DNA of 64,000 bases, taken from NCBI RefSeq assembly GCF_007558725.1, contig NZ_VLPL01000001.1, positions 311,984 through 375,983 of the forward strand, in the 5' to 3' direction. Source of the stretch: Fluviicola chungangensis (GTDB lineage: Bacteria > Bacteroidota > Bacteroidia > Flavobacteriales_D > Crocinitomicaceae). Positions 1 to 64,000 of the stretch are shown piece by piece. The stretch's first letter is position 1; every line of letters starts with the position of its first letter. Below the pieces are notes generated by a model, which saw only the letters and a list, made by a program, of their open reading frames with translations, searched no databases and had not been told where the DNA came from. The translations under genes and the position numbers were made by a program.

Positions 1-3
1 TGT

Positions 4-1050
4 CTATGCCAATGAATTCAACCAGGCACAGGTGTCGATCCCGTCCGCAAAATCGGTGATATCCGGAGCTTGTGCTTTCCCGAACGGAATAAATTCGTGT
101 CCTACGATTGCCTGAAGCTCTTCTTTCATTCCTGCAACTTCTGACAAAAGCAATGCTTTTTCCTCATAGAACTCATAATAAATCACGGAAAGTGGCGCAT
201 GGATATCTTTGTCTTCCTTTAACATAAACACATTGTTATCCAGAAATGGGATTTGGTTCATCAAATAGACGGTCCGGTTATAATCGTAGTTGTTTCCGTA
301 TTTATGATGCTGGATCAAATAGGCTTGGTCCAAAAAGTTCTCAAAAATGCGATTCAGGTCGAATCCGGCAGGCAGATAAAGTTTCGACACATTGCGACAG
401 CCCATTCCAAAGAAATCAAAACAATCGGAACCGAGTTTGTTTAATTCTTCGTTCGTTTCTGATCCATCCAACACCGCTATTGAAGTTCTGTTTTTCCGGA
501 ATAAATGAGGTACGTGGCTGAAATAGGCTTCAAATTGAGCAATCGAACTATTGCTTCCGGTTGCAATTACAGCATCGTAATTCCTGATCGGTCCCAAAGA
601 AACCCAGATGTAATCTTTTAATTCGGGGTTCCATTCATGCATCCATTCGATCAGTTTCATCGGGATACGTGTATCGGAACTACTTAATTTGCATAAGGCC
701 CTGTTTCCTGTAATTAATACACAAAGCAAATCGTGGAACCCGACAAACGGAAGATTTCCTGCCATGATTAAGGCGATGGTTTTTGGTTTGGATGCGAACG
801 GATAAGAATCAGAAAATTTTTCAAGCGATTCTTTTTCAATTAAATGAATAATCCCATTTAAAGCTTTGATACAGTTCCCCCTTGTAAACCAGGGATTGAG
901 TTGCACTTCTTTGTTAATCAACCGCTGAAAGCTTTGAAACTCCTCCTCTGTTAATCCGCATTCGTAACCGGGCCATTCTTCATTCGAGGTAAAAGCACTG
1001 ATTGCTTTTCCAAGTTGGCCGAAAACTTCTATGATTGCCTTTTTTTCCAC
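4..1050 (-). CDS. LuxC-type acyl-CoA reductase
   Basis: Probable acyl-CoA reductase of the LuxC/aldehyde-dehydrogenase superfamily, which reduces acyl-CoA or acyl thioesters to aldehydes with NAD(P)H. The 348-residue protein has the family catalytic cysteine in the context FGMGCRNVSK (Cys218). The central part (about residues 88-200) looks like the cofactor-binding domain. The start is GTG at 1050 and the stop is at 4-6, so the gene is complete. It is divergent from the ferredoxin gene 103 nt away. Pairing of these two genes is common in Bacteroidota and suggests a redox link, but the physiological substrate cannot be read from the sequence. Confidence 0.8.
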   Translation of the reverse strand: MEKKAIIEVFGQLGKAISAFTSNEEWPGYECGLTEEEFQSFQRLINKEVQLNPWFTRGNCIKALNGIIHLIEKESLEKFSDSYPFASKPKTIALIMAGNLPFVGFHDLLCVLITGNRALCKLSSSDTRIPMKLIEWMHEWNPELKDYIWVSLGPIRNYDAVIATGSNSSIAQFEAYFSHVPHLFRKNRTSIAVLDGSETNEELNKLGSDCFDFFGMGCRNVSKLYLPAGFDLNRIFENFLDQAYLIQHHKYGNNYDYNRTVYLMNQIPFLDNNVFMLKEDKDIHAPLSVIYYEFYEEKALLLSEVAGMKEELQAIVGHEFIPFGKAQAPDITDFADGIDTCAWLNSLA

Positions 1051-1095
1051 CTTGCAAAATTAATTCCTCTGTAAGGAAATCCGTTATTTTTTTGA

Positions 1096-1500
<405 letters not shown>

Positions 1501-1556
1501 GAACAAGCGTTTATCCTTAAATTGTAACACATTTACTTTTTTAGCGTTTTAGTGTT

Positions 1557-2678
1557 ATGAAGGTTTCATTCGGTTTAATACTCATTTTTCTTGGCAGTCT
1601 CCAAGCCTGGGGGCAGTTTGATGCTTATTCAAGAGAAAGTGAATTGGCGGTTCTATTGGATTCCATTCGTGCAGCAAAGAATAATGCGGGAAAAGAAAAC
1701 TGGAATACGCAATTTAAAAAGCTGATTGAACAAACCATTCATGAACCGACCGTATTCGACATTACATTTACCCGGCTAAGAACTTTGGGGGTTATAGACA
1801 GTCCTGATAAGTTGGTGCGGATTGTGAACTGGAATGTGGAACAGGACGACGGCACGCAAAAGTACTTTGCCTATGTTATTCACCGGAACTCATTGAAAGA
1901 TACTAAACACAAGGTCATCGAATTGATCGATAAATCATTCCTGTTGACCGCTAAACCGGAAGAAACACTCGAAGCAGATATGTGGTACGGAGCTTTGTAT
2001 TACCAGATTATCCCGGTTGAAAAAGCGAATAAAACGTACTATACGGTATTGGGTTGGGACGGCGGAACGCGCATGAGCAACACCAAGCTGATCGATGTAA
2101 TCTGTTTTAGCGGAAACAGTTTAAAATTAGGTTATCCCCTTTTTAAATCAGGAAATACAACCCAGAAGCGATTATTTTTCGAGCATTCGGAGCGCTCTGT
2201 GATGTCATTGCGTTACGAACCGGAATACAAACGCATTATTTTTGATCATTTAATGCCGGAAACACCAACCATGGTCGGATTCTATGAATTTTATGTTCCC
2301 GATATGTCTTACGACGCATTTATCCTGGATAATAATCGCTGGGTATTAAAAGAAGACGTGATTGGTATCAATAAGAAAGATGTCGTGGTTTCAGTGGCTT
2401 CAATTAACGATAAAAGCGGAGAGGTAACCACTACTTCTACGCCTGGAAAATGGATTGATCCGACCGGTGAAGGAAAAGGATCTTCCAATGATGTACACGT
2501 GGCTGTTCTACCGGATTCGGATGCACTGAACACAACGGAGGACAGTAAAAAGCCTGTTAAAAAGGACAAAAGAACCATGACGGCACTCGAAAAATACGAA
2601 GCTAAAAAGAAGCATAAAAAGGATGATGAGCCTCCTACTACACTTAATCCCGGTAAGAAAAGAAGACCGAAGAAATAA
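1557..2678 (+). CDS. Secreted or periplasmic protein of unknown function
   Basis: A 373-residue protein that I cannot assign to a named family, although similar proteins are, as far as I know, widespread in Bacteroidota. It begins with a hydrophobic signal peptide (about residues 1-19, ending AWGQ). The middle (about 40-250) is a mixed alpha/beta domain rich in aromatic residues. The last 50 residues form a disordered Lys/Pro tail (KKPVKKDKR near 330, KKRRPKK at the end), which could bind nucleic acid or the cell wall. It follows the ferredoxin by 56 nt in the same direction, but nothing shows a functional link. Confidence 0.6.
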   Translation: MKVSFGLILIFLGSLQAWGQFDAYSRESELAVLLDSIRAAKNNAGKENWNTQFKKLIEQTIHEPTVFDITFTRLRTLGVIDSPDKLVRIVNWNVEQDDGTQKYFAYVIHRNSLKDTKHKVIELIDKSFLLTAKPEETLEADMWYGALYYQIIPVEKANKTYYTVLGWDGGTRMSNTKLIDVICFSGNSLKLGYPLFKSGNTTQKRLFFEHSERSVMSLRYEPEYKRIIFDHLMPETPTMVGFYEFYVPDMSYDAFILDNNRWVLKEDVIGINKKDVVVSVASINDKSGEVTTTSTPGKWIDPTGEGKGSSNDVHVAVLPDSDALNTTEDSKKPVKKDKRTMTALEKYEAKKKHKKDDEPPTTLNPGKKRRPKK

Positions 2679-2750
2679 AATTCTCTCGCAAAATCTTGTA
2701 TTTCAATAAATAAAAATTCATATTTGCTTTGCTGCAACTCTTAATAAACT

Positions 2751-3062
2751 ATGCAAAACGAACTGGATTACGACTCTCAGCGAGAAGTCTTTACTAAAAT
2801 TGTCAAAGCCGGCAAACGCACTTATTTTTTTGATATTAAAGCTACAAAAGGCCAGGATCACTACATTACCCTGACAGAAAGCAAGAAGGTAAACATCAAT
2901 GGAAAAGAAGTTTTTCAAAAGCACAAAGTATTTCTTTACAAGGAGGATTTTGATAAATTTTCAGAAACCTTACTGGAAGTAATGAATAAAGCCAATGAAT
3001 TGAATTTGGGAGAAAGCTCAAATCCTTCCTATGCGAGTGATGTGCACTTTGAGGATTTGTAA
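2751..3062 (+). CDS. DUF3276 family PUR-domain nucleic-acid-binding protein
   Basis: A 103-residue protein matching the DUF3276/PUR-alpha-like family found in Bacteroidota and spirochaetes (the Borrelia member binds DNA and RNA). The PUR-repeat features are the segments KAGKRTYFFDIKATK near residues 18-32, then a beta-rich stretch ending in the helix FDKFSETLLEVMNKA. One PUR repeat is present, so it probably dimerises. It lies directly upstream of parAB but is separated by 108 nt and probably transcribed on its own. Role inferred: single-stranded DNA or RNA binding regulator. Confidence 0.8.
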   Translation: MQNELDYDSQREVFTKIVKAGKRTYFFDIKATKGQDHYITLTESKKVNINGKEVFQKHKVFLYKEDFDKFSETLLEVMNKANELNLGESSNPSYASDVHFEDL

Positions 3063-3170
3063 ACTTTCAAACAATCTTTCAACATCTTATTCGTTGAAAA
3101 AATAGCAGAAATAAATGGCGTTTAGGTCATTTCAATAACTTATCTTTATCCACAAATTTACAGTGCTCTT

Positions 3171-3983
3171 ATGGGTAAAATTATCGCAATAGCGAATCAA
3201 AAAGGTGGTGTTGGCAAAACAACTACAGCCATTAATCTGGGTGGATGTTTTGGTGTTTTGGAGTACAAGACATTATTGGTCGATGCTGATCCGCAGGCAA
3301 ACGCTACATCCGGAGTCGGTTTAGACCCGAAAAATTCCCGGAATATTTACGATTGTCTGATCAATGATGTACATCCCTCGGAATTAATCATTCCAACAAG
3401 CAATCCGAATTTGGATATTATTCCTTCACACATTGATTTGGTTGGTGCAGAATTGGAAATGATCAATATGCCTAATCGCGAACAGATGCTGAAACAGGCA
3501 CTTGACAAGATTAAAGATCAATACGACTTTATTATTATCGACTGCTCTCCCTCTTTGGGATTAATTACCGTAAATGCGCTAACTGCAGCAGATTCTGTCA
3601 TGGTTCCCGTTCAATGCGAATACTTTGCACTGGAAGGTTTGGGGAAATTATTGAATACCATCAAGATCATCCAGGGACGATTGAATCCTGAATTGGAGAT
3701 TGAAGGAATTGTTTTAACCATGTACGACACGCGTTTGCGTTTGGCAAACCAGGTGGTGGAAGAAGTAAAAACACATTTCCAGGATTTGGTTTTCGATACG
3801 GTTATCCACCGAAACACGAAATTGGGAGAAGCCCCGAGTTTCGGCGAAACAATCGTGATGCACGAAGCTACCAGTAAAGGAGCTATCAATTATTTGAATT
3901 TCGCCCGTGAAATTCTTCAACGAAACGATTTGACAAAAATCGGTAATAACGACAAACAATTTCAAGTAGGAAATGACATCTAA
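3171..3983 (+). CDS. parA: ParA chromosome-partition ATPase
   Basis: ParA/Soj-type ATPase of 270 residues that works with ParB to segregate the chromosome origin. The deviant Walker A motif KGGVGKTTTA lies near residues 11-20 with the signature lysine. The Walker A' region (VDADPQANAT) and Walker B (FIIIDCSPSLG) follow in order. The length is that of chromosomal ParA without an N-terminal DNA-binding domain. It overlaps parB by 11 nt, so the two are translationally coupled. This placement may mean that oriC is fairly close, but I see no origin-type repeat array in the window. Confidence 0.97.
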   Translation: MGKIIAIANQKGGVGKTTTAINLGGCFGVLEYKTLLVDADPQANATSGVGLDPKNSRNIYDCLINDVHPSELIIPTSNPNLDIIPSHIDLVGAELEMINMPNREQMLKQALDKIKDQYDFIIIDCSPSLGLITVNALTAADSVMVPVQCEYFALEGLGKLLNTIKIIQGRLNPELEIEGIVLTMYDTRLRLANQVVEEVKTHFQDLVFDTVIHRNTKLGEAPSFGETIVMHEATSKGAINYLNFAREILQRNDLTKIGNNDKQFQVGNDI

Positions 3984-4896
3984 TCCGAAAAAACGTTCAG
4001 CTTTAGGAAAAGGATTGGGAGCTTTATTGGAAAGTTCTTCATCTGATATTACAACAACAACTGCAACGGCAGCTCCAACAGCCAGTACAGGCGGGGTGGC
4101 TTTGATCCCTATTGGGTCTATTGAAGCCAACCCGTTCAATCCGCGTACGAATTTCGAAAAGGATGCATTGAGTGAATTGAGAGATTCCATTGCTATTCAT
4201 GGAATTATTCAGCCGCTAACGGTTCGGAAACTGGGAAAAGATAAATACCAGTTGATTTCAGGGGAAAGACGTTTCAGAGCTTCTCAATTGGCCGGATTGG
4301 AAGAAGTTCCCGCATACATCCGGGTAGCAAATGATCAGGCAATGCTTGAAATGGCCCTGGTTGAAAACATTCAACGGGAAGACCTGAATGCTATTGAGGT
4401 AGCTCTCTCCTACCAGCGCTTGATTGATGAAATCGGATTGACACAGGATCAGTTGTCACAAAAAATATCGAAAGGAAGAACCAGTATTACCAATCACTTG
4501 CGTTTGCTGAAGCTTCCGGCTGAAATTCAGTTAGGGGTTCGCGACAACCTGATTTCAATGGGACATGCACGTTCATTGGTTTCTGCAGGAGATGAAAACC
4601 GTCAATTGGACCTTTACAGACAAATCATTGATTTCCAGCTTTCTGTTCGCGAGATAGAAGAACTGATCCGAACAAATACTTCGCGTACAAGTGAAGAAAC
4701 TCCAAATACTCCGAAAACAGCTTCTACTCCTGAATTGTCAGCGATCCAGGAGGTGTTCAAAAATCATTTGAGTGACCGTATTTCTTCGAAAGTGGAAATT
4801 AAAAAGACCCATTCCGGAAGCGGTAAGATTTTGATCAATTTCTCTTCAGAAGTAGATTTAAACCGGATTATCGAACTGCTGAATAAAACGAAATAA
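3973..4896 (+). CDS. parB: ParB/Spo0J partition protein
   Basis: Centromere-binding CTP switch protein of 307 residues. The N-terminal ParB/Srx domain (about 45-135) carries the GERRFRA motif of the CTP-binding pocket. The helix-turn-helix follows (about 160-185, with LSQKISKGRTSITNHLRLLKL), and a C-terminal dimerisation domain ends the protein. A low-complexity Ser/Thr/Ala linker lies at 20-38. It overlaps parA by 11 nt and shares one base with the next gene (TAATG). No convincing parS palindrome was found in the window. Confidence 0.97.
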   Translation: MTSNPKKRSALGKGLGALLESSSSDITTTTATAAPTASTGGVALIPIGSIEANPFNPRTNFEKDALSELRDSIAIHGIIQPLTVRKLGKDKYQLISGERRFRASQLAGLEEVPAYIRVANDQAMLEMALVENIQREDLNAIEVALSYQRLIDEIGLTQDQLSQKISKGRTSITNHLRLLKLPAEIQLGVRDNLISMGHARSLVSAGDENRQLDLYRQIIDFQLSVREIEELIRTNTSRTSEETPNTPKTASTPELSAIQEVFKNHLSDRISSKVEIKKTHSGSGKILINFSSEVDLNRIIELLNKTK

Positions 4897-5453
4897 TGCA
4901 CAAACTCCTTGGCGTTTTTATAGTGGTTTGGTTTTCATTTCATGTAAACGCCCAAGATTCCCTTGCTGTTGCTCCATCACCGGATACGGTTAAAACGCAC
5001 TCTTGGAAAAGGGCCTGTCTTTTTTCTGCTATTGTTCCCGGTGCCGGACAGATTTATAATCACATTGCGATGCCCAAAGGCAAAAAAAAAGCCTATTGGA
5101 AAGTTCCCCTGATCTATGCTGGATTGGGGGTTACTACCTATTTCGCGGTGAAGAATAACATGCTCAAAAATGATTACCGTACCGAATACGAATCACGAAA
5201 GATCGGGAATGCACCGAACAACTTCGCTGAATACGATGATCAAAGTTTGCTTTCGTTGTATGCTCAGCATCGGAACCGCCGGGACTTTGCTATATTGGGC
5301 ATGGGAATCGTTTATCTCCTGAACGTCATCGATGCCGGCGTCGAAGCACATTTTGTGAATTTTGATATCAGCGAAGACTTGTCGCTTTCAATTCATCCAA
5401 CGACTTACTTTCCGAATGCTTACGGAGTTTCTTTTCAATTTAAATTTCGTTAA
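4896..5453 (+). CDS. DUF5683 membrane protein
   Basis: A 185-residue Bacteroidota-specific protein usually found right after parB. It has a cleavable signal peptide (about 1-19, ending VNAQ). A small-residue-rich segment with PGAGQIYNH (about 45-55) marks the DUF5683 family. Two hydrophobic stretches follow (about 68-86 and 128-148). The function is unknown. Its stop-start overlap with parB (TAATG) shows it belongs to the partition operon, but whether it acts in segregation or envelope assembly is not known. Confidence 0.8.
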   Translation: MHKLLGVFIVVWFSFHVNAQDSLAVAPSPDTVKTHSWKRACLFSAIVPGAGQIYNHIAMPKGKKKAYWKVPLIYAGLGVTTYFAVKNNMLKNDYRTEYESRKIGNAPNNFAEYDDQSLLSLYAQHRNRRDFAILGMGIVYLLNVIDAGVEAHFVNFDISEDLSLSIHPTTYFPNAYGVSFQFKFR

Positions 5454-5479
5454 AAGTGACAATCGGAAGCTGAAAACAG

Positions 5480-5487
5480 TATTTTTG
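5480..5487 (+). promoter_or_regulatory. TAnnTTTG -7 box before dapB
   Basis: TATTTTTG ends 6 nt before the dapB ATG at 5494, so transcription from it would give a leaderless or nearly leaderless dapB mRNA. No clear -33 TTG. Confidence 0.5.
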
Positions 5488-5493
5488 CGCTAC

Positions 5494-6216
5494 ATGAAAA
5501 TTGGACTAATCGGATATGGGAAAATGGGAAAAGCGATTGAGCGCATTGCTCTTGAACGCGGACATTCCATTGTTTACAAGGTAGATTCCAAAACAACAAT
5601 CGACCAGGTTGACCTTAGACAGGCAGATGTTGCCATTGAATTTACTCAACCCGGATTGGTGATCAACCACATTGAAACCTGTTTGGAACAAAAAACGCCC
5701 GTTGTTGTTGGTACAACCGGTTGGCAGGACCAATTGGCATATGTAGCGACCCGGGTAACCGAAAAAGGGGGGGCTTTGCTGCATGCTTCTAATTTCAGCA
5801 TCGGAGTGAATATTTTGTTCAATATCAATGAAAAATTAGCCGCTTTGATGTTTCCACACCCGGAATACAAAGCACAAATCGAAGAGATTCATCATGTTCA
5901 GAAATTGGATGCTCCAAGCGGAACAGCAGTTTCTTTAGCACAGGGGATTATTCAGAACAATCACAAGTACACTTCCTGGAAAGCCGAAACCTCCTCCTGG
6001 CCTGTTGTTTCGGATCATGAGCTTCCGATCCAAGCTCTCAGAGAACCGAACGTTCCCGGAACCCACACGATTTCTTATATTTCAACAATCGATACTTTAA
6101 CTTTGAGCCATGAAGCACATTCCAGGGATGGTTTTGCTCTGGGCTCTGTCATTGCGGCGGAATTCCTTCACGGAAAGAAGGGAATTCACACCATGCGCGA
6201 TGTATTAGCATTTTAA
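5494..6216 (+). CDS. dapB: 4-hydroxy-tetrahydrodipicolinate reductase
   Basis: DapB, 240 residues, performs the NAD(P)H-dependent reduction in the diaminopimelate/lysine pathway. It starts at ATG 5494 (MKIGLIGYGKMGKAIE), which opens directly with the Rossmann GxGxxG motif. An open frame upstream to 5362 lies inside the previous gene and would not be used. The C-terminal family signature EIHHVQKLDAPSGTA is present with the catalytic histidine and lysine (near residues 131-141). It sits between DUF5683 and lepB, the usual Bacteroidota order, and has its own promoter box. Confidence 0.95.
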   Translation: MKIGLIGYGKMGKAIERIALERGHSIVYKVDSKTTIDQVDLRQADVAIEFTQPGLVINHIETCLEQKTPVVVGTTGWQDQLAYVATRVTEKGGALLHASNFSIGVNILFNINEKLAALMFPHPEYKAQIEEIHHVQKLDAPSGTAVSLAQGIIQNNHKYTSWKAETSSWPVVSDHELPIQALREPNVPGTHTISYISTIDTLTLSHEAHSRDGFALGSVIAAEFLHGKKGIHTMRDVLAF

Positions 6217-6225
6217 TCCAGCCTT

Positions 6226-8094
6226 ATGAACGTACTTTATTATTTCTTGTTCCTGCTTCTTGTCCACCCGATCATTTCACTTTGGTGGAAGACATTTGAA
6301 CGCATGGGAGCCAAATCCTGGCAGGCATTTATTCCTGTCTACAATTATTACATTGTATTCAAATTCGGTTCAGGGAAACCCTGGTGGGCTTTGCTGATGT
6401 TTATTCCGGGGATTCACATTGTGATGTGGATGGTGGCGAATGTGTCCTATATCCGAAGATTCGGGTTCTTTTCTATTGGAGAAACACTCCAGGGAATTTT
6501 CTTTCCCTATCTGATCTTGTGGAAGATTGCAAATGACGAAAATCTACCGGCGCTAGCTCCTACCAACTGGGCCAGTCCGGTGGAAGTTGCAAAAAGAACA
6601 AACAGTGATCACGTGGCTTTGTTTTTGGCTTTACCGGTTATCGGACATCTTGTAGCTTACGTTCTATCGTTCCGTTCCAAAAGAATCGGCAAAAAAAGTG
6701 CGATCAAAGAATGGGGAGATTCCATCATCTTTGCATTGGTTGCAGCAAGTATTATTCGTACGTATGTGTTTGAACCCTTCCAAATTCCAACCGGTTCGAT
6801 GGAGAAAACCCTGCTGGTTGGAGATTTTCTTTTTGTGAATAAACTGGCATACGGACCAAAAGTTCCGGTAACACCTCTTTCTTTTCCATTAGTTCACAAT
6901 ACGATTCCATGGATCAATGTGAAATCTTACCTGGGAATTGAAACATCCAATTACTATCGCCTGCCGGGATTCGGAAAGGTAGAACGAAACGATGTCATGG
7001 TATTTAATTACCCTTCGGGAGATACTGCTATTTATGATCCTCGGGTTCCAAATGGACTAATGGGACATGATTACCACCAGGTTTTGAACAGCGAAGCTTT
7101 ATGGTACTGGTTCCAAAACATGCAGCAAACACATCCGGAAGCATTTCAACTGCTTCAACAAAAGTCAATGGCAACGAATCAGAGCCTGGATGAACTCATT
7201 TTGGACAGTTTGGGAAGTGATTTTATTCAGCATATTGACCAATGGAGACAAAAAGCTCGAACTGCGATTGCTAGTGGAGTAACTTATTCTCGTGGAGGAA
7301 TGCCCGAAAAAGGATTGAATTATATTGCACATTACGGAGTTATTTACAGACCCGTTGATAAACGCGAAAACTACATCAAACGATGCGTGGCTTTGCCTGG
7401 CGATGAGATTGAAATTATTAGATCTGTCTTGTATATTAACGGGAAGAAAGCTTACAGGGCACCTAATCAAAACCTGGCTTATACCATTTCAGGAGACCCC
7501 TTGCTGGAACGTTACTTAACTTCATTAGGCCTGTCTCAAAATGAAGGTGATTATGTTGTCAACGCAAACGGTATCGAAATTGTTTATCTAACCGATTCAA
7601 AATTAGCCGAGCTGAAAAGAATGTCTCCAAAGTCTTCTTTTAATTTGTACCTGGCACCTCAATATTCAGATGACAAGTCACATAAACCAACATATAGTGA
7701 ATTAATCCGAAATCTGGACAATTTCCCGAAAGATTTCTACATCAACAACACCGTAAGTGATTTTACAAAATTCAGAATCCCGAAAAAGGGAGCGGTGGTG
7801 GAATTGACTAAGGACAATATTGCGTGGTACCGAAGAGCAATTACTGCTTATGAAGGACATAAACTGCAGGAGAAGAAAGACGGCATTTACATTGATGGAA
7901 AGAAAGCAACAACATACAAATTTGCCATGAATTATTATTGGTTAATGGGAGACAATCGTTACAATTCTGCGGATTCACGAGTTTGGGGCTATGTACCGGA
8001 GGATCACGTAGTGGGGAAAGCATCTGTTGTTTGGTTCTCAAAAAGTGCGTTTACCGGTATCCGTTGGGACCGTATGTTTACAAAGATCGAATAA
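6226..8094 (+). CDS. lepB: Signal peptidase I with N-terminal DUF5684-like membrane domain
   Basis: Signal peptidase I (family S26) that removes signal peptides from exported proteins. At 622 residues it is about twice the length of the E. coli enzyme. Residues 1-155 form a multi-helix membrane region (DUF5684-like, with PVYNYY near 37-42). A membrane anchor at about 165-182 precedes the catalytic PTGSMEKTLLVGD motif (Ser191). The catalytic lysine is Lys385 in YIKRCVALPGDEIEI, and the final box is GDNRYNSADSRVWGY near 576. The roughly 190-residue stretch between Ser191 and Lys385 is a large Bacteroidota-type insertion. It follows dapB by 9 nt. Confidence 0.95.
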   Translation: MNVLYYFLFLLLVHPIISLWWKTFERMGAKSWQAFIPVYNYYIVFKFGSGKPWWALLMFIPGIHIVMWMVANVSYIRRFGFFSIGETLQGIFFPYLILWKIANDENLPALAPTNWASPVEVAKRTNSDHVALFLALPVIGHLVAYVLSFRSKRIGKKSAIKEWGDSIIFALVAASIIRTYVFEPFQIPTGSMEKTLLVGDFLFVNKLAYGPKVPVTPLSFPLVHNTIPWINVKSYLGIETSNYYRLPGFGKVERNDVMVFNYPSGDTAIYDPRVPNGLMGHDYHQVLNSEALWYWFQNMQQTHPEAFQLLQQKSMATNQSLDELILDSLGSDFIQHIDQWRQKARTAIASGVTYSRGGMPEKGLNYIAHYGVIYRPVDKRENYIKRCVALPGDEIEIIRSVLYINGKKAYRAPNQNLAYTISGDPLLERYLTSLGLSQNEGDYVVNANGIEIVYLTDSKLAELKRMSPKSSFNLYLAPQYSDDKSHKPTYSELIRNLDNFPKDFYINNTVSDFTKFRIPKKGAVVELTKDNIAWYRRAITAYEGHKLQEKKDGIYIDGKKATTYKFAMNYYWLMGDNRYNSADSRVWGYVPEDHVVGKASVVWFSKSAFTGIRWDRMFTKIE

Positions 8095-8097
8095 CTC

Positions 8098-8685
8098 ATG
8101 TCCGCTGTTTTTCCGATCGCCTATTTTGGGAGTGTTCGTTATTTCCAGGATTTAGTGCGGTTTAAACAGGTTCTTTTTGAACATTCGGATCATTTCCCGA
8201 AGCAGACGTTCCGGAATAGAATGGTTATTCTGGGATCACAGGGAGTTCAAATTCTTACCATGCCGCTTGAAAAACCTTCCGGATCAAAAACGGTAACGAA
8301 AGACGTATTGGTTTCCTATCGGCAAAACTGGCCTTTGATTCATTGGAGAGCGTTGAAAACATCGTATGCTTCTGCTCCTTATTTCGAGCATTATGCTTCC
8401 GATATTGAAAAAATCCTTTTTAAAAAGCATCGTTTTCTGGTTGATTTCGACCTGGAGATTACCCATTTTTTTTTGAATACGTACCAGTTACCGATCGATC
8501 TTTCTTTGACGGAAAAATACCTTGCATCTTACCCCGAAGATTACCGGTTTGCAGACTATGAAAATTTGGAAATGAAAGGAGAATATCACCAGGTTTTATT
8601 TCATCAAAAGCAGTTCAATCCGGCTATTTCCATTCTCGATTTATTGTTTTGCGAAGGACCAATGGGACGACAGCTAATCATTTAA
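8098..8685 (+). CDS. WbqC family protein
   Basis: A 195-residue member of the WbqC family. It opens with the family pattern of an aromatic, beta-rich segment (AYFGSVRYFQDL, residues 8-19) followed by the NRMVILGSQGVQILTMPLE region. The family is linked to O-antigen or glycan gene sets in some bacteria, but its chemistry is unproven. The ATG lies 3 nt after the lepB stop, so the two are co-transcribed, the standard Bacteroidota arrangement. I assign no precise activity. Confidence 0.8.
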   Translation: MSAVFPIAYFGSVRYFQDLVRFKQVLFEHSDHFPKQTFRNRMVILGSQGVQILTMPLEKPSGSKTVTKDVLVSYRQNWPLIHWRALKTSYASAPYFEHYASDIEKILFKKHRFLVDFDLEITHFFLNTYQLPIDLSLTEKYLASYPEDYRFADYENLEMKGEYHQVLFHQKQFNPAISILDLLFCEGPMGRQLII

Positions 8686-8719
8686 CTGCAGTTTATTAAA
8701 AATTAGATCATTGATAATC

Positions 8720-8748
8720 AATCGGTTAACTTTTTTAACGATTTTTTA
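8720..8748 (+). terminator. Probable weak terminator of the lepB-WbqC operon
   Basis: An A/T-rich imperfect hairpin (ATCGGTTAA opposite TTAACGAT) is followed by a T-run, 35 nt after the WbqC stop. Confidence 0.4.
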
Positions 8749-8771
8749 TCTGTTTTTTTTTAGTTCGCCGA

Positions 8772-8801
8772 TTGCATTTCAAATTTCTTATTGTATATTT
8801 G
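8772..8801 (+). promoter_or_regulatory. Orphan promoter, TTG-N19-TATATTTG
   Basis: TTG at 8772-8774 and TATATTTG at 8794-8801 are separated by exactly 19 nt, a full match to the Bacteroidota promoter. No gene on the plus strand follows. The first ATG downstream is closed after two codons. See the candidate RNA at 8807-8875. Confidence 0.55.
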
Positions 8802-8806
8802 TTATG

Positions 8807-8875
8807 ATTTAGGTGGTTAGGTTAGGTTGATTAGTGAATGGAGTTAGGACGCCCGTCTTAGCTCCATTTACGCTT
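8807..8875 (+). ncRNA. Candidate small RNA ending in a 15-bp hairpin
   Basis: Transcription from the orphan promoter would begin near 8807 and meet a long hairpin at 8837-8868 within about 60 nt. No reading frame of useful size is present. The 5' half contains three GGTTA-like units in tandem (8815-8829). The RNA would end at the stop codon of the convergent secreted-protein gene. The hairpin lacks a strong T-run, so the 3' end is uncertain. This is inference from promoter, hairpin and lack of coding sequence. Confidence 0.3.
8837..8868. terminator. 15-bp hairpin between convergent units
   Basis: AATGGAGTTAGGACG (8837-8851) pairs with CGTCTTAGCTCCATT (8854-8868) through 13 Watson-Crick pairs and 2 wobbles with a 2-nt loop. 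It lies 8 nt beyond the stop of the minus-strand gene and could serve both directions. T-runs on either side are short. Confidence 0.45.
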
Positions 8876-10255
8876 TTAGGGCTTTTCCAATTCCACTAAA
8901 GTACCCTTATTGATCTTCTGTGACTTGTATTCAAAGGGTAGCCGTTCCCGGTATAAATATTTTTTCTGAGTCGATTCGAACGGACGATAAATGTAATACA
9001 CACTATTTCCTTTGATCTGGATGTTTTCCGGGTATTTAAACTGCAATTGTACCGGTGGGCTTAATTTTCCGGTGTTCGTGTCAAAATGGCGCAATTGTGC
9101 TTGTCCTGCAATCTCGTAATGCATGTAAATCTCCCCTGTTTCATAATCCTGAATCACATGTTTCTTCCATCCATTTTCTTTCGGTTGTAAATGATAGTAA
9201 ATCGGGATGCTATCGATCAGATCACCTTGAAAATTGTATTTGAAAAGCAAATTCTTATAATGATCAAACAAAAAAATCGAATCGTTCCGCTCAAAAATGG
9301 GGGCGTAAAGCTCTTTGTAATAAATTGAATTGGTGAAATAATACATCCCGACCCAAACCTCCTTGTCTACCCCCGTTTCATTCTCTTTCTCCTTGGCCCA
9401 TAATTTGGTTCTCACATCTACCCATTTGAATTCCGAACGGTATAATTCCATCATCAGATCGTCCTGTACTTTTGCAATTTTGCGGTAACTCGAATCTATT
9501 ACGTCAAAAGTAAAGTAATCGAAAGCAGGATAATTCGGATTGAAATTTGAAAAATAATACTTCGTAAAAGCCGTGTCCACAATCGGAGCAATATAAGTCA
9601 TGTAGTATTGCTTTTCGATTTGTGCTATTTGAATTTGCCGGTTTTTCTGAGTGATTCCGTAAACATTCTTTTCGGTTAATACATGTGGATTTCCCCGGTA
9701 ATCACGAATTAACTCCTGTCCTTTTTCAGGAAGGGGAATTTCTCCCAGTAAATTAAATCCGTCATAGAGAACCAATTCCGTTCCTTTTTTTAAATTTTTT
9801 GGATAGGTCAGCAACAGCAGGTTATTATCCGGTAAAAATTCAAAGTCAGTCACGGAAACGCGTGTTGATTCAAATACCGTATCCGGTACTCCGATAGGTT
9901 TAATAATGACTTCGTCAATCAATCGTTCCCTGGAATAATACATCCGTACCGGAAGATTCAGTGTATCGGAAGGTTTTCCCGAAAAGATTTTTGCAGGTAT
10001 TTTTTCCAGCGGATTAAATGCAATGTGTTCCAGTTCAAAGCTGGTCAATTCTGTTGTTGAAACCTGGAAACAGGCGATTCCTTTTAAAGATGTATAGTGC
10101 GTTGCAACTAGTGAATCACCCTGATATTGACGGATATAGACTCTGGAAATCGGATCTCCGTTACTTCTGTCCCTGGTAATGATTCGAACAGTGGTCTGAC
10201 CAAAAGCACCGGATGAAAGTAAGATCAGAAAAACAAGGTGTAAAATCGGTTTCAT
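8876..10255 (-). CDS. Secreted protein with carboxypeptidase-regulatory-like N-terminal domain
   Basis: A 459-residue exported protein of unknown function. A signal peptide occupies about residues 1-19 (ending AFGQ). Residues 20-110 look like a carboxypeptidase-D-regulatory/CNA-B-like beta-sandwich (TVRIITRDRSNGDPISRVYI). The remaining 350 residues are rich in aromatic beta-strands with repeated Y/F-x-D patterns and could form a propeller-like fold, but no named repeat is clear. It lies 84 nt downstream of ilvE in the same direction with a hairpin between them, so it is probably a separate unit. Confidence 0.55.
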   Translation of the reverse strand: MKPILHLVFLILLSSGAFGQTTVRIITRDRSNGDPISRVYIRQYQGDSLVATHYTSLKGIACFQVSTTELTSFELEHIAFNPLEKIPAKIFSGKPSDTLNLPVRMYYSRERLIDEVIIKPIGVPDTVFESTRVSVTDFEFLPDNNLLLLTYPKNLKKGTELVLYDGFNLLGEIPLPEKGQELIRDYRGNPHVLTEKNVYGITQKNRQIQIAQIEKQYYMTYIAPIVDTAFTKYYFSNFNPNYPAFDYFTFDVIDSSYRKIAKVQDDLMMELYRSEFKWVDVRTKLWAKEKENETGVDKEVWVGMYYFTNSIYYKELYAPIFERNDSIFLFDHYKNLLFKYNFQGDLIDSIPIYYHLQPKENGWKKHVIQDYETGEIYMHYEIAGQAQLRHFDTNTGKLSPPVQLQFKYPENIQIKGNSVYYIYRPFESTQKKYLYRERLPFEYKSQKINKGTLVELEKP

Positions 10256-10306
10256 GACAGTTCATTTCTTTAGAGATGCAGAGTGATCCAATTTTCCATA
10301 AACAGT

Positions 10307-10331
10307 AAGGGCGGAAAATTTTCCCGCCCTT
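10307..10331 (-). terminator. Hairpin downstream of ilvE
   Basis: AAGGGCGG and its complement CCCGCCCTT enclose AAAATTTT, giving a long near-perfect stem 9 nt beyond the ilvE stop. The T-run on the minus strand is short. Confidence 0.55.
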
Positions 10332-10339
10332 TTACAATT

Positions 10340-11407
10340 TTATAATTTCAAAAGCCAACCAAAACTATCTTTTACTTTCCCCGATTTAACATCGTCCAGG
10401 TACGCATGTACTTTCAGAGAGAATGTGCGCGTCTCCACCGGAGGAAGGATCAGATCTTCATCCCGGTAGCCGATTTTTGCAATATGTGCAATAGTGGCTG
10501 CCGTCCCTGCACCAAATGCTTCAGTCAAACGACCTTCTTTATGAGCCTGAACAACTTCTGCAACAGAAACTTTGCGCTCTTCAACAGGCATTCCCCATAA
10601 TTTGGCAATTTCCACCACAGAACGCTTAGTGATACCTCTCAAAATCGTATCGCTTTCTTCAGAAGGAGTAATCAATTTACCATCGATCACAAACATCACG
10701 TTCATGGTACCCGATTCCTCAATATATTCATGAGATTTCCCATCTGTCCATATTAACTGATGGTAACCTTGTTGTTGTCCTAATTTTGCCGGATACAGTG
10801 CTGCAGCGTAATTCCCGGCTGTTTTTGCTCTTCCTACTCCACCTGCGGATGCTCTTGTATAAAACTCTTCAATTTTCACATTCACGGGTTCGCTGTAATA
10901 AGCTCCAACGGGACAGGCAAAAATTATAAAGCGATACGTATCAGAAGGGCGGATTCCGATATACTCGTCAGTCCCGAACAAAAAAGGTCTTAAGTACAGG
11001 GAGTATCCTTCTTTGGTTGGTATCCAGTTACTTTCAATTTCGACAAATTTTCGGGTCAATTCTACAAATACATTTTCCGGAATAACCGGCATACACATAC
11101 GTTCACAAGACTCTTCGAATCTTTTTGCGTTCATATCCGGTCTGAAAATAGCCACTTCCCCGCTCTCCATTCTGTAAGCTTTCAATCCTTCAAAAATTGA
11201 TTGCCCGTAATGGATTACAGACGTAGCCGGATGCATGGAAAGCGGACCAAACGGCATGATTTCCGGATCCTGCCAGGCACCGTCTTTATAATCCATAATC
11301 AGCATGTGATCAGAAAAAACTTTTCCAAATGGTAAATTATCCCAATCAACAGCATTGAGTTTAGACTCTTGGGTAAGAGTAACTTTCATGTTGTCTTGTA
11401 ATATCAT
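10340..11407 (-). CDS. ilvE: Branched-chain amino acid aminotransferase
   Basis: PLP-dependent class IV aminotransferase of 355 residues (BCAT large type) that interconverts Val/Leu/Ile and their 2-oxo acids. The family motif around the PLP lysine, GRAKTAGNYAAALY (Lys195), is intact. So are FSDHMLIMDY near residue 31 and HYGQSIFEGLKAY near 66. The ATG at 11407 gives the full length. A second ATG 18 nt inside (11389, MKVTLTQ) is an equally good start. The gene is monocistronic with a hairpin after the stop. No leader peptide or attenuator is visible upstream. Confidence 0.93.
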   Translation of the reverse strand: MILQDNMKVTLTQESKLNAVDWDNLPFGKVFSDHMLIMDYKDGAWQDPEIMPFGPLSMHPATSVIHYGQSIFEGLKAYRMESGEVAIFRPDMNAKRFEESCERMCMPVIPENVFVELTRKFVEIESNWIPTKEGYSLYLRPFLFGTDEYIGIRPSDTYRFIIFACPVGAYYSEPVNVKIEEFYTRASAGGVGRAKTAGNYAAALYPAKLGQQQGYHQLIWTDGKSHEYIEESGTMNVMFVIDGKLITPSEESDTILRGITKRSVVEIAKLWGMPVEERKVSVAEVVQAHKEGRLTEAFGAGTAATIAHIAKIGYRDEDLILPPVETRTFSLKVHAYLDDVKSGKVKDSFGWLLKL

Positions 11408-11519
11408 AACGACTAATAGTTATGCGAATATACCTAAATTAGTTGACGATTCTATGAACATGCGGGAAGTAATTCCAATATTTGTATCAAGATATATTTT
11501 TAAATGTAATCAAACAAAA

Positions 11520-12683
11520 ATGCCAAAACTTACAACCTTTTCATTGAAAAGCTTTTCAAAAAGAGGAATGTTGCTCTTTTGTATTTTCTTTGTTTTTACC
11601 TCCTATTCTCTTTTCGGGCAGACCCATTCCTTTAACGGTACCATTGGCAAATACCCGATTTATCTGCAGTTCACATTGAATGGAAGCAACGCTGAAGGAT
11701 ACTACTTCTATAAAAACAAACTGATCGACATTCCTTTATCGGGAACGTACAAAGGCGGTTTGATAACATTACACCTATCCGATGAATACGGAACTTCGGT
11801 AGAAATACCTGAAACATTTAAATTCAAATGGCCTAATCACGTGATTGAAGGTACCTGGACACGAAAGGAGAAAACCACACCTTTCAAATTAAAACCTTTA
11901 ACCCCAAAGGAAACAGGTAGTCCAAAGTGTTCCAATCCCCATTTATTGGCAACTGACCAGGTTATCGATGATTTGACGAAAGTAAAAATCGGACTTTTCA
12001 AACTGAAAGAAACCGACACACTTCGAAAGATAAATGGAATCAAAGTGCGTTATTTTCGGGAAATAACTACCGGAATTGAACTTTTCAGGATTGATTCCGG
12101 ATTGGTTGCTGCAAAACTGAATGATGCAAACGCATATCTTGAGTGCATGCAAATCCTTGAATTCCTTGAATCATTAAACTGCGCATCTTATTCACCCCAC
12201 GGTTCGGACTTCAATTATAGCGTCAGCAACCTGTCGGTTTCGGCTGATTTTGTGTGTTTTTCTGCTTTTAAAGCATTTTACTGCGGCGGAGCACATCCGA
12301 ACGAAGAAAATTACGGGGTCAACTATAATTTAAACTCAAAAGAAAAAATCAGCTTTTCAGATTTTCTATTACCTGGCAAGGAAAAAGCATTTGACGACTG
12401 TGTTTATAGATACCTGGCAAAAACAAATCCGGAACTTTTTGACGAAAATGAACGTGCCGCGTCGAGTAGCGTTTATACCGATTGTCAATACCATAAAAAA
12501 GAATTATGGCAAATCACTTATTGTGATTTTGTTTTGACTTCTGAAGGCATTAAGTTACTGCCCTCATTTCCGCATTTCGCGGCATTTTGTCTGGATCCGG
12601 AATGGGCGGTTATCCCTTATTCGGAATTGAAAGGTCTGATAAAACCAGAATACTACAGCAGATTAAACAAGTTGAAGCCTTAA
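11520..12683 (+). CDS. Exported protein with DUF3298-like domain
   Basis: A 387-residue secreted protein. I start at ATG 11520 (MPKLTTFSLKSF), which gives an n-region, a hydrophobic core and a cleavage-like LFGQ end near residue 34. The frame upstream overlaps the divergent ilvE gene and lacks export character. The C-terminal half carries a DUF3298/RsiV-like pattern: GGAHPNEENYGVNYNL near residue 258, then SFSDFLLPGKEKAFDDCVY and a closing PYSELKGLIKPEY. Such domains often bind ligands at the envelope. Function unknown. Its stop codon TAA is part of the recQ promoter box. Confidence 0.6.
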   Translation: MPKLTTFSLKSFSKRGMLLFCIFFVFTSYSLFGQTHSFNGTIGKYPIYLQFTLNGSNAEGYYFYKNKLIDIPLSGTYKGGLITLHLSDEYGTSVEIPETFKFKWPNHVIEGTWTRKEKTTPFKLKPLTPKETGSPKCSNPHLLATDQVIDDLTKVKIGLFKLKETDTLRKINGIKVRYFREITTGIELFRIDSGLVAAKLNDANAYLECMQILEFLESLNCASYSPHGSDFNYSVSNLSVSADFVCFSAFKAFYCGGAHPNEENYGVNYNLNSKEKISFSDFLLPGKEKAFDDCVYRYLAKTNPELFDENERAASSSVYTDCQYHKKELWQITYCDFVLTSEGIKLLPSFPHFAAFCLDPEWAVIPYSELKGLIKPEYYSRLNKLKP

Positions 12684-12688
12684 CTTTG
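12681..12688 (+). promoter_or_regulatory. TAnnTTTG -7 box of recQ overlapping a stop codon
   Basis: TAACTTTG begins with the TAA stop of the preceding gene and ends 7 nt before the recQ ATG. Transcription from it would be nearly leaderless. Confidence 0.5.
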
Positions 12689-12695
12689 CATTCAT

Positions 12696-14588
12696 ATGTC
12701 AAAAAAGAGCGAAGAAATTCTTTCCAATCATTGGGGTTATTCTCAGTTTCGACCTTTACAGGAAGAAATCATTGATGCCGCTATTTACGGAAAAGATGTC
12801 ATTGCGCTTTTACCGACAGGTGGTGGTAAGTCCATCTGTTTTCAGGTTCCGGGAATTGCCCGGGAGGGAATCACAATTGTTGTCTCTCCCCTGATCGCTT
12901 TAATGGAAGACCAGGTAAACCAATTACGGAAAAGAGGCCTTCGGGCAAAAGCATTAACCAGCGGACTTTCCTTCCGGGAAATCGACATTCTTTTGGATAA
13001 TGCCAAATTCGGCGGACTGGACTTTTTATACATTTCCCCCGAACGCATTCAGACACGGTTGTTCCAGGAGCGGGTCAAGCAAATGGAAATCGGCCTGTTT
13101 GTAGTTGATGAAGCGCATTGCATCTCAGAATGGGGACACGATTTCAGACCGGCGTATATGGAAGTTGCCAAATTGAGGGAGCTTCATCCGGAAGTTCCTA
13201 TCATCGCGGTAACCGCTACAGCAACTCCGAAGGTAAAGGAAGATATTGCCACCCATTTGAAATTAAAGAATCCCGAAGTGTTTGAAGCTTCTTTTGAACG
13301 GACGAATGTGAGTTATGAAGTTTATCACGTTTCAAACAAGCTGGATGCAATTACCAAATGGATCCGCAAAAATCCGGGAGATGTAGGAATCATTTACTGC
13401 CAAACGAGAAAAAGAGTAAAGGATGTAATGATCTATCTCCAGACCCAAAAAATCAAGGCAAACATGTACCATGGCGGAATGAATGCAAAAGAACGCAGCC
13501 TCGCCTTGGCCGATTGGCTTTCGGAAAAAACACCGGTCATGGTTGCCACCAATGCATTCGGGATGGGAATCGACAAACCGAATGTACGTTTTGTAGCCCA
13601 TTATGAAATTCCGAATAATCCGGAATCTTATTTCCAGGAAGCAGGAAGAGCTGGCCGGGATGGAAATGAATCCAGAACCTTTGCTTTTGTTGAACCTGCA
13701 GATGTTCATGAAATTGCCGAACGCGTATTAGCTCAGTTTCCTAGCACAGATAAAATCAAGTTGATTTACAGGGCTTTGTGCAACTATTTAAAGGTCGCTA
13801 TCGGTGCCGGTGAACATGAATCGTATGTTCTGCAGTTCAACGACTTTGTAAAAAAATTCAACCTGAACATACTCGAGGTCTATCCCGCTTTCAAACTCCT
13901 TGAAATGAACGGAACCATTCTTTTTTCAGAGCAGGGATTAAAAGGTTCGCGGATAAAAGTAAGCATTGACAATACGCACTTATACGGTTTTCAACTGAAG
14001 AACCCGGTTTTAGACCCTTTGATTACCTGGATCTGCAGAAATCACAGCGATGTGTTTGATTCTTTTTGTGAGCTGGATGAAAATGAAGTGTGCCAGCGAT
14101 TAAAAATCTCGGCAATAGAACTGGAGTGCCAGCTAAAATACCTGGAAGAGCATGGAATCATTGATATTACCTGGCGGACAGATTTACCCATGGTTACTTT
14201 TCTGCACGAACGCTTCCCGGATGATTACGTGGAATTAAAGCCCGAAGTTTATCATTTCAGAAAAGAACGTGCCCTGGAACGAATGAACGTCATGAAACGA
14301 TTCATTGAAGAAAAACATTGCAGGCCTCAGTTTATCATCTCCTATTTTGGACAAAAAAGCGATCCATGCGGTAAATGTGATTACTGCCTGGAACAAAACC
14401 TGATGGAGAAACATCCCCGAATTGAATTGGAAATCATTGCCCTGCTTGAAGGAAAAGCCATGAGTTTAGCCGAGATCATTGCTCGATTCGATACTTCTTT
14501 TTCAGCAAAAATCAAAACTACTCTGCGCGAATTGATTAACGAGGAACGGATTGTCTTTAATGAGCAGCGTTTTTCGCTTCCCCGGTAA
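12696..14588 (+). CDS. recQ: ATP-dependent DNA helicase RecQ
   Basis: RecQ 3'-5' helicase, 630 residues, for recombination and fork repair. Walker A is LPTGGGKS (39-46) and the DEAH box is VVDEAHCISEWGHDFRP near 140, with the RecQ aromatic-rich loop. Helicase C has GRAGRDGNES. The RQC zinc site is seen as cysteines in CRPQFI...CGKCDYC near 540-565, followed by a winged helix. No HRDC domain follows, which is common in short RecQ proteins. The last 32 nt overlap the convergent repressor gene. Confidence 0.96.
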   Translation: MSKKSEEILSNHWGYSQFRPLQEEIIDAAIYGKDVIALLPTGGGKSICFQVPGIAREGITIVVSPLIALMEDQVNQLRKRGLRAKALTSGLSFREIDILLDNAKFGGLDFLYISPERIQTRLFQERVKQMEIGLFVVDEAHCISEWGHDFRPAYMEVAKLRELHPEVPIIAVTATATPKVKEDIATHLKLKNPEVFEASFERTNVSYEVYHVSNKLDAITKWIRKNPGDVGIIYCQTRKRVKDVMIYLQTQKIKANMYHGGMNAKERSLALADWLSEKTPVMVATNAFGMGIDKPNVRFVAHYEIPNNPESYFQEAGRAGRDGNESRTFAFVEPADVHEIAERVLAQFPSTDKIKLIYRALCNYLKVAIGAGEHESYVLQFNDFVKKFNLNILEVYPAFKLLEMNGTILFSEQGLKGSRIKVSIDNTHLYGFQLKNPVLDPLITWICRNHSDVFDSFCELDENEVCQRLKISAIELECQLKYLEEHGIIDITWRTDLPMVTFLHERFPDDYVELKPEVYHFRKERALERMNVMKRFIEEKHCRPQFIISYFGQKSDPCGKCDYCLEQNLMEKHPRIELEIIALLEGKAMSLAEIIARFDTSFSAKIKTTLRELINEERIVFNEQRFSLPR

Positions 14589-15378
14589 CCGTTCGTTTCA
14601 AATCAATAATTTCCCGTTGTAAATCCTGGATGCTTTTAGTCAGCAGGGAATCATCAATGCGCATTTCAGGTAAACTGGGAGATATGTAATTGACAAACTT
14701 CCACATTTCCACAATGTCATTTACGTTTACGTAGTAAGGCAAATACAAGGGATTGGTAGAACACAATTCAAACGATTGCTGGGTTTCTATAAAGTTGTTT
14801 ACGATTTTGAATACAATTCCATCATCTTTTGTCACAACGATACATGGTGTCCCGTTTCGCACACTTCCCCAATTCTGAATGTACTCAGCAACAACAAATG
14901 AGCCTTCATCTACCGGAGGCATGGAATCTCCCATGATCGGGAATGAACGGTATTTCCTGTTTTTGGACAGAAAAGGCAAACTGAATGTCGGTAGGACCTT
15001 CAGGTAATCCGGGTCTGCGTAACCGGTTGTATAACCTGCCCTCGCCTGTTGAGGGATCAGTTCGATCATTTCATTGTCTTCCGAATCGACCAGGGAAGTT
15101 AAAACACGTAAGTTTTTTCCATTGATATCGGCATACAGTCCTGAACTGATCATTGTCCAGTCACTTTCTGTAAAGGTTGAAAAATCTTTGGTTAGCAAAT
15201 CATCAATCGGAACCGCGTAATATTGACTCAATGCAATCAGTGTATCAATACCTGGTTCTGCAATTTCGTTTTCATAGCCGGAATAACTGCTTCGCGTCAA
15301 CCCCAAATCGGAAGCAACTTCTTCCTGGGATTTCTTCTTGCTTTTACGGATGAGTTTTAGATTGTTCCCTAACTTCAT
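14557..15378 (-). CDS. LexA-like XRE/S24 self-cleaving repressor
   Basis: A 273-residue regulator. Residues 5-62 form an XRE helix-turn-helix (SQEEVASDLGLTRSSYSGYE). Residues 105-230 match the S24 peptidase fold: a possible Ala114-Gly115 scissile bond in QARAGY, a nucleophile Ser152 in MGDSMPPVDEG, and a general base Lys191 in GIVFKIVNNF. This is the Ser-Lys layout of LexA, CI and UmuD, so RecA-stimulated self-cleavage is plausible. I start at ATG 15378. A TTG nine bases upstream is less likely. The stop lies inside the end of recQ. A coiled-coil-like tail (about 245-265) may help dimerise. Confidence 0.8.
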   Translation of the reverse strand: MKLGNNLKLIRKSKKKSQEEVASDLGLTRSSYSGYENEIAEPGIDTLIALSQYYAVPIDDLLTKDFSTFTESDWTMISSGLYADINGKNLRVLTSLVDSEDNEMIELIPQQARAGYTTGYADPDYLKVLPTFSLPFLSKNRKYRSFPIMGDSMPPVDEGSFVVAEYIQNWGSVRNGTPCIVVTKDDGIVFKIVNNFIETQQSFELCSTNPLYLPYYVNVNDIVEMWKFVNYISPSLPEMRIDDSLLTKSIQDLQREIIDLKRTVTGEAKNAAH

Positions 15379-15390
15379 GATGATCAAATT

Positions 15391-15426
15391 TTAATCAAAA
15401 ATATGATTATTTTTTAATCCAATCAA
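15391..15426. promoter_or_regulatory. A/T-rich inverted repeats, candidate auto-operator of the S24 repressor
   Basis: Just upstream of the repressor start, TTAATC and GATTA units are repeated, with a 15-nt palindrome GATTATTTTTTAATC at 15405-15419. XRE/S24 repressors commonly bind such sites before their own gene. The assignment is inference. Confidence 0.35.
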
Positions 15427-15455
15427 ATAAAGTTGTAAAATTTATTTCTAACGGG

Positions 15456-16391
15456 CTATTTTTTTCTTCGCTGCTGCATATTCTGAAGCAGGACATGTAC
15501 TTCAAAAACAATCGGTCGCCCGATCAATTCAGAGTATACCTTAATGAATTTCGCTCCCAGAAAAATAATCTGGGAAGTATAGTACATCCAGGCAAGAAAA
15601 ATCAGTAAGGTTCCAGCGATTCCCATTTGGCTTCCAAAGAAAAAATTTGTGAGGTAAAACTTTAAACCGATTTGCCCGATATGCAATAAACAAGCAGTTA
15701 ACAAACCTCCGGAAAAAGCCAGTTTCCATAAAACTTTCCCATCATGAAGAAATTTATAGACCAGTGCAAACAGAATCGTGTTGATCCCTATGGAAACCAG
15801 GTGCTCTACCCCTCCCATAATCCATTGTTGCTGCAAATGAAAGGAATCGTATAGTTGTCCACTAACAGACATAAAAATTGTTTCAGCGGTATACAATAAA
15901 ACAATTGACACACCAAATACCGCCAGCATAAAAACGGAGATTAATTTAGTCAATACCGTATGATAGATTTTGGTTTTCCGATCATCGATTTTCACCTGGA
16001 TATCGTAAAATTCATTGATACTCATCCGAAGCGAAGAAATCAGGGCGGAACTGGAAAACATCAAGGCAACTATCCCAATAATATTCAGCACCACGCTGCT
16101 TTTTTCAAAATGCACTTCCGATAAAAAGGCCAAAATACCCGAACTGTCTTTGATCCCAACCTGTTCTTCAAGCAATACTTTAATTAAACGCAGGATTTCC
16201 TCCTGCCCCATGATCTTCCCAAAACTGATCACGGCCAGGTAAATAATTGGAATGATTGCAAAAACAGCATAATATGCCAATGCGGCACCATGGAAAAAGG
16301 AATTTTCCTGGAAGAATTCAAAAAAAGTCCGTTTGAAAAGTTTGCCAACTTCTTTCCAGCTAAGCTTTGGTATTTTTACTTTTGAGTTCAA
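15456..16391 (-). CDS. YihY/BrkB family inner-membrane protein
   Basis: A 311-residue YihY/virulence-factor-BrkB family protein. The N-terminal family segment FFQENSFFHGAALAYYAVFAIIPIIYLA (split by the first membrane helix, about residues 20-50) is clear, and about six hydrophobic helices follow. The protein is inner-membrane; the family's biochemical function is unsettled, and the old RNase BN label is not supported. It overlaps the preceding ABC ATPase gene by 32 nt, so the two are co-translated. That suggests, without proof, that they act together. Confidence 0.88.
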   Translation of the reverse strand: MNSKVKIPKLSWKEVGKLFKRTFFEFFQENSFFHGAALAYYAVFAIIPIIYLAVISFGKIMGQEEILRLIKVLLEEQVGIKDSSGILAFLSEVHFEKSSVVLNIIGIVALMFSSSALISSLRMSINEFYDIQVKIDDRKTKIYHTVLTKLISVFMLAVFGVSIVLLYTAETIFMSVSGQLYDSFHLQQQWIMGGVEHLVSIGINTILFALVYKFLHDGKVLWKLAFSGGLLTACLLHIGQIGLKFYLTNFFFGSQMGIAGTLLIFLAWMYYTSQIIFLGAKFIKVYSELIGRPIVFEVHVLLQNMQQRRKK

Positions 16392-17298
16392 TCCGTTTTA
16401 CTTTTTTGAGCGGTTTATTTGAATACAGTACAATTGTCTGTTTGTCCGGCGTTTTAAAAAAGGATTTCCAGTAAGCACCAAAAAAAACAGCATCTGTAAA
16501 CTGTACTTCAAGGCCATCCTTTTTAACAATTTTATATTCACAAGGTCGAAATAAATTTTTACTTCTTCCCTCTTTCAATTCATTTAATTCTCCGAAATAG
16601 GCACCTTCATCAAAATTGGAAGGATTGAAATAAAAAGCTTCCGGGGTGTCGATACGACTAAATTTTCCTTTGCTTAAAAAGGCGATTTTGCGACACCATT
16701 GCATCACTTCATCTCCTTCGTGAGAAACTAAAATACACAAGGTATTCCGTACTTCAACCAATTGTTTAATATATGCTCCGATTTTCATTCTCAAATGGGC
16801 ATCCAAATGAGAGAACGGTTCATCCATCAGCAGTACTTCAGATTCCAGGGCCAGAGCACGTGCAATCGATAAACGCTGCTGTTCACCACCAGACAAGTAA
16901 CGCGCCTGTTGCGCTGCAACCTCGTTTAATTCAACCAAATCCAGCAACTCGTCACAAAAACGTTCCCGGTCTTTTTCATGTAAGTGCAGGATTTTTACAC
17001 GGATGTTTTCCCTTACCGTATGAAACAGGTCCAGGTTAAAATCCTGGTTTACCAATTGTATTTCCGAATGTCCTGGAATCAATCGTTCGCCGGGTCCCAA
17101 TACCCGTTCCTCATTCCAGTAAACACTTCCTTTTGAAGGGCCCAAAAGTCCGGCAACAATCTTTAAAAGCGTTGATTTACCGCCCCCGCTGGCACCAACG
17201 ATCCCGAACACTTCTCCGGGGTTTAAATCGATGGAAACTCCCCGTAAAACGTTCTTCTGTTCGTTGTATGAAAAATGAATCTGCCGAATGGAAAGCAT
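16360..17298 (-). CDS. ABC transporter ATP-binding protein with C-terminal extension
   Basis: A 312-residue ABC ATPase. All motifs are present: Walker A GASGGGKST (about 35-43), signature LSGGEQQR near 135, Walker B VLLMDEP near 157, and the switch histidine in LVSHEGDEV. About 90 residues follow the nucleotide-binding domain and may be a TOBE-like regulatory or ligand domain. No classical permease gene is adjacent. The only membrane protein in the operon is YihY/BrkB, overlapping by 32 nt. Substrate unknown. Confidence 0.85.
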   Translation of the reverse strand: MLSIRQIHFSYNEQKNVLRGVSIDLNPGEVFGIVGASGGGKSTLLKIVAGLLGPSKGSVYWNEERVLGPGERLIPGHSEIQLVNQDFNLDLFHTVRENIRVKILHLHEKDRERFCDELLDLVELNEVAAQQARYLSGGEQQRLSIARALALESEVLLMDEPFSHLDAHLRMKIGAYIKQLVEVRNTLCILVSHEGDEVMQWCRKIAFLSKGKFSRIDTPEAFYFNPSNFDEGAYFGELNELKEGRSKNLFRPCEYKIVKKDGLEVQFTDAVFFGAYWKSFFKTPDKQTIVLYSNKPLKKVKRIELKSKNTKA

Positions 17299-17717
17299 TA
17301 ATTCCGTAATTCCTTTGGAAAAGCACTTAACACGATATAAACTCCGGGAATCGGGTTTTCGACCACTTCGTCATCGTTCAAATAGACTTTCAGTTTTTGA
17401 TGATCGTGGTCAATGATGTATTCATCCAAACATTTTTCAGAAAACACGATTGGTGTCGCCCCATTCTCTCCGTGAAAGATAAACTGGATCACATCCCGGA
17501 TCTCATAATGAAAAGCCTTTCCATCTCCTATTTCTCCTGTCAGAATAAACGGATGATCACGGACAATTTCCAATACATCCGAATCATCGGTCAGGCGAAA
17601 CTCATCTTCCCATTCGTATCGGATATTTTCAGGAGAATCTTTTCCTTCATGCTTTTCCTGAGCATATTCTTCCGAAAAGGAATTGTTTTTTAGAAATACT
17701 TGAATTGAATAAGACAT
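17298..17717 (-). CDS. Hypothetical acidic protein
   Basis: A 139-residue protein with no family I recognise. I start at ATG 17717 (MSYSIQVFLKNNSF); in-frame codons further up to 17777 would add an odd hydrophobic stretch and lack support. It is acidic, with predicted beta-strands and no signal peptide, and seems soluble. Its stop shares one base with the ABC ATPase start, so the two form an operon with YihY/BrkB. The hairpin element at 17800-17858 lies in its upstream region in the same orientation. Confidence 0.5.
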   Translation of the reverse strand: MSYSIQVFLKNNSFSEEYAQEKHEGKDSPENIRYEWEDEFRLTDDSDVLEIVRDHPFILTGEIGDGKAFHYEIRDVIQFIFHGENGATPIVFSEKCLDEYIIDHDHQKLKVYLNDDEVVENPIPGVYIVLSAFPKELRN

Positions 17718-17799
17718 GTTTCTTTTTATGAGATAGATTACAAAGATAATTGAAATTGAATTCCGAATTACCAACATGTTGTTCGGAGGTGTTTGTTCT

Positions 17800-17858
17800 C
17801 TTGTATAATATAAGCAAAAAAAAATTAACCACCCTTCTAGGGTTGTAAACCCTAGAAC
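17800..17858 (-). repeat. Two-hairpin leader element, copy 1
   Basis: Read on the minus strand from 17858, a perfect 10-bp stem (TTCTAGGGTT / AACCCTAGAA, arms 17848-17857 and 17835-17844, loop TAC) is followed by GGGTGGTTAA, a long T-run and an A/T-rich tail. A near-identical copy lies at 51276-51335. One stem pair differs as a compensated T-A to C-G change. The strand ACCCT can also pair with the following AGGGT, so two exclusive hairpins are possible. The element ends about 80 nt before the gene starting at 17717, in the same orientation. Confidence 0.7.
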
Positions 17859-17936
17859 AAATTTTCAGCATGGTTTTTTCTTTTCAAACCAAACATTTTC
17901 ATTTTTGTATTCGTATCTCTCCCTTTTCAATTTAAC

Positions 17937-17944
17937 TATCTTTG
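17937..17944 (+). promoter_or_regulatory. TAnnTTTG -7 box of rlmI
   Basis: TATCTTTG ends 16 nt before the ATG at 17961. No TTG at the usual spacing. Confidence 0.5.
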
Positions 17945-17960
17945 CACAAATTTTCGTGAT

Positions 17961-19130
17961 ATGTACTCCAGTGTTCAATTACTTCCTCACAAAACGCAAT
18001 CCATGGAAAGAAGACATCCGTGGATTTTTTCCGGCGCGCTAAAAGAAATGCCGAAAACAATCGAAGACGGAGAAGTTGTAATCGTTCTGGATTCACGTAA
18101 CAATGAAATTGCAAAAGGGCATTTCCAGCATGGATCAATCGCTGTAAGAATCCTGACTTTCAATCAGGAATTGATTGATCAGCAGTTTTTCAATAACCGC
18201 ATTTCCAATGCGGTTGATTTGCGCAAAAAACTGCACTTGTTCAGAGAAGATAATTCGATTTGCAGATTGGTTCACGGAGAAGGTGATGAATTACCGGGAC
18301 TCGTAATCGACTATTACGGCGGAGTAGCTGTAATTCAATGTCACAGTTTGGGAATGTATCTCCAGATCGACCTGATAAAGAATGCGTTGATTCATGCTTT
18401 GGGAAGCGATCTGAAAGCGATCTACAACAAATCAAAAGAGACGCTTCCAGGAAGAATCCCGGTGGAAGATGGTTACTTATATGGAACCTGTGAAACTCCG
18501 CATATCGCGTTGGAAAACGGGGTTAAATATCAATTGGATTGGATTACGGGACAAAAAACCGGGTTCTTTATTGATCAGCGTGAAAACCGGGCGTTGTTGG
18601 CAAAATATGCGGAAGGCGCTAAAATCCTGAATACATTCTGTTATTCCGGCGGATTCAGTTTGGCAGCCTTGAAACAGGGAGCCAAAGAAGTCCATTCGCT
18701 GGACAGTTCGAAAAAAGCAATCGAATTAACGGATGCGAATATTGAATTGAACGGATTTAAAAATCACCGGTCCATTGTTGCGGATGCCATGAATTTTATC
18801 CGTGAAACAGGAGAAGAATACGATATCATCATCTTGGACCCGCCGGCGTTTGCCAAACACCGCGATAAAAGACACCAGGCTGTTCAGGGATATAAACGAT
18901 TGAATGCAATGGCGATTCAGCATATTCGTCCGGGAGGTTTATTAATGACTTACAGTTGTTCGCAGGTGGTTGATAAACAATTGTTTACCAATACCATTAT
19001 TGCTGCAGCAATCGAATCCGGGAGAACCGTTAAGATTTTAGAACAATTACACCAACCGGCAGATCATCCGATTAATGCTTTTCATCCGGAAGGAGAATAT
19101 TTAAAAGGGTTGCTTTTACAGATTATTTAA
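17961..19130 (+). CDS. rlmI: Class I SAM-dependent rRNA (cytosine-C5) methyltransferase, RlmI family
   Basis: A 389-residue RlmI/RlmK-type 23S rRNA methyltransferase. An N-terminal PUA domain (about 1-75, with RRHPWIFSGALKE) binds RNA. A central EEHEE-type region follows, then the Rossmann methyltransferase domain with FCYSGGFSLAALKQGAKEVHSLDSS near 228-252 and the catalytic region IILDPPAFAK near 292. The SAM-binding and DPPAF motifs are intact. It shares one base with the MATE gene (TAATG), giving an operon rlmI-MATE-fmt. Confidence 0.9.
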   Translation: MYSSVQLLPHKTQSMERRHPWIFSGALKEMPKTIEDGEVVIVLDSRNNEIAKGHFQHGSIAVRILTFNQELIDQQFFNNRISNAVDLRKKLHLFREDNSICRLVHGEGDELPGLVIDYYGGVAVIQCHSLGMYLQIDLIKNALIHALGSDLKAIYNKSKETLPGRIPVEDGYLYGTCETPHIALENGVKYQLDWITGQKTGFFIDQRENRALLAKYAEGAKILNTFCYSGGFSLAALKQGAKEVHSLDSSKKAIELTDANIELNGFKNHRSIVADAMNFIRETGEEYDIIILDPPAFAKHRDKRHQAVQGYKRLNAMAIQHIRPGGLLMTYSCSQVVDKQLFTNTIIAAAIESGRTVKILEQLHQPADHPINAFHPEGEYLKGLLLQII

Positions 19131-20467
19131 TGCTGGATATCCGATACAAGAGTATTCTGACAGTTGCTCTCCCGATGATGCTCAGCGGATTCATTCAATC
19201 CGTTATTTCTATTACTGACGCAGCTTTTTTGAGCCGATTCAGTAAACTGGCTTACGATGCATCGGGAAGTGCCGGATTGTGGTACATTACCATGTATATG
19301 GTTTTTATCGGCCTTGGAGATGGTGCTCAAATTGCCATGGCTCAAAAAGTCGGTGAAAAAAATGCAAAAGGATTTGCCGCTGTTTTCCAGTCGAACTTCC
19401 TGATTCTTGTAATATCAGCGATTACATTGACCTTACTGGTCCAGCTTTGCATGCCTTCCTTAATGGCATACCTGGTCACCAATAATGAATTGGCAAGAGC
19501 CGAACAATCCTTTTTGGAGATTCGAAGTTATTCGTTTTGGGCTGCTACCATTACCATCAGTATTCAGGCGTCTTATTTGGCCGTTGGAAAAACAACACTT
19601 GTACTGATTACTTCCGTGATCGCCGCGGTGTCCAATATTATACTGGATTATGTCCTGGTATTTGGGATCGGACCTTTCCCGCGTTTGGGATTGGAGGGTG
19701 CCGCCATTGCTTCAACCGGTGCCGAATTTTTGGCGATGCTCTTTTTGCTCACTACTTTGATCGGTGGAAAACTAAAAAAGCACTACCCGGTTTGGAAAGA
19801 GAATTTCATCACCAAACGGCAGATGAACGAAAACCTCAAAATCGGAATCCCTCTATTATTCCAGGGAATCGTTGCGCTTTCCATATGGACGATCTTTTTT
19901 ATTTGGATCGAACAAATGGGTGGCGATAATTTGACCGTGTCCTTAAATATCCGTTACGTTTATTTCCTGGCCTTTATTCCAATCTGGGGATTCGCTGCTG
20001 CAACAAAAACATACATAGCTCAATATTTCGGAGCAAAACAGTTTGAGCAAATCCCGGTTATTCAAAAAAGAATTCAGCTTCTAACTGTTTGCTTTTTGCT
20101 ACTAACTTTTCATGGGTCTATATTTTATCCGGAAGCATTGATCCGTTTAGTTTCAGATCACCCGGAACACGTTGTCAAAAGTGCGCAAATTCTTCGGGTC
20201 GTCAGCGGCTCAATTTTAATCTATGGCTTGGGAAGTGTTTATTTGCAAACTATCAGCGGACTTGGAAAAACACGATTCACCTTTGCCGTAGAATGTCTGG
20301 CAACAAGCCTGTATATCATTTCTGCTTATCTTTTCATCAAAGTATGGAATTGGCCCATTCAATGGGTTTGGTTGGTGGAATACGTTTATTTCATTACGAT
20401 GGGATTGAGCTCCTTTGCTTATTTAAAATGGATTAATCGAATAACGGATAAAATAGTATATGAATAA
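19130..20467 (+). CDS. MATE family efflux transporter
   Basis: A 445-residue inner-membrane transporter with about 12 hydrophobic helices arranged as two six-helix halves, as in MATE (multidrug and toxic compound extrusion) proteins. The N-terminal half carries LPMMLSGFIQSVISITDAAFL near residues 14-34, split by a helix break, and ARLGLEGAAIAS-like residues near 186. MATE proteins export cationic drugs in exchange for Na+ or H+. The true substrate is unknown. It is coupled to rlmI by a 1-nt overlap and to fmt by an 8-nt overlap. Confidence 0.88.
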   Translation: MLDIRYKSILTVALPMMLSGFIQSVISITDAAFLSRFSKLAYDASGSAGLWYITMYMVFIGLGDGAQIAMAQKVGEKNAKGFAAVFQSNFLILVISAITLTLLVQLCMPSLMAYLVTNNELARAEQSFLEIRSYSFWAATITISIQASYLAVGKTTLVLITSVIAAVSNIILDYVLVFGIGPFPRLGLEGAAIASTGAEFLAMLFLLTTLIGGKLKKHYPVWKENFITKRQMNENLKIGIPLLFQGIVALSIWTIFFIWIEQMGGDNLTVSLNIRYVYFLAFIPIWGFAAATKTYIAQYFGAKQFEQIPVIQKRIQLLTVCFLLLTFHGSIFYPEALIRLVSDHPEHVVKSAQILRVVSGSILIYGLGSVYLQTISGLGKTRFTFAVECLATSLYIISAYLFIKVWNWPIQWVWLVEYVYFITMGLSSFAYLKWINRITDKIVYE

Positions 20468-21413
20468 TTTACGCATCGTTTTTATGGGGACTCCTCATTT
20501 TTCAGTTGGAATACTGGAAGCAATAAAATCTGCGGGGATGAACCTGGTCGGGATAGTAACCGTTGCTGATAAACCCGCGGGAAGAGGCCAGGTGATGCAT
20601 GAAAGTCCGGTTAAACAATTTGCGCGTGAGAACCAGATTCCGGTGCTTCAACCTGTAAAATTGAAAGATCCTGAATTTTTAGCTGAACTTGAAGCATGGA
20701 AAGCAGATGTTTTTGTTGTTGTTGCCTTCCGGATGCTTCCTGTAGAAGTGTGGAAAATGCCAAAACACGGAACCTTCAATCTGCACGCATCCCTTCTGCC
20801 TGATTACCGCGGAGCTGCTCCGATCAACTGGTCCATTATAAACGGAGATACAAAAACAGGTGTCAGTACCTTCTTTATTGATGAAGCGATTGATACGGGG
20901 AATGTCATCGGTCAGATAGAAATGGCTATTTCCGAAAACGAAAGTGCAGGAGAACTGCACGACCGGATGATGGAAGTGGGTGGAAAATTGGTGGTGGATA
21001 CATTGAATCGCATCGCAAACAATGAAGTGAAACCGATTCCTCAATCGGAATTAGGAATTGTCATGCGGTCTGCCCCGAAACTATTTAAGGAGAATACGCA
21101 AATTGACTGGCATGCTGAGCCGGAATCAATTCACAACCTGGTTCGCGGATTGAATCCATACCCTGCCGCATGGACAACCTGGAAAAACTCCAAAGGCGAA
21201 TTAAAGAATGTCAAAGTTTTCAAAACCCTGGTCGCGGATAATAAAGGGGCGGGAACCATTCAGTTATCTTCAAACAAAACTCAATTATTTGTCGATACAC
21301 ATAAAAAGCAACTTGAAATCATCGAATTTCAGGTAGAAGGCAAGAAAAAAATGACTGCAAAAGAGTGGCTGGTGGGCAACAACTCCTCTGACTGGGTGAT
21401 TATTTCGAACTAA
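20460..21413 (+). CDS. fmt: Methionyl-tRNA formyltransferase
   Basis: Fmt, 317 residues, formylates initiator Met-tRNA using 10-formyl-tetrahydrofolate. The N-terminal formyltransferase fold starts LRIVFMGTPHFSV. The folate-binding and catalytic core is FNLHASLLPDYRGAAPINW (about 108-126), with asparagine and histidine in place, and FFIDEAIDTG follows. The C-terminal OB-like domain (about 210-310) binds tRNA. It overlaps the MATE gene by 8 nt and is the last gene of the operon. Length and motifs match the family. Confidence 0.96.
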   Translation: MNNLRIVFMGTPHFSVGILEAIKSAGMNLVGIVTVADKPAGRGQVMHESPVKQFARENQIPVLQPVKLKDPEFLAELEAWKADVFVVVAFRMLPVEVWKMPKHGTFNLHASLLPDYRGAAPINWSIINGDTKTGVSTFFIDEAIDTGNVIGQIEMAISENESAGELHDRMMEVGGKLVVDTLNRIANNEVKPIPQSELGIVMRSAPKLFKENTQIDWHAEPESIHNLVRGLNPYPAAWTTWKNSKGELKNVKVFKTLVADNKGAGTIQLSSNKTQLFVDTHKKQLEIIEFQVEGKKKMTAKEWLVGNNSSDWVIISN

Positions 21414-21522
21414 TTTTCATCGAACAAATGGACAAATTAGTCGCAAAACCCCTAAAAACAGGGGTGTTTATCAACAAATGCGTTTATTTATCAACAAAAT
21501 CGGCGCTTTTTAGTGTTTGGCC

Positions 21523-21552
21523 TTGGTAGAGAAGCATATTCCTATATTTTTG
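21523..21552 (+). promoter_or_regulatory. HU promoter, TTG-N19-TATTTTTG
   Basis: TTG at 21523-21525 and TATTTTTG at 21545-21552 are 19 nt apart, a full Bacteroidota promoter. The ATG at 21593 is about 35 nt beyond the expected start of transcription. Confidence 0.7.
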
Positions 21553-21592
21553 TTGTGTTAATTATTAGAAATCATTCAAAAAAAACCAAACT

Positions 21593-21865
21593 ATGAACAA
21601 AGCAGAATTAATTGATGCGATTGCTTCTGAAGCAGGATTATCTAAAGCTGATGCTAAAAAAGCATTGGATGCATTTGTAGGTGCTACAGCTGGAGCATTG
21701 AAAAAAGGAGACCGTATTTCTTTAGTAGGATTCGGTTCTTTCTCAGTTTCTAAGCGTGAGGCTAGAACTGGTCGTAACCCACAAACAGGAAAAGAAATCA
21801 AAATCGCAGCTAAGAACGTAGTACGTTTCAAAGCTGGTGCTGAGTTATCCGGAGCGGTTAACTAA
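21593..21865 (+). CDS. HU family histone-like DNA-binding protein
   Basis: A 90-residue HU protein that bends and compacts DNA as a dimer. It begins with the classic helix-turn-helix dimer face (MNKAELIDAIASEAGLSKADAK, quoted in part) and has the family signature GFGSFSVSKREARTGRNPQTG with the intercalating proline (RNPQTG, about residue 63). It is monocistronic, between a strong promoter and a strong terminator, as expected for an abundant protein. Confidence 0.97.
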   Translation: MNKAELIDAIASEAGLSKADAKKALDAFVGATAGALKKGDRISLVGFGSFSVSKREARTGRNPQTGKEIKIAAKNVVRFKAGAELSGAVN

Positions 21866-21885
21866 GAACGATATTCTTTAGAGAA

Positions 21886-21922
21886 AAAATCCTTTCGTCA
21901 ACCGACGGAGGGATTTTTTTTT
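21886..21922 (+). terminator. Intrinsic terminator of the HU gene
   Basis: A 12-bp stem (AATCCTTTCGTC / GACGGAGGGATT with two G-U pairs, loop AACC) is followed by nine Ts. Confidence 0.9.
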
Positions 21923-22076
21923 ACCCCAATACCTAAAAACCTTTTTGGTGACTTAAAGCCATGAATCCGTGCACCGTTCAACACGGATATAAAGACCTTT
22001 ACACAAATTAGCAGTTTTTTACACGCGACTTTTCCGGAAATAGAACATCTTTGTGTACAGTTCTATTCAAAACCCA

Positions 22077-24533
22077 ATGACCGATACACGATTTAACCGC
22101 GCAATTCTGTTTTTTTCTTTTTTCATTCTGCAGTTGTTCCAGAACATTTTCGCACAACAGGTAACTGTTTCAGGAAAAATAGCAGGAGCAGATCCCATGT
22201 CCCCTCCTATTGTAAGGCTGTGTAATTTCAAAGATTCCACCCTGGTGAAAGCTGCAATTAGTGATTCCTTGGGAAATTTTGAGATTGAACTTTCAAAAAC
22301 AGGAACATTCCTGATTATCATTGACCAGATTGACTATCAAAAATTCGTGAGTCCCGGTTTCGAGATCGATTCCTCCTCTTCGCGCATTGAACTGCCTGAA
22401 ATTTCGCTACATTCCCCGGTTACCAATCTGGACGATGTAGTTATTACCGTTAAGAAACCATTTATTGAGCGGAAAATTGACCGCGTGATCGTAAACCCGG
22501 ATGCTTTAGTCGGAAGTACGGGAACCACCGTTCTTGAATTACTGGAGAAAGCCCCTGGAATAACAGTCGATTTTAACGGGAATATTTCTTTGAAAGGAAA
22601 ATCAGGAGTTCAGGTTTTTATTGATAACAAACCCACTTACATGTCACAGGAAGATCTTGCCGGTTATCTGCGCTCCCTTCCCTCCAACTCAGTAGCTTCT
22701 ATCGAGATTATGACCAATCCTCCTGCCCGTTACGATGCTTCCGGAAATGCCGGAATTATCAATATTGTTTTAAAAAAGCTGAAAGAAAAAGGTTTTAACG
22801 GAGGAATTACACTCAGTTATGGTCAAGGAAGGTATTTGCGTTCCAACAATTCGTTCAACTTCAATTACCGGGTAAATAAGATCAATCTGTTTTCAACACT
22901 TGGCTGGAGCCAAAACAACTCGTATCAGGACCTGGATATTAACCGCTATTACTTCACACCCGACAATCAACCGACTTCCTCATTTTTACAAAATTCTTAC
23001 ATCAAAAGAGAACATGGGGGAAGATCAGCTAAAATTGGAATGGATTGGTATATGAGTCAAAAATCAACCTTTGGAGTAGTTTTTTCAGGTTTCTACAATC
23101 CATCTTACACTACACATGACAATACAGCACGTATTTTGGCTGCCGACAATTCGGTTTCAGCTTTGGTTTCGGCTTACAGCACATCCAGCAATTTGTGGTA
23201 CAATGGAAGTGCAAATATGAATTACACTCTCAAGATCGATAGCTTGGGAAAAGAACTGTCTGTCAATGCAGATTATATCCGGTATGCGTCCGACCACGAA
23301 CAAACACTGGATAACAAAGTCAAGTCGACAGACGGAACGCAGATCAGTGCGTTGAATCTTTCATCGTCACTTCCAGTTGATATGGATATCAAAACTGCCA
23401 AAATCGATTATATAAATCCGTTAAAAAAAAATAACAGACTGGAGTTCGGAATAAAAACAGCCTGGGTGAGCACAGACAATACCGCCGACTTTTACGATGT
23501 TGTCAACAATACAAAAACACCCAACTATACCTTTTCAAACCGGTTCCTATACAAAGAAAAGAACCATGCAGCTTATGCCAATTACGCTCAGGAATGGGGA
23601 AAATTCGGAATGCAATTGGGTTTACGATTCGAAAGTATCCAAATGCAGGGACATCAATTGGGAAATCCGATGGTGAGTGACTCCAGCTTTACGCGCATGT
23701 ACAACAGTTTGTTCCCGACTGCTTATTTTTCTTACACTCCCGACAGTTTAAAAAAACACCAATTCAACCTATCCTTCGGCCGAAGGATCGATTATCCGAA
23801 TTACCAGGATATGAATCCCTTTACCTACCCGATGGATGCATATACCTATTACGCAGGAAATCCTTACCTAAAACCGACATTCTCTTATAATTTCGACATC
23901 ACTTATTCGTATAAAAACATCGTTTCAGTGACCGTTGACTACAGTTTGGTGCACAACCTGATCAATGAGACCAATGAACAGGTTAACAACATTTATTACA
24001 GCAGACCCGGAAATTATGGAAACCAAACAGCTTACGGGATCAGCGCCAGCGGTGAATTCAACCTGACGGCATGGTGGAATGTTCAATACTATTCCGAATG
24101 CAAGAATATTGGATACAATACAACAATTTACAATCAGCCCCTGGTCGAGAGTCGCTGGTATTGGTATATTGGTCCTGCTTTCCGTTTTACCATTACACCG
24201 AAATTCTCTGCAGATCTTGCAGGATCATATCAGACCCGGATTCTATCCGGCCAGTTCCTGACCATCCCGGTCGGTTCGATCCGGGTTGGTTTTGCTTACA
24301 AAATTCTCAAAGAACAAGGTTCCGTTAAGTTAAATCTTTCAGATGTTTTTCACACTACTCAGCCTGGTGGCGATATCCGGAACATTGCCAATTCAAAAGC
24401 GAATTGGTTAAGCAAACTGGATACGCGGGTTTTGACTATTAGCTTTTCATATCGATTCAGCAAGGGGAAAGCATTGAATGCACGTCAATCAGGCGCCTCC
24501 GATTCAGAAAAGCAACGTGTAAACGCCAATTAA
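22077..24533 (+). CDS. TonB-dependent-receptor-like outer-membrane beta-barrel protein
   Basis: An 818-residue outer-membrane protein. I start at ATG 22077 (MTDTRFNRAI), giving a signal peptide ending near residue 28 (IFAQ). A GTG 24 nt upstream is possible. A carboxypeptidase-D-regulatory-like domain (about 29-105) is followed by a plug-like region (TVLELLEKAPGITVDFNGNI near 150, NPPARYDASGNAGIINIVLKK near 218). The C-terminal half is a beta-barrel of the OMP_b-brl_3 type, rich in aromatic strands and ending with a short hydrophilic tail. Ligand unknown. It stands alone, without a SusD-type partner. Confidence 0.85.
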   Translation: MTDTRFNRAILFFSFFILQLFQNIFAQQVTVSGKIAGADPMSPPIVRLCNFKDSTLVKAAISDSLGNFEIELSKTGTFLIIIDQIDYQKFVSPGFEIDSSSSRIELPEISLHSPVTNLDDVVITVKKPFIERKIDRVIVNPDALVGSTGTTVLELLEKAPGITVDFNGNISLKGKSGVQVFIDNKPTYMSQEDLAGYLRSLPSNSVASIEIMTNPPARYDASGNAGIINIVLKKLKEKGFNGGITLSYGQGRYLRSNNSFNFNYRVNKINLFSTLGWSQNNSYQDLDINRYYFTPDNQPTSSFLQNSYIKREHGGRSAKIGMDWYMSQKSTFGVVFSGFYNPSYTTHDNTARILAADNSVSALVSAYSTSSNLWYNGSANMNYTLKIDSLGKELSVNADYIRYASDHEQTLDNKVKSTDGTQISALNLSSSLPVDMDIKTAKIDYINPLKKNNRLEFGIKTAWVSTDNTADFYDVVNNTKTPNYTFSNRFLYKEKNHAAYANYAQEWGKFGMQLGLRFESIQMQGHQLGNPMVSDSSFTRMYNSLFPTAYFSYTPDSLKKHQFNLSFGRRIDYPNYQDMNPFTYPMDAYTYYAGNPYLKPTFSYNFDITYSYKNIVSVTVDYSLVHNLINETNEQVNNIYYSRPGNYGNQTAYGISASGEFNLTAWWNVQYYSECKNIGYNTTIYNQPLVESRWYWYIGPAFRFTITPKFSADLAGSYQTRILSGQFLTIPVGSIRVGFAYKILKEQGSVKLNLSDVFHTTQPGGDIRNIANSKANWLSKLDTRVLTISFSYRFSKGKALNARQSGASDSEKQRVNAN

Positions 24534-24589
24534 TGAAGCCTGGTATTTTGTCATAGCGTGAAAAAATCCGGGTATGAATCAAACAGTTC

Positions 24590-24605
24590 ATCGGTATATA
24601 CCGAT
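24590..24605. promoter_or_regulatory. 16-bp perfect palindrome upstream of trmH
   Basis: ATCGGTATATACCGAT is perfectly self-complementary, with a further half-site ATTCCGATAT just downstream. It lies about 60 nt before the trmH promoter box and looks like a dimeric regulator site. The regulator is unknown. Confidence 0.35.
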
Positions 24606-24663
24606 ATTCCGATATTGCTATTTAGGTATATTCCTAAATTCCATTCATTTCTCCAATAATCAC

Positions 24664-24671
24664 TAGCTTTG
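24664..24671 (+). promoter_or_regulatory. TAnnTTTG -7 box of trmH
   Basis: TAGCTTTG ends only 4 nt before the ATG at 24676, so the mRNA would be leaderless. No TTG at the usual spacing. Confidence 0.5.
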
Positions 24672-24675
24672 CCCC

Positions 24676-25353
24676 ATGAAAAACGAATTGCTTCAGGCAT
24701 TTTACGAACTGATCCCGGAAGTCAAAGGACAATTGTTCGAAGAAATAGCTTCTAAACGCACGCGCTATTTAACCGTTCTGCTGGAAGAAATTTTCCAGGA
24801 ACACAATGCCAGTGCTGTATTAAGAAGTTGTGATTGTTTCGGTATCCAGGAATTGCACGTGGTTGAAAGCAAAAATCAGTACAAAGTACAGCGGGATATC
24901 GCACGTGGTGCAGGAAGATGGGTCGATTTATTCAATTACAACGAGGGCCCCGCTCCGTTACTGGATGCTGTTTCGAAATTAAAATCACAAGGATATAAGA
25001 TCGCTGCTCTGACACCGGATGCCGAGCTTTCCATTTTCGACTTGCCTTTGGATCAGCCTGTTGCACTTTCTTTTGGAACCGAATGGGAAGGGATTTCGGA
25101 TGAAATCCGGGAAATTGCAGATTATAAAGTTGCCATTCCCATGGTGGGATTTACGGAAAGCTTCAATGTTTCTGTTTCTGTAGCTCTCACTCTGCAAGCT
25201 TTAAGACAGCGCTTAATTGAATCGGGTATTGACTGGGAACTGAGTAAAGAAGACCAAACCGATATCAAACTGAAATGGTGTCAGCGTTACATGCGAAACG
25301 GCGATGTGGTCAGAAAAGAGTTGGAAAAAAGGTTGCAAAGTTCAAATGGTTGA
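24676..25353 (+). CDS. trmH: TrmH-type tRNA (guanosine-2'-O)-methyltransferase
   Basis: SpoU-class (SPOUT) RNA 2'-O-methyltransferase, 225 residues, probably acting on tRNA Gm18. The N-terminal motif with the catalytic arginine is NASAVLRSCDCFGIQELHVVE (about 47-67, Arg54). The knot motifs are ALSFGTEWEGISDEI near 134 and IPMVGFTESFNVSVSVALTL near 158, which carry the SAM-binding loop and serine/asparagine signature. The C-terminal extension (about 180-225) resembles TrmH rather than RlmB, which supports the tRNA assignment. It is monocistronic. Confidence 0.88.
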   Translation: MKNELLQAFYELIPEVKGQLFEEIASKRTRYLTVLLEEIFQEHNASAVLRSCDCFGIQELHVVESKNQYKVQRDIARGAGRWVDLFNYNEGPAPLLDAVSKLKSQGYKIAALTPDAELSIFDLPLDQPVALSFGTEWEGISDEIREIADYKVAIPMVGFTESFNVSVSVALTLQALRQRLIESGIDWELSKEDQTDIKLKWCQRYMRNGDVVRKELEKRLQSSNG

Positions 25354-25419
25354 AATTCCAAGAGCTACTTTCTTTTGAACATTTTGAACTTTTTTTACTT
25401 CCTAACTCAAAGAGAACGT

Positions 25420-25427
25420 TATATTTG
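25420..25427 (+). promoter_or_regulatory. TAnnTTTG -7 box of the bTHX gene
   Basis: TATATTTG lies 36 nt before the ATG at 25464. No TTG at standard spacing. Confidence 0.5.
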
Positions 25428-25463
25428 TATGACTTTTCGAACTAAAAAAACAGAAAAACTATT

Positions 25464-25709
25464 ATGGGAAAAGGTGATATCAAGACGGCAAAAGGAAAAC
25501 GTACCAACGGATCCTATGGTAATACCCGTAAAAGAAAAAAAGCAACTGCAACTGTAAAACCTGCTGCGAAGAAAGAAGTAAGCGCGGAAAAGAAAGTAGC
25601 TGCTAAAAAACCGGCGGTTAAAAAAGAGGCCGCAGCTAAACCGGCAGCAGAGAAAAAAACTGCAGCGAAAAAACCAGCTGCTAAACCAGCGAAAAAAACT
25701 GAAGAATAA
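25464..25709 (+). CDS. Ribosomal protein bTHX with histone-H1-like tail
   Basis: An 81-residue basic protein. Residues 1-27 (MGKGDIKTAKGKRTNGSYGN and a KRKK end) match the small-subunit protein bTHX, about 26 residues in Thermus, which inserts in the 30S head. The rest (about 28-81) is a Lys/Ala/Pro-rich tail made of AAKKPA-like units, resembling the C-terminal tail of histone H1, and is likely disordered. Start ATG 25464 fits the GKGD N-terminus. A strong terminator follows. The tail may bind rRNA or DNA; that is inference. Confidence 0.85.
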   Translation: MGKGDIKTAKGKRTNGSYGNTRKRKKATATVKPAAKKEVSAEKKVAAKKPAVKKEAAAKPAAEKKTAAKKPAAKPAKKTEE

Positions 25710-25737
25710 TCGAATGAATAATCCTTCAACATAATGT

Positions 25738-25767
25738 AAAGCTCTGCCGATTGGCGGGGCTTTTTTT
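25738..25767 (+). terminator. Intrinsic terminator of the bTHX gene
   Basis: An 11-bp stem (AAAGCTCTGCC / GGCGGGGCTTT, loop GATT) is followed by seven Ts. Confidence 0.9.
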
Positions 25768-25914
25768 GTGAATATTTTAATTGAAAACACTTCTCTTTTC
25801 GTTCAAAAATCTCGAAATTTGTGTACTTCCAAATAAGAGAAAGCACAGCTTCGATAAATCAGCTCACAAGCTGACAATGAAGAGTTGACAAAATAATGAT
25901 ACAAAAACGGACAA

Positions 25915-26985
25915 ATGAAAAAACACAACTTTGGCGCAGGACCATGTATTCTTCCGCAAGACGTATTTAAAAAAGCCGCAGATGCTGTATTGGATTTCAA
26001 CGGGTTATCTATCCTTGAAGTTTCACATAGAAGCAAAGACTATGAAGCTGTCATGCATGAAGCGCGTGAATTAGTAAAAAAAGCTTTGAACATTTCAGAC
26101 GATTACGAGGTGCTTTATCTTCAGGGAGGAGCTACACTCGGATTTACGATTACAGCTTTAAACATGATGCGTTCAACCAAGAAAGCCGGGTACATCAATA
26201 CAGGAACATGGGCATCCGGTGCGATCAAAGAGGCAAAGAAAGCTGGAATTGAGGTCAATGTATTTGCTTCCTCGGAAGACAAAAATTTCAGTTATATTCC
26301 TAAAAACCTGAGTGTTCCTACCGATGTGGATTACATTCATTTCACTTCCAACAATACCATCTTCGGGACACAGTTCAAAGAATTCCCGAAAACAGATTTA
26401 CCTTTGGTTTGCGATATGTCTTCAGATATTTTTTCCAAAGAGATCAATGTTTCCGATTTTGACCTGATCTATGCAGGTGCTCAGAAGAACTTAGGGCCCG
26501 CAGGAGCTACTTTATATATTGTAAAGAAAGATGTGCTTGGAAAATCCACTTCGCCATTCATGCCGAGTTATTTGGATTTGAAACAACATGCCGATAAGGA
26601 TTCCATGTACAATACACCTCCGGTATTTTCCGTATACGTAGCGATGTTGAACCTGCAGGATTTGATGGCAAACGGCGGAGTTGAAAAAATGGCTTCGAAA
26701 AACCAGGCAAAAGCAAAACTGATCTATTCTGAAATTGATTCCAATCCCTTATTCAAAGGAACAGCAGCTGTAGAAGACCGTTCTGAAATGAATGTCAATT
26801 TCCTGTTAACCAACGATGCATTGAAAGATGAATTTGACGCAACCTGGAAAGCGGCAGGAATTGTTGGACTGAATGGGCACCGAAGTGTGGGCGGATACCG
26901 TGCTTCCATGTATAACGCTTTGGAATTGGAAAGTGTTCAGGTATTGGTCGATGTGATGAAAGAGTTCTCTAAAAAACATGGATAA
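25915..26985 (+). CDS. serC: Phosphoserine aminotransferase
   Basis: SerC, 356 residues, converts 3-phosphohydroxypyruvate and glutamate to phosphoserine. It opens with the family motif NFGAGPCILP. The PLP lysine is Lys191 in YAGAQKNLGPAG, and QGGATLGF near 70 binds the cofactor phosphate. The C-terminal HRSVGGYRASMYNA carries the substrate-binding arginines. It lies 51 nt before serA, so the two successive steps of serine synthesis are encoded together. Confidence 0.95.
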   Translation: MKKHNFGAGPCILPQDVFKKAADAVLDFNGLSILEVSHRSKDYEAVMHEARELVKKALNISDDYEVLYLQGGATLGFTITALNMMRSTKKAGYINTGTWASGAIKEAKKAGIEVNVFASSEDKNFSYIPKNLSVPTDVDYIHFTSNNTIFGTQFKEFPKTDLPLVCDMSSDIFSKEINVSDFDLIYAGAQKNLGPAGATLYIVKKDVLGKSTSPFMPSYLDLKQHADKDSMYNTPPVFSVYVAMLNLQDLMANGGVEKMASKNQAKAKLIYSEIDSNPLFKGTAAVEDRSEMNVNFLLTNDALKDEFDATWKAAGIVGLNGHRSVGGYRASMYNALELESVQVLVDVMKEFSKKHG

Positions 26986-27036
26986 TTTAAAGTAAAACCG
27001 ACTCGTAGAGTTTTAGGTCAAAACGAAATAAAAATT

Positions 27037-28002
27037 ATGAAAATATTAGCAAACGACGGAATCTCAAACGAAGGAAAAGTTGTCTTGGAAAAAGCAGGTT
27101 ATACGGTTATTACGGATAAAGTAAATCAGGATGATCTGATTTCTTACGTAAATGCAAACAACATTGAGATCATTTTAGTCAGAAGCGCAACAACCATTAG
27201 GAAAAACGTAATTGACGCTTGTCCGGGACTAAAATTACTTGGACGGGGTGGTGTCGGAATGGACAATATTGATGTTGCTTATGCGCGTGAAAAAGGATTG
27301 ACGGTGATCAATACTCCGGCCTCCTCTTCCCAATCGGTTGCAGAACTGGTGATGGGACATTTATTTGCCGGAGCACGTTTCTTACATGATTCGTTCAAGC
27401 AGATGGAAACAGGTGATTTTTCTGCGTTGAAAAAGAAATACGGAAAAGGAATTGAGTTAAGAGGCAAAACACTTGCTATTGTTGGCTTCGGACGTATCGG
27501 GCAATCCCTGGCAAGTTATGCATTGGGTTGTGGGATGAAGGTAATTGCGGTAAACAATCATGAGATCAATACCGAAATCCCGTTGGAAATCCAGGGGCTT
27601 GGAACAGTTAAAGTTCCGGTAAAATCAACCAACAATTTAACCGGGGCTCTAAAGGAAGCCGATTTCATTTCTCTTCATGTTCCAAAACAGGCAGATGGTT
27701 CCGCTGTAATCAAAAAGACCGAATTCGACTTGATGAAAAAAGGAGTGGTATTGGTGAACGCTGCACGGGGCGGAGTTGTTAATGAATCGGATTTACTCGA
27801 AGCAGTTGCGGAAGGAAAAGTGGCTTATGCAGGATTGGACGTGTTTGAAAATGAACCGAATCCGAGAGCAGACTTATTGAATAATGAAAAAATCGGGACT
27901 ACACCACATATCGGAGCAGCAACAAATGAAGCGCAAGATCGTATCGGTTTGGAATTAGCTGATCTGATTGTTAAACAATTTGGAGTTCAGGTTCCTGCTT
28001 AA
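27037..28002 (+). CDS. serA: D-3-phosphoglycerate dehydrogenase, short form
   Basis: D-2-hydroxyacid dehydrogenase of 321 residues, called SerA from its place next to serC. The NAD-binding motif is AIVGFGRIGQSLASYALGCGMKV (about 147-169, quoted in part). The catalytic Arg, Glu and His are in NAARGGVVNE, FENEPNP and TPHIGA. It lacks the C-terminal regulatory ASB/ACT domains of long SerA, so it is not expected to be serine-inhibited through ACT. An alternative is another 2-hydroxyacid dehydrogenase, but the operon favours SerA. Confidence 0.9.
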   Translation: MKILANDGISNEGKVVLEKAGYTVITDKVNQDDLISYVNANNIEIILVRSATTIRKNVIDACPGLKLLGRGGVGMDNIDVAYAREKGLTVINTPASSSQSVAELVMGHLFAGARFLHDSFKQMETGDFSALKKKYGKGIELRGKTLAIVGFGRIGQSLASYALGCGMKVIAVNNHEINTEIPLEIQGLGTVKVPVKSTNNLTGALKEADFISLHVPKQADGSAVIKKTEFDLMKKGVVLVNAARGGVVNESDLLEAVAEGKVAYAGLDVFENEPNPRADLLNNEKIGTTPHIGAATNEAQDRIGLELADLIVKQFGVQVPA

Positions 28003-28016
28003 GTGATTTAAATTAA

Positions 28017-29252
28017 ATGTCTGTCATTCATCCATTTAAGGCAATTCGTCCAACCAGGGACAAAGCTCAATTGGTTTCCACAAGACCTTTGGCTGCTTAC
28101 CGCAAGCATATTCTGCGCGCAAAACTGGATGAAAACCCGTATACCTTCTTGCACATTATTCACCCGGAAGGCGACAAAGAACACCAGTCAAAAGCAAATT
28201 CTGTGGAGCGTTTTGAAGCAGTGAAGGAGCGGTACGATTCATTTATTGATCAGGGAATATTGATCCAGGATCCCGAAGCGTCGTTTTACATTTACAGACA
28301 AACCAAAGGAAATCACCAGTTTACGGGAGTAATTGCCGGAGTCAGTGTGGAAGAATACAAAAATGATCTGATCAAAAAACACGAAGCTACAATCACTTCC
28401 CGTGAATCCATGTTTACCAATTACCTGAACATTACAGGATTTAATGCAGAACCGGTTTTGCTGGCACACAAACACCTGCCGGAATTGGATAAATACCTGG
28501 ATAAAGTAACAAAGGTAAGACCGGAATACGAATTTTCGACAACCGATAAGATCAAACATGAATTATGGGTTATCAATGCCCAAAAGGATCCGAAATTAAT
28601 TGCGATTTACGACTCGCTAAATGAGCTGTATATTGCTGATGGACATCACCGTTCGGCCTCCTCTGCCCGCTTAAAGGACACCATTATCAAAAACAAACAG
28701 GCATCTTTTCCGAACCATGATTTCTTCCTGGCTTACCTGATTGATGAACAAAAATTGGAAATCCTGGAATTTCAGCGGTTGGTCAAAACACTGAACGGGC
28801 TTTCGAACAAAGACTTCCTGAAAGCCTGCGAAGCGCATTTCAATATTGAAGAACTGAAGAAAGCACGCAGACCGCTCGAACGACACGAGATCATTTGTTT
28901 ACTTGGAAAAGAAGCTTATTCGTTCAAGGCGAAGGAAAGTATTACAGCAGTGAAAGATGTGGTAAAGCAATTGGATGCCCAAATTCTCACGGATTACATC
29001 CTGAATCCGATCTTGGGTATTGAAGACCTCAAAACGAGCAAGGAAATTGATTTCGTTCCCGGAACAAGGGAATTGAAAAAAGTCGTGGACCTGGTTAAAA
29101 AAGAAGATTTTAAAGTTGGATTTCTTTTGTACCCGGCATCCATTGATGAAGTGAAGGAAGTGGCCGATCAGGGAGGAATCATGCCTCCGAAATCGACCTG
29201 GGTTGAACCTAAAATGCGCAGCGGATTAACAATCTACAATATCAACGAATAA
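28017..29252 (+). CDS. DUF1015 domain protein, SerB/serine-kinase-like
   Basis: A 411-residue member of the DUF1015 family, found beside serA/serC in many Bacteroidota. Family landmarks are VSTRPLAAYRKH near residue 21, SFYIYRQ near 91, LYIADGHHRSASSAR near 203 and the closing GIMPPKSTWVEPKMRSGLTIYN (quoted in two overlapping pieces of the final motif). Archaeal relatives of this family act as ADP-dependent serine kinases, so a role in serine or phosphoserine metabolism is plausible. The start lies 14 nt after serA. Confidence 0.85.
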   Translation: MSVIHPFKAIRPTRDKAQLVSTRPLAAYRKHILRAKLDENPYTFLHIIHPEGDKEHQSKANSVERFEAVKERYDSFIDQGILIQDPEASFYIYRQTKGNHQFTGVIAGVSVEEYKNDLIKKHEATITSRESMFTNYLNITGFNAEPVLLAHKHLPELDKYLDKVTKVRPEYEFSTTDKIKHELWVINAQKDPKLIAIYDSLNELYIADGHHRSASSARLKDTIIKNKQASFPNHDFFLAYLIDEQKLEILEFQRLVKTLNGLSNKDFLKACEAHFNIEELKKARRPLERHEIICLLGKEAYSFKAKESITAVKDVVKQLDAQILTDYILNPILGIEDLKTSKEIDFVPGTRELKKVVDLVKKEDFKVGFLLYPASIDEVKEVADQGGIMPPKSTWVEPKMRSGLTIYNINE

Positions 29253-29254
29253 AT

Positions 29255-29917
29255 ATGTCTTTAGCAGATAGAATTCATTTATTGAAAAAGGAAATTCCTC
29301 AAGATGTCGTACTGGTGGCTGTTTCAAAAACAAAACCGGCTGCCCTCATACAGGAAGCGTACGATGCAGGACAACGGGTGTTTGGAGAAAATAAGGTACA
29401 GGAACTGGTGGATAAATGGGAAGTGCTTCCAAAAGATATCGCATGGCATTTGATCGGGCATTTACAAAGCAACAAAGTGAAATACATCGCTCCGTTCGTT
29501 TCCCTGATCCATTCGGTCGACAGTTTTAAACTGTTACAGGAAATCAACAAACAAGGAGAAAAGAACAACCGGGTAATCCCGTGCCTGCTTCAATTCCACA
29601 TTGCGCAGGAAGAAACCAAATTCGGACTGTCATTTGAAGAAGCAGAGGAAATTCTTCAAAGCCGTGAGTTTGTGGAAATGCATCATATTTCGATTGTCGG
29701 ATTGATGGGAATGGCCAGTTTTGTGGAAAATGAAGAACAAATCCGCGATGAATTCCGGAACCTGCACAATTATTTCGCAATCCTGAAAAGCAATTATTTT
29801 AAATACAACCCGGACTTCAAAGTACTTTCCATGGGAATGAGTGGCGATTACAAGCTGGCTATCGAAGAGGGAAGCACTATGATCCGTGTTGGAAGTTCAT
29901 TATTTGGAAGCCGATGA
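29255..29917 (+). CDS. YggS/PROSC family PLP homeostasis protein
   Basis: A 220-residue fold-type III PLP-binding protein. The PLP lysine is Lys25 in VAVSKTKP, with the family segments FGENKVQEL and WHLIGHLQSNK near 42-70 and SMGMSGDYKLAIEEGSTMIRVGS near the end (quoted in part). It controls free PLP and amino acid balance rather than catalysing a known reaction. It starts 2 nt after DUF1015 and overlaps the next gene by 4 nt, so it belongs to the serine operon, which contains a PLP enzyme. Confidence 0.93.
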   Translation: MSLADRIHLLKKEIPQDVVLVAVSKTKPAALIQEAYDAGQRVFGENKVQELVDKWEVLPKDIAWHLIGHLQSNKVKYIAPFVSLIHSVDSFKLLQEINKQGEKNNRVIPCLLQFHIAQEETKFGLSFEEAEEILQSREFVEMHHISIVGLMGMASFVENEEQIRDEFRNLHNYFAILKSNYFKYNPDFKVLSMGMSGDYKLAIEEGSTMIRVGSSLFGSR

Positions 29918-30510
29918 AAAAAATACTGCTCATTTTAAGCACCTTTTGCGCTATTGGAGCCTCGTTTTGTCAGGATACTTATTCCGACAGCCTTACGCGA
30001 GAACGTAAAAAGTTTGAGAACCGATTCCTGCTACAAATACTGAACCAAGAAGAACTGGAAAAGCATCCCGAGATATGTTTCTTTCCCGTCGATACATCTT
30101 TCATTATAGAAGCCGACTTTGTAAAAGAAGTTGGTCCCGCTTTCGTAATGCCTATGACGAAGGAACGAACAGTTTATTACCGGAAAATGGGAACGCTTTC
30201 CTTCAAAATAAACGACACATTGTGTACCCTGAATGTTTATCAGAATCTGGATTTAGCGGGAAAAAAGAAATATAAAAATTATTATTTCGTTCCATTCAAA
30301 GATGCTACAACGGGAAGCTCAACCTATGGTGCAGGAAAATATCTGGACTGTTATTTCAGCAAAGAAGCCAAAAAGGTAAAACTGGATTTCAATACATCTT
30401 ATCATCCGTTTTGCGCTTATTCGGACCGCTACTCCTGCCCCATCGTTCCGGCAGAAAACCGCATTCCGGTTGCAATTACTGCGGGTGAATGTTACTTCTC
30501 CCACGATTAG
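29914..30510 (+). CDS. DUF1684 family exported protein
   Basis: A 198-residue protein with a signal peptide (about 1-19, ending SFCQ). The C-terminal pattern DATTGSSTYGAGKYLD (near 129) and DFNTSYHPFCAYSDRYSCPIVPAENRI (near 155, split here by name) matches DUF1684, whose members coordinate an unknown ligand. The AYGAGRY-like and YHPFCAY motifs hold the conserved Gly, His and Cys. The ATGA overlap with the YggS gene makes it the last gene of the operon. Function unknown. Confidence 0.8.
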   Translation: MKKILLILSTFCAIGASFCQDTYSDSLTRERKKFENRFLLQILNQEELEKHPEICFFPVDTSFIIEADFVKEVGPAFVMPMTKERTVYYRKMGTLSFKINDTLCTLNVYQNLDLAGKKKYKNYYFVPFKDATTGSSTYGAGKYLDCYFSKEAKKVKLDFNTSYHPFCAYSDRYSCPIVPAENRIPVAITAGECYFSHD

Positions 30511-30529
30511 ATCATCCGCAAGGAAGTTT

Positions 30530-30559
30530 ATTTAAAAACGGATCCGCCGAAGCAGATCC
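30530..30559 (-). terminator. Intrinsic terminator with UUCG tetraloop
   Basis: On the minus strand GGATCTGC and GCGGATCC pair around TTCG, followed by CG and five Ts. It serves the secreted hydrolase and may also stop the serine operon coming from the other side. Confidence 0.75.
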
Positions 30560-30565
30560 GCTATC

Positions 30566-31951
30566 CTACTTTCTAATGAGCCGGCGAAGTTGACTTGAAT
30601 GCGTTGATCGCAAAAAATACGTTCCACTTTCCAATTCCTCCAGCGAAACCTCTGACTTCAACTGAACTTCAAACTGCAGAATCTTTCTCCCTTCAATATC
30701 CGTTAATTCAAACGGCTTGCTATCCGAAGTATTGGTTTGAATTGTAACAACTCCTTTCGTTGGATTCGGATAAACTGAAAACATCCATTCAACCGGTTCA
30801 TCCAATCCATTTGTACCATTTGTCACAACTTCTTGACTTGCACTTCCATAACAACCCGAGAGATCTGAAACGTGAACTTCAGACGTCCCATTACCATATT
30901 GCTGTGTATTAATGGTTTGACTGCTTTCTCCTATCAATTCCGTTCCGTTCAAAAACCAGGAAATCGTTAAAGAAGTAGAAGGAATACTTAGAACAGATCC
31001 GTTTTGTGTAATCAACGGATTTACAGGTAATGAATACGTGCAAACAGACAAAGATTGAATCCGCGTATCTGTATCACGTTGTGTTGTAAAAACAGGCCAG
31101 CTTGGACAATCCTTCATCAGATAAAACTTCAGGTATGGATCCAATGCATCAAATGTAATGTCATGCTGAACAGCGCGTGTTATGGTAATATTTCCACCCG
31201 AAGTAGATTCACCGAAATCGCAAGTCGTACTGGAATTAGCGAAATAACAATGTCCGCCGCCAATGATTGAGATGAAGTGTTTACAGGTATTTACAATACT
31301 GTCGTACATCGGTTTGTGATTCGTTGCAGGGGCTGTTACCGCATCTTCCGTTCCTGAGAAAATCAGTGTCGGGATAGAAATATTCGAACTGACATCAATT
31401 GCAGAAGGATTCGTTTCAGCTGGTGCCAAACCAACCAACACGTCAAAATTCGCCGTGTTTTGAGCTGCTGCCAGGAAAGAAGAACCTCCACCCATGGAAT
31501 GACCCATGACCGCTTTCCTTCCATTCCAAGCCTGGAAAAAGAACGAAGAAGCATCCATACTGAAGGCCGCCATTTTGGTCCCCACAAGGGATAAATCCAG
31601 GGAGAAATCCTGGTGAACCGGTGAAAGACTGCCTTCGGTTCTTGGGAAAACCAGTACATACCCCAACGGAACATAATGATCAATAAAGTTCTGGTACGAA
31701 TCCCAAGCCATCACAAATCCATGTCCGAAGACAATATACGGAAATTGTCCGCTGGATATCGCCACATCATTTCCAGCAGTTGCTGCCGGGTAATACACTT
31801 CGCTTTGTATTTGTCTCCCGGCTCCTCCGCCGGAGCCAAACCCTCCGCTTCGGGAAGGATCATTGAAAGTAATCGTTCGATGTCCGACCTGATATTGAGA
31901 AAACCCTTCAACAGATAGAAACAACGAAAGTAGTAGTAATGCAGTTTTCAT
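30566..31951 (-). CDS. T9SS-secreted alpha/beta hydrolase (chlorophyllase/PETase-like)
   Basis: A 461-residue secreted esterase-like protein. I start at ATG 31951 (MKTALLLLSL); the frame extends upstream but without export features. The signal peptide ends about residue 19. The hydrolase domain (about 20-310) has an oxyanion-type FGHGFVMAW segment near 75 and the nucleophile elbow GHSMGG (Ser152). The acid and histidine are likely in SGTEDAVTAP and GGGHCYF. The C-terminal 80 residues are a T9SS type A sorting domain starting YPNPTKGVV. Substrate unknown: an ester or polyester. Confidence 0.85.
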   Translation of the reverse strand: MKTALLLLSLFLSVEGFSQYQVGHRTITFNDPSRSGGFGSGGGAGRQIQSEVYYPAATAGNDVAISSGQFPYIVFGHGFVMAWDSYQNFIDHYVPLGYVLVFPRTEGSLSPVHQDFSLDLSLVGTKMAAFSMDASSFFFQAWNGRKAVMGHSMGGGSSFLAAAQNTANFDVLVGLAPAETNPSAIDVSSNISIPTLIFSGTEDAVTAPATNHKPMYDSIVNTCKHFISIIGGGHCYFANSSTTCDFGESTSGGNITITRAVQHDITFDALDPYLKFYLMKDCPSWPVFTTQRDTDTRIQSLSVCTYSLPVNPLITQNGSVLSIPSTSLTISWFLNGTELIGESSQTINTQQYGNGTSEVHVSDLSGCYGSASQEVVTNGTNGLDEPVEWMFSVYPNPTKGVVTIQTNTSDSKPFELTDIEGRKILQFEVQLKSEVSLEELESGTYFLRSTHSSQLRRLIRK

Positions 31952-32080
31952 TTGTTTTATTTTGAACAACAAATGTTTGTATTTTATCATTTAGTTATTT
32001 TAACAATGTGATGAGCGGTGAATCGCTTATTGAGACTGTTTTAAAATATTTCATTAATTTCAAGCAGATAACCGAATGAT

Positions 32081-34093
32081 ATGAAAATACAGAATATGAT
32101 CGCTTTCACTTCCCTTCTGGCGCTTTCTGCGGCTTGCGGGAGTAAGGAAGAATCCACAGAAGAAAATACAGGACCTATGGAAACAACTGTTGAACGATTC
32201 GCGGACGTTCAAATCCTGCGCTTTGAAGTTCCAAGCTGGAGCAAGCTTTCTTTAAAGCAAAAAGAGTTGGTCTACTACCTTTCCCAGGCTGGATTGGCCG
32301 GAAGAGATATCAATTACGATCAGAATAACCGTTTCAACCTGGAAATACGCAGGTTACTGGAAGCGATCCATGAAAAATATACCGGTGACAAAACTACTTC
32401 CGAGTGGAAAAAATTTGACGAATGGAGTAAGCAGGTATTCTTTTCAAACGGAATTCACCACCATTACAGCATGGACAAGATCCAGCCGAAATTCAGCTCT
32501 GCATACCTGAATAAACTGATGAAAGCGGTTGAACACAACTTGAGCCCCGAAGCATTGGATGCCATTTTTGATCCGAATTTGGAGAAAAAACGAAAAGTGA
32601 AAGATCCGAATGTCGATATGATCGTGGCTTCTGCTAATAATTTCTACGGCAAAGGAGTTACCCAGAAAATGGTAGAAGATTATTATGCCCAAAAACAGGA
32701 TCTGAACGATCCGAAACCAATTGAATTGGGTTTAAACTCCACGTTAATCCTGAAAAACGGCAAGCTTTACGAAGATGTTTGGAAAAGCAAAGGAAAATAT
32801 GGATTAGCAATCGATCAGATTATTTTCTGGTTGAGAAAAGCGGTGAAAGTAGCTGAAAATGACCAGCAGGCAAAAGCCCTGAAAGTATTGATCGAATATT
32901 ACAAAACAGGCAGCCTGAAAAAATGGGACGAATACAATGTGCTGTGGTCCACTGCCACAAAAGGCGATATCGATTACATCAACGGATTTATAGAAACCTA
33001 CGGTGATGCACTTGGCAAGCGTGCCAACTATGAATCCATCGTGCAGATCAACGACTTTGATGCTTCCAAGCGCATGGCAACAGTAGCAAAAAACGCTCAG
33101 TGGTTTGAAGACAATTCTCCATTAATGCCGGAACACAAGAAAAAGAAAGTGGTCGGTGTTTCCTATAAAGTCGTGGAAGTGGCCAGTGAATCCGGTGATG
33201 CAGCTCCTTCTACTCCGATTGGTGTCAACCTTCCAAATAACAACTGGATTCGTGAAATACATGGCTCCAAATCCGTTTCATTGGGAAATATCATCGAAGC
33301 GTATAACAAAGCCGGCGGACCTGCTCTTGCAGAGGAGTTTGCCAATGATCAGGAAGAAATCGACCGCGCAAACAAATACGGGGCTATTGCAGGTAAAATG
33401 CATACGGCATTGCATGAAGTAGTCGGACATGCCAGCGGACAAATCAACAAAGGAGTCGGGCAACCTTCCGAAACATTACAAAATTATGCATCTACATTGG
33501 AAGAAGCACGTGCAGATTTGGTTGGATTGTATTTCATCATGGACCAAAAAATGGTTGATTTAGGGTTGATCGAAACCCTCGAAGTAGGGAAAGCGGAATA
33601 CGACGGCTACATCCGGAATGGGTTGTTAACACAATTGCAGCGTTTGGAAATGGGACAAAATGTGGAAGAAGAACACATGCAAAATCGCCAGTTGGTGAGC
33701 GCCTGGGTATTCGAAAAAGGTCAGAAAGACAAAGTGATCGAGAAAATCATCCGAAACGGAAAAACGTATTACGATATCAAGGATTACAACAAACTGCGCA
33801 CGCTTTTCGGTGAGTTGTTAAGAGAAATCCAGCGCATCAAATCGGAAGGAGATTACCAAGCCGGAAAAGCCCTGGTAGAAACGTATGGAGTAAAAGTCGA
33901 CAAAAAAGCACATGCGGAAGTATTGCGACGAGTAAAACCATTGAATATTGCTCCTTACAGCGGATTTGTTTATCCGGTGTTTGTTCCGATCATGAACGAT
34001 GAAGGAAAGATTAAGGATATCAAACTGGAAAACAAACAAGGATTTATCGAGCAAATGCTGTATTACGGGAAGAATCATAGCTTTTTGTATTAA
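32081..34093 (+). CDS. Dipeptidyl peptidase III-like metallopeptidase lipoprotein (family M49)
   Basis: A 670-residue zinc peptidase. The zinc motif is HEVVGH near residue 445, with the second motif EEARADL about 30 residues on, the pattern of M49 dipeptidyl peptidase III. The N-terminus is a lipoprotein signal with lipobox LSAAC (Cys19), so it is exported and anchored, unlike the cytosolic animal enzyme. It would release dipeptides from oligopeptides at the cell envelope. Some databases call similar proteins dihydrofolate reductase, which the motifs do not support. It is monocistronic. Confidence 0.9.
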   Translation: MKIQNMIAFTSLLALSAACGSKEESTEENTGPMETTVERFADVQILRFEVPSWSKLSLKQKELVYYLSQAGLAGRDINYDQNNRFNLEIRRLLEAIHEKYTGDKTTSEWKKFDEWSKQVFFSNGIHHHYSMDKIQPKFSSAYLNKLMKAVEHNLSPEALDAIFDPNLEKKRKVKDPNVDMIVASANNFYGKGVTQKMVEDYYAQKQDLNDPKPIELGLNSTLILKNGKLYEDVWKSKGKYGLAIDQIIFWLRKAVKVAENDQQAKALKVLIEYYKTGSLKKWDEYNVLWSTATKGDIDYINGFIETYGDALGKRANYESIVQINDFDASKRMATVAKNAQWFEDNSPLMPEHKKKKVVGVSYKVVEVASESGDAAPSTPIGVNLPNNNWIREIHGSKSVSLGNIIEAYNKAGGPALAEEFANDQEEIDRANKYGAIAGKMHTALHEVVGHASGQINKGVGQPSETLQNYASTLEEARADLVGLYFIMDQKMVDLGLIETLEVGKAEYDGYIRNGLLTQLQRLEMGQNVEEEHMQNRQLVSAWVFEKGQKDKVIEKIIRNGKTYYDIKDYNKLRTLFGELLREIQRIKSEGDYQAGKALVETYGVKVDKKAHAEVLRRVKPLNIAPYSGFVYPVFVPIMNDEGKIKDIKLENKQGFIEQMLYYGKNHSFLY

Positions 34094-34107
34094 ATAACCC
34101 AAAGTAA

Positions 34108-34214
34108 TTTTCCCCGCAGATGCACAGATTTTCTGTGCTCCTAACGGAAGCGCTGACTTTATTAAGCGAGTGCGGTAGCCTCGCTATTTAATCTGTGCAT
34201 CTGTGGAAAACCTT
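34108..34214. repeat. MITE-like inverted-repeat element
   Basis: CCGCAGATGCACAGATT (34114-34130) and AATCTGTGCATCTGTGG (34190-34206) are inverted repeats with one G-T mismatch, and TTTTCC / GGAAAA extends the match outward with a 1-nt gap. The 59-nt core holds a second hairpin (AGCGAG ... CTCGCT, 34165-34185), and GCACAGA/TCTGTGC gives an alternative local stem. There is no coding capacity and no clear target-site duplication. It resembles CGCAGAT/AATCTG-type intergenic repeats seen in Bacteroidota. Confidence 0.6.
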
Positions 34215-34240
34215 TAATACACCCATCCTATTTTTTAAGA

Positions 34241-34765
34241 ATGAACTTAAGAAAAGCAACCCTATCCGAAATACCCGCAATCTGGGAAATCCTGCAGCAA
34301 GCTATTGAACGGAGAAAAGCAGATGGCAGTGAGCAATGGCAGGACGGTTATCCCAACGAACAAACCGTTCGGAACGACCTCGCAAACGATTACGGGTATG
34401 TGTTGGTAGACGAAGGTAAAATCATTGCTTACGCTGCCATTATTTTCGATGTGGAGCCTGCTTATACTGATATTGAGGGCAAATGGCTGACGAATGATGA
34501 GTATGTGGTAATACACCGGGTCGCCACATCCAATGAAGCGATCGGAAAAGGAATTGCCACCCAACTGTTTAAGCTGATTGAAGATATAGCGCTGGATTCA
34601 AAAGTTTACAGCATTAAAGTCGATACTAATTTTGACAATCTTCCGATGCTGAAAATCCTGGATAAATTGGGCTATACTTATTGCGGAGAAGTGTTTTTTC
34701 GCGGTTCGGCACGGAAAGCATTTGAAAAAGTATTACGGAGTCGAAACAATCCCCTTAAAAATTAA
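34241..34765 (+). CDS. GNAT family N-acetyltransferase
   Basis: A 174-residue acetyltransferase of the GNAT superfamily. The acetyl-CoA-binding motif A is seen in VVIHRVATSNEAIGKGIATQLF near residues 89-110 (RVAT then G-x-GIA). Motif B follows with SIKVDTNFDNLPMLKILDKLGY. The substrate cannot be told from sequence. It lies alone between the repeat element and a secreted protein gene. Confidence 0.85.
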   Translation: MNLRKATLSEIPAIWEILQQAIERRKADGSEQWQDGYPNEQTVRNDLANDYGYVLVDEGKIIAYAAIIFDVEPAYTDIEGKWLTNDEYVVIHRVATSNEAIGKGIATQLFKLIEDIALDSKVYSIKVDTNFDNLPMLKILDKLGYTYCGEVFFRGSARKAFEKVLRSRNNPLKN

Positions 34766-34766
34766 C

Positions 34767-34774
34767 TAATTTTG
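34767..34774 (+). promoter_or_regulatory. TAnnTTTG -7 box
   Basis: TAATTTTG lies 22 nt before the ATG at 34797, just after the stop of the GNAT gene. Confidence 0.5.
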
Positions 34775-34796
34775 AAGTGCCACAAAATCAATTGAA

Positions 34797-35480
34797 ATGA
34801 ACAAAATCGTTGCTTTACTGCTTTTCACCTTAGTCATCAAATCCGGTTTCGGGCAAAATACTTCTTCTCCGCAGAGTTCCACCAAAACATTCGATCTGAT
34901 CTCTGACTTATTTGATCTTTCCGGCAATACCAAAATCGGAAGTTTAAGTGGCAATTCAGTAAATATGGGCAGCTTCACCCTTTCAGATTTGTTCAATTCA
35001 TTTTGGAACAACGCGAATAAACAAGGCGCCAATTCATTTACGGTTGATAGCATCATTTATCACGGTGATACTACATACATCGAAATTTCGATCTATTCGT
35101 TAAATGAAGCAGAATTAAAAACAAACCGGGACAAGTATCCGAGAAACAAGATTTATGTCTTCGGAAATATTGATAAACGTAAAGCAAGCAAAAAGATCAC
35201 GATTAACGATAGGAAGATTGAATTGAAACCACTGGAATATATTTCTTACCAAAACCAGGTAGATGAAGAGACTATTGTCAGTATTGGAGGATCCCGGGGA
35301 GCAACAATGCGGATTATAGGAAAAGAAGGCAGACAACCACTGTATTTATCCGCGAGCGTTTCTCATAACGGTATATCCTATTCTTCTTCAGGTACTATGA
35401 GCTTCAACAGAGGCAGAGTACATCCGGTCGATTTCAATTTCGGAGCTTTTTTGGTAAAGGTTTTGCCCGAAAAGCGATAA
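34797..35480 (+). CDS. Exported protein of unknown function
   Basis: A 227-residue protein with a signal peptide (about 1-18, ending GFGQ). The mature part starts with a Ser/Thr/Asn-rich stretch (about 20-75). It continues with a beta-rich domain (about 80-225) containing NKIYVFGNIDKRKASK near 120. I recognise no domain or catalytic motif. It is probably periplasmic or at the cell surface. Neighbours give no hint. Confidence 0.5.
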   Translation: MNKIVALLLFTLVIKSGFGQNTSSPQSSTKTFDLISDLFDLSGNTKIGSLSGNSVNMGSFTLSDLFNSFWNNANKQGANSFTVDSIIYHGDTTYIEISIYSLNEAELKTNRDKYPRNKIYVFGNIDKRKASKKITINDRKIELKPLEYISYQNQVDEETIVSIGGSRGATMRIIGKEGRQPLYLSASVSHNGISYSSSGTMSFNRGRVHPVDFNFGAFLVKVLPEKR

Positions 35481-35503
35481 CTCAGGGAATCAAATATCAC
35501 TCT

Positions 35504-36037
35504 ATGACTTTCTCCATCCAACCCATCTTAGAAAACGATCACATCATCCTCTACCCACTCCGGGAAAGCGATTTTGAGGAATTATACGCTGTAGCTTCCG
35601 ACTCGAAGGTTTGGGAACAGCATCCGAACAAAGACCGCTGGAAACGGGAGATCTTTCAAAACTTCTTTAAAGGAGCTATGGAAAGCAAAGGTGCCTTCAA
35701 AATTATCGACAAATCAAACGGAAAGACGATCGGATGCACGCGTTACTACGATTACAATGAAGCGGAAAATTTCATCTTGATAGGTTATACATTTTATGGA
35801 ACAGATTCCTGGGGAAAAGGCATCAATTCGATGGTCAAGAAACTCATGCTGAATTACATTTTTCAATTCGTACCCACTGTGCATTTTCACGTGGGGGCAA
35901 ACAACCTGCGGTCACAAATAGCCATTGGCCGTTTGGGTGCAGAAAAGATCGCAGAAGAAGACGTAGCTTATTTCGGCGAAGCACCAAAATTGAATTTCAT
36001 TTATGAGATTAAAAAAGAACATTGGGCTTTTGGATAA
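35504..36037 (+). CDS. GNAT family N-acetyltransferase (RimJ/RimL-like)
   Basis: A 177-residue acetyltransferase of the ribosomal-protein-alanine-acetyltransferase-like type. Family signs are ILYPLRESDFEELYAVASD near 16-34, GCTRYYDYNEAENFILIGYTF near 72 (in part), and the acetyl-CoA loop with GKGINSMVKKL near 104. The sequence ends with HFHVGANNLRSQIAIGRLGAE, the RimL-type C-terminal helix. It is the second GNAT within 1.3 kb, but it belongs to another branch and is not a tandem copy. Substrate unknown. Confidence 0.85.
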   Translation: MTFSIQPILENDHIILYPLRESDFEELYAVASDSKVWEQHPNKDRWKREIFQNFFKGAMESKGAFKIIDKSNGKTIGCTRYYDYNEAENFILIGYTFYGTDSWGKGINSMVKKLMLNYIFQFVPTVHFHVGANNLRSQIAIGRLGAEKIAEEDVAYFGEAPKLNFIYEIKKEHWAFG

Positions 36038-36094
36038 AAGACTTTATTAAACAATTGACAATTTCAGAATGGATTATTTATTTATCTTAACCCC

Positions 36095-36664
36095 ATGAAC
36101 TATCTCGGGCACATCTACTTTTCCAACAACGACCCACAACTGGCTGTAGCAAACCTTTTCGGTGATTTTATCAAAGGAAAAAAATACCTGGAATATCCCG
36201 AACACATTCAAAAAGGTGTTTTATTGCATCGCAAAATTGACAACTTCATCGACCACCATTTTGAGGTCATTCACCTGATCCATACCATTCGCGGACAGTT
36301 ACCGAAAGTAGCCCCGATTGCCATTGATATCTACTTCGATCACTTGCTGGCAAGAAACTGGGACCGGTACCATCCACTCCGACTACCCGTTTTTTTAGCA
36401 GATTTTTATTCCAAAATTGATCTGACAAATGAACCTTACCCAGCCGATTTTAAGCAGTTTGTGAATTTATTGATCGAACGGAACTGGATCAGTTATTATC
36501 CCACAGAAGAAGGGCTATACCGGATGTGCCAGGGAGTGAGCCGCAAGCTCTCTTTTGAAAACGCGCTAACGAACGGGCACACCGTGTTTCAGCACTTTGA
36601 GAACGAAATTACTAGTTGCTTTCATGAATATATGCGCGATGCAAATGAATATTTAATGGAGTGA
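36095..36664 (+). CDS. ACP phosphodiesterase (AcpH-like)
   Basis: A 189-residue protein of the AcpH/DUF479 family, which removes 4'-phosphopantetheine from acyl carrier protein. The start MNYLGHIYFSNND and the HD-like metal region LLHRKIDNFIDHH (about 44-56) are characteristic, and YFDHLLARNW (about 83-92) supplies the second metal motif. The His and Asp residues are intact. It probably acts in the cytosol. The gene is followed by its own intergenic gap and the MltF gene. Confidence 0.85.
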   Translation: MNYLGHIYFSNNDPQLAVANLFGDFIKGKKYLEYPEHIQKGVLLHRKIDNFIDHHFEVIHLIHTIRGQLPKVAPIAIDIYFDHLLARNWDRYHPLRLPVFLADFYSKIDLTNEPYPADFKQFVNLLIERNWISYYPTEEGLYRMCQGVSRKLSFENALTNGHTVFQHFENEITSCFHEYMRDANEYLME

Positions 36665-36693
36665 GATTCCGCTTTTTTCTCGTAATTTGTTCG

Positions 36694-36701
36694 TAAGTTT
36701 G
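36694..36701 (+). promoter_or_regulatory. TAnnTTTG -7 box of the MltF-like gene
   Basis: TAAGTTTG ends 6 nt before the ATG at 36708. It helps reject the in-frame TTG at 36687 as a start because that codon lies upstream of the box. Confidence 0.5.
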
Positions 36702-36707
36702 ATTATT

Positions 36708-38132
36708 ATGCCGCAGACCAAATCGCGAATTTCTTGTCTTCTCCTTCTAGTCGGGTGCCTGATTATGGCATCCTGTTCCGAAGAAAAAACAGATTCGAGA
36801 AAGAAGCCGTTAGATACACATGATTTTGATCTTCCGGGAATCTACAAACGTGGCAGCCTGGTCATTCTGGCAGAAAACAGTTCCACATCTTTCTTCATTT
36901 ACAAAGGCAAAAAAATGGGGTTCGAATATGAAATCCTGAAAGAATTTGCAGAAGAATTGGGGGTAAAACTGGAAGTGAAAATCGTCAACAACCTCGATGA
37001 GATCAACGCCATGCTGAATCGCGGTGAAGGAGATATCATTGCGTGCAACTATACTGTTACCCGTGAAAGGAGATCCGAAATCAATTTCTCGACCCCTTTC
37101 CTCCAAACAAATCAGGTATTGATCCAACGAAAACTCACCCCGGAAACAAAAGACCAAAAAGTCACCTTTATTACCGATCCGATCCAGTTGGGGAATAAAA
37201 AAGTAGTAGTTTGGGAACATTCCAGTTATTATACCCGGCTGATTCATTTACAGGATGAAATTGGCGATACGATTATGATCCGCCCGACTCAGGCACAGGA
37301 AGGTGTAGAAGAACTCATCGAACAAGTTTCAAACGGGGTCATCGATTATACCGTTGCAGAACGCAATGTAGCTGAAATCAACGAACGATTTTACGATAAT
37401 CTGGACGTAAGCATGCCGATTTCTTTCAAACAGAACATTGCCTTCGGGTTGAATAAAAAATCACCCATCCTTCAAAAACGATTGAATATCTGGCTTTCCA
37501 AATTTATGAACAAGGAAGCTTTCTCGTATATTAAACGCAAGTATTTCGAACAAATCAACAGTTCATTAGGAGTAGCCAGCAACTTCAAATCGAGAAGAGG
37601 AAGTATTTCACCGTTTGATGCCATTTTAAAAGTGGAAGGAGCGAAATACAACATCGACTGGCGTTTGGTTGCTGCATTGATCTACCACGAAAGTAAATTC
37701 AATCCGAATGCCCGTGCATTTGGTGGCGCATACGGGTTGATGCAGTTTATGCCAGGAACCGGACCGAAATTCGGAGTCTATCCCACTTCACCTCCGGAAG
37801 TACAAATTCAGGGAGGATACAAGTACTTGAGTCGGATTACCAAATTGTGGACAGCAATTAAAGACGACAATGAACGCAATAAATTCATTCTGGCAAGTTA
37901 CAATGCCGGTGCCGGGCATATCCTGGATGCGCAGCGACTGGCTGAAAAGAAAGGATTGAACCCGCATGTTTGGGAAAACAACGTGGAAGCCATGGTTATG
38001 AATCTCGGAAAACACGCATATTACACAGACGAAGTTGTTAAAAGCGGTGCTTTCAGAGGCAACATCTGTATTCGTTATGTTCGTGGAATTACCGCTCGTT
38101 ACGAAACATACAAAACACTTGTTAAGCGTTGA
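36708..38132 (+). CDS. mltF: MltF-like membrane-bound lytic transglycosylase
   Basis: A 474-residue lipoprotein. I start at ATG 36708 (MPQTKSRISC), which yields a signal peptide with lipobox IMASC (Cys22). Residues about 45-285 form a periplasmic solute-binding-like domain (GSLVILAENSSTSFF, YEILKEFAEELGVKLEV). Residues about 310-460 form an SLT lysozyme-like domain with the catalytic glutamate in IYHESKFNP and AYGLMQFMPGT following. This is the MltF layout: a regulatory binding domain plus transglycosylase acting on peptidoglycan. Adjacent miaA is unrelated. Confidence 0.9.
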   Translation: MPQTKSRISCLLLLVGCLIMASCSEEKTDSRKKPLDTHDFDLPGIYKRGSLVILAENSSTSFFIYKGKKMGFEYEILKEFAEELGVKLEVKIVNNLDEINAMLNRGEGDIIACNYTVTRERRSEINFSTPFLQTNQVLIQRKLTPETKDQKVTFITDPIQLGNKKVVVWEHSSYYTRLIHLQDEIGDTIMIRPTQAQEGVEELIEQVSNGVIDYTVAERNVAEINERFYDNLDVSMPISFKQNIAFGLNKKSPILQKRLNIWLSKFMNKEAFSYIKRKYFEQINSSLGVASNFKSRRGSISPFDAILKVEGAKYNIDWRLVAALIYHESKFNPNARAFGGAYGLMQFMPGTGPKFGVYPTSPPEVQIQGGYKYLSRITKLWTAIKDDNERNKFILASYNAGAGHILDAQRLAEKKGLNPHVWENNVEAMVMNLGKHAYYTDEVVKSGAFRGNICIRYVRGITARYETYKTLVKR

Positions 38133-38156
38133 TTTCACTTAGAAATCGTACTTTTG
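38129..38156 (+). promoter_or_regulatory. miaA promoter, TTG-N17-TACTTTTG
   Basis: TTG at 38129-38131 and TACTTTTG at 38149-38156 are 17 nt apart, partly within the end of the preceding gene. The miaA ATG at 38160 begins 3 nt after the box, so a leaderless mRNA is predicted. Confidence 0.65.
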
Positions 38157-38159
38157 CGC

Positions 38160-39059
38160 ATGCAACAGCTGATCGTTATTGAAGGCCCGACAGCGAGTGG
38201 AAAGACTTCACTTGCCGTGGCATTGGCCAAAGCATGGAATACAGTTGTTATTTCTGCGGATTCCAGGCAGTTCTATAAAGAATTGGCGATCGGAACGGCC
38301 AAACCTTCTTTGGAAGAAATGGAAGGTATCCGGCATTATTTTATCGATTCTCATCCCATTTCAACACCCGTAAGTGCTGCCCAATTTGAGACGGAAGCCA
38401 TGGAATTGATCTGCGGAGAATTGGCACTTCATCCGAAAGTGGTTTTAGTCGGGGGTTCCGGAATGTTTATTGACGCCTTATGCATCGGTCTTGACCCGAT
38501 TCCAACAAATACTGACGTGCAGCAGGAACTGAGAAAAGAACTGGAAGAAAAAGGAATCGAACCCCTGCTCCTGGAATTAAAAGAAACAGATCCGGAATTC
38601 TATCACCAGGTCGACAAACAAAACCCGATGCGGATCTTAAGAGCTTTGGAAGTCATTCGTTCTACGCATATCCCTTTTAGTGACTGGAGAAAGAACGAAC
38701 TCCCGAAACGCCCTTTTGAAGTCATCCGTTTTGTGATCAATCATCCGAGAGAAATTCTGTATGAGCGTATCAATCAACGCGTAGACCGGATGATCGAAGC
38801 AGGGTTGATCGAAGAAGTGAAAAACGTGGCAAAATATCGAAACCTGACCGCTCTGCAAACGGTTGGATACAAAGAAGTGTTTGATTACCTGGACGGAAAA
38901 ATCGATTTGGCTATGTGTATTTCAAAAATAAAACAGCATACACGCAATTATGCCAAAAGACAACTGACCTGGTTTAAGAAACACCCGGATACTATTTGGC
39001 TCAATGCAAAACCGGTCGGTGAACTGTGTAATGAGATCCTTCAATTCGTTGAAAAGTAA
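38160..39059 (+). CDS. miaA: tRNA dimethylallyltransferase
   Basis: MiaA, 299 residues, attaches an isopentenyl group to A37 of tRNAs reading UNN codons. The P-loop is GPTASGKTSLA (9-19), with VISADSRQFYKELAIGTAKP after it and the tRNA-binding region near QNPMRILRALEVI. I start at ATG 38160 rather than the TTG at 38154, because the -7 box overlaps that TTG. Length and motifs are normal. It is followed by an ABC gene pair 52 nt away. Confidence 0.96.
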   Translation: MQQLIVIEGPTASGKTSLAVALAKAWNTVVISADSRQFYKELAIGTAKPSLEEMEGIRHYFIDSHPISTPVSAAQFETEAMELICGELALHPKVVLVGGSGMFIDALCIGLDPIPTNTDVQQELRKELEEKGIEPLLLELKETDPEFYHQVDKQNPMRILRALEVIRSTHIPFSDWRKNELPKRPFEVIRFVINHPREILYERINQRVDRMIEAGLIEEVKNVAKYRNLTALQTVGYKEVFDYLDGKIDLAMCISKIKQHTRNYAKRQLTWFKKHPDTIWLNAKPVGELCNEILQFVEK

Positions 39060-39111
39060 TACCTTGCAATCTTGGAATGATATTTGAAATTGAGATCAAA
39101 AAGGAACTAAG

Positions 39112-39753
39112 ATGAACATTCAATTTAACCAGGTGATGCCATTTCCGCTCGCTTCCATTTCTCATGGAACAGAGAGTATTTGGGGAAACAGCGCACAGCT
39201 TGAGACCGGCAAAAAAATCCTCCTGAATGCATCTTCCGGAAAAGGAAAATCGACTTTTTCCCTGACAATTTTCGGGATCCGGAAAGATTACGACGGAAAC
39301 ATTCTGTATAATGGGCGCGACATCAAAACGTTTTCTGTAGATGAATGGGTAGAAATCCGTCAACGAAAAATATCCACCGTATTCCAGGACCTGCAGCTTT
39401 TCCATAAATTGACCGTAGCAGAAAACTTGTTGCTAAAGAATCAATTGACCGGCTATAAAACGGAATCTGAAATCAAAACCATGCTGGCCGAATTGGAGAT
39501 CGATCATAAGTGGAATGATCCATGCGGACTCTTGTCGATGGGACAACAACAGCGTGTGGCAATTGTACGATCTCTTTGTCAGCCATTCAACTGGCTGATT
39601 CTCGACGAACCTTTTTCCCACCTGGATGAACGAAACAGTTTGCGCTGTTTGTCTATGATCGATGCGGAATGTACCAGACAAAAAGCAGGATTTGTACTCA
39701 CATCTCTGGATGATGACAACCGTTTTTCTTACGATTACGAATTAAAGCTCTGA
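39112..39753 (+). CDS. Degenerate ABC ATPase of a FtsX/LolCD-like pair
   Basis: A 213-residue ABC ATPase with unusual motifs. Walker A reads ASSGKGKS (40-47), with the first glycine replaced by alanine. The signature is LSMGQQQR (141-148, Met for Gly). Walker B LILDE (162-166) and the D-loop SHLDERN are normal. The switch histidine is missing: the site reads LTSLDDD. Substitutions in three motifs suggest slow or altered ATP use. It lies 3 nt before a FtsX-like permease gene, so the two form a MacB/LolCDE-type unit. Confidence 0.75.
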   Translation: MNIQFNQVMPFPLASISHGTESIWGNSAQLETGKKILLNASSGKGKSTFSLTIFGIRKDYDGNILYNGRDIKTFSVDEWVEIRQRKISTVFQDLQLFHKLTVAENLLLKNQLTGYKTESEIKTMLAELEIDHKWNDPCGLLSMGQQQRVAIVRSLCQPFNWLILDEPFSHLDERNSLRCLSMIDAECTRQKAGFVLTSLDDDNRFSYDYELKL

Positions 39754-39756
39754 GCC

Positions 39757-40938
39757 ATGTTACGCAAATTATTATTTCAATACCAGGACAAACGCCAATT
39801 GGTAATTGCTGTTATCGGAGCTTTTCTGGGAATGACCTTCCTGATTACTTCCATTCACTACCTGATCAAGGTCAATGATTTTGGGAAAGGAGCAGAAATA
39901 CTCGGTCCGAACACCGTTATCGTTCAAAAGAAAGTTTCCAGCTTCAACACACTCAATCTGGCCAAAACCGATTTCTCGCTGAGCGAAATCGAAGAGATGA
40001 AAAAGAAACCCTTCATTCTGGATGTACAGCCCGTTGAATCGAATAACTTCAACATCACGATCGAAACAGCAGATCCCTCTGTGCCACGATTCAGAGGAGA
40101 TATTTTCATTCAAACCGTAGATCCGGACTTCCTGGATATCAACTTAACTGATTTCCATTGGAAAGATGGCGACACACTTGTTCCTATTCTCATGCCACGC
40201 GACTTGCTCGTTATGATGAACATGTTCATGAGTTCGAAAAACATGCCCCAGATCAGTGATGAACTGGCTATGGATATCAAATTCAAGTTTGCCCTGATCA
40301 GCGACACCGGGAAACAGTATATTTCGTGCAAAATAATTGGCTTTTCAAATGATATGCCTTCTGTATTGGTTCCTCAAAACTTTATGACGTGGGCAAACAA
40401 TCGTTTCGCTCCGAATACAGAACAAAAGATCACGCAGATCATGATTTCCGGAAAAGAGAATGAATTTGGACTGGTAGAACACATGCTGCAAGAAAAACAC
40501 CTGGAATCCAAAAATGCACAGGTTGCTATCGGTCGTTTAAAAAGTACTGTCGGAACGCTGATTCTCGTGGTTTTGGGAATTTCCGTCATTGCAGTGTTCC
40601 TTTCCGGTTTGGTTTTAATTCAATACCTCCAGTTGTTATTGAGTAAGAATTTATACGAAGTACGAACTTTGATGCGTTTGGGACATCATCCTAATTCATT
40701 GGTAAAGAACTTCTTTGTTTACTTTTCCAAAGTTTTTGGAGTAATTGGCATGCTAAGTCTGGCTTCCTTTATCGGATTTAAGTTATTTTTAGACTCCCTA
40801 TTAAAGGATGGAGGTTTGTATATCGATACGAGTTTAAGTGTGCTGAGTATTCTTGCATTGGTTTTTGCTTATTCCCTGTTCGCACTCGCCTCCTATTTAA
40901 GCGCCCGCAAGGGAATTTACGAACAGAACAATGGTTAA
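39757..40938 (+). CDS. FtsX/MacB-like ABC permease
   Basis: A 393-residue membrane protein with one helix near 15-35, a large periplasmic region (about 45-265) and three helices near 268-292, 325-350 and 360-385. This is the topology of MacB/LolE permeases. No typical FtsX sequence motif is obvious, so the assignment rests on topology and the adjacent ATPase. These transporters move lipoproteins or peptides across or out of the membrane without classical substrate translocation. Substrate unknown. Confidence 0.65.
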   Translation: MLRKLLFQYQDKRQLVIAVIGAFLGMTFLITSIHYLIKVNDFGKGAEILGPNTVIVQKKVSSFNTLNLAKTDFSLSEIEEMKKKPFILDVQPVESNNFNITIETADPSVPRFRGDIFIQTVDPDFLDINLTDFHWKDGDTLVPILMPRDLLVMMNMFMSSKNMPQISDELAMDIKFKFALISDTGKQYISCKIIGFSNDMPSVLVPQNFMTWANNRFAPNTEQKITQIMISGKENEFGLVEHMLQEKHLESKNAQVAIGRLKSTVGTLILVVLGISVIAVFLSGLVLIQYLQLLLSKNLYEVRTLMRLGHHPNSLVKNFFVYFSKVFGVIGMLSLASFIGFKLFLDSLLKDGGLYIDTSLSVLSILALVFAYSLFALASYLSARKGIYEQNNG

Positions 40939-40963
40939 TTTTCTGTTAAACCAATGACTTTAT

Positions 40964-40971
40964 TAAATTTG
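40964..40971 (+). promoter_or_regulatory. TAnnTTTG -7 box
   Basis: TAAATTTG lies 31 nt before the ATG at 41003 and fits that start better than the in-frame ATG at 40979. Confidence 0.45.
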
Positions 40972-41002
40972 CTACGTCATGATAATAAATAAACACGCAA
41001 AC

Positions 41003-42526
41003 ATGAAACAACTTCTAGTAATTCCCTTACTGCTTGTATCAACATTTGGATTTAGTCAAAAACTGCGCTTCAAAGTAGAAGGAGCCAAAGACACCACCGT
41101 TTTCCTGACAAAATATTATGGCTCTAAGCTGTTTTATGCCGATACAGCTGAAATGAAAGGCGGAGTAGTTGAATTTACCGCTAAACCGGATCTAAAACCG
41201 GGAATCGTTGCTTTATTAATGCCCGGGCAAAAATACTTCGAAGTCATATACAACAAAGAAGACATCAATATCGAGACAAAAGCTCCCGATTTTGTTACCA
41301 ATATGAAGGTAAAGAAATCAGAGGAGAACAAAGTATTTGTTGCTTACATCAACTATTTGCAGGAACAACGCAAAGTAGCAACAGGATTCTCCAAAGAACG
41401 GGAAAAATACAAAGAAGGAGATCCTGAATACAAAAGTTTCGGAGAGAAGATGGACTCTGTTTCCAAATTAGTTGCAGCCTACCAAACAGATTTACAAAAG
41501 AACAATCCCACAAAATTAGTTTCCAAAATCATTAAAATGTCGATGGATGTTCAAGTTCCCGAAGCACCGAAAGATGCAAACGGAAAAGTGATCAATCCCA
41601 ACTATCGATACGAATACTACCGTTCCCACTACTGGGACAATATAGACCTGAAAGATGACCGCTTGGTAAATACACCGGTTTTCGGTTCTAAAATGGAATA
41701 CTTTTTTGGAAAAAATATGTTGATCCAACATCCGGATACGGTTTTGGCCTTTGCATTCCCGTTCTGCGATCAATTGGACAAAAAATCAGAATTATTCAAA
41801 TATTCCGTAGATTACATTACCAATACTTTTGCGAAGTCAAACATCATGGGAATGGACAAAGTCTATGTCTACATGGTCAATCGTTACTACTGTCAGAATG
41901 ATGCTGAAGGAAATTCGATTGCTTACTGGATGAAAGACAAAGAAAAGCTGAAAGAATTGTGTGAGGAAAACAAGATTAAAATGAACCTCGTGCAGGGTGT
42001 TCGCCCACCAAACATCAGCTTACGGGATACGACAGATGTAAACTGGAAGGACTTCTACAGCCTGAAAAGCGAATACACCATTCTTTATTTCTGGGACCCT
42101 GAATGCGGGCATTGTAAAAAAACGACTCCGAAATTACAGACTTTGTACGAAAAGAAATTCAAACAGCGGAACGTAGAGATTTTTGCGGTAGGAAAAGCAA
42201 CAGGAGAAGATTTCGAGAAGTGGAAAAAATTCATTCGCGATAACAAACTCGAGTTTATCAATGTGGGATTGACCAAGAAATTATTTGAAGATGCAACCGC
42301 TGACCCACGGCAGTTTATCCCCAAATACACGACACTGGAAGCGTTGAATTATCATGATACCTATGATATCTATGCAACACCAAGAATCTTCGTGTTGGAT
42401 AAAGACAAAAAAATTATCGCGAAGCAATTGACTATCTCTCAATTGGAAGATTTCATTGACCGCATGCAGAATATTAAAAACCCTGAGAAGATCTTCCCTC
42501 CTGATCCGGAAGAAGAAGCTCATTGA
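41003..42526 (+). CDS. TlpA-like thioredoxin-fold exported protein with DUF4369/DUF5106-like regions
   Basis: A 507-residue exported thiol-disulfide protein. I start at ATG 41003 (MKQLLVIPLLL), which gives a signal peptide ending GFSQ near residue 18. An N-terminal DUF4369-like beta domain (about 20-110) and a helical DUF5106-like middle are followed by a thioredoxin fold (about 350-500). Its active site is CGHC in DPECGHCKKTTPKL, and the cis-proline region is ATPRIFVLD. It probably reduces or shuffles disulfides in the periplasm. Partner unknown. Confidence 0.8.
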   Translation: MKQLLVIPLLLVSTFGFSQKLRFKVEGAKDTTVFLTKYYGSKLFYADTAEMKGGVVEFTAKPDLKPGIVALLMPGQKYFEVIYNKEDINIETKAPDFVTNMKVKKSEENKVFVAYINYLQEQRKVATGFSKEREKYKEGDPEYKSFGEKMDSVSKLVAAYQTDLQKNNPTKLVSKIIKMSMDVQVPEAPKDANGKVINPNYRYEYYRSHYWDNIDLKDDRLVNTPVFGSKMEYFFGKNMLIQHPDTVLAFAFPFCDQLDKKSELFKYSVDYITNTFAKSNIMGMDKVYVYMVNRYYCQNDAEGNSIAYWMKDKEKLKELCEENKIKMNLVQGVRPPNISLRDTTDVNWKDFYSLKSEYTILYFWDPECGHCKKTTPKLQTLYEKKFKQRNVEIFAVGKATGEDFEKWKKFIRDNKLEFINVGLTKKLFEDATADPRQFIPKYTTLEALNYHDTYDIYATPRIFVLDKDKKIIAKQLTISQLEDFIDRMQNIKNPEKIFPPDPEEEAH

Positions 42527-42532
42527 TCATTG

Positions 42533-42569
42533 AAAGGCCAGTCTACCGCAGATTGGCCTTTTTTTTTAC
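42533..42569 (+). terminator. Intrinsic terminator of the TlpA-like gene
   Basis: A 12-bp stem (AAAGGCCAGTCT / AGATTGGCCTTT, loop ACCGC, one wobble) followed by a long T-run. Confidence 0.9.
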
Positions 42570-42753
42570 CCGATCAACGGTCGAACGTGAATCAAAATTA
42601 AACACGCATTTCATTGCCTGCATATCCTGCGTTTTATTTTCCTGTTACGACAACAATATCAATGTATTTGGTTATACCAGATATTTGCAGAGTCCCCCCC
42701 TCATTTCAGTGCCACCTGTGACGTAACCTTGCGTTATTACGTCAATTTATTAT

Positions 42754-45273
42754 TCACTTCAACAAATTCACATGACCATGAACCACTTCCCTTTCACTGT
42801 TCCAAATAGAACCAAACTCAATTCGCCAAATATAAATTCCATCCGAAACCAATTCATCGTGATACGTGCCATCCCACCCGACTTCCGGATCATTTGATTC
42901 GAAAACCACTTCTCCCCAGCGATTGAAAACCAGGAAATTGAAATCAGCAGGATCAACTCCGTAAGCAAAAACAGGACGAAAGACCTGGTTGAACTCATTC
43001 CCATCCGGTGTAAACGTATTCGGGACGTAGTAAATACTTCCGCCTTCCATGTAAATAACCCCATACGCAATATCACTGCAACCATCTTCATTCGTAACAG
43101 TTAATGCAATTCGATACGAACCAAATGCATTCGGAGAATAACTGTGAGCCGGTTCAAAAAGAGTTGAAAAGGTATTATCACCAAAATTCCATTCATACTG
43201 ATTCCCACCTACCGAATTGTTGATCATGGTAGTCGTTGAATTCTCATCATTCAAAATTGCGGGTACAGGCGAAAATAATGCTGTCGGAGAAGCCGATACA
43301 CAAATGAGCGAGTCAAAATCCATTGTATCAACACAACCGCCACTCGAAGTTACTTCCAGAGACAGGTCATAACAACCCGGATTGTCAAATATCACAGATT
43401 GATTTCCGCACCCGGAAATGGTCGTTCCATCCGAAAAAGTCCAGGTAGAAGAAGTACAATCGGTTGTTGTATTATTGAACGAAACAGTCAAAGGGGCACA
43501 ACCGGAAGTTACGGAAGGATTAACTGAAATGACCGGAAAAGGATTCACCGTGACCAATACACTGTCCGTAGCCGTGCATTCCCCGTTGGGACTTACAGCA
43601 ACTACTGTGTAAACAGTTGTCATTTGTGGGTAAAATGGTTGATCATTAACAACGCCGTTATTCCAGCTCATTACAGCATTGTTACTCATTGAGAAAGCGT
43701 GCAACAGGACATTTTCTCCGCTACAGATCGTTTGGTCTGGCCCCGCGTCTATACTTAAATTATTCAGGTTAACCGAAATGGTATCTCTGGCCGAACAACT
43801 CGTCGGACCATAAACTACGGAAAGCCAATAATCCCCGGAAGTAGAAACCGTTATATAAGGAGTGGTTTCACCGGTAGACCACAAATAAGAAGCTGCAATA
43901 ATAGTTGTGGTTATCGTGACGCTCTCTTCGCACACTTCGATATCCGGACCGATATTAATTGAACTAAAAGGCACGGTACTTTCCGGAAAGCCTATATTAA
44001 AAGAATAAAGCGGCCCCCACTGACCGGCAGTCGCTCCATAGGGCTGTTGAGCACAATTGGAATTGTTGGATATGTTAATTCCCGGATCACCGGGAACGAA
44101 TGAAGTGGTTACATTGGCTGCAGGAAGTACACTTCCTGAAAATTGGATCGCACCGGTTCCACCTCCACCGCCAGGACCAAAACAGGATGGATACGTCGTC
44201 TGTATATCCCCTCCGTTACCACCATCCACGCGTAAGATCACATTTCCGCTGAATGCATTTACATCCAAAGCAATAGTGCCACCTGCGCCGCCGCCGCCAG
44301 CACCATCTCCAATCGTATTGGGAACGGAAACAACGTTTTCACCACACGATTCGATAATCATATTATTGGATAGGATTGTTGCCGCACGAATCAGAATGAT
44401 CCCTCCTCCGTTTCCTCCGGCACTTCCCGCTCCGTCATTAAAATCAGGAGATCCGCCTCCGCCTCCCATGAAAAGTCTTCCGTTACTGTAATCCAATGCA
44501 GTCCCACCTTCTCCACCGACAGGTTGTTGCCCGCAAAAAAATGCCTGATCGCCACCCCGTCCGCCTTTGGTCCCATTGGAACCGCCACCGCCACCTGTGT
44601 TGTGCTTATTTCCGCCGCCACCGCCATTTCCCAGTGCGCCACGACCTCCATTCATGGTAAAAGGAACTTCTGCAATTCCTTCTCCTTTTTGAGCTCCGTA
44701 ACCGGATGCAACCGGATAAAAGTAATCAGGAAAATTACCGCACCCTCCATCCGGATTTAATGATGAAAATGAACCGTTAAACCCTTTCCCGTTCAATGAA
44801 ACAGGCGCGTTTAAAGTCAATGTTCCGGAAACTTCCATTACCAAAACACCACCGGTACTTCCATTCCAACCCTGAGCCGTCAACGTGCCCGTAACTGTAA
44901 CATTGGTATACTGAGGAACACGGATAAGCTGCACATAGCCAGTTACTTCATAGGTATTTAACAATCGGTATTGAAACGAAACCGCATTTCCCGAAATCGA
45001 TGAAACAGTTGCAAACTCATAACGTCCGCAATGGTGGTAATCTGTTATCGTGCCGAAAGCCGGTGTATTGCCGGTATTAATCTCTGCGCCTTTCATTTGA
45101 ATAATCAGTACACGGTCTCCAACTGAAAGAAAAGAAGTGTTCTGCACTTCAATCTGATTACATGAAATACTGGTCACAGGTGTGTACTGATTAATCACGC
45201 CGGAAATTTGCGCATGAATTCGGTTGAATAAACAACTTGAGAAAATAATTAGAAAAAGAAACCAAAATTTCAT
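42754..45273 (-). CDS. T9SS type B (gliding-motility C-terminal) surface protein with PKD-like repeats
   Basis: An 839-residue secreted protein. A signal peptide occupies about 1-21. Residues about 100-410 form a glycine-rich region (GGGGG-containing turns near 225-385) like a beta-helix. PKD-like domains cover about 430-740, one with YEWNFGDNTFS. The C-terminal 90 residues are the gliding-motility-associated T9SS type B domain: PNTFTPDGNEFNQVF, NRWGEVVFES, WDG and a closing GHVNLLK. It is likely displayed at the cell surface and may act in adhesion. It is monocistronic. Confidence 0.88.
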   Translation of the reverse strand: MKFWFLFLIIFSSCLFNRIHAQISGVINQYTPVTSISCNQIEVQNTSFLSVGDRVLIIQMKGAEINTGNTPAFGTITDYHHCGRYEFATVSSISGNAVSFQYRLLNTYEVTGYVQLIRVPQYTNVTVTGTLTAQGWNGSTGGVLVMEVSGTLTLNAPVSLNGKGFNGSFSSLNPDGGCGNFPDYFYPVASGYGAQKGEGIAEVPFTMNGGRGALGNGGGGGNKHNTGGGGGSNGTKGGRGGDQAFFCGQQPVGGEGGTALDYSNGRLFMGGGGGSPDFNDGAGSAGGNGGGIILIRAATILSNNMIIESCGENVVSVPNTIGDGAGGGGAGGTIALDVNAFSGNVILRVDGGNGGDIQTTYPSCFGPGGGGGTGAIQFSGSVLPAANVTTSFVPGDPGINISNNSNCAQQPYGATAGQWGPLYSFNIGFPESTVPFSSINIGPDIEVCEESVTITTTIIAASYLWSTGETTPYITVSTSGDYWLSVVYGPTSCSARDTISVNLNNLSIDAGPDQTICSGENVLLHAFSMSNNAVMSWNNGVVNDQPFYPQMTTVYTVVAVSPNGECTATDSVLVTVNPFPVISVNPSVTSGCAPLTVSFNNTTTDCTSSTWTFSDGTTISGCGNQSVIFDNPGCYDLSLEVTSSGGCVDTMDFDSLICVSASPTALFSPVPAILNDENSTTTMINNSVGGNQYEWNFGDNTFSTLFEPAHSYSPNAFGSYRIALTVTNEDGCSDIAYGVIYMEGGSIYYVPNTFTPDGNEFNQVFRPVFAYGVDPADFNFLVFNRWGEVVFESNDPEVGWDGTYHDELVSDGIYIWRIEFGSIWNSEREVVHGHVNLLK

Positions 45274-45410
45274 AAAAACGGCGTGCTTAAAAGCAATAAC
45301 GCACCTTTCCAGAAAAAAGTTTATCCAAATCTATTTTTTTTGATTGCAACTGACAATGATTGATATGTCAAGCGAATTGTCAATAATCAAGGATATGCAC
45401 TTCTTGATAA

Positions 45411-46763
45411 TTATTCGTATACTCCTTCCAAATCACTGCGTTCGTGCTTAGGTATCCGGAACAGCATCACTAATCCGACTACAAAGAAGAACGCCACAGA
45501 AACGACTGAAAAGCGCATGTCATCGAAAATAATTTCCATTGTTCCGAAAAACAAGGTACCCGTTACGATACCGATCTTTTCTGTCGCATCATAAAAAGAA
45601 AAATAACTTGCGTGATCTTCTGTTTCAGGTAGAAACTTGGAATACGTAGAACGAGCCATTGCCTGCACACCTCCCATTACCAAACCGACAGTTGCTGCCA
45701 ATGCATAAAACTGAACCGGCGTTTTAATAATAAACGCTGCGCAACAAATTCCTATCCAAATCACAATAGAGATTCCCAATGTCCGGATATTCCCGATACG
45801 TCTTGAAAGTCGCGACATGATAAATGCACCTCCGGCACCTAATAACTGAATGAGCAAAATAGCAATGATCAATCCGCTGTCATCCGGCTTCCCATCTTTT
45901 ACAGGCCACAGAATTTCCTTTTTCGCAAAAAAAGTGGCCATCAACATCACGGTTTGTACCCCTGTATTGAAAAAGAAAAATGCCGTCAAGTATTTCTTTA
46001 AACGGATAGTTTGTCTGAATTCCATGAAAACGTGCCGTAATTCCCGGAACCCTTTCCAGATATACCCTTTTTCCTTCGTTTCCTTTCTGACGGAATTCGG
46101 AAGTACGCGGTAGGTGAATTGGGAGAATAATAACCACCAGATTCCTACAAGAACGAAACACCATTTTGCTTCAAGGGTCTTTGTTTGGATTAGTACTAAA
46201 CAAATAATTAATAGGATCATAGACCCAATATATCCCATAGAAAAACCTCTTGCCGATATTTTATCGTGATCTTTCGGTTCGGCAATTTCCGGCAGATAGG
46301 CATTGTAGAAAACCAAACTGTTCCAGAAACCTATGCTGGCAAAGAACAAACTGGTCAGTCCCAGTTCTATTTTAGCCGGATCAAAGAAATAAAGCGTCAT
46401 ACAGGATGCCGCACCCAAGTAACAGAAAAACTGTAAAAAGCGCTTCTTATTTCCCAAATAATCTGCGATTCCGGACAAAAAAGGCGAAAAGAAGGATACA
46501 CACAAGAACGAGGCAGAAAGCACAAAACTCATCAAAGCCGTATTGGACAGTTCCCAACCAAAGAAATTCACGGTGACATTTACGCCATCCGGCAAACTTT
46601 GAGTTTCCAGATAACCGTGAGTCTCCTTGAAATGTTTTGTTGTTACGTTATCATAGAAAATCGGGAAGATGGCAGATGAGATCACCAGGTTGTAGACGGA
46701 GTTTGCCCAGTCATACATGACCCATCCCCTGATAACTTTTTTGTCGCCTTTCTGTATCGCCAT
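45411..46763 (-). CDS. UMF1/Atg22-type MFS transporter
   Basis: A 450-residue major facilitator protein of the UMF1 (Atg22-like) type, with about 12 hydrophobic helices. The start MAIQKGDKKVIRGWVMYDWANSVYN (quoted in part) has the YDWANS motif found in this subfamily, and an MARSTYSKFLPE motif near 371. Fungal Atg22 exports amino acids from the vacuole; the bacterial substrate is unknown. It is the last gene of the five-gene minus-strand operon, 9 nt after the dehydrogenase gene, so it may export or import what that operon makes. Confidence 0.8.
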   Translation of the reverse strand: MAIQKGDKKVIRGWVMYDWANSVYNLVISSAIFPIFYDNVTTKHFKETHGYLETQSLPDGVNVTVNFFGWELSNTALMSFVLSASFLCVSFFSPFLSGIADYLGNKKRFLQFFCYLGAASCMTLYFFDPAKIELGLTSLFFASIGFWNSLVFYNAYLPEIAEPKDHDKISARGFSMGYIGSMILLIICLVLIQTKTLEAKWCFVLVGIWWLLFSQFTYRVLPNSVRKETKEKGYIWKGFRELRHVFMEFRQTIRLKKYLTAFFFFNTGVQTVMLMATFFAKKEILWPVKDGKPDDSGLIIAILLIQLLGAGGAFIMSRLSRRIGNIRTLGISIVIWIGICCAAFIIKTPVQFYALAATVGLVMGGVQAMARSTYSKFLPETEDHASYFSFYDATEKIGIVTGTLFFGTMEIIFDDMRFSVVSVAFFFVVGLVMLFRIPKHERSDLEGVYE

Positions 46764-46772
46764 AGCAGGGTT

Positions 46773-47996
46773 TTAAGCTGTCACCTGATTGACATAATCA
46801 TTCAGGTATGCAAAGTAAGAAGTTAAATTTCCATTCAAATCCGTTTCGGAACCTCTTCCAATGATATTATCCGGATCATCGCCGAATAAATGAGGGAAAA
46901 CAGATTTGATCAATTCGTTTCCAAAATCCTCCGAAGCATCTTTCGGTAATTCGCACGGCAGGTTATCTACTGCCATTACCATGATCGACCCTTCTTGTTT
47001 CCAATCGCATTCCTGTCGTGTTTCCGGATCGTACCCGTAAAACGGATCTGCAATTTTGGAAGCCCGCAGTGTGGATGCAATCGGTCCCTGGATATCACAG
47101 GAAACATCCGCAATCACCTTGATCTTGTTTTTATCGGATCTCAAATCCGAATCGGTGAGAATGAACGGTGATTTATTGCTCCAGAAATGACAGGCAACAT
47201 ACACGTCTGCCTCTTCAGAATATCTTTTGAAACTGGATTCATACAGCTCCGGTGTCGCATAAAATTCCTGCTTAACGAACGGTTTCCCGTCTTTACGTCG
47301 GTAGTAATCTTCGATTTCCAAATGTGTAAAAACCGGCGTGTCAAATTTTTCGCTCAGAAATTCTTCCGGGCTCACTTCCGTAAACGGCAAAATATCCATA
47401 ATCTCGCGCGCTCCGTACCCCACTCTTCCAAAACCGGTTAAAACCAGTTTCATGTTTTCAGGAAAAACCGCTTTATGCAATTCGTTTTCCATTTCTTTTC
47501 TGCCTACACATTCATTGGCCGGTTTCAAATGAAAAGTATTTGTTTTTTCTCCGTAGGCACGGATTCCGTTATAAGCACCTACAATTCCGGCATAGCGACC
47601 AAAACCGATAATGCGTTTATTTTCTTTGGACTTCAGAACTTCGTAATCGATCAATTGAATTTTCTTGTCCAGGATCGCCCTTAGTAAATTCCTGTTATAG
47701 GGTTGTTTTTTAATGGTGTGTGAAAAGAACAGGAATTTCTTTCCCGGGATCAGGTCTTCAATATTTACCTCTTTCACTCCCATAATAACGTCACAATCCG
47801 ACAAATCCTTCACCACTTCAATCCCCTCAGCCGCGTACTCTTCATCACTGAATGCACGGATCTCACTTTCCTGAACAAAAACTTTCACTTGTGGAAATTT
47901 CATTTCAACTAACCTGCATTGCTTTGGTGTAAGTGGAACCCGCTTATCAGGCGGCACTTTTCCTTCCCGGATGATGCCTAATTTCACTTGATTCAT
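46773..47996 (-). CDS. Saccharopine/alanine-dehydrogenase-like NAD(P) oxidoreductase
   Basis: A 407-residue enzyme of the alanine-dehydrogenase/PNT/LYS1 fold. The N-terminal half has the AlaDh_PNT-like KLGIIREGKVPPDKRVPLTP motif (about 5-24). The nucleotide-binding region follows near VLTGFGRVGYGAREIMD (about 183), and VIADVSCDIQGPIASTLRAS near 292 carries active-site residues. It may be NAD+-dependent L-lysine-forming saccharopine dehydrogenase or a related amino-acid dehydrogenase. No lysine-2-oxoglutarate reductase gene is adjacent. It lies 8 nt after the KdsC-like gene, in the same operon. Confidence 0.7.
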   Translation of the reverse strand: MNQVKLGIIREGKVPPDKRVPLTPKQCRLVEMKFPQVKVFVQESEIRAFSDEEYAAEGIEVVKDLSDCDVIMGVKEVNIEDLIPGKKFLFFSHTIKKQPYNRNLLRAILDKKIQLIDYEVLKSKENKRIIGFGRYAGIVGAYNGIRAYGEKTNTFHLKPANECVGRKEMENELHKAVFPENMKLVLTGFGRVGYGAREIMDILPFTEVSPEEFLSEKFDTPVFTHLEIEDYYRRKDGKPFVKQEFYATPELYESSFKRYSEEADVYVACHFWSNKSPFILTDSDLRSDKNKIKVIADVSCDIQGPIASTLRASKIADPFYGYDPETRQECDWKQEGSIMVMAVDNLPCELPKDASEDFGNELIKSVFPHLFGDDPDNIIGRGSETDLNGNLTSYFAYLNDYVNQVTA

Positions 47997-48004
47997 GTTG
48001 TTGT

Positions 48005-48688
48005 TTAAAATTCTTTTATTGGTTCGGAAAGCAGAAAATTATCGATAAATTCTCTCACAACACCCGTACCGCCATTTTTTGTTAATACAATATCTACCTC
48101 TTTCTTGACTTCCTGAACGGCATCTTTCGGACACGCGCTCAGTCCAACCTCGCGCATAATGGACAAATCATTGATGTCATCACCAATAATTGCTACCTCA
48201 TTCAAAGTAATGGACAATTCCTCACACCATTGTCTTAGAATCGTAATTTTCTGATCTCTACCGACATAAACTCGAGTTATATTCAGTGTCTCAGCCCTGT
48301 TTCGAACCATTTGATCCGTAAATGCCGATGAAATAATCCCACAAAGCAATCCTTTTTCCTGAGCTTTCATTATACCCATTCCATCTTTGGAATTGTATTT
48401 TTTCACCTGGTCTCCCGATTCTGTATAATACATTCCTCCATCTGTCATGACACCATCCACATCCAGGATTAGGAACTTGATCTTTTCAATCTTGGATTTC
48501 AAATGATCAAAGACAAATAATGGCTTGAACAACAGGGAATAAAAATCAACTTCATACTCCTCTGCTATTGCTTCCAAATCCAGGACAGACAATTCGGTGA
48601 CCCCGTCTATGTCAAAGTCCTTCAGCATCTGATAAAAATCGACCCCGAATTTTGCACAAAGACCTTTTATATTTTGCTCTAAAAACAA
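48005..48688 (-). CDS. KdsC-like HAD phosphatase with N-terminal extension
   Basis: A 227-residue HAD-IIIA phosphatase. Motif I is LILDVDGVMTDGGMYY (about 73-88), motif II holds the serines in GIISSAFTD near 112, and motif III is IGDDINDLSIM near 169. These match KdsC (KDO-8-phosphate phosphatase), with about 65 extra residues at the N-terminus that include two similar pieces, FGVDFYQML and YEVDFYSLL. The start is probably the TTG at 48688, 2 nt after the DAHP synthase stop; an alternative ATG is at 48631. The substrate is a 3-deoxy sugar acid phosphate or a related compound. Confidence 0.82.
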   Translation of the reverse strand: MFLEQNIKGLCAKFGVDFYQMLKDFDIDGVTELSVLDLEAIAEEYEVDFYSLLFKPLFVFDHLKSKIEKIKFLILDVDGVMTDGGMYYTESGDQVKKYNSKDGMGIMKAQEKGLLCGIISSAFTDQMVRNRAETLNITRVYVGRDQKITILRQWCEELSITLNEVAIIGDDINDLSIMREVGLSACPKDAVQEVKKEVDIVLTKNGGTGVVREFIDNFLLSEPIKEF

Positions 48689-48690
48689 GA

Positions 48691-49689
48691 TTATACCATT
48701 TTATATCCAACGCTTGCTGCAATCGGATGAAGTGTTTGTAACAATTGCTTGAATTCCTCATGATTCAATTGCTGGGAAGCATCGGATTTGGCAACTTTGG
48801 GATTCGGATGAACTTCCACCAATAATCCGTCAACTCCCAAAGCAATACATGCCCGGGACAACCCTGCCACACCATATGCGTATCCCATTGCATGACTCGG
48901 ATCCAAAATGACAGGAAGATTTGTATAGTGCTTCAACCATTCCACTCCGCACAAGTCCAATGTAAAACGCGTACCCGTTTCAAAAGTACGTATCCCGCGC
49001 TCACATAGAACTACGTTTTCATTTCCACCGGAAAGAACAAACTCAGCCGCCTGAACAAACTCCTGTAAAGTGGTGCCGAATCCACGTTTAATCAAAACTG
49101 TTTTCTGCGTTTTTGCACATGCCCGTAAAATTCCCTGGTCATACATTGCCTTCGCTCCGACCTGGATCACATCCGCATATTCGATGATTTCATCGATATG
49201 TGTTGCGTCACGCGCTTCTGTTACGACTGCAAATCCATATTCTTCACGCATCTTAGCGAGTAACTTCAATCCTTCCAATCCCAATCCCTGGAAACTGTAC
49301 GGGCTTGTTCTCGGTTTATAACATCCACCGCGAAGTGCCGTTAATCCCAAGGATTTTAGCAATTCGGAAGATTGCCTGATCTGTTCTTCCGACTCAACGG
49401 AACATGGTCCGGAAATTAGAATGGTGTTTCCTGTTTTTCCACCTACCGTTACATCCCCGATTTTCACTTCACGGGTTTCCGGACGGTAATTTCGTGAAGC
49501 CAATTGCATGTCATTGGGAAATACCCAATGCGCTTCAGTCACCGATTCCAAAGCTGCAGGAACTTCTTTCACACCGGATCCGGTTACCAATACATTGATA
49601 CCTTGAGAAACCAGGTGGAATGCTTTGTTTTCTGCAGCCAGTTTAGCTGCTTCAGTTGAATTGACTGATTTTTTTAAATGAATGATCAT
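48691..49689 (-). CDS. aroF: 3-deoxy-7-phosphoheptulonate (DAHP) synthase, type I-beta
   Basis: A 332-residue PEP-dependent aldolase. An N-terminal ferredoxin-like regulatory domain (about 1-70) precedes the TIM barrel with ISGPCSVESEEQ near 91, LRGGCYKPRTSPYSFQG near 119 and DPSHAMGYAYG near 265. The KPRTSP motif is that of erythrose-4-phosphate-using DAHP synthase, not the KANRSS-type motif of KdsA. It makes DAHP, the first shikimate intermediate. It overlaps the epimerase-CBS gene by 4 nt (ATGA). The gene name follows the family; paralogues may exist elsewhere. Confidence 0.9.
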   Translation of the reverse strand: MIIHLKKSVNSTEAAKLAAENKAFHLVSQGINVLVTGSGVKEVPAALESVTEAHWVFPNDMQLASRNYRPETREVKIGDVTVGGKTGNTILISGPCSVESEEQIRQSSELLKSLGLTALRGGCYKPRTSPYSFQGLGLEGLKLLAKMREEYGFAVVTEARDATHIDEIIEYADVIQVGAKAMYDQGILRACAKTQKTVLIKRGFGTTLQEFVQAAEFVLSGGNENVVLCERGIRTFETGTRFTLDLCGVEWLKHYTNLPVILDPSHAMGYAYGVAGLSRACIALGVDGLLVEVHPNPKVAKSDASQQLNHEEFKQLLQTLHPIAASVGYKMV

Positions 49690-50687
49690 ATTTCCCCTTT
49701 AATCAGGTTTACGAATGTTAAGATTCCTTTTGCTTTATTGTTTTGGTCCACAACGGGTAAATAAAGAATCGGGAACGTGTATTTTTTAATTTGCTGCAGT
49801 AAATCATTGACTGTTGCTGTTTCGTGAATTACCAAAGGTTTGGAGTTCATGATTTCAGCAATGGATTCATTGTTCAGATTTCCCCCCGTACGGATTAAAC
49901 TTTTGCGGATATCTGCATTGGAAATCAACCCTCTCAAATTAGTTGTTTCGTCAACAACTAAAGTAAAGCCCAATTTTCCATCTTCCACCGAATTCAACAC
50001 TTCAGATATGGATGCATTCTCCCCCACTGATGGTGATTCTGTCAGCGGAATCATGAAGTCTTTCACCAAAAACTGGGAATCCACATTGCGTTTCGTCAGG
50101 TCCATTAATGCATGTCCCACGCTAGGTGCGTTAAACAAATAAGATCCGGAAACCGAAGTATGAACTCCCATATTCCGTAAAATGAAGGAAACTTCTCCGT
50201 TGACTCCACCATCTACATGTACGGATTTTGACGGGTATTTCTTTTGAAAATCGCGAATTTTCTTGAAGTTTACAGCATCAAAAACACCTCCGCTTTGTCC
50301 GGGAACGGTTGCCATGATCAAAATGAAATCGAAACTGCTGTATGTATCAAATGCTTCGATCGGGGTCGGAGTAATAATTGCCAATCCTTTTTTTCCCTTA
50401 ATATCGGAAGGAATCAACAAGTCCTCTTCCAAATCCTCCAATTGGAACGTTACATATTCCACCGGTACGGCCCGAAGCAAATCGAAATAATTGGATGGGT
50501 TCTTCGTGATGATATGCAAATCGATCGGAATGTTACACCATGCCCGGACCCGGCTGATATCTTCAAAAACAGAAGGGTCATCATTACAATCAACATGAAG
50601 CAGATCCACATGGTGAGCGGCCAAATCTTGGATCGTTTCCGACAGTTCGCGTTTCTTATCCGAATAAATCGAAGCAGATATTCTCAT
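49686..50687 (-). CDS. Ribulose-phosphate-3-epimerase-like domain fused to a CBS pair
   Basis: A 333-residue fusion protein. Residues 1-200 are a divergent RPE-type TIM barrel that keeps the four metal/catalytic residues His31 and Asp33 (HVD), His58 (LHI) and Asp159 (HVDGG). The usual methionines and the NPGFGGQ loop are altered (MATVPGQSGG). Residues about 208-330 are two CBS motifs (LVKDFMIPLTESPSVGENA, EIMNSKPLVIHETATV), which usually bind adenosine nucleotides. RPE fused to CBS is unusual, since CBS pairs normally join SIS-type arabinose-5-phosphate isomerase (KdsD). First gene of the operon. Confidence 0.85.
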   Translation of the reverse strand: MRISASIYSDKKRELSETIQDLAAHHVDLLHVDCNDDPSVFEDISRVRAWCNIPIDLHIITKNPSNYFDLLRAVPVEYVTFQLEDLEEDLLIPSDIKGKKGLAIITPTPIEAFDTYSSFDFILIMATVPGQSGGVFDAVNFKKIRDFQKKYPSKSVHVDGGVNGEVSFILRNMGVHTSVSGSYLFNAPSVGHALMDLTKRNVDSQFLVKDFMIPLTESPSVGENASISEVLNSVEDGKLGFTLVVDETTNLRGLISNADIRKSLIRTGGNLNNESIAEIMNSKPLVIHETATVNDLLQQIKKYTFPILYLPVVDQNNKAKGILTFVNLIKGEI

Positions 50688-50691
50688 AGGA

Positions 50692-50699
50692 CAAAAATA
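50692..50699 (-). promoter_or_regulatory. TAnnTTTG -7 box of the epimerase-CBS operon
   Basis: TATTTTTG (minus strand) ends 4 nt before the ATG at 50687, predicting a nearly leaderless operon mRNA. No TTG at standard spacing. Confidence 0.5.
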
Positions 50700-50817
50700 A
50701 GGAAAGTATTTCCTTCATACCTTCTATTTTCAGAATGATATTAACAAGAGTTTACACAAAATTGATTGCTTTCTTAACATCTGGTTTTATTTAAAACTTC
50801 CTGATAGAAAGTAAAAA

Positions 50818-51222
50818 TTAAATCGCTTTTTGGGACAAAAACCGGGCAGCCTGCGAAGGCGTCGGGAGGGCACAAAAAGCAGGAGCCAAACGCATACGCC
50901 GCTTGGCAATCATATTATAAATCCCGTCCCGAATAAAGCGAGGACAAACCCAACCTATCTTGCCCAGATTCGATGGAAAACGCAAATAGTTCAAAACCTT
51001 GAGTGCTGCAGTAGATCGATTATTCAATTTTTTTCCGTCCCAAAAATAAAAGGTTGACAAATCCAGTTCGTGGATTCCCTGCTTTTTAAAAAAATCTTTT
51101 GCAAAATCGCTTTGCAGGGCACAGAAATGGATCTCGGAGTTTTTTTCATGATTCAGGACAAACTGAACCGTTTTATTGCAAAAACCGCAATCACCGTCGT
51201 AAAATATTATTGGTTTATCCAT
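50818..51222 (-). CDS. DCC-family (DUF393) thiol-disulfide oxidoreductase
   Basis: A 134-residue protein of the DUF393/DCC family, small thioredoxin-like proteins with a DGDC-x-x-C site. The motif is FYDGDCGFCNKTVQF near the N-terminus. I start at ATG 51222 (MDKPIIFYDGD) since the residues further up are not conserved-looking. The C-terminal part has LGKIGWVCPRFIRDGIY. The partner and redox role are unknown. It is divergent from elbB, with the hairpin element in between. Confidence 0.85.
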   Translation of the reverse strand: MDKPIIFYDGDCGFCNKTVQFVLNHEKNSEIHFCALQSDFAKDFFKKQGIHELDLSTFYFWDGKKLNNRSTAALKVLNYLRFPSNLGKIGWVCPRFIRDGIYNMIAKRRMRLAPAFCALPTPSQAARFLSQKAI

Positions 51223-51275
51223 TTGAACAAAGATACGAAATAGCTGGAGAATCGTATTTTTGAAAAACAAAAACT

Positions 51276-51335
51276 GTTCCAGGGTTTATAACCCTGGAAG
51301 GGTGGTTAAATTTTTTTTACCTATTTTATATTAAA
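51276..51335 (+). repeat. Two-hairpin leader element, copy 2
   Basis: A 10-bp perfect stem (TTCCAGGGTT 51277-51286 / AACCCTGGAA 51290-51299, loop TAT) is followed by GGGTGGTTAAA and eight Ts (51311-51318). The matching copy is at 17800-17858 on the other strand. The overlap of the second arm with AGGGT (51299-51303) makes an alternative stem ACCCT/AGGGT possible. The T-run ends 27 nt before the elbB ATG, in the same orientation, so the element would be in the elbB leader. Confidence 0.7.
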
Positions 51336-51345
51336 TCACAATACC

Positions 51346-52032
51346 ATGAATTTTGGAATTTTACTTTCCGGGTCAGGAGTCTATGACGGAGCGGAAATTC
51401 AGGAAGCCGTACTGAGTATGCTGGCAGTATCCGAATCAGGAGACACATACACTTGTATTGGAGTAGATGCGGATCAGTTTCATGTAATCAATCACCTTAC
51501 CGGAGAACCAATGAATGAATCCCGGAACATGCTCATAGAAGCTGCCAGGATTGCACGGGGAAACATTGTACCGATCCAGGACATACAACCGGCAGATATT
51601 GACGGATTAATCATTCCCGGAGGATTCGGAAATGCAAAAAACTTCACGAACTGGGCATTTGAAGGTCCGGACGGAACTATTTTGCCGGAAGTAAAATTAT
51701 TACTTGTCAATCTGGTAAATATTGGGAAACCCATTGCCGCTTTGTGTGTGAGTCCGGTAGTTTTGGCAAAAGCCCTGGAAGGCTCTGATATTCATCCATC
51801 CTTAACTTTGGGGACAACGACCGAATCTTCTCCTTATGATATTGAAGCATTTTCCCAGGGTTTGGTAAAAACGGGAGCAACCACCACTTACAAAACCGTC
51901 AAAGAAATTCAGGTAGATCAGGCAAATAAAATTGTTTCTGCACCTTGTTATATGATGGATGCAACAATCAGTGATATTTGGAAGAACATTCAACAGGCAG
52001 TGAGTGAATTGAAAAAAATGGCAACTGTATGA
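51346..52032 (+). CDS. elbB: ElbB/ES1 family glyoxalase-like protein
   Basis: A 228-residue DJ-1/PfpI-superfamily protein of the ElbB type, once linked to isoprenoid synthesis and shown to have weak glyoxalase activity. It opens GILLSGSGVYDGAEIQEAVL. The nucleophile cysteine is in ALCVSPVVLAKALEG near 129, and LIIPGGFGNAKNF near 88 marks the family. It starts just downstream of the two-hairpin element and overlaps the MutS-like gene by 4 nt, so the two are co-transcribed. Confidence 0.93.
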   Translation: MNFGILLSGSGVYDGAEIQEAVLSMLAVSESGDTYTCIGVDADQFHVINHLTGEPMNESRNMLIEAARIARGNIVPIQDIQPADIDGLIIPGGFGNAKNFTNWAFEGPDGTILPEVKLLLVNLVNIGKPIAALCVSPVVLAKALEGSDIHPSLTLGTTTESSPYDIEAFSQGLVKTGATTTYKTVKEIQVDQANKIVSAPCYMMDATISDIWKNIQQAVSELKKMATV

Positions 52033-53798
52033 TTCCGGATTATACTGAAAGATCAAAATCATATCAAGAGTCTGTTAATCAAATCAATAAACAGCTTCAG
52101 TTAATTGGTTGGTCAAGATTGATTGCTTTGCTCGTTTCCGGAACCTGCTTTTATTATTCCAGGGCAGAAAACGGGCTGCCTTTTTTAATCGGAGGGATCG
52201 GTTTTCTCGGATTGTTTGCTTTTTTGGTGAATTATCACTTCCGGGTAAAACGCAAGCTCCAGGTTGCAGTGACCTATCAATGGTTAAACGAGTCGGAAGA
52301 TTTGTTCCTGAAAGAAGCAAAACCTTACTACGAAAACGGAAAAGAATTCCTGGACACGAAACATCCCTATTCTTTTGACATCGATTTGTTTGGTCCGCAC
52401 TCATTATTTGAGCATTTAAACCGCACATCCACCGTTATCGGGAGTGAAAAACTGGCTGCTTCCCTGCTTCAGACTCAAAGCAGCGAAGCACTTAAAAACT
52501 CCCAGGAAGCAATTGCCGAAATCGCAGAAGACCTCGAATGGAGACAAGCTTTCCAAGTATATGCAAAACTGGGGAAAGACAGTCATGAAATCCGGAATTA
52601 CATTGAACATTGGCAGGATTCCAGACAGTCACTATCCATTGTTTCCACCGTGCTCGCGTTCATTTTTCCAGCACTGGGATTGACAAGTATGATCTTATTG
52701 TGGCAAACTGACCGGGTTTACTGGTTTAATGTCGGGGTTATCTTATACGTTATAAACATGTTATTGTTTGGTGCCATCGTTGGAAAAATAAAGAATGAGA
52801 TCGGAAAAACCGAACGGATAGGTGCTGCACTTTTGGCTTACAGCGAAATGCTCCGGTTAATAGAGAAACGGGATTGGAAATCAACGAAGCTCCAAGAAAT
52901 CCATGAAAAAATCCATTCCAAAAATCAGGCAGCAAGCACACTATTGAAAGAGGCTTCCAAAATATATGGAAACATGGACAGCGTCAACAACGGGATGGCC
53001 GTTTTTCTTTTGAACGGAACGGTTCAGTTCCATGTGCATGTATTCCGGCAACTGGTGAAATGGAAGAAGAAACACCGTGAATCAATCAGTCAATGGATTG
53101 AACAGATCGCTGAAGTAGAAAGCATTCTTTCCTTCAGTAATTTCAAAGTCAACAATCCGGAATATTCCTTTCCTGATTTGAACGAAAAACAAATTTCTTT
53201 TGAAGATCTGGGGCATCCGCTGATCCCGAAAAACAAACGCGTTTGTAATTCCATTTCGTTTGACCGGGAACGTTTCGTGATTCTTACCGGATCCAATATG
53301 TCGGGGAAAAGTACTTTTTTAAGAACACTTGGAATTGCCGTGATTTTATCCAATGCGGGCTCCGTTATTCCTGCCGAAAACGCAACTTTCTTCCCTATTC
53401 CTTTGCTGGTTTCCATGCGTCTGAGCGATTCACTGGAGGAAAGTACCTCTTACTTCTTTTCCGAAGTAAAACGATTGAAACTAATCATCGATAATCTCAA
53501 CCAGGGCCCGGCTTTTGTTTTACTAGATGAAATTCTGCGTGGGACCAACTCGGATGACAAGCAAAACGGAACAATCGGAATGGTAGAACAAATGGTTCGC
53601 TTGAATGCGATCGGCATGATTGCCACCCATGATTTGGAGGTTTGCGAAACCACTCGTTCACATCCTTCGTACTTAAACAACAAATGTTTTGAAGTGGAGA
53701 TCAGGGACAACGACCTGTTTTTTGATTACAAACTTCGAAATGGAATTTGTCAAAATAAAAGTGCTACATTCATTATGAAAAAATACCAGGTAATTTGA
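52029..53798 (+). CDS. Membrane-anchored MutS-family ATPase
   Basis: A 589-residue protein with a C-terminal MutS ATPase domain: Walker A GSNMSGKST near 421, Walker B FVLLDEILRGTNSDDKQNG near 496, and IATHDLEV near 536. It lacks the MutS mismatch-recognition domain. Instead the N-terminal half has two pairs of hydrophobic helices (about 32-68 and 204-252), so it is anchored in the inner membrane. It belongs to the MutS-related group found in Bacteroidota. A standard mismatch-repair role is unlikely; its true job is unknown. Overlaps elbB and the next gene by 4 nt each. Confidence 0.8.
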   Translation: MIPDYTERSKSYQESVNQINKQLQLIGWSRLIALLVSGTCFYYSRAENGLPFLIGGIGFLGLFAFLVNYHFRVKRKLQVAVTYQWLNESEDLFLKEAKPYYENGKEFLDTKHPYSFDIDLFGPHSLFEHLNRTSTVIGSEKLAASLLQTQSSEALKNSQEAIAEIAEDLEWRQAFQVYAKLGKDSHEIRNYIEHWQDSRQSLSIVSTVLAFIFPALGLTSMILLWQTDRVYWFNVGVILYVINMLLFGAIVGKIKNEIGKTERIGAALLAYSEMLRLIEKRDWKSTKLQEIHEKIHSKNQAASTLLKEASKIYGNMDSVNNGMAVFLLNGTVQFHVHVFRQLVKWKKKHRESISQWIEQIAEVESILSFSNFKVNNPEYSFPDLNEKQISFEDLGHPLIPKNKRVCNSISFDRERFVILTGSNMSGKSTFLRTLGIAVILSNAGSVIPAENATFFPIPLLVSMRLSDSLEESTSYFFSEVKRLKLIIDNLNQGPAFVLLDEILRGTNSDDKQNGTIGMVEQMVRLNAIGMIATHDLEVCETTRSHPSYLNNKCFEVEIRDNDLFFDYKLRNGICQNKSATFIMKKYQVI

Positions 53799-54751
53799 AA
53801 ACAACGATTCTCTTCTCACTACTGCTCTTCCCTTTTTTCGGAAGTGCTCAATTAACCGACATCACCGCTTCGATAGTTCAAAACCCGGGAAACCTGAATG
53901 CATACATTCATGAGCCGGTGAAAAAAACAAGCGGTAAAATTCCGCTGGTATTGGTTCTTCACGGCTGCAACCAGGATGCAACGGAAATCGCAAGCGGATC
54001 AGGTTGGAATAAATTAGCTGATTCATTGAATTTCCTGGTGCTTTACCCGGAACAAAAAGCGGCAAACAACATGATCAAATGCTTCAACTGGTTTGCGAAA
54101 GATGACCAGGAAAAGGACAAAGGTGAAATTGCCAGCATTCATGAAATGGTGAAATATGCGGTTTCCCACTATCCGATTGACACTTCCAAAATATTTATTT
54201 ACGGAGTGAGTGCCGGAGCAGCAATGAGTGTGAATTACATGGCTTGTTACCCGGGCAGTATCAACTCAGGGGCCATTTTAGCCGGAACTTCTTACAAGCA
54301 AGTAGATTCACCGATGAAATCCTTTTCACAAATGAAACAACCAACGATGTTCAATGACTCTATTCTACGTCAGCGACTTCACTCACAGGATTCTCTTTAC
54401 AAAGGAGAGTTTCCGCATTTAATTGTTATCCATGGAACTGATGATAAGGTCGTGCAGTATGGAAACGGAGAAGTTTTGGTAAAACAATGGAAAACAGCAT
54501 TTAAAATCGTTTCGGAATCTCAAAAACAAGTTCAGGGAGGTCCTGCAACCCCGACTATTATGCGCACCGACTATAAAGATGAAAAAGGACGTTCAGTCAT
54601 CATTCTTTATAAAGCCAACAAATGGGGCCATTACTTAATGATCGACCCCGGTCCTGCCATCAATCAGGGGGGCGAAGTTTCCAAACATGCTAAAGACGGC
54701 GATTTTTTCAGTACATACCAGATTGCAAAAGATTGGAATTTAACGAAGTAA
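53795..54751 (+). CDS. Exported PHB-depolymerase/feruloyl-esterase-like hydrolase
   Basis: A 318-residue secreted esterase of the CE1/PHB-depolymerase type. The start is TTG at 53795 within a TTGA overlap with the preceding gene. The signal peptide ends about residue 19 (GSAQ). The nucleophile is Ser139 in YGVSAGAAMS, with VLVLHGCNQD near 52 (oxyanion). The acid is probably in VIHGTDDKVV and the histidine in NKWGHYLM. The substrate is an ester of unknown nature. Confidence 0.82.
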   Translation: MKTTILFSLLLFPFFGSAQLTDITASIVQNPGNLNAYIHEPVKKTSGKIPLVLVLHGCNQDATEIASGSGWNKLADSLNFLVLYPEQKAANNMIKCFNWFAKDDQEKDKGEIASIHEMVKYAVSHYPIDTSKIFIYGVSAGAAMSVNYMACYPGSINSGAILAGTSYKQVDSPMKSFSQMKQPTMFNDSILRQRLHSQDSLYKGEFPHLIVIHGTDDKVVQYGNGEVLVKQWKTAFKIVSESQKQVQGGPATPTIMRTDYKDEKGRSVIILYKANKWGHYLMIDPGPAINQGGEVSKHAKDGDFFSTYQIAKDWNLTK

Positions 54752-54887
54752 AGTTTAATAAGTTATTAACCCTGCATCACCTGCAATAAACTAGTAATAA
54801 AGGCGTTATCAGCTATAAGTCAACGGATTTGTTCTTATTCTGTTAATATTTATACTGAAAAAAGGGTGAATTTTTCATGAATCCATG

Positions 54888-54895
54888 TACTTTTG
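54888..54895 (+). promoter_or_regulatory. TAnnTTTG -7 box of pckA
   Basis: TACTTTTG lies 75 nt before the pckA ATG, so pckA has one of the longer leaders in the window. Confidence 0.5.
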
Positions 54896-54917
54896 CACCG
54901 AAATTAGTTAGCACCAA

Positions 54918-54945
54918 CGCTTACGCAGTAGCTACAGCGTAGGCG
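54918..54945 (+). promoter_or_regulatory. GC-rich hairpin in the pckA leader
   Basis: CGCTTACGC (54918-54926) pairs with GCGTAGGCG (54937-54945) with one G-U pair, and the loop AGTAGCTACA holds the palindrome GTAGCTAC. It stands out by GC content from the A/T-rich surroundings. It might regulate pckA mRNA or be a repeat remnant. Confidence 0.4.
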
Positions 54946-54970
54946 CAAGAGCAAAACAAAAAGACATTTT

Positions 54971-56581
54971 ATGAATGAATTTGGTAAACGAGGAAAAAAC
55001 GCCGATTTAAAAGCAACTATCGGATTAGAAAATCTCGGTAACGTATTTTGGAATTTAACGCCGGCAGAACTAGTGGAAGACACGATTATCAGCGGTCAGG
55101 GTGTGTTAACAGACACCGGAGCGATCGCTATCGAGACAGGTGAATTCACTGGGAGATCTCCTAAAGATCGTTTTGTTGTCCGTGACGCTAAAACTGAAGA
55201 CAGTGTTTGGTGGGGCGATGTGAATATTCCTGTTTCTGCAGAACAATTCGATGCGTTATACAACCGCATGAAGGCTTATTTGATTGACAAAGATGTGTAT
55301 GTTCGTGATGCATATGCCTGTGCTGACGACAAATTCAGAATGAACATTCGTGTAACTGCAGAATTCCCTTGGTCAAACATGTTTGCATACAACATGTTCC
55401 TGCGTCCCACTGATGCGGAAATCGAAAATTTTGAGGCAGAGTGGAACATTGTTTGCGCTCCCGGATTCAAAGCTGACCCTGCAATTGACGGAACACGCCA
55501 ATCAAATTTCGCAATCCTGAACTTCACTCGTAAAATGATTATTATCGGTGGAACAGGATATACAGGTGAGATCAAAAAAGGAATTTTCTCTGTATTGAAT
55601 TACGTATTGCCTCATGAGAAAAATGTACTTTCCATGCATTGCTCTGCAAACGTTGGAGAGAATGGCGACACAGCTATTTTCTTCGGGTTATCCGGAACGG
55701 GAAAAACAACGTTGTCATCAGATCCGAATCGTCGTTTGATTGGTGACGATGAGCACGGTTGGTCAGACAATACCGTATTCAACTTTGAAGGAGGATGCTA
55801 CGCGAAAACGATCGATCTTTCAAAAGAAAAAGAACCGCAAATTTACGATGCGATTAAGTTCGGTGCAATCCTGGAGAACATCGGGTTCTACGAAGGAACT
55901 TCAACTCCGGATTACACAGACGGTTCTATTACAGAAAACACCCGTGTTTCCTACCCGATTGATTTCATTGATAACATCATGAAACCGTCTATCGGATCAG
56001 GCCCAAAAAATATTTTCTTCCTGACAGCTGATGCATTCGGTGTATTGCCTCCGATCTCCCGCTTAACGAATGAGCAGGCAATGTATCACTTCATGTCTGG
56101 TTACACTGCAAAGGTTGCCGGAACAGAAGTTGGTATTACAGAACCTACAACAACATTCTCTGCGTGTTTCGGAAAAGCATTCTTACCGCTTCATCCGGCG
56201 AAGTATGCGAAATTATTGGGTGAAAAACTACAAGGAACAGATATCAAGGTGTGGTTGATCAACACAGGTTGGTCAGGTGGATCTTACGGTATAGGAAGCC
56301 GAATGAAATTGTCTTACACACGTGCAATGATTACTGCTGCATTGACAGGGAAACTGGACAATGCTGTATACGAAACATTGCCGGTATTCGAACTATCCTT
56401 CCCTACTTCTTGTCCGGAGGTTCCAAGCGAAATTTTAAATCCGCGTGAAACTTGGGCAGATAAAGTAGCATACGATAAAACTGCCAACCATTTGGCTGAT
56501 CAGTTCGTTAAGAATTTTGAACAGTTTGCGGCAGAAACATCATCAGATATTTTAGCAGCAGCCCCTAAGGTTACTGTTTAA
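54971..56581 (+). CDS. pckA: ATP-dependent phosphoenolpyruvate carboxykinase
   Basis: PckA, 536 residues, turns oxaloacetate and ATP into PEP, CO2 and ADP, the entry to gluconeogenesis. The P-loop GLSGTGKTTLSSDP is near 238 and the metal/kinase region DDEHGW near 258. TGEFTGRSPKDRFVV near 55 is the substrate-binding signature. Length and motifs match the bacterial ATP-type enzyme. It is monocistronic, with a leader hairpin and a terminator. Confidence 0.97.
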   Translation: MNEFGKRGKNADLKATIGLENLGNVFWNLTPAELVEDTIISGQGVLTDTGAIAIETGEFTGRSPKDRFVVRDAKTEDSVWWGDVNIPVSAEQFDALYNRMKAYLIDKDVYVRDAYACADDKFRMNIRVTAEFPWSNMFAYNMFLRPTDAEIENFEAEWNIVCAPGFKADPAIDGTRQSNFAILNFTRKMIIIGGTGYTGEIKKGIFSVLNYVLPHEKNVLSMHCSANVGENGDTAIFFGLSGTGKTTLSSDPNRRLIGDDEHGWSDNTVFNFEGGCYAKTIDLSKEKEPQIYDAIKFGAILENIGFYEGTSTPDYTDGSITENTRVSYPIDFIDNIMKPSIGSGPKNIFFLTADAFGVLPPISRLTNEQAMYHFMSGYTAKVAGTEVGITEPTTTFSACFGKAFLPLHPAKYAKLLGEKLQGTDIKVWLINTGWSGGSYGIGSRMKLSYTRAMITAALTGKLDNAVYETLPVFELSFPTSCPEVPSEILNPRETWADKVAYDKTANHLADQFVKNFEQFAAETSSDILAAAPKVTV

Positions 56582-56602
56582 TCTAGTTTTATTATTTAGC
56601 TA

Positions 56603-56632
56603 AAAGGTCTTCCTGATGTGGGAGGCCTTTTT
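56603..56632 (+). terminator. Intrinsic terminator of pckA
   Basis: An 11-bp stem (AAAGGTCTTCC / GGGAGGCCTTT with two G-U pairs) is followed by a T-run. Confidence 0.85.
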
Positions 56633-56759
56633 CTTTGACAGCTTTTTTTTAGCACGTTAGTAAACTTACTTACCGACACCTTCCATTTCCCAAAAAATCC
56701 CAATTCCATTTCATGAACCAAACTTTCACCTAATTTTCATCTTCATTTTTTTATTTTCA

Positions 56760-57308
56760 ATGAACCAAGCTTCAACGCCCCTTGTTTTCAGTGAGGGAAA
56801 AACATTTAACTACCTCATTCCCCTGCTATTCTGCGGCATCGCATCTGCGATTAGTTTTGTACTCTTTTTCCCTTTGGGAATAATCCTTGCTGTTACCTGT
56901 GTTCTTTTGGGATCAATCGAAAGCGGACTGGAATTCGACGCTGAAAAAATGGAGTTTCGAAAATTCCAATCATTGTTTGGTTTCAAGTGGGGAAACTGGA
57001 GGAAAATTAACCATCCGGATAGTTTTCATTTATACTTATCGATAGAAAACAATTCATACAATACTCCTATGCTTACCGCTCCGGCTTTTTATGGCTCCGG
57101 CCCGACCGTAAAAAGCAAGTCAATTACATACAATGTGGCTGTGTACACAAAGAGAGATGAAAAGATTGTTATTTATGAGTTTTCGAGTTACAAAATGGCA
57201 CTTAGCTTCATGAATCATCTAAGAGCTTTAACATCTTATGAAGTGGTTGACCATATTGCTTTGAAAATGCAAGAAAACCAGCAAAAAAGAATGAACAGAC
57301 GAAGATAA
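56760..57308 (+). CDS. Hypothetical membrane protein
   Basis: A 182-residue protein without a recognised domain. One or two hydrophobic helices cover about residues 18-52 (LLFCGIASAISFVLFFPLGI, then IILAVTCVLLGS). The rest is a soluble beta-rich region (about 60-150) followed by a basic Gln/Arg tail. It lies 18 nt before the metallo-beta-lactamase gene in the same direction, but a promoter box separates them. Its role is unknown. Confidence 0.45.
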   Translation: MNQASTPLVFSEGKTFNYLIPLLFCGIASAISFVLFFPLGIILAVTCVLLGSIESGLEFDAEKMEFRKFQSLFGFKWGNWRKINHPDSFHLYLSIENNSYNTPMLTAPAFYGSGPTVKSKSITYNVAVYTKRDEKIVIYEFSSYKMALSFMNHLRALTSYEVVDHIALKMQENQQKRMNRRR

Positions 57309-57313
57309 ATCCG

Positions 57314-57321
57314 TAGGTTTG
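57314..57321 (+). promoter_or_regulatory. TAnnTTTG -7 box of the metallo-beta-lactamase gene
   Basis: TAGGTTTG ends 5 nt before the ATG at 57327. Confidence 0.5.
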
Positions 57322-57326
57322 TAAGT

Positions 57327-58070
57327 ATGAAAACGCTTCTTTTTTCACTGGTTTGTTTTTGTTCGTTCGGGATAAATGCACAGCTGGATTTCAAAAAAAT
57401 CTCGGACAGTTCATATGTTTTCACAACTTACCAGGTTTATAAGGAAGTCCGTTTTTCTGCTCATGGCCTATTGAAAATTACTTCTGCCGGCGTAGTGATG
57501 ATCGACACTCCGTGGGATACCACTCAATTTCAACCTTTATTGGATTCCATCGATCTGAGATTCCACAAAAAAGTATTGTTGGTCATTTCCACACATTGGC
57601 ATGAAGACCGGAGTGCAGGATTGGATTATTATAGAAAAAAAGGAATTGCCACTTACAGTACTTATGCTACCAGGAATTTGTGTCGGGAAAACAACTTCCC
57701 ACAGGCACAGTACACCTTTGAAGGGGATACGACTTTTCGCATTGGAAAAACGGTTTTCGAAACATATTACCCGGGAGCAGGTCACACCTCTGATAATATT
57801 GTTGTGTATTTCCCCACGGACAAAATCCTCGTCGGGGGATGCTTTATCAAGGCTGAAGAAGCTGAAGACCTGGGAAACCTTTCGGATGCGAATATCGGAA
57901 TGTGGCCTGTTGCTGCAAAAAACCTAATGAAGAAGTATCCTAAAGCGAAATGGGTTATTCCGGGACATCAGAAAATCGTACCGGGCAAAGGAGCAATAAA
58001 ACACACCTACAGACTTGCACGGGAAACCTACAAAGGCAGAAAACAGGATAAGAAAAAGGCGAAGCATTAG
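57327..58070 (+). CDS. Subclass B1 metallo-beta-lactamase
   Basis: A 247-residue exported zinc hydrolase. The signal peptide ends near residue 19 (INAQ). All B1 zinc ligands are present: His90, His92 and Asp94 (STHWHEDRSAG), His153 (GAGHTSDN), Cys172 (VGGCFIK) and His214 (IPGHQ). The cysteine separates B1 from B2/B3 and from the wider MBL-fold hydrolases. Such enzymes cleave most beta-lactams, including carbapenems. Activity on a given drug cannot be read from sequence. A Crp/Fnr gene follows 5 nt later. Chromosomal B1 enzymes are common in Flavobacteriia. Confidence 0.88.
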   Translation: MKTLLFSLVCFCSFGINAQLDFKKISDSSYVFTTYQVYKEVRFSAHGLLKITSAGVVMIDTPWDTTQFQPLLDSIDLRFHKKVLLVISTHWHEDRSAGLDYYRKKGIATYSTYATRNLCRENNFPQAQYTFEGDTTFRIGKTVFETYYPGAGHTSDNIVVYFPTDKILVGGCFIKAEEAEDLGNLSDANIGMWPVAAKNLMKKYPKAKWVIPGHQKIVPGKGAIKHTYRLARETYKGRKQDKKKAKH

Positions 58071-58075
58071 TTTCT

Positions 58076-58651
58076 ATGTCACAAATCTTTAAACAACATA
58101 TTTCTAAGTTTATTACTGTTTCAGATGAAGAATTTGAGGCAATTATGACCTATTTCAATGCCATCCAAGTATCAAAAAAAGAGATCCTGCAGGAAGAAGG
58201 CAGGAGTTGTCGTTACCAATACTTCGTATTGACCGGTTGCCTTCGAAAATTCCTGATCAATGAGAAAGGAGTTGAAGTAACCACCGAATTTGCCCTGGAA
58301 ACTTGGTGGATGTCCGATAATCGTGCTTTTGAATTCCAAACCGAAGCCTTATTCAGCATCCAGGCCGTGGAAAATTCGGAAATACTGACTATTGAAGCAC
58401 AGTCATTGGAAAAACTCTACCGGGATTTCCCCATTATGGAACGCTATTTCCGTTTTGTGTACCAACGGGCTTTTGCGGCCTACCAAATGCGAATCAAATT
58501 TTTATACACCATGTCCAAAGAAGATTACTTCTTCCATTTCTACGATTCGTATCCGAAGTTCGTACAACGTGTTCCTCAGTATTTACTGGCTTCCTTCCTT
58601 GGTCTCACCCCGGAATATTTAAGTGAGCTTCGAAGAAAAAACCGTTCTTAA
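58076..58651 (+). CDS. Crp/Fnr-family transcriptional regulator
   Basis: A 191-residue regulator with a cyclic-nucleotide-binding-like beta-roll (about 15-115, QEEGRSCRYQYFVLTGCLRKF quoted in part) and a C-terminal helix-turn-helix (about 145-191, with PQYLLASFLGLTPEYLSELRRK). No Fnr-type N-terminal cysteines are present and the cAMP-binding residues are not conserved in an obvious way. It starts 5 nt after the metallo-beta-lactamase gene, so the two are almost certainly co-transcribed. It could control the lactamase, the AhpD-like gene, or other genes. Confidence 0.88.
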   Translation: MSQIFKQHISKFITVSDEEFEAIMTYFNAIQVSKKEILQEEGRSCRYQYFVLTGCLRKFLINEKGVEVTTEFALETWWMSDNRAFEFQTEALFSIQAVENSEILTIEAQSLEKLYRDFPIMERYFRFVYQRAFAAYQMRIKFLYTMSKEDYFFHFYDSYPKFVQRVPQYLLASFLGLTPEYLSELRRKNRS

Positions 58652-58717
58652 ACCAGTTTAAGTTTTTTCCAGGATTTGTTCCGGACCTTTGTTAGGTAAA
58701 TCTAAAGAACAAACAAA

Positions 58718-59161
58718 ATGGAAAAAAGAATCAACATTCTGGAAACAGAACCCGGAGCAACAAAAGCAATGTATGGATTACAAGGTTACATTGAAAAAAG
58801 TACCCTGACAAAAACACACCAGGAATTAATCAAAATACGCGCTTCCCAAATAAACGGTTGTACCTATTGTATCGACATGCATACGAAAGATGCACTGAAA
58901 CACGGTGAAACTATTCAACGCATCGTTTTACTGAACGCTTGGAGAGAAGTGAATGATCTGTATACGAAAGAAGAACGCGTGATCCTGGCATTGACCGAGA
59001 CAGTAACACTGATTTCACAGGAAGGAATTCCGTCCGATTTGTACAAGGAGGCAAGCGAGACGTTCGAAGAGAATTATTTGGCTCAGATCATTATGGCTAT
59101 CGTAACGATCAATTCATGGAATAGAATTGCAATCAGCGGATTGTTTCAACCGGCGGAGTAA
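58718..59161 (+). CDS. AhpD-like carboxymuconolactone decarboxylase family protein
   Basis: A 147-residue alkylhydroperoxidase AhpD-core protein. The motif CTYCIDMHTKDAL near 48 contains the redox CxxC and the helix histidine. The upstream stretch KTHQELIKIRASQINGC is family-typical. It probably reduces peroxides or acts as a redox partner. It lies 66 nt after the Crp/Fnr gene, which often regulates such genes in Bacteroidota. Confidence 0.88.
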   Translation: MEKRINILETEPGATKAMYGLQGYIEKSTLTKTHQELIKIRASQINGCTYCIDMHTKDALKHGETIQRIVLLNAWREVNDLYTKEERVILALTETVTLISQEGIPSDLYKEASETFEENYLAQIIMAIVTINSWNRIAISGLFQPAE

Positions 59162-59186
59162 AAGACAGGTTGACACCAATAACCTG

Positions 59187-59215
59187 AGCTCCTGATAGTA
59201 TTTCAGGGGCTTTTT
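59187..59215 (+). terminator. Intrinsic terminator of the AhpD-like gene
   Basis: A 9-bp stem (AGCTCCTGA / TCAGGGGCT, one wobble) followed by five Ts. Confidence 0.8.
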
Positions 59216-59401
59216 ACATGTATTTTACCAGTCACTTCTTTCCAGGTTAAATCAATTGATTGTATTACTTAATATAGTGAGTGTGGTAACCTATGATGAA
59301 GCTTGTGCCATCGCTAACCTTGCTCCACGGTAGCGGTTATGTGAAAGTGAAGAACTACTGGCGGCATGCGATCAGCGTAAGCATTAGCAGAGCAGAACCA
59401 C
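59216..59401. other. Gene-free stretch with a repeat-like segment
   Basis: This is part of a 300-nt gap between two genes. No reading frame or tRNA is seen. From 59276 to 59292 the sequence AGTGAGTGTGGTAACCT differs from 34165-34181 (in the MITE-like element) by three transitions. AGCGTAAGC near 59380 recalls the GCGTAGGCG hairpin arm before pckA. The region is more GC-rich than its surroundings and may be a decayed repeat. Confidence 0.35.
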
Positions 59402-59435
59402 AAAAAAATCCCCTCCACCACAGCGTGAAAGGGAT
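59402..59435 (-). terminator. Probable terminator of the sigma factor gene
   Basis: On the minus strand ATCCC and GGGAT pair around a 19-nt arm containing a small inner stem, then seven Ts follow. It lies 27 nt beyond the stop of the sigma gene. Confidence 0.6.
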
Positions 59436-59461
59436 CCTATTTTATATATGGTAGCTAACAA

Positions 59462-60061
59462 TTAATCGAGATCCGTAACTAACTGGTGTTTCTCGATCAA
59501 CTTCCTTAAATTAATCAACGCATAGCGCATTCTTCCCAATGCCGTGTTGATTGAAATGTTTTCTGCTTCTGCAATATCTTTAAATGAAAGGTCCTGGAAA
59601 ATGCGTTTTTCAATGATCTCTTTTTGACTTTCAGGCAAATGTTGGATCAGTTCGATCATTTGTGTCTCCAGTTCTGTTTTGGAAATACTCTGTTCGATAT
59701 TCAATTCCTCCATTTTAAGAACGGAAAAAATAGTAAAATCCTCACTTTTCGCATTACGCTCACTTACCAGTTTCATTCTTCCGTTCTTACGAAAATAATC
59801 GATCACCAGGTTTTGTGCAATGCGCATGGCCCAAGGTAAAAATTTTCCTTCTTCATTGTAGTTACCCAACTTCAATGTTTGAATGATCTTCACAAATGCT
59901 TCCTGAAAAATATCTTCCGCAATTTCGCGCTCACGGATCTTGTGATAAATGGAACGGTATATTTTGTCTTTATGACGCATCAACAGAACTTCAAAAGCTT
60001 GTTCGTTTCCTTCTAAATAATAATGAATAAGGACTTGATCGTCTAGAAATTTCATAGCCAT
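59462..60061 (-). CDS. ECF-type sigma-70 family factor
   Basis: A 199-residue RNA polymerase sigma factor with region 2 (about 15-85, EDIFQEAFVKIIQTLKLGN, WAMRIAQNLVIDYFRKN) and region 4 (about 130-185, LPESQKEIIEKRIFQDLSFKDIAE). The length is typical of the conserved Bacteroidota ECF factor. No anti-sigma gene is adjacent. Two close in-frame starts exist (60061 and 60055). It is divergent from uvrA, 285 nt away. Target genes are unknown. Confidence 0.93.
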   Translation of the reverse strand: MAMKFLDDQVLIHYYLEGNEQAFEVLLMRHKDKIYRSIYHKIREREIAEDIFQEAFVKIIQTLKLGNYNEEGKFLPWAMRIAQNLVIDYFRKNGRMKLVSERNAKSEDFTIFSVLKMEELNIEQSISKTELETQMIELIQHLPESQKEIIEKRIFQDLSFKDIAEAENISINTALGRMRYALINLRKLIEKHQLVTDLD

Positions 60062-60312
60062 AACTCTACTCTTAAAGGTGTAACCAGTTGTTTATTAACA
60101 GTTTAAAGTAGAATTCTTTCTATAGGCTCTATGAATTATTTTTGGAAAGATAGAACTTTTCAGAATAAAATCAAAAAAAACCTTAAAAAATTGTGAATGC
60201 AAGTAACCAATTTCAGATTCAAGGTTACCCCCTTTTACCTGCATCACTTATTTCAAGTAGAAGGTCTTCTGAAAAATCATGGAAATTCCATGTAATTCGT
60301 TATTCATATCCG

Positions 60313-60337
60313 TTCGGAATTCGCAATTAATTCCGAA
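60313..60337. promoter_or_regulatory. 9-bp inverted repeat overlapping the uvrA promoter
   Basis: TTCGGAATT (60313-60321) and AATTCCGAA (60329-60337) are perfect inverted repeats with a 7-nt spacer. The right arm overlaps the -7-like GAAATTTG (60335-60342), 4 nt before the uvrA ATG. A dimeric repressor bound here would block uvrA transcription. The regulator is unknown; LexA-type control is possible but unproven. Confidence 0.45.
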
Positions 60338-60346
60338 ATTTGTACT

Positions 60347-63133
60347 ATGTCCGAAAGATACATTCACATCAAAGGCGCACGCGTCAATAACCTTAAAAAT
60401 CTGGAAGTTAAGATCGAACATGGTAAGTTCACTGTCATTACAGGACTTTCGGGTTCCGGAAAGTCTTCCCTGGCATTCGATACCCTGTATGCGGAAGGAC
60501 AAAGACGGTACATTGAAAGCCTTTCTTCTTATGCGCGTCAGTTCTTAGGGAAATTGGATAAACCAGAAACAGATTTCATCAAAGGAATTGCTCCGGCAAT
60601 TGCCATTCAACAAAAGGTAATAACCAATAATCCGCGATCAACGGTTGGCACAACTACGGAGATTTACGATTACCTCAAAATATTATTTGCACGGATCGGT
60701 AAGACCTTCTCTCCCATTTCAGGAAATGAGGTTAAAAAAGATTCGGTGACAGATGTCATCAATTATATCGCAAGCCTGGAGAATGAGATTCGGCTGTTGA
60801 TTACGGCGCCTTTTCCTTCCCTTGAAAAATACGGGATCGAGAAAACACTGAAATTGCTCAAGGAGCAAGGTTATGTACGCATCATGCACAACCACGAACT
60901 CAAACAACTCGAAGACCTCAAAACAGAAGACTTCAATCTCTCCGATTCGATCCAGATCGTTGTAGACCGGATCGTTACCCAGGACATGGATCCTGATTTT
61001 TCCGGAAGGCTCGGAGATTCCATTCAACTGGCATTTATGGAAGGTCACGGGGATTGTTCAGTCATTCATATGGGAAGTATGGAGGAACGCACTTTCTCCA
61101 ATCGTTTTGAACTGGACAATATGTCTTTCGTAGAACCTTCTCCTCACCTGTTTACTTTCAACAACCCGTTTGGAGCATGTAAGACATGTGAAGGTTACGG
61201 TTCTATTATCGGGATTGACCCGAACCTGGTGATCCCGGATCCCAGTTTAAGCGTTTACGAAGGTGCAGTTGTTCCCTGGAAAGGTGAAGTCATGGGTGAA
61301 TACAAGGAAGAACTGGTCCGGAATGCACGGAAATTCGACTTCCCGATTCATCGACCGGTGGAAGAGCTGACGGAAGAACAATTGGATACCCTGTGGAATG
61401 GAAACAGCCATTTTGCCGGAATTAACGGATTCTTTAAATTCGTAGAAAGCCAATCGTATAAAATTCAATACCGCGTACTGCTTTCACGCTACAGGGGAAA
61501 AACACTTTGCCCGGAATGTCATGGAACGCGGTTGAGAGAAGATGCTAACTATGTGAAGGTTGGCGGGATCAGTATCAAAGAACTGGTTTTAATGCCCATT
61601 GAAAATGCATTGAAGTTTTTCGAAACACTGGAAGTGGATCCGCTGGAATTGAAAATCACCAACCGGATTTTACCGGAGATTACGCAACGTCTTTCATTTT
61701 TATGTGAAGTCGGTTTAGGATACTTAACCTTGAACCGGGCTGCCAATACACTTTCGGGTGGGGAATCCCAACGAATTAACCTGGCAACATCGCTGGGAAG
61801 CAGTTTGGTCGGATCCATGTATATTCTGGACGAACCAAGTATCGGGTTACATCCGAGAGATACAGAACGGTTGATCGGTGTGCTGAAAAAGCTGCGCGAC
61901 ATCGGAAATACGGTCATTGTTGTAGAGCACGAAGAAGACATGATGCTTCATGCTGATGAAATTATTGACATCGGTCCTGCAGCCGGAAAATTCGGTGGAG
62001 AAGTCGTTTTCCAGGGAAAATTCGACGCACTTAAGAAAAACAATGCCAGTCTTACGACACAATACTTAACCGGGGTTCGTGAAATTCCCGTTCCAAAGAA
62101 ACGCAGAAACGGAAAGAATAAAATTTCAGTCATTGGTGCGAAAGAACACAACTTGAAGAACATATCGGTTGATTTTCCGTTGAATCGCATCGTAGCAGTG
62201 ACCGGGGTAAGCGGCTCAGGAAAATCGACACTTGTCAAAGAAATATTGTATCCGGGCATTCGCAAATACCTGGGACAATATGGAGATCACCAGGGAAATG
62301 TGAAACGCATCGAAGGTGACCTTTCCAGTATTGCTGAAATTGAATTGATTGATCAAAATCCGATCGGGAAATCCTCCCGAAGCAACCCTGTAACCTATGT
62401 AAAGGCTTTTGACGACATCCGGGAATTGTTTGCCAAACAAAACGCGGCAAAACACAATGGCTATAAACCGGGATTTTTCTCGTTCAACGTGGAAGGCGGG
62501 CGCTGTGAAATGTGTGAAGGAGAAGGTGTTGTAACCGTCAGCATGCAATTCATGGCCGATGTACATTTGGTATGTGAATCTTGCGGAGGAAGCCGTTACC
62601 GTCAGGAAGCCCTGGAAATTCATTACCGCGACAAAAATATTTCCGACATTCTAAATATGGATATTTCCTCTGCCCTGGCATTTTTCAAGGAAGGGAAAGA
62701 CAAATTGGAAGAAAAAATCGTTCAAAAAATTCAACCGCTGGAAGATGTTGGTTTGGGATACCTGCAAATGGGACAATCCAGCAGTTCGTTAAGCGGCGGT
62801 GAAGCACAGCGCGTCAAACTGGCTTCATTCCTGATCAAAGGTGCACAAAAAAGCAATAAAACACTTTTCATTTTTGATGAGCCAACAACCGGACTTCATT
62901 TTTTTGATATTGAAAAGCTGCTGATCGCATTCAATCGGTTGGTAGATGACGGGCATTCCATCATTGTCATCGAACACAACATGGATGTGATTAAGGCGGC
63001 AGATTGGATTATCGACATTGGTCCTGAAGGTGGAATAAATGGTGGAACTATTGAATTTACAGGCACTCCGGAAGAATTGGTAAAGGTAAAAAACAATTAT
63101 ACGGGAATACACTTAAAGCATAAGTTGAAGTAA
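60347..63133 (+). CDS. uvrA: Excinuclease ABC subunit A
   Basis: UvrA, 928 residues, finds bulky DNA damage for nucleotide excision repair. The first P-loop is [14 protein letters not shown] near 34. Zinc-finger cysteines appear in CKTCEGYGS near 278 and CPECHGT near 388, and the first signature is [12 protein letters not shown] near 470. The second P-loop is [11 protein letters not shown] near 619, with [10 protein letters not shown] and CESCGGSRY as the second zinc region and [12 protein letters not shown]. Length is typical. It starts at ATG 60347. Confidence 0.98.
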
Positions 63134-63254
63134 GATTTAAAGCATCACTTTAAGCACCTTTCGACAATCGACGAAATCAACATTTCATTCGACGAAAACA
63201 GCCAAAAATACAATCCGAATTGGGTGAGAAAGTCGAATCGGCTATCTTAGCTCC

Positions 63255-63458
63255 ATGATTATGAGGTTAAAACTATTTTGCTTCACACTATTCTTTATAA
63301 ACGGGTTACAATCCTGTTCTACTGAATCAGAAGCACCCGATCAAGCTGTTTCTTCGCTTTCCTCTCAGGACTATATCGCCGAAGAAGAAACAGACGGTCA
63401 AATGGCTTCGGCTGAGGATTTAAAAATGCAGTTCCACGGTTGTAAAGCACATCAATAG
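63255..63458 (+). CDS. Small lipoprotein
   Basis: A 67-residue protein with a lipoprotein signal: a hydrophobic core and a lipobox-like LQSC with Cys21. The mature part is only about 46 residues and strongly acidic (IAEEETDGQ). No family recognised. Start ATG 63255; an in-frame ATG lies 6 nt inside (63261). The perfect bidirectional terminator at 63530-63566 lies 72 nt downstream. Real but uncharacterised. Confidence 0.5.
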   Translation: MIMRLKLFCFTLFFINGLQSCSTESEAPDQAVSSLSSQDYIAEEETDGQMASAEDLKMQFHGCKAHQ

Positions 63459-63529
63459 AACCTTAACCAAATGCTTTTGCGAATCGCATGATCCGATGGA
63501 TACACGGTAAGTGAAAGTACAACGAATTG

Positions 63530-63566
63530 AAAAACGACGAATGATTCAAGCTATTCGTCGTTTTTT
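63530..63566. terminator. Bidirectional intrinsic terminator
   Basis: AAAACGACGAAT (63531-63542) and ATTCGTCGTTTT (63553-63564) form a perfect 12-bp stem with T-runs on both strands. It overlaps the stop codon of the minus-strand symporter gene and serves both convergent genes. Confidence 0.85.
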
Positions 63567-64000
63567 GTTAGGACAAGTTCTCCTTCACTTCGTGCGATAA
63601 CGGCAGATGCCAGGCAATTACCCAGCACATTGATAGAAGTTCGTGCCATATCCATCAATGCATCTACGCCGAAAATGATCGCTGTCTTTTCTACATGGGG
63701 TGCCAGTTTATCAAATTCGCCTACTGTAGAAGCCAAAATAACAAAAGAAGCTCCCCGCACTCCCGCAACACCTTTACTCGTAAGCATTAGCGTTACACAA
63801 ATTGCGATTTGTTCCCCGATTGTAAGCTCTACTCCTGCCATTTGCGCGATAAACACAGTTGCCATTGAAAGGTATAAAGTCGTTCCGTCCAGATTGAAGC
63901 TATACCCCGTTGGTAAGACAAATCCAACAATTTTCTTTGGAACACCGAACGCTTCCATATTTTCCAAAGCTTTAGGCAACGCAGACTCACTACTTGCCGT
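63551..64000 (-). CDS. Dicarboxylate/glutamate symporter (DctA/GltP type), partial
   Basis: The C-terminal 149 residues of a DAACS-family symporter; the gene continues beyond the window. At the edge the sequence reads TASSESALP, the serine-rich HP1 re-entrant loop of the family. YSFNLDGTTLYLS follows (NMDGT-like Na+-binding motif), then the HP2 region SKGVAGVRGASFVILASTV and the TM8 motif GVDALMDMARTSINVLGN. These residues bind substrate and cation. The TTG at 63979 is not a true start. Substrate: glutamate, aspartate or C4-dicarboxylates. Confidence 0.9.
   Translation of the reverse strand, partial: TASSESALPKALENMEAFGVPKKIVGFVLPTGYSFNLDGTTLYLSMATVFIAQMAGVELTIGEQIAICVTLMLTSKGVAGVRGASFVILASTVGEFDKLAPHVEKTAIIFGVDALMDMARTSINVLGNCLASAVIARSEGELVLTKNDE

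Follow-up and report, generated by a model that had tools for sequence, protein, structure and literature searches.

A probable substitute for KdsD and KdsA in the Kdo pathway of Bacteroidota

Kdo is the sugar that anchors lipopolysaccharide in the outer membrane. Its synthesis is regarded as near-universal in Gram-negative bacteria, and KdsD and KdsA as its invariable opening steps and as drug targets. The classical pathway runs through KdsD (SIS-CBS), KdsA, KdsC, KdsB and WaaA. The window, a stretch of 64,000 nucleotides from Fluviicola chungangensis (family Crocinitomicaceae), contains a minus-strand operon with the same layout of steps: an enzyme with a CBS pair, a PEP-dependent synthase from the broad superfamily that also includes KdsA, and a KdsC-type phosphatase. 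KdsB and WaaA also are common to both systems. Two differences stand out: an RPE barrel takes the place of the SIS domain, and the synthase falls in a DAHP-synthase-like clade, outside the KdsA clade. The features are as follows.

50692..50699, minus strand: candidate promoter box TATTTTTG, fitting TAnnTTTG, 4 nt before the gene 1 ATG
49686..50687, minus strand: gene 1, RPE-CBS, a Ribul_P_3_epim barrel (residues 1-200) with a CBS pair (residues 205-332); proposed arabinose-5-phosphate-forming epimerase in KdsD's place
48691..49689, minus strand: gene 2, a PEP aldolase resembling DAHP synthase, in a clade of its own (support 97/97; TIGR01361); proposed Kdo-8-phosphate synthase in KdsA's place
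48005..48688, minus strand: gene 3, KdsC/YrbI-type HAD phosphatase (residues 66-222; TIGR01670) with an N-terminal helical domain and a TTG start; proposed Kdo-8-phosphate phosphatase
46773..47996, minus strand: gene 4, lysine-ketoglutarate-reductase/saccharopine-dehydrogenase-like enzyme (AlaDH/PNT_N)
45411..46763, minus strand: gene 5, Atg22/UMF1-type MFS transporter (family match)

An earlier note on this DNA described five genes in a single unit, separated by gaps of -4, 2, 8 and 9 nt. The reading frame coordinates agree with that description, and profile matches confirm the families it named: RPE-like barrel plus CBS, DAHP-type synthase (with the KPRTSP motif it reported), KdsC, saccharopine/alanine-dehydrogenase-like enzyme, and UMF1 transporter. 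Its promoter box at 50692-50699 does match TAnnTTTG, which we take to be the Bacteroidota -7 box consensus; the motif lies near the start codon in 8/8 Fluviicola-type upstream regions (the window and L062-L068) and in one of nine more distant ones. The key to the operon turns out to be another of its points, that the products of genes 1-3 parallel the Kdo pathway. As judged from the sequences, genes 1 and 2, normally together with gene 3, probably stand in for the first half of that pathway.

An altered RPE-type barrel and an altered DAHP-synthase-like enzyme

Gene 1 contains the PF00834 barrel, and scores 72.5 bits against the TIGR01163 equivalog, below its cut-off of 212.6 bits. Fold alignments give 22-27% identity to ribulose-phosphate 3-epimerase (RPE) and to the D-allulose-6-phosphate 3-epimerase AlsE. 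Gene 1 differs from both in having PGQSGG for PGFGGQ, a shortened FVPN loop, and the fused CBS pair; a separate canonical RPE is present in the host genome. Residues H31, D33, H58 and D159, which we take to be the two His and two Asp that serve RPE in metal binding and acid/base catalysis, are retained in 64/64 RPE-CBS rows. Met37, Met68, His90 and PGFGGQ presumably are pocket residues of canonical RPE, and the canonical pocket letters occur in 27/27 canonical RPE. In RPE-CBS the three single positions are changed: Met37 to Asn (62/64), Met68 to Ile (63/64), and His90 to Gln (64/64). The alignments show a barrel in which the predicted catalytic residues are kept and the predicted pocket is remodelled.

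A search of gene 1 for a SIS catalytic domain gave no match at E 0.01; the RPE barrel stands there instead. For the CBS pair, KpsF/KdsD is the best among the CBS-containing NCBIfam models, and all three CBS pairs that the fold search lists belong to arabinose-5-phosphate isomerases; a plain phmmer search with the CBS part places other CBS proteins at the top. Structure 4o9k contains CMP-Kdo. The available portion of PMC3149649 gives no Kdo contacts. The CBS pair probably would sense a late product, for example CMP-Kdo.

Gene 2 scores 319.3 bits with TIGR01361 (DAHP synthase type Ibeta; cut-off 267.75) and 128.4 bits with TIGR01362 (KdsA), below the 314-bit cut-off. The KANR(S/T) motif of KdsA is absent, with KPRTSP in its place, and KPRT(S/T)P is kept in 63/63 operon-type rows. 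Solved type-Ibeta DAHP synthases (T. maritima, P. furiosus, A. pernix) match gene 2 at 257-270 bits, and share with it KPRTSP and the metal-site motifs. They are set apart by a loop that reads GAK(A/S)MYD in all 63 operon-type rows and G(A/S)RN(M/T)QN in seven other FL-type enzymes (GARNMQN in four, GARNTQN in two, GSRNMQN in one). Moreover, the Arg that follows DPSH in 7/7 other FL-type enzymes is found in only 6/63 operon-type rows, with Ala in 56/63; the DPSH loop varies among these rows, and the clade-specific claim is limited to GAK(A/S)MYD. The window synthase has GAKAMYD and DPSHAMGYAYG.

The altered loop aligns with PAFLCRQ of KdsA. According to the available portion of PMC6650799, Pro, Phe and Leu of KdsA line the arabinose-5-phosphate pocket; the assignment of that paper's residue numbering to PAFLCRQ is our own. 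Together, these comparisons show a separate clade in which the loop of the putative synthase has changed.

Conserved gene order and displacement of KdsA and KdsD

Gene order was surveyed at 34 RPE-CBS loci in genome contigs, 32 of which extend at least 1 kb downstream. The synthase gene comes next after RPE-CBS in 30/32, and a KdsC-like gene lies downstream in 23/32. Gene 4 was found in at least 14/32 and gene 5 in at least 10/32, which are lower bounds because several loci end early. Adjacency of RPE-CBS and synthase holds down to 37% RPE-CBS identity, across several Bacteroidota groups. The order is conserved far beyond chance. Co-occurrence of all five families, the survey suggested in the earlier note, thus stands for genes 1 and 2 and usually for gene 3, which is the usual next neighbor of the conserved pair. 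It fails for genes 4 and 5, which turned up in some of the Crocinitomicaceae-type loci and nowhere else in the survey. These two are local additions, or passengers; since they drop out beyond such loci, a single five-gene pathway is rejected.

The bacterial order was sampled through 149 genomes of at least 95% completeness: 87 with RPE-CBS and 62 without. KdsA exceeds its cut-off in 0/87 genomes with the fusion versus 57/62 without it (59 counting two fragmented genes). KdsD at E 1e-20 is found in 1/87 versus 57/62, the latter comprising 38 over the family cut-off and 19 short SIS-only proteins of 160-175 bits. The CMP-Kdo synthetase KdsB, at the same E value, is present in 85/87 and 61/62, respectively. 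The Kdo-transferase (WaaA N-terminal) domain occurs in 65 of the 67 genomes tested: 44/46 with the fusion and 21/21 without, the two lacking it (G041 and G726) both being fusion carriers. The RPE-CBS gene and KdsA/KdsD therefore are almost mutually exclusive, while the downstream Kdo enzymes are kept. Assembly gaps were considered as a cause of the missing genes and rejected, given the completeness of the sample and four single-contig fusion genomes (G343, G344, G355, G401) that lack both KdsA and KdsD. Because most of the 87 fusion genomes belong to a single family, they cannot be counted as 87 separate events. Displacement beyond that family is counted in G545 and G551, from other families of the order, which are without KdsA and KdsD. 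Within the family, G420 and G434 have no fusion and keep an adjacent SIS-KdsA pair; G426, also without the fusion, has a KdsA-type match.

Aligned KdsB sequences (eight versus six by class) are invariant at 58/262 columns, with motifs common to both classes; 20 columns differ between the classes, a difference confounded with lineage.

Several genomes depart from the pattern. In G541, G557 and G563, synthases of this clade occur where RPE-CBS is absent and KdsA and KdsD are present; a synthase by itself thus does not necessarily displace KdsA. The overlap of the G563 synthase gene with a SIS-KdsA-KdsB run, on the other hand, favors a Kdo role. G526 also was scored as fusion-less, but its synthase lies 68 nt from a contig end and its RPE-CBS gene probably is cut off. 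G394 combines the fusion with a weak SIS match (92 bits), and in the metagenome-assembled genome (MAG) G732 KdsA and the RPE-CBS pair coexist. Of the genomes searched for the KdsA family, G615 and G547 lack the fusion as well as KdsA. Outside that search, the family members G515 (98% complete) and G484 (94%) have the Kdo transferase domain with no match to the operon synthase or KdsA type, and G442 (89%) and G521 (84%) have only a match of the DAHP-synthase-chorismate-mutase type.

KdsA over cut-off is also absent from 19 of the 20 genomes behind other RPE-CBS loci; in this set G734 and G343 are one genome, G716 probably corresponds to G333 of the family, and the small MAG G720 gave no match at all. 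The fusion without KdsA occurs also in Saprospiraceae, Chitinophagales and Marivirga. RPE-CBS of Marivirga sericea, which we take to belong to the Cytophagales, is nested among the Crocinitomicaceae (support 99/92 and 98/90), and KdsA is missing from this genome; the operon therefore appears to have entered Marivirga by transfer out of the Crocinitomicaceae, with loss of KdsA. A MAG labelled Betaproteobacteria encodes RPE-CBS, the synthase, and then a cytidylyltransferase fused to a phosphatase of the KdsC/KDN-9-P type.

The proposed route and its rivals

The pair probably replaces KdsD and KdsA, making arabinose-5-phosphate and Kdo-8-phosphate by a chemistry that can be sketched as follows. 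The RPE-type enzyme would form D-arabinose-5-phosphate, most simply by C2 inversion of D-ribose-5-phosphate; this is the known RPE reaction, in which a proton is removed beside the carbonyl and returned on the other face, one carbon up. Ribulose-5-phosphate is an alternative substrate. To our knowledge, no RPE-fold enzyme has D-ribose-5-phosphate 2-epimerase activity. Condensation of arabinose-5-phosphate with PEP by the DAHP-synthase-like enzyme would yield Kdo-8-phosphate, to be dephosphorylated by gene 3 or by the KdsC already resident; KdsB would form CMP-Kdo; and WaaA would transfer Kdo to lipid A.

The earlier note envisaged diversion to a 3-deoxy-heptulosonate product, aminated or exported. 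The survey lends this no support: RPE-CBS sits where KdsA and KdsD are absent and KdsB and the transferase domain are kept, which makes Kdo, or something very near to it, the most likely product. A different ulosonic acid (such as a Kdo epimer, or a C7 acid built from tetrose phosphate after epimerisation) replacing Kdo in lipopolysaccharide, with KdsB and WaaA having followed, is unlikely. KPRTSP is a DAHP-type motif, and by our reasoning the barrel could act on erythrose-4-phosphate, because its C2-phosphate distance equals that of C3 in ribulose-5-phosphate; in G732, moreover, where the pair accompanies KdsA, it comes with a separate cytidylyltransferase, which might point to a second sugar. 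Yet KdsB still exceeds its cut-off and retains its motifs, the Kdo-transferase domain persists, and the CBS pair looks KdsD-like by NCBIfam and the fold list, if not by phmmer ranking.

Supply of aromatics, also raised in the earlier note, would mean that a second epimerase, under CBS control, and a second DAHP synthase raise erythrose-4-phosphate and DAHP. The synthase does exceed the NCBIfam DAHP-synthase cut-off with KPRTSP intact. This reading is rejected as very improbable because the host has a separate DAHP synthase-chorismate mutase, which adjoins trp-like and EPSP-synthase-like genes (neighbors named by eye); a canonical RPE also is present, and loss of KdsA and KdsD would be left unexplained. 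Least credible of all is that the genes are chance neighbors and that other, unknown genes stand in for KdsA and KdsD at another site. The lineage specificity of genes 4 and 5 and the three genomes that pair the synthase with KdsA speak for it, but RPE-CBS and synthase adjoin in nearly every locus surveyed, in several Bacteroidota groups, and also after transfer to Marivirga.

Kdo synthesis thus remains the preferred function. A fuller version is offered tentatively, as somewhat short of an even bet: RPE-CBS is a D-ribose-5-phosphate 2-epimerase checked by CMP-Kdo through its CBS pair, and with a DAHP-synthase-derived Kdo-8-phosphate synthase makes up a second, independently evolved Kdo route, which has supplanted KdsD and KdsA on several occasions within Bacteroidota, in part through horizontal transfer. 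Among the papers listed from the open-licence PMC literature, none dealt with replacement by such a pair; the displacement suggests a so far undescribed route. If correct, the Kdo route was reinvented in one family and scattered relatives; two new enzyme activities would be added, many genomes in which these genes are annotated as RPE and DAHP synthase would need correcting, and the case would illustrate the exchange of a whole pathway section as a cassette of two genes.

Gene 3, gene 4 and resident counterparts

Gene 3 scores 145.1 bits with TIGR01670 (cut-off 106.95), and its HAD motifs (D76, D78, K147, G169-D171) are invariant in 15/15 sequences. It shares these catalytic motifs with KdsC and with KDN-9-phosphate phosphatase (B. 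thetaiotaomicron type), whose model is its best NCBIfam match at 160 bits, below the 180-bit cut-off. Unlike them, it has an extra N-terminal helical, HTH-like domain: HTH_3 matches relatives L205 (23.1 bits; gathering threshold 23) and L212 (14.3 bits), whereas the window copy gives no HTH match. A second, canonical-type KdsC persists in all 14 genomes of the genus, which may make gene 3 redundant.

Among solved structures, gene 4 is closest in sequence to alpha-aminoadipic semialdehyde synthase (8e8t, 1.8e-35), presumably over the lysine-ketoglutarate-reductase half of that protein, and gene 4 looks like an enzyme of lysine metabolism.

The operon and its core

The 4.27 Mb genome that contains the window has its relatives in Fluviicola and other Crocinitomicaceae. 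The earlier note had described a five-gene operon, and the window sequence bears this out: the five reading frames, their gaps, and the upstream box are all as described.

50687-49686, minus strand: gene 1 (RPE-CBS), a ribulose-phosphate-3-epimerase (RPE)-type barrel with a CBS pair
49689-48691, minus strand: gene 2, type-Ibeta DAHP-synthase-like enzyme
48688-48005, minus strand: gene 3, KdsC/YrbI-type phosphatase
47996-46773, minus strand: gene 4, relative of alpha-aminoadipic semialdehyde synthase
46763-45411, minus strand: gene 5, Atg22/UMF1-type transporter

Gene 4 presumably corresponds to the lysine-ketoglutarate-reductase half of its relative; in Crocinitomicaceae this lysine-metabolism-like enzyme (window 46773-47996) is encoded in the same run as Kdo-type genes. 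Downstream on the operon's strand, 42754-45273 encodes an 839-aa protein that, by eye, looks secreted and has glycine-rich stretches and a gliding-type C-terminus.

The fusion, RPE-CBS, was matched at E 1e-25 in 217 of 240 family genomes, and in 145 of the 151 good ones. Across the order, 208 of 399 genomes matched, six of them outside Crocinitomicaceae; in a phylum-wide sample (296 genomes), the matches listed hold the full-length fusion in at least two, both Crocinitomicaceae. Gene order was counted in 34 loci from named genomes, of which the 32 with at least 1 kb downstream were used. The synthase directly follows RPE-CBS in 30 (exceptions: L073 and L080), and a KdsC-like gene lies downstream in 23. 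Gene 4 is present in at least 14 and gene 5 in at least 10, lower bounds because several loci end early. Both are missing next to the Marivirga, Saprospiraceae-type, and other distant RPE-CBS copies, and two Crocinitomicaceae members, G356 and G401, lack them as well. This leaves genes 1 and 2, then 3, as the core.

Under the title Glaciecola amylolytica THG-3.7, the complete chromosome CP034120.1 (L066) carries the entire Fluviicola-type neighbourhood at 65-93% protein identity, at coordinates identical to those of G343, from the window's own genus; the record is apparently mislabelled. In draft genome G346 (L064 11023), the synthase match lacks the first 74 residues, perhaps an assembly fault.

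KdsA and KdsD in genomes with and without the fusion

These genes are best read as a substitute, two to three genes long, for KdsD-KdsA(-KdsC) of the classical Kdo pathway. We consider the replacement itself quite probable; ribose-5-phosphate 2-epimerase as the RPE-CBS chemistry is a tentative assignment. No replacement of this kind appeared among the papers listed when open-licence literature was searched in full text.

The sample comprised 149 genomes of the order, at least 95% complete: 87 with RPE-CBS and 62 without, according to matches from the 399-genome survey, in which all 149 are taken to be included. KdsA scored above cut-off in none of the 87 versus 57 of the 62; among the other five, G569 and G609 have a fragmented KdsA, in G526 a contig end truncates a synthase, and G547 and G615 have none. 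At E 1e-20, KdsD matched in one of the 87 (G394, 92 bits, under cut-off) versus 57 of the 62 (38 above cut-off and 19 short SIS-only proteins, 160-175 bits); it was not found in G526, G535, G547, G582, and G586. At the same threshold KdsB is retained in 85 of 87 (not G493 or G551) and 61 of 62 (not G603). Of 67 genomes, 65 have the WaaA N-domain: all 21 without the fusion and 44 of the 46 that carry it (the exceptions are G041 and G726).

Fisher values (about 1e-34 to 1e-38) were computed ignoring shared ancestry and are not a measure of strength; the weight of the case is its repetition across lineages. G420 and G434, in Crocinitomicaceae, have no fusion and keep SIS-KdsA; G545 and G551, from other families of the order, have the fusion and neither KdsA nor KdsD. 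KdsA above cut-off was not found in 19 of the 20 genomes behind further RPE-CBS loci (completeness not stated), which include some titled Saprospiraceae and Chitinophagales, and Marivirga sericea DSM 4125; among them, G734 and G343 are the same genome, G716 probably duplicates the family's G333, and nothing at all matched in the small MAG G720. Marivirga is nested within Crocinitomicaceae in the 64-row RPE-CBS tree (99/92 and 98/90), and in the synthase tree its sequence groups with that of G300 at 100/100. Together with the absence of KdsA, this nesting reads as a probable gain of the cassette (genes 1 and 2) and loss of the old gene.

Housekeeping counterparts are encoded at other sites of the genome. 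A DAHP synthase-chorismate mutase stands next to genes resembling trp genes and EPSP synthase, and there are also an RPE of canonical type and another KdsC-type phosphatase. Each of genes 1-3 thus has at least one further member of its broad family in the genome.

Ulosonic-acid contexts and exceptions

In G563, SIS, KdsA, KdsB, and then a synthase-clade gene form one overlapping run. MAG G732, labelled Betaproteobacteria, has the pair before a fusion of a cytidylyltransferase with a KdsC/KDN-9-P-type phosphatase:

L094 8387-13809: putative CMP-ulosonate locus of G732, with RPE-CBS, synthase, cytidylyltransferase-phosphatase fusion, and RraA-like gene

Both settings tie the pair to activated ulosonic acids. 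The G732 locus comes after a gene for a 536-aa protein that matched no family; G732 also carries KdsA, on a contig equal in G+C (0.60) to the pair's. This looks like a separate CMP-ulosonate locus alongside a normal KdsA. G563, G541, and G557 have synthase, KdsA, and KdsD and no RPE-CBS; with G732, they indicate that a genome may contain the synthase alongside the classical route and that the product could differ in some hosts. Neither the operon synthase nor a KdsA-type match was found in family members G515 and G484, or in the less complete G442 and G521. The Kdo transferase domain is nevertheless present in G515 and G484, which represent either assembly gaps or a third solution.

The synthase and the phosphatase

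The 26 rows of the synthase clade group together (97/97), separate in the tree from KdsA and from DAHP synthase-chorismate mutase (each 100/100). All 63 aligned operon-type synthases have GAK(A/S)MYD, where seven other FL-type enzymes have GARNMQN (four), GARNTQN (two), or GSRNMQN (one); KPRTSP occurs in 62 and KPRTTP in one. The residue after DPSH is Ala in 56, Arg in six, and Ser in one, versus Arg in all seven others. In the alignment, the GAK loop falls opposite PAFLCRQ of KdsA. Pro110, Phe112, and Leu113 are reported to be situated in the arabinose-5-phosphate pocket, and loop L7 to aid binding of that substrate (PMC6650799). We infer that these residues are letters of PAFL, and that the DPSH loop is the counterpart of L7.

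The HAD motifs of the gene 3 family are unbroken in 15 of 15. A structure model of the window's gene 3 has four N-terminal helices, each of at least four residues, and the domain search found no helix-turn-helix match in this copy. KdsC-type phosphatases in L205 (9079-9750) and L212 (10160-10834) are fused to a Cro/CI-like helix-turn-helix start (HTH_3, 23.1 and 14.3 bits, respectively); such a fused phosphatase is possibly also a regulator.
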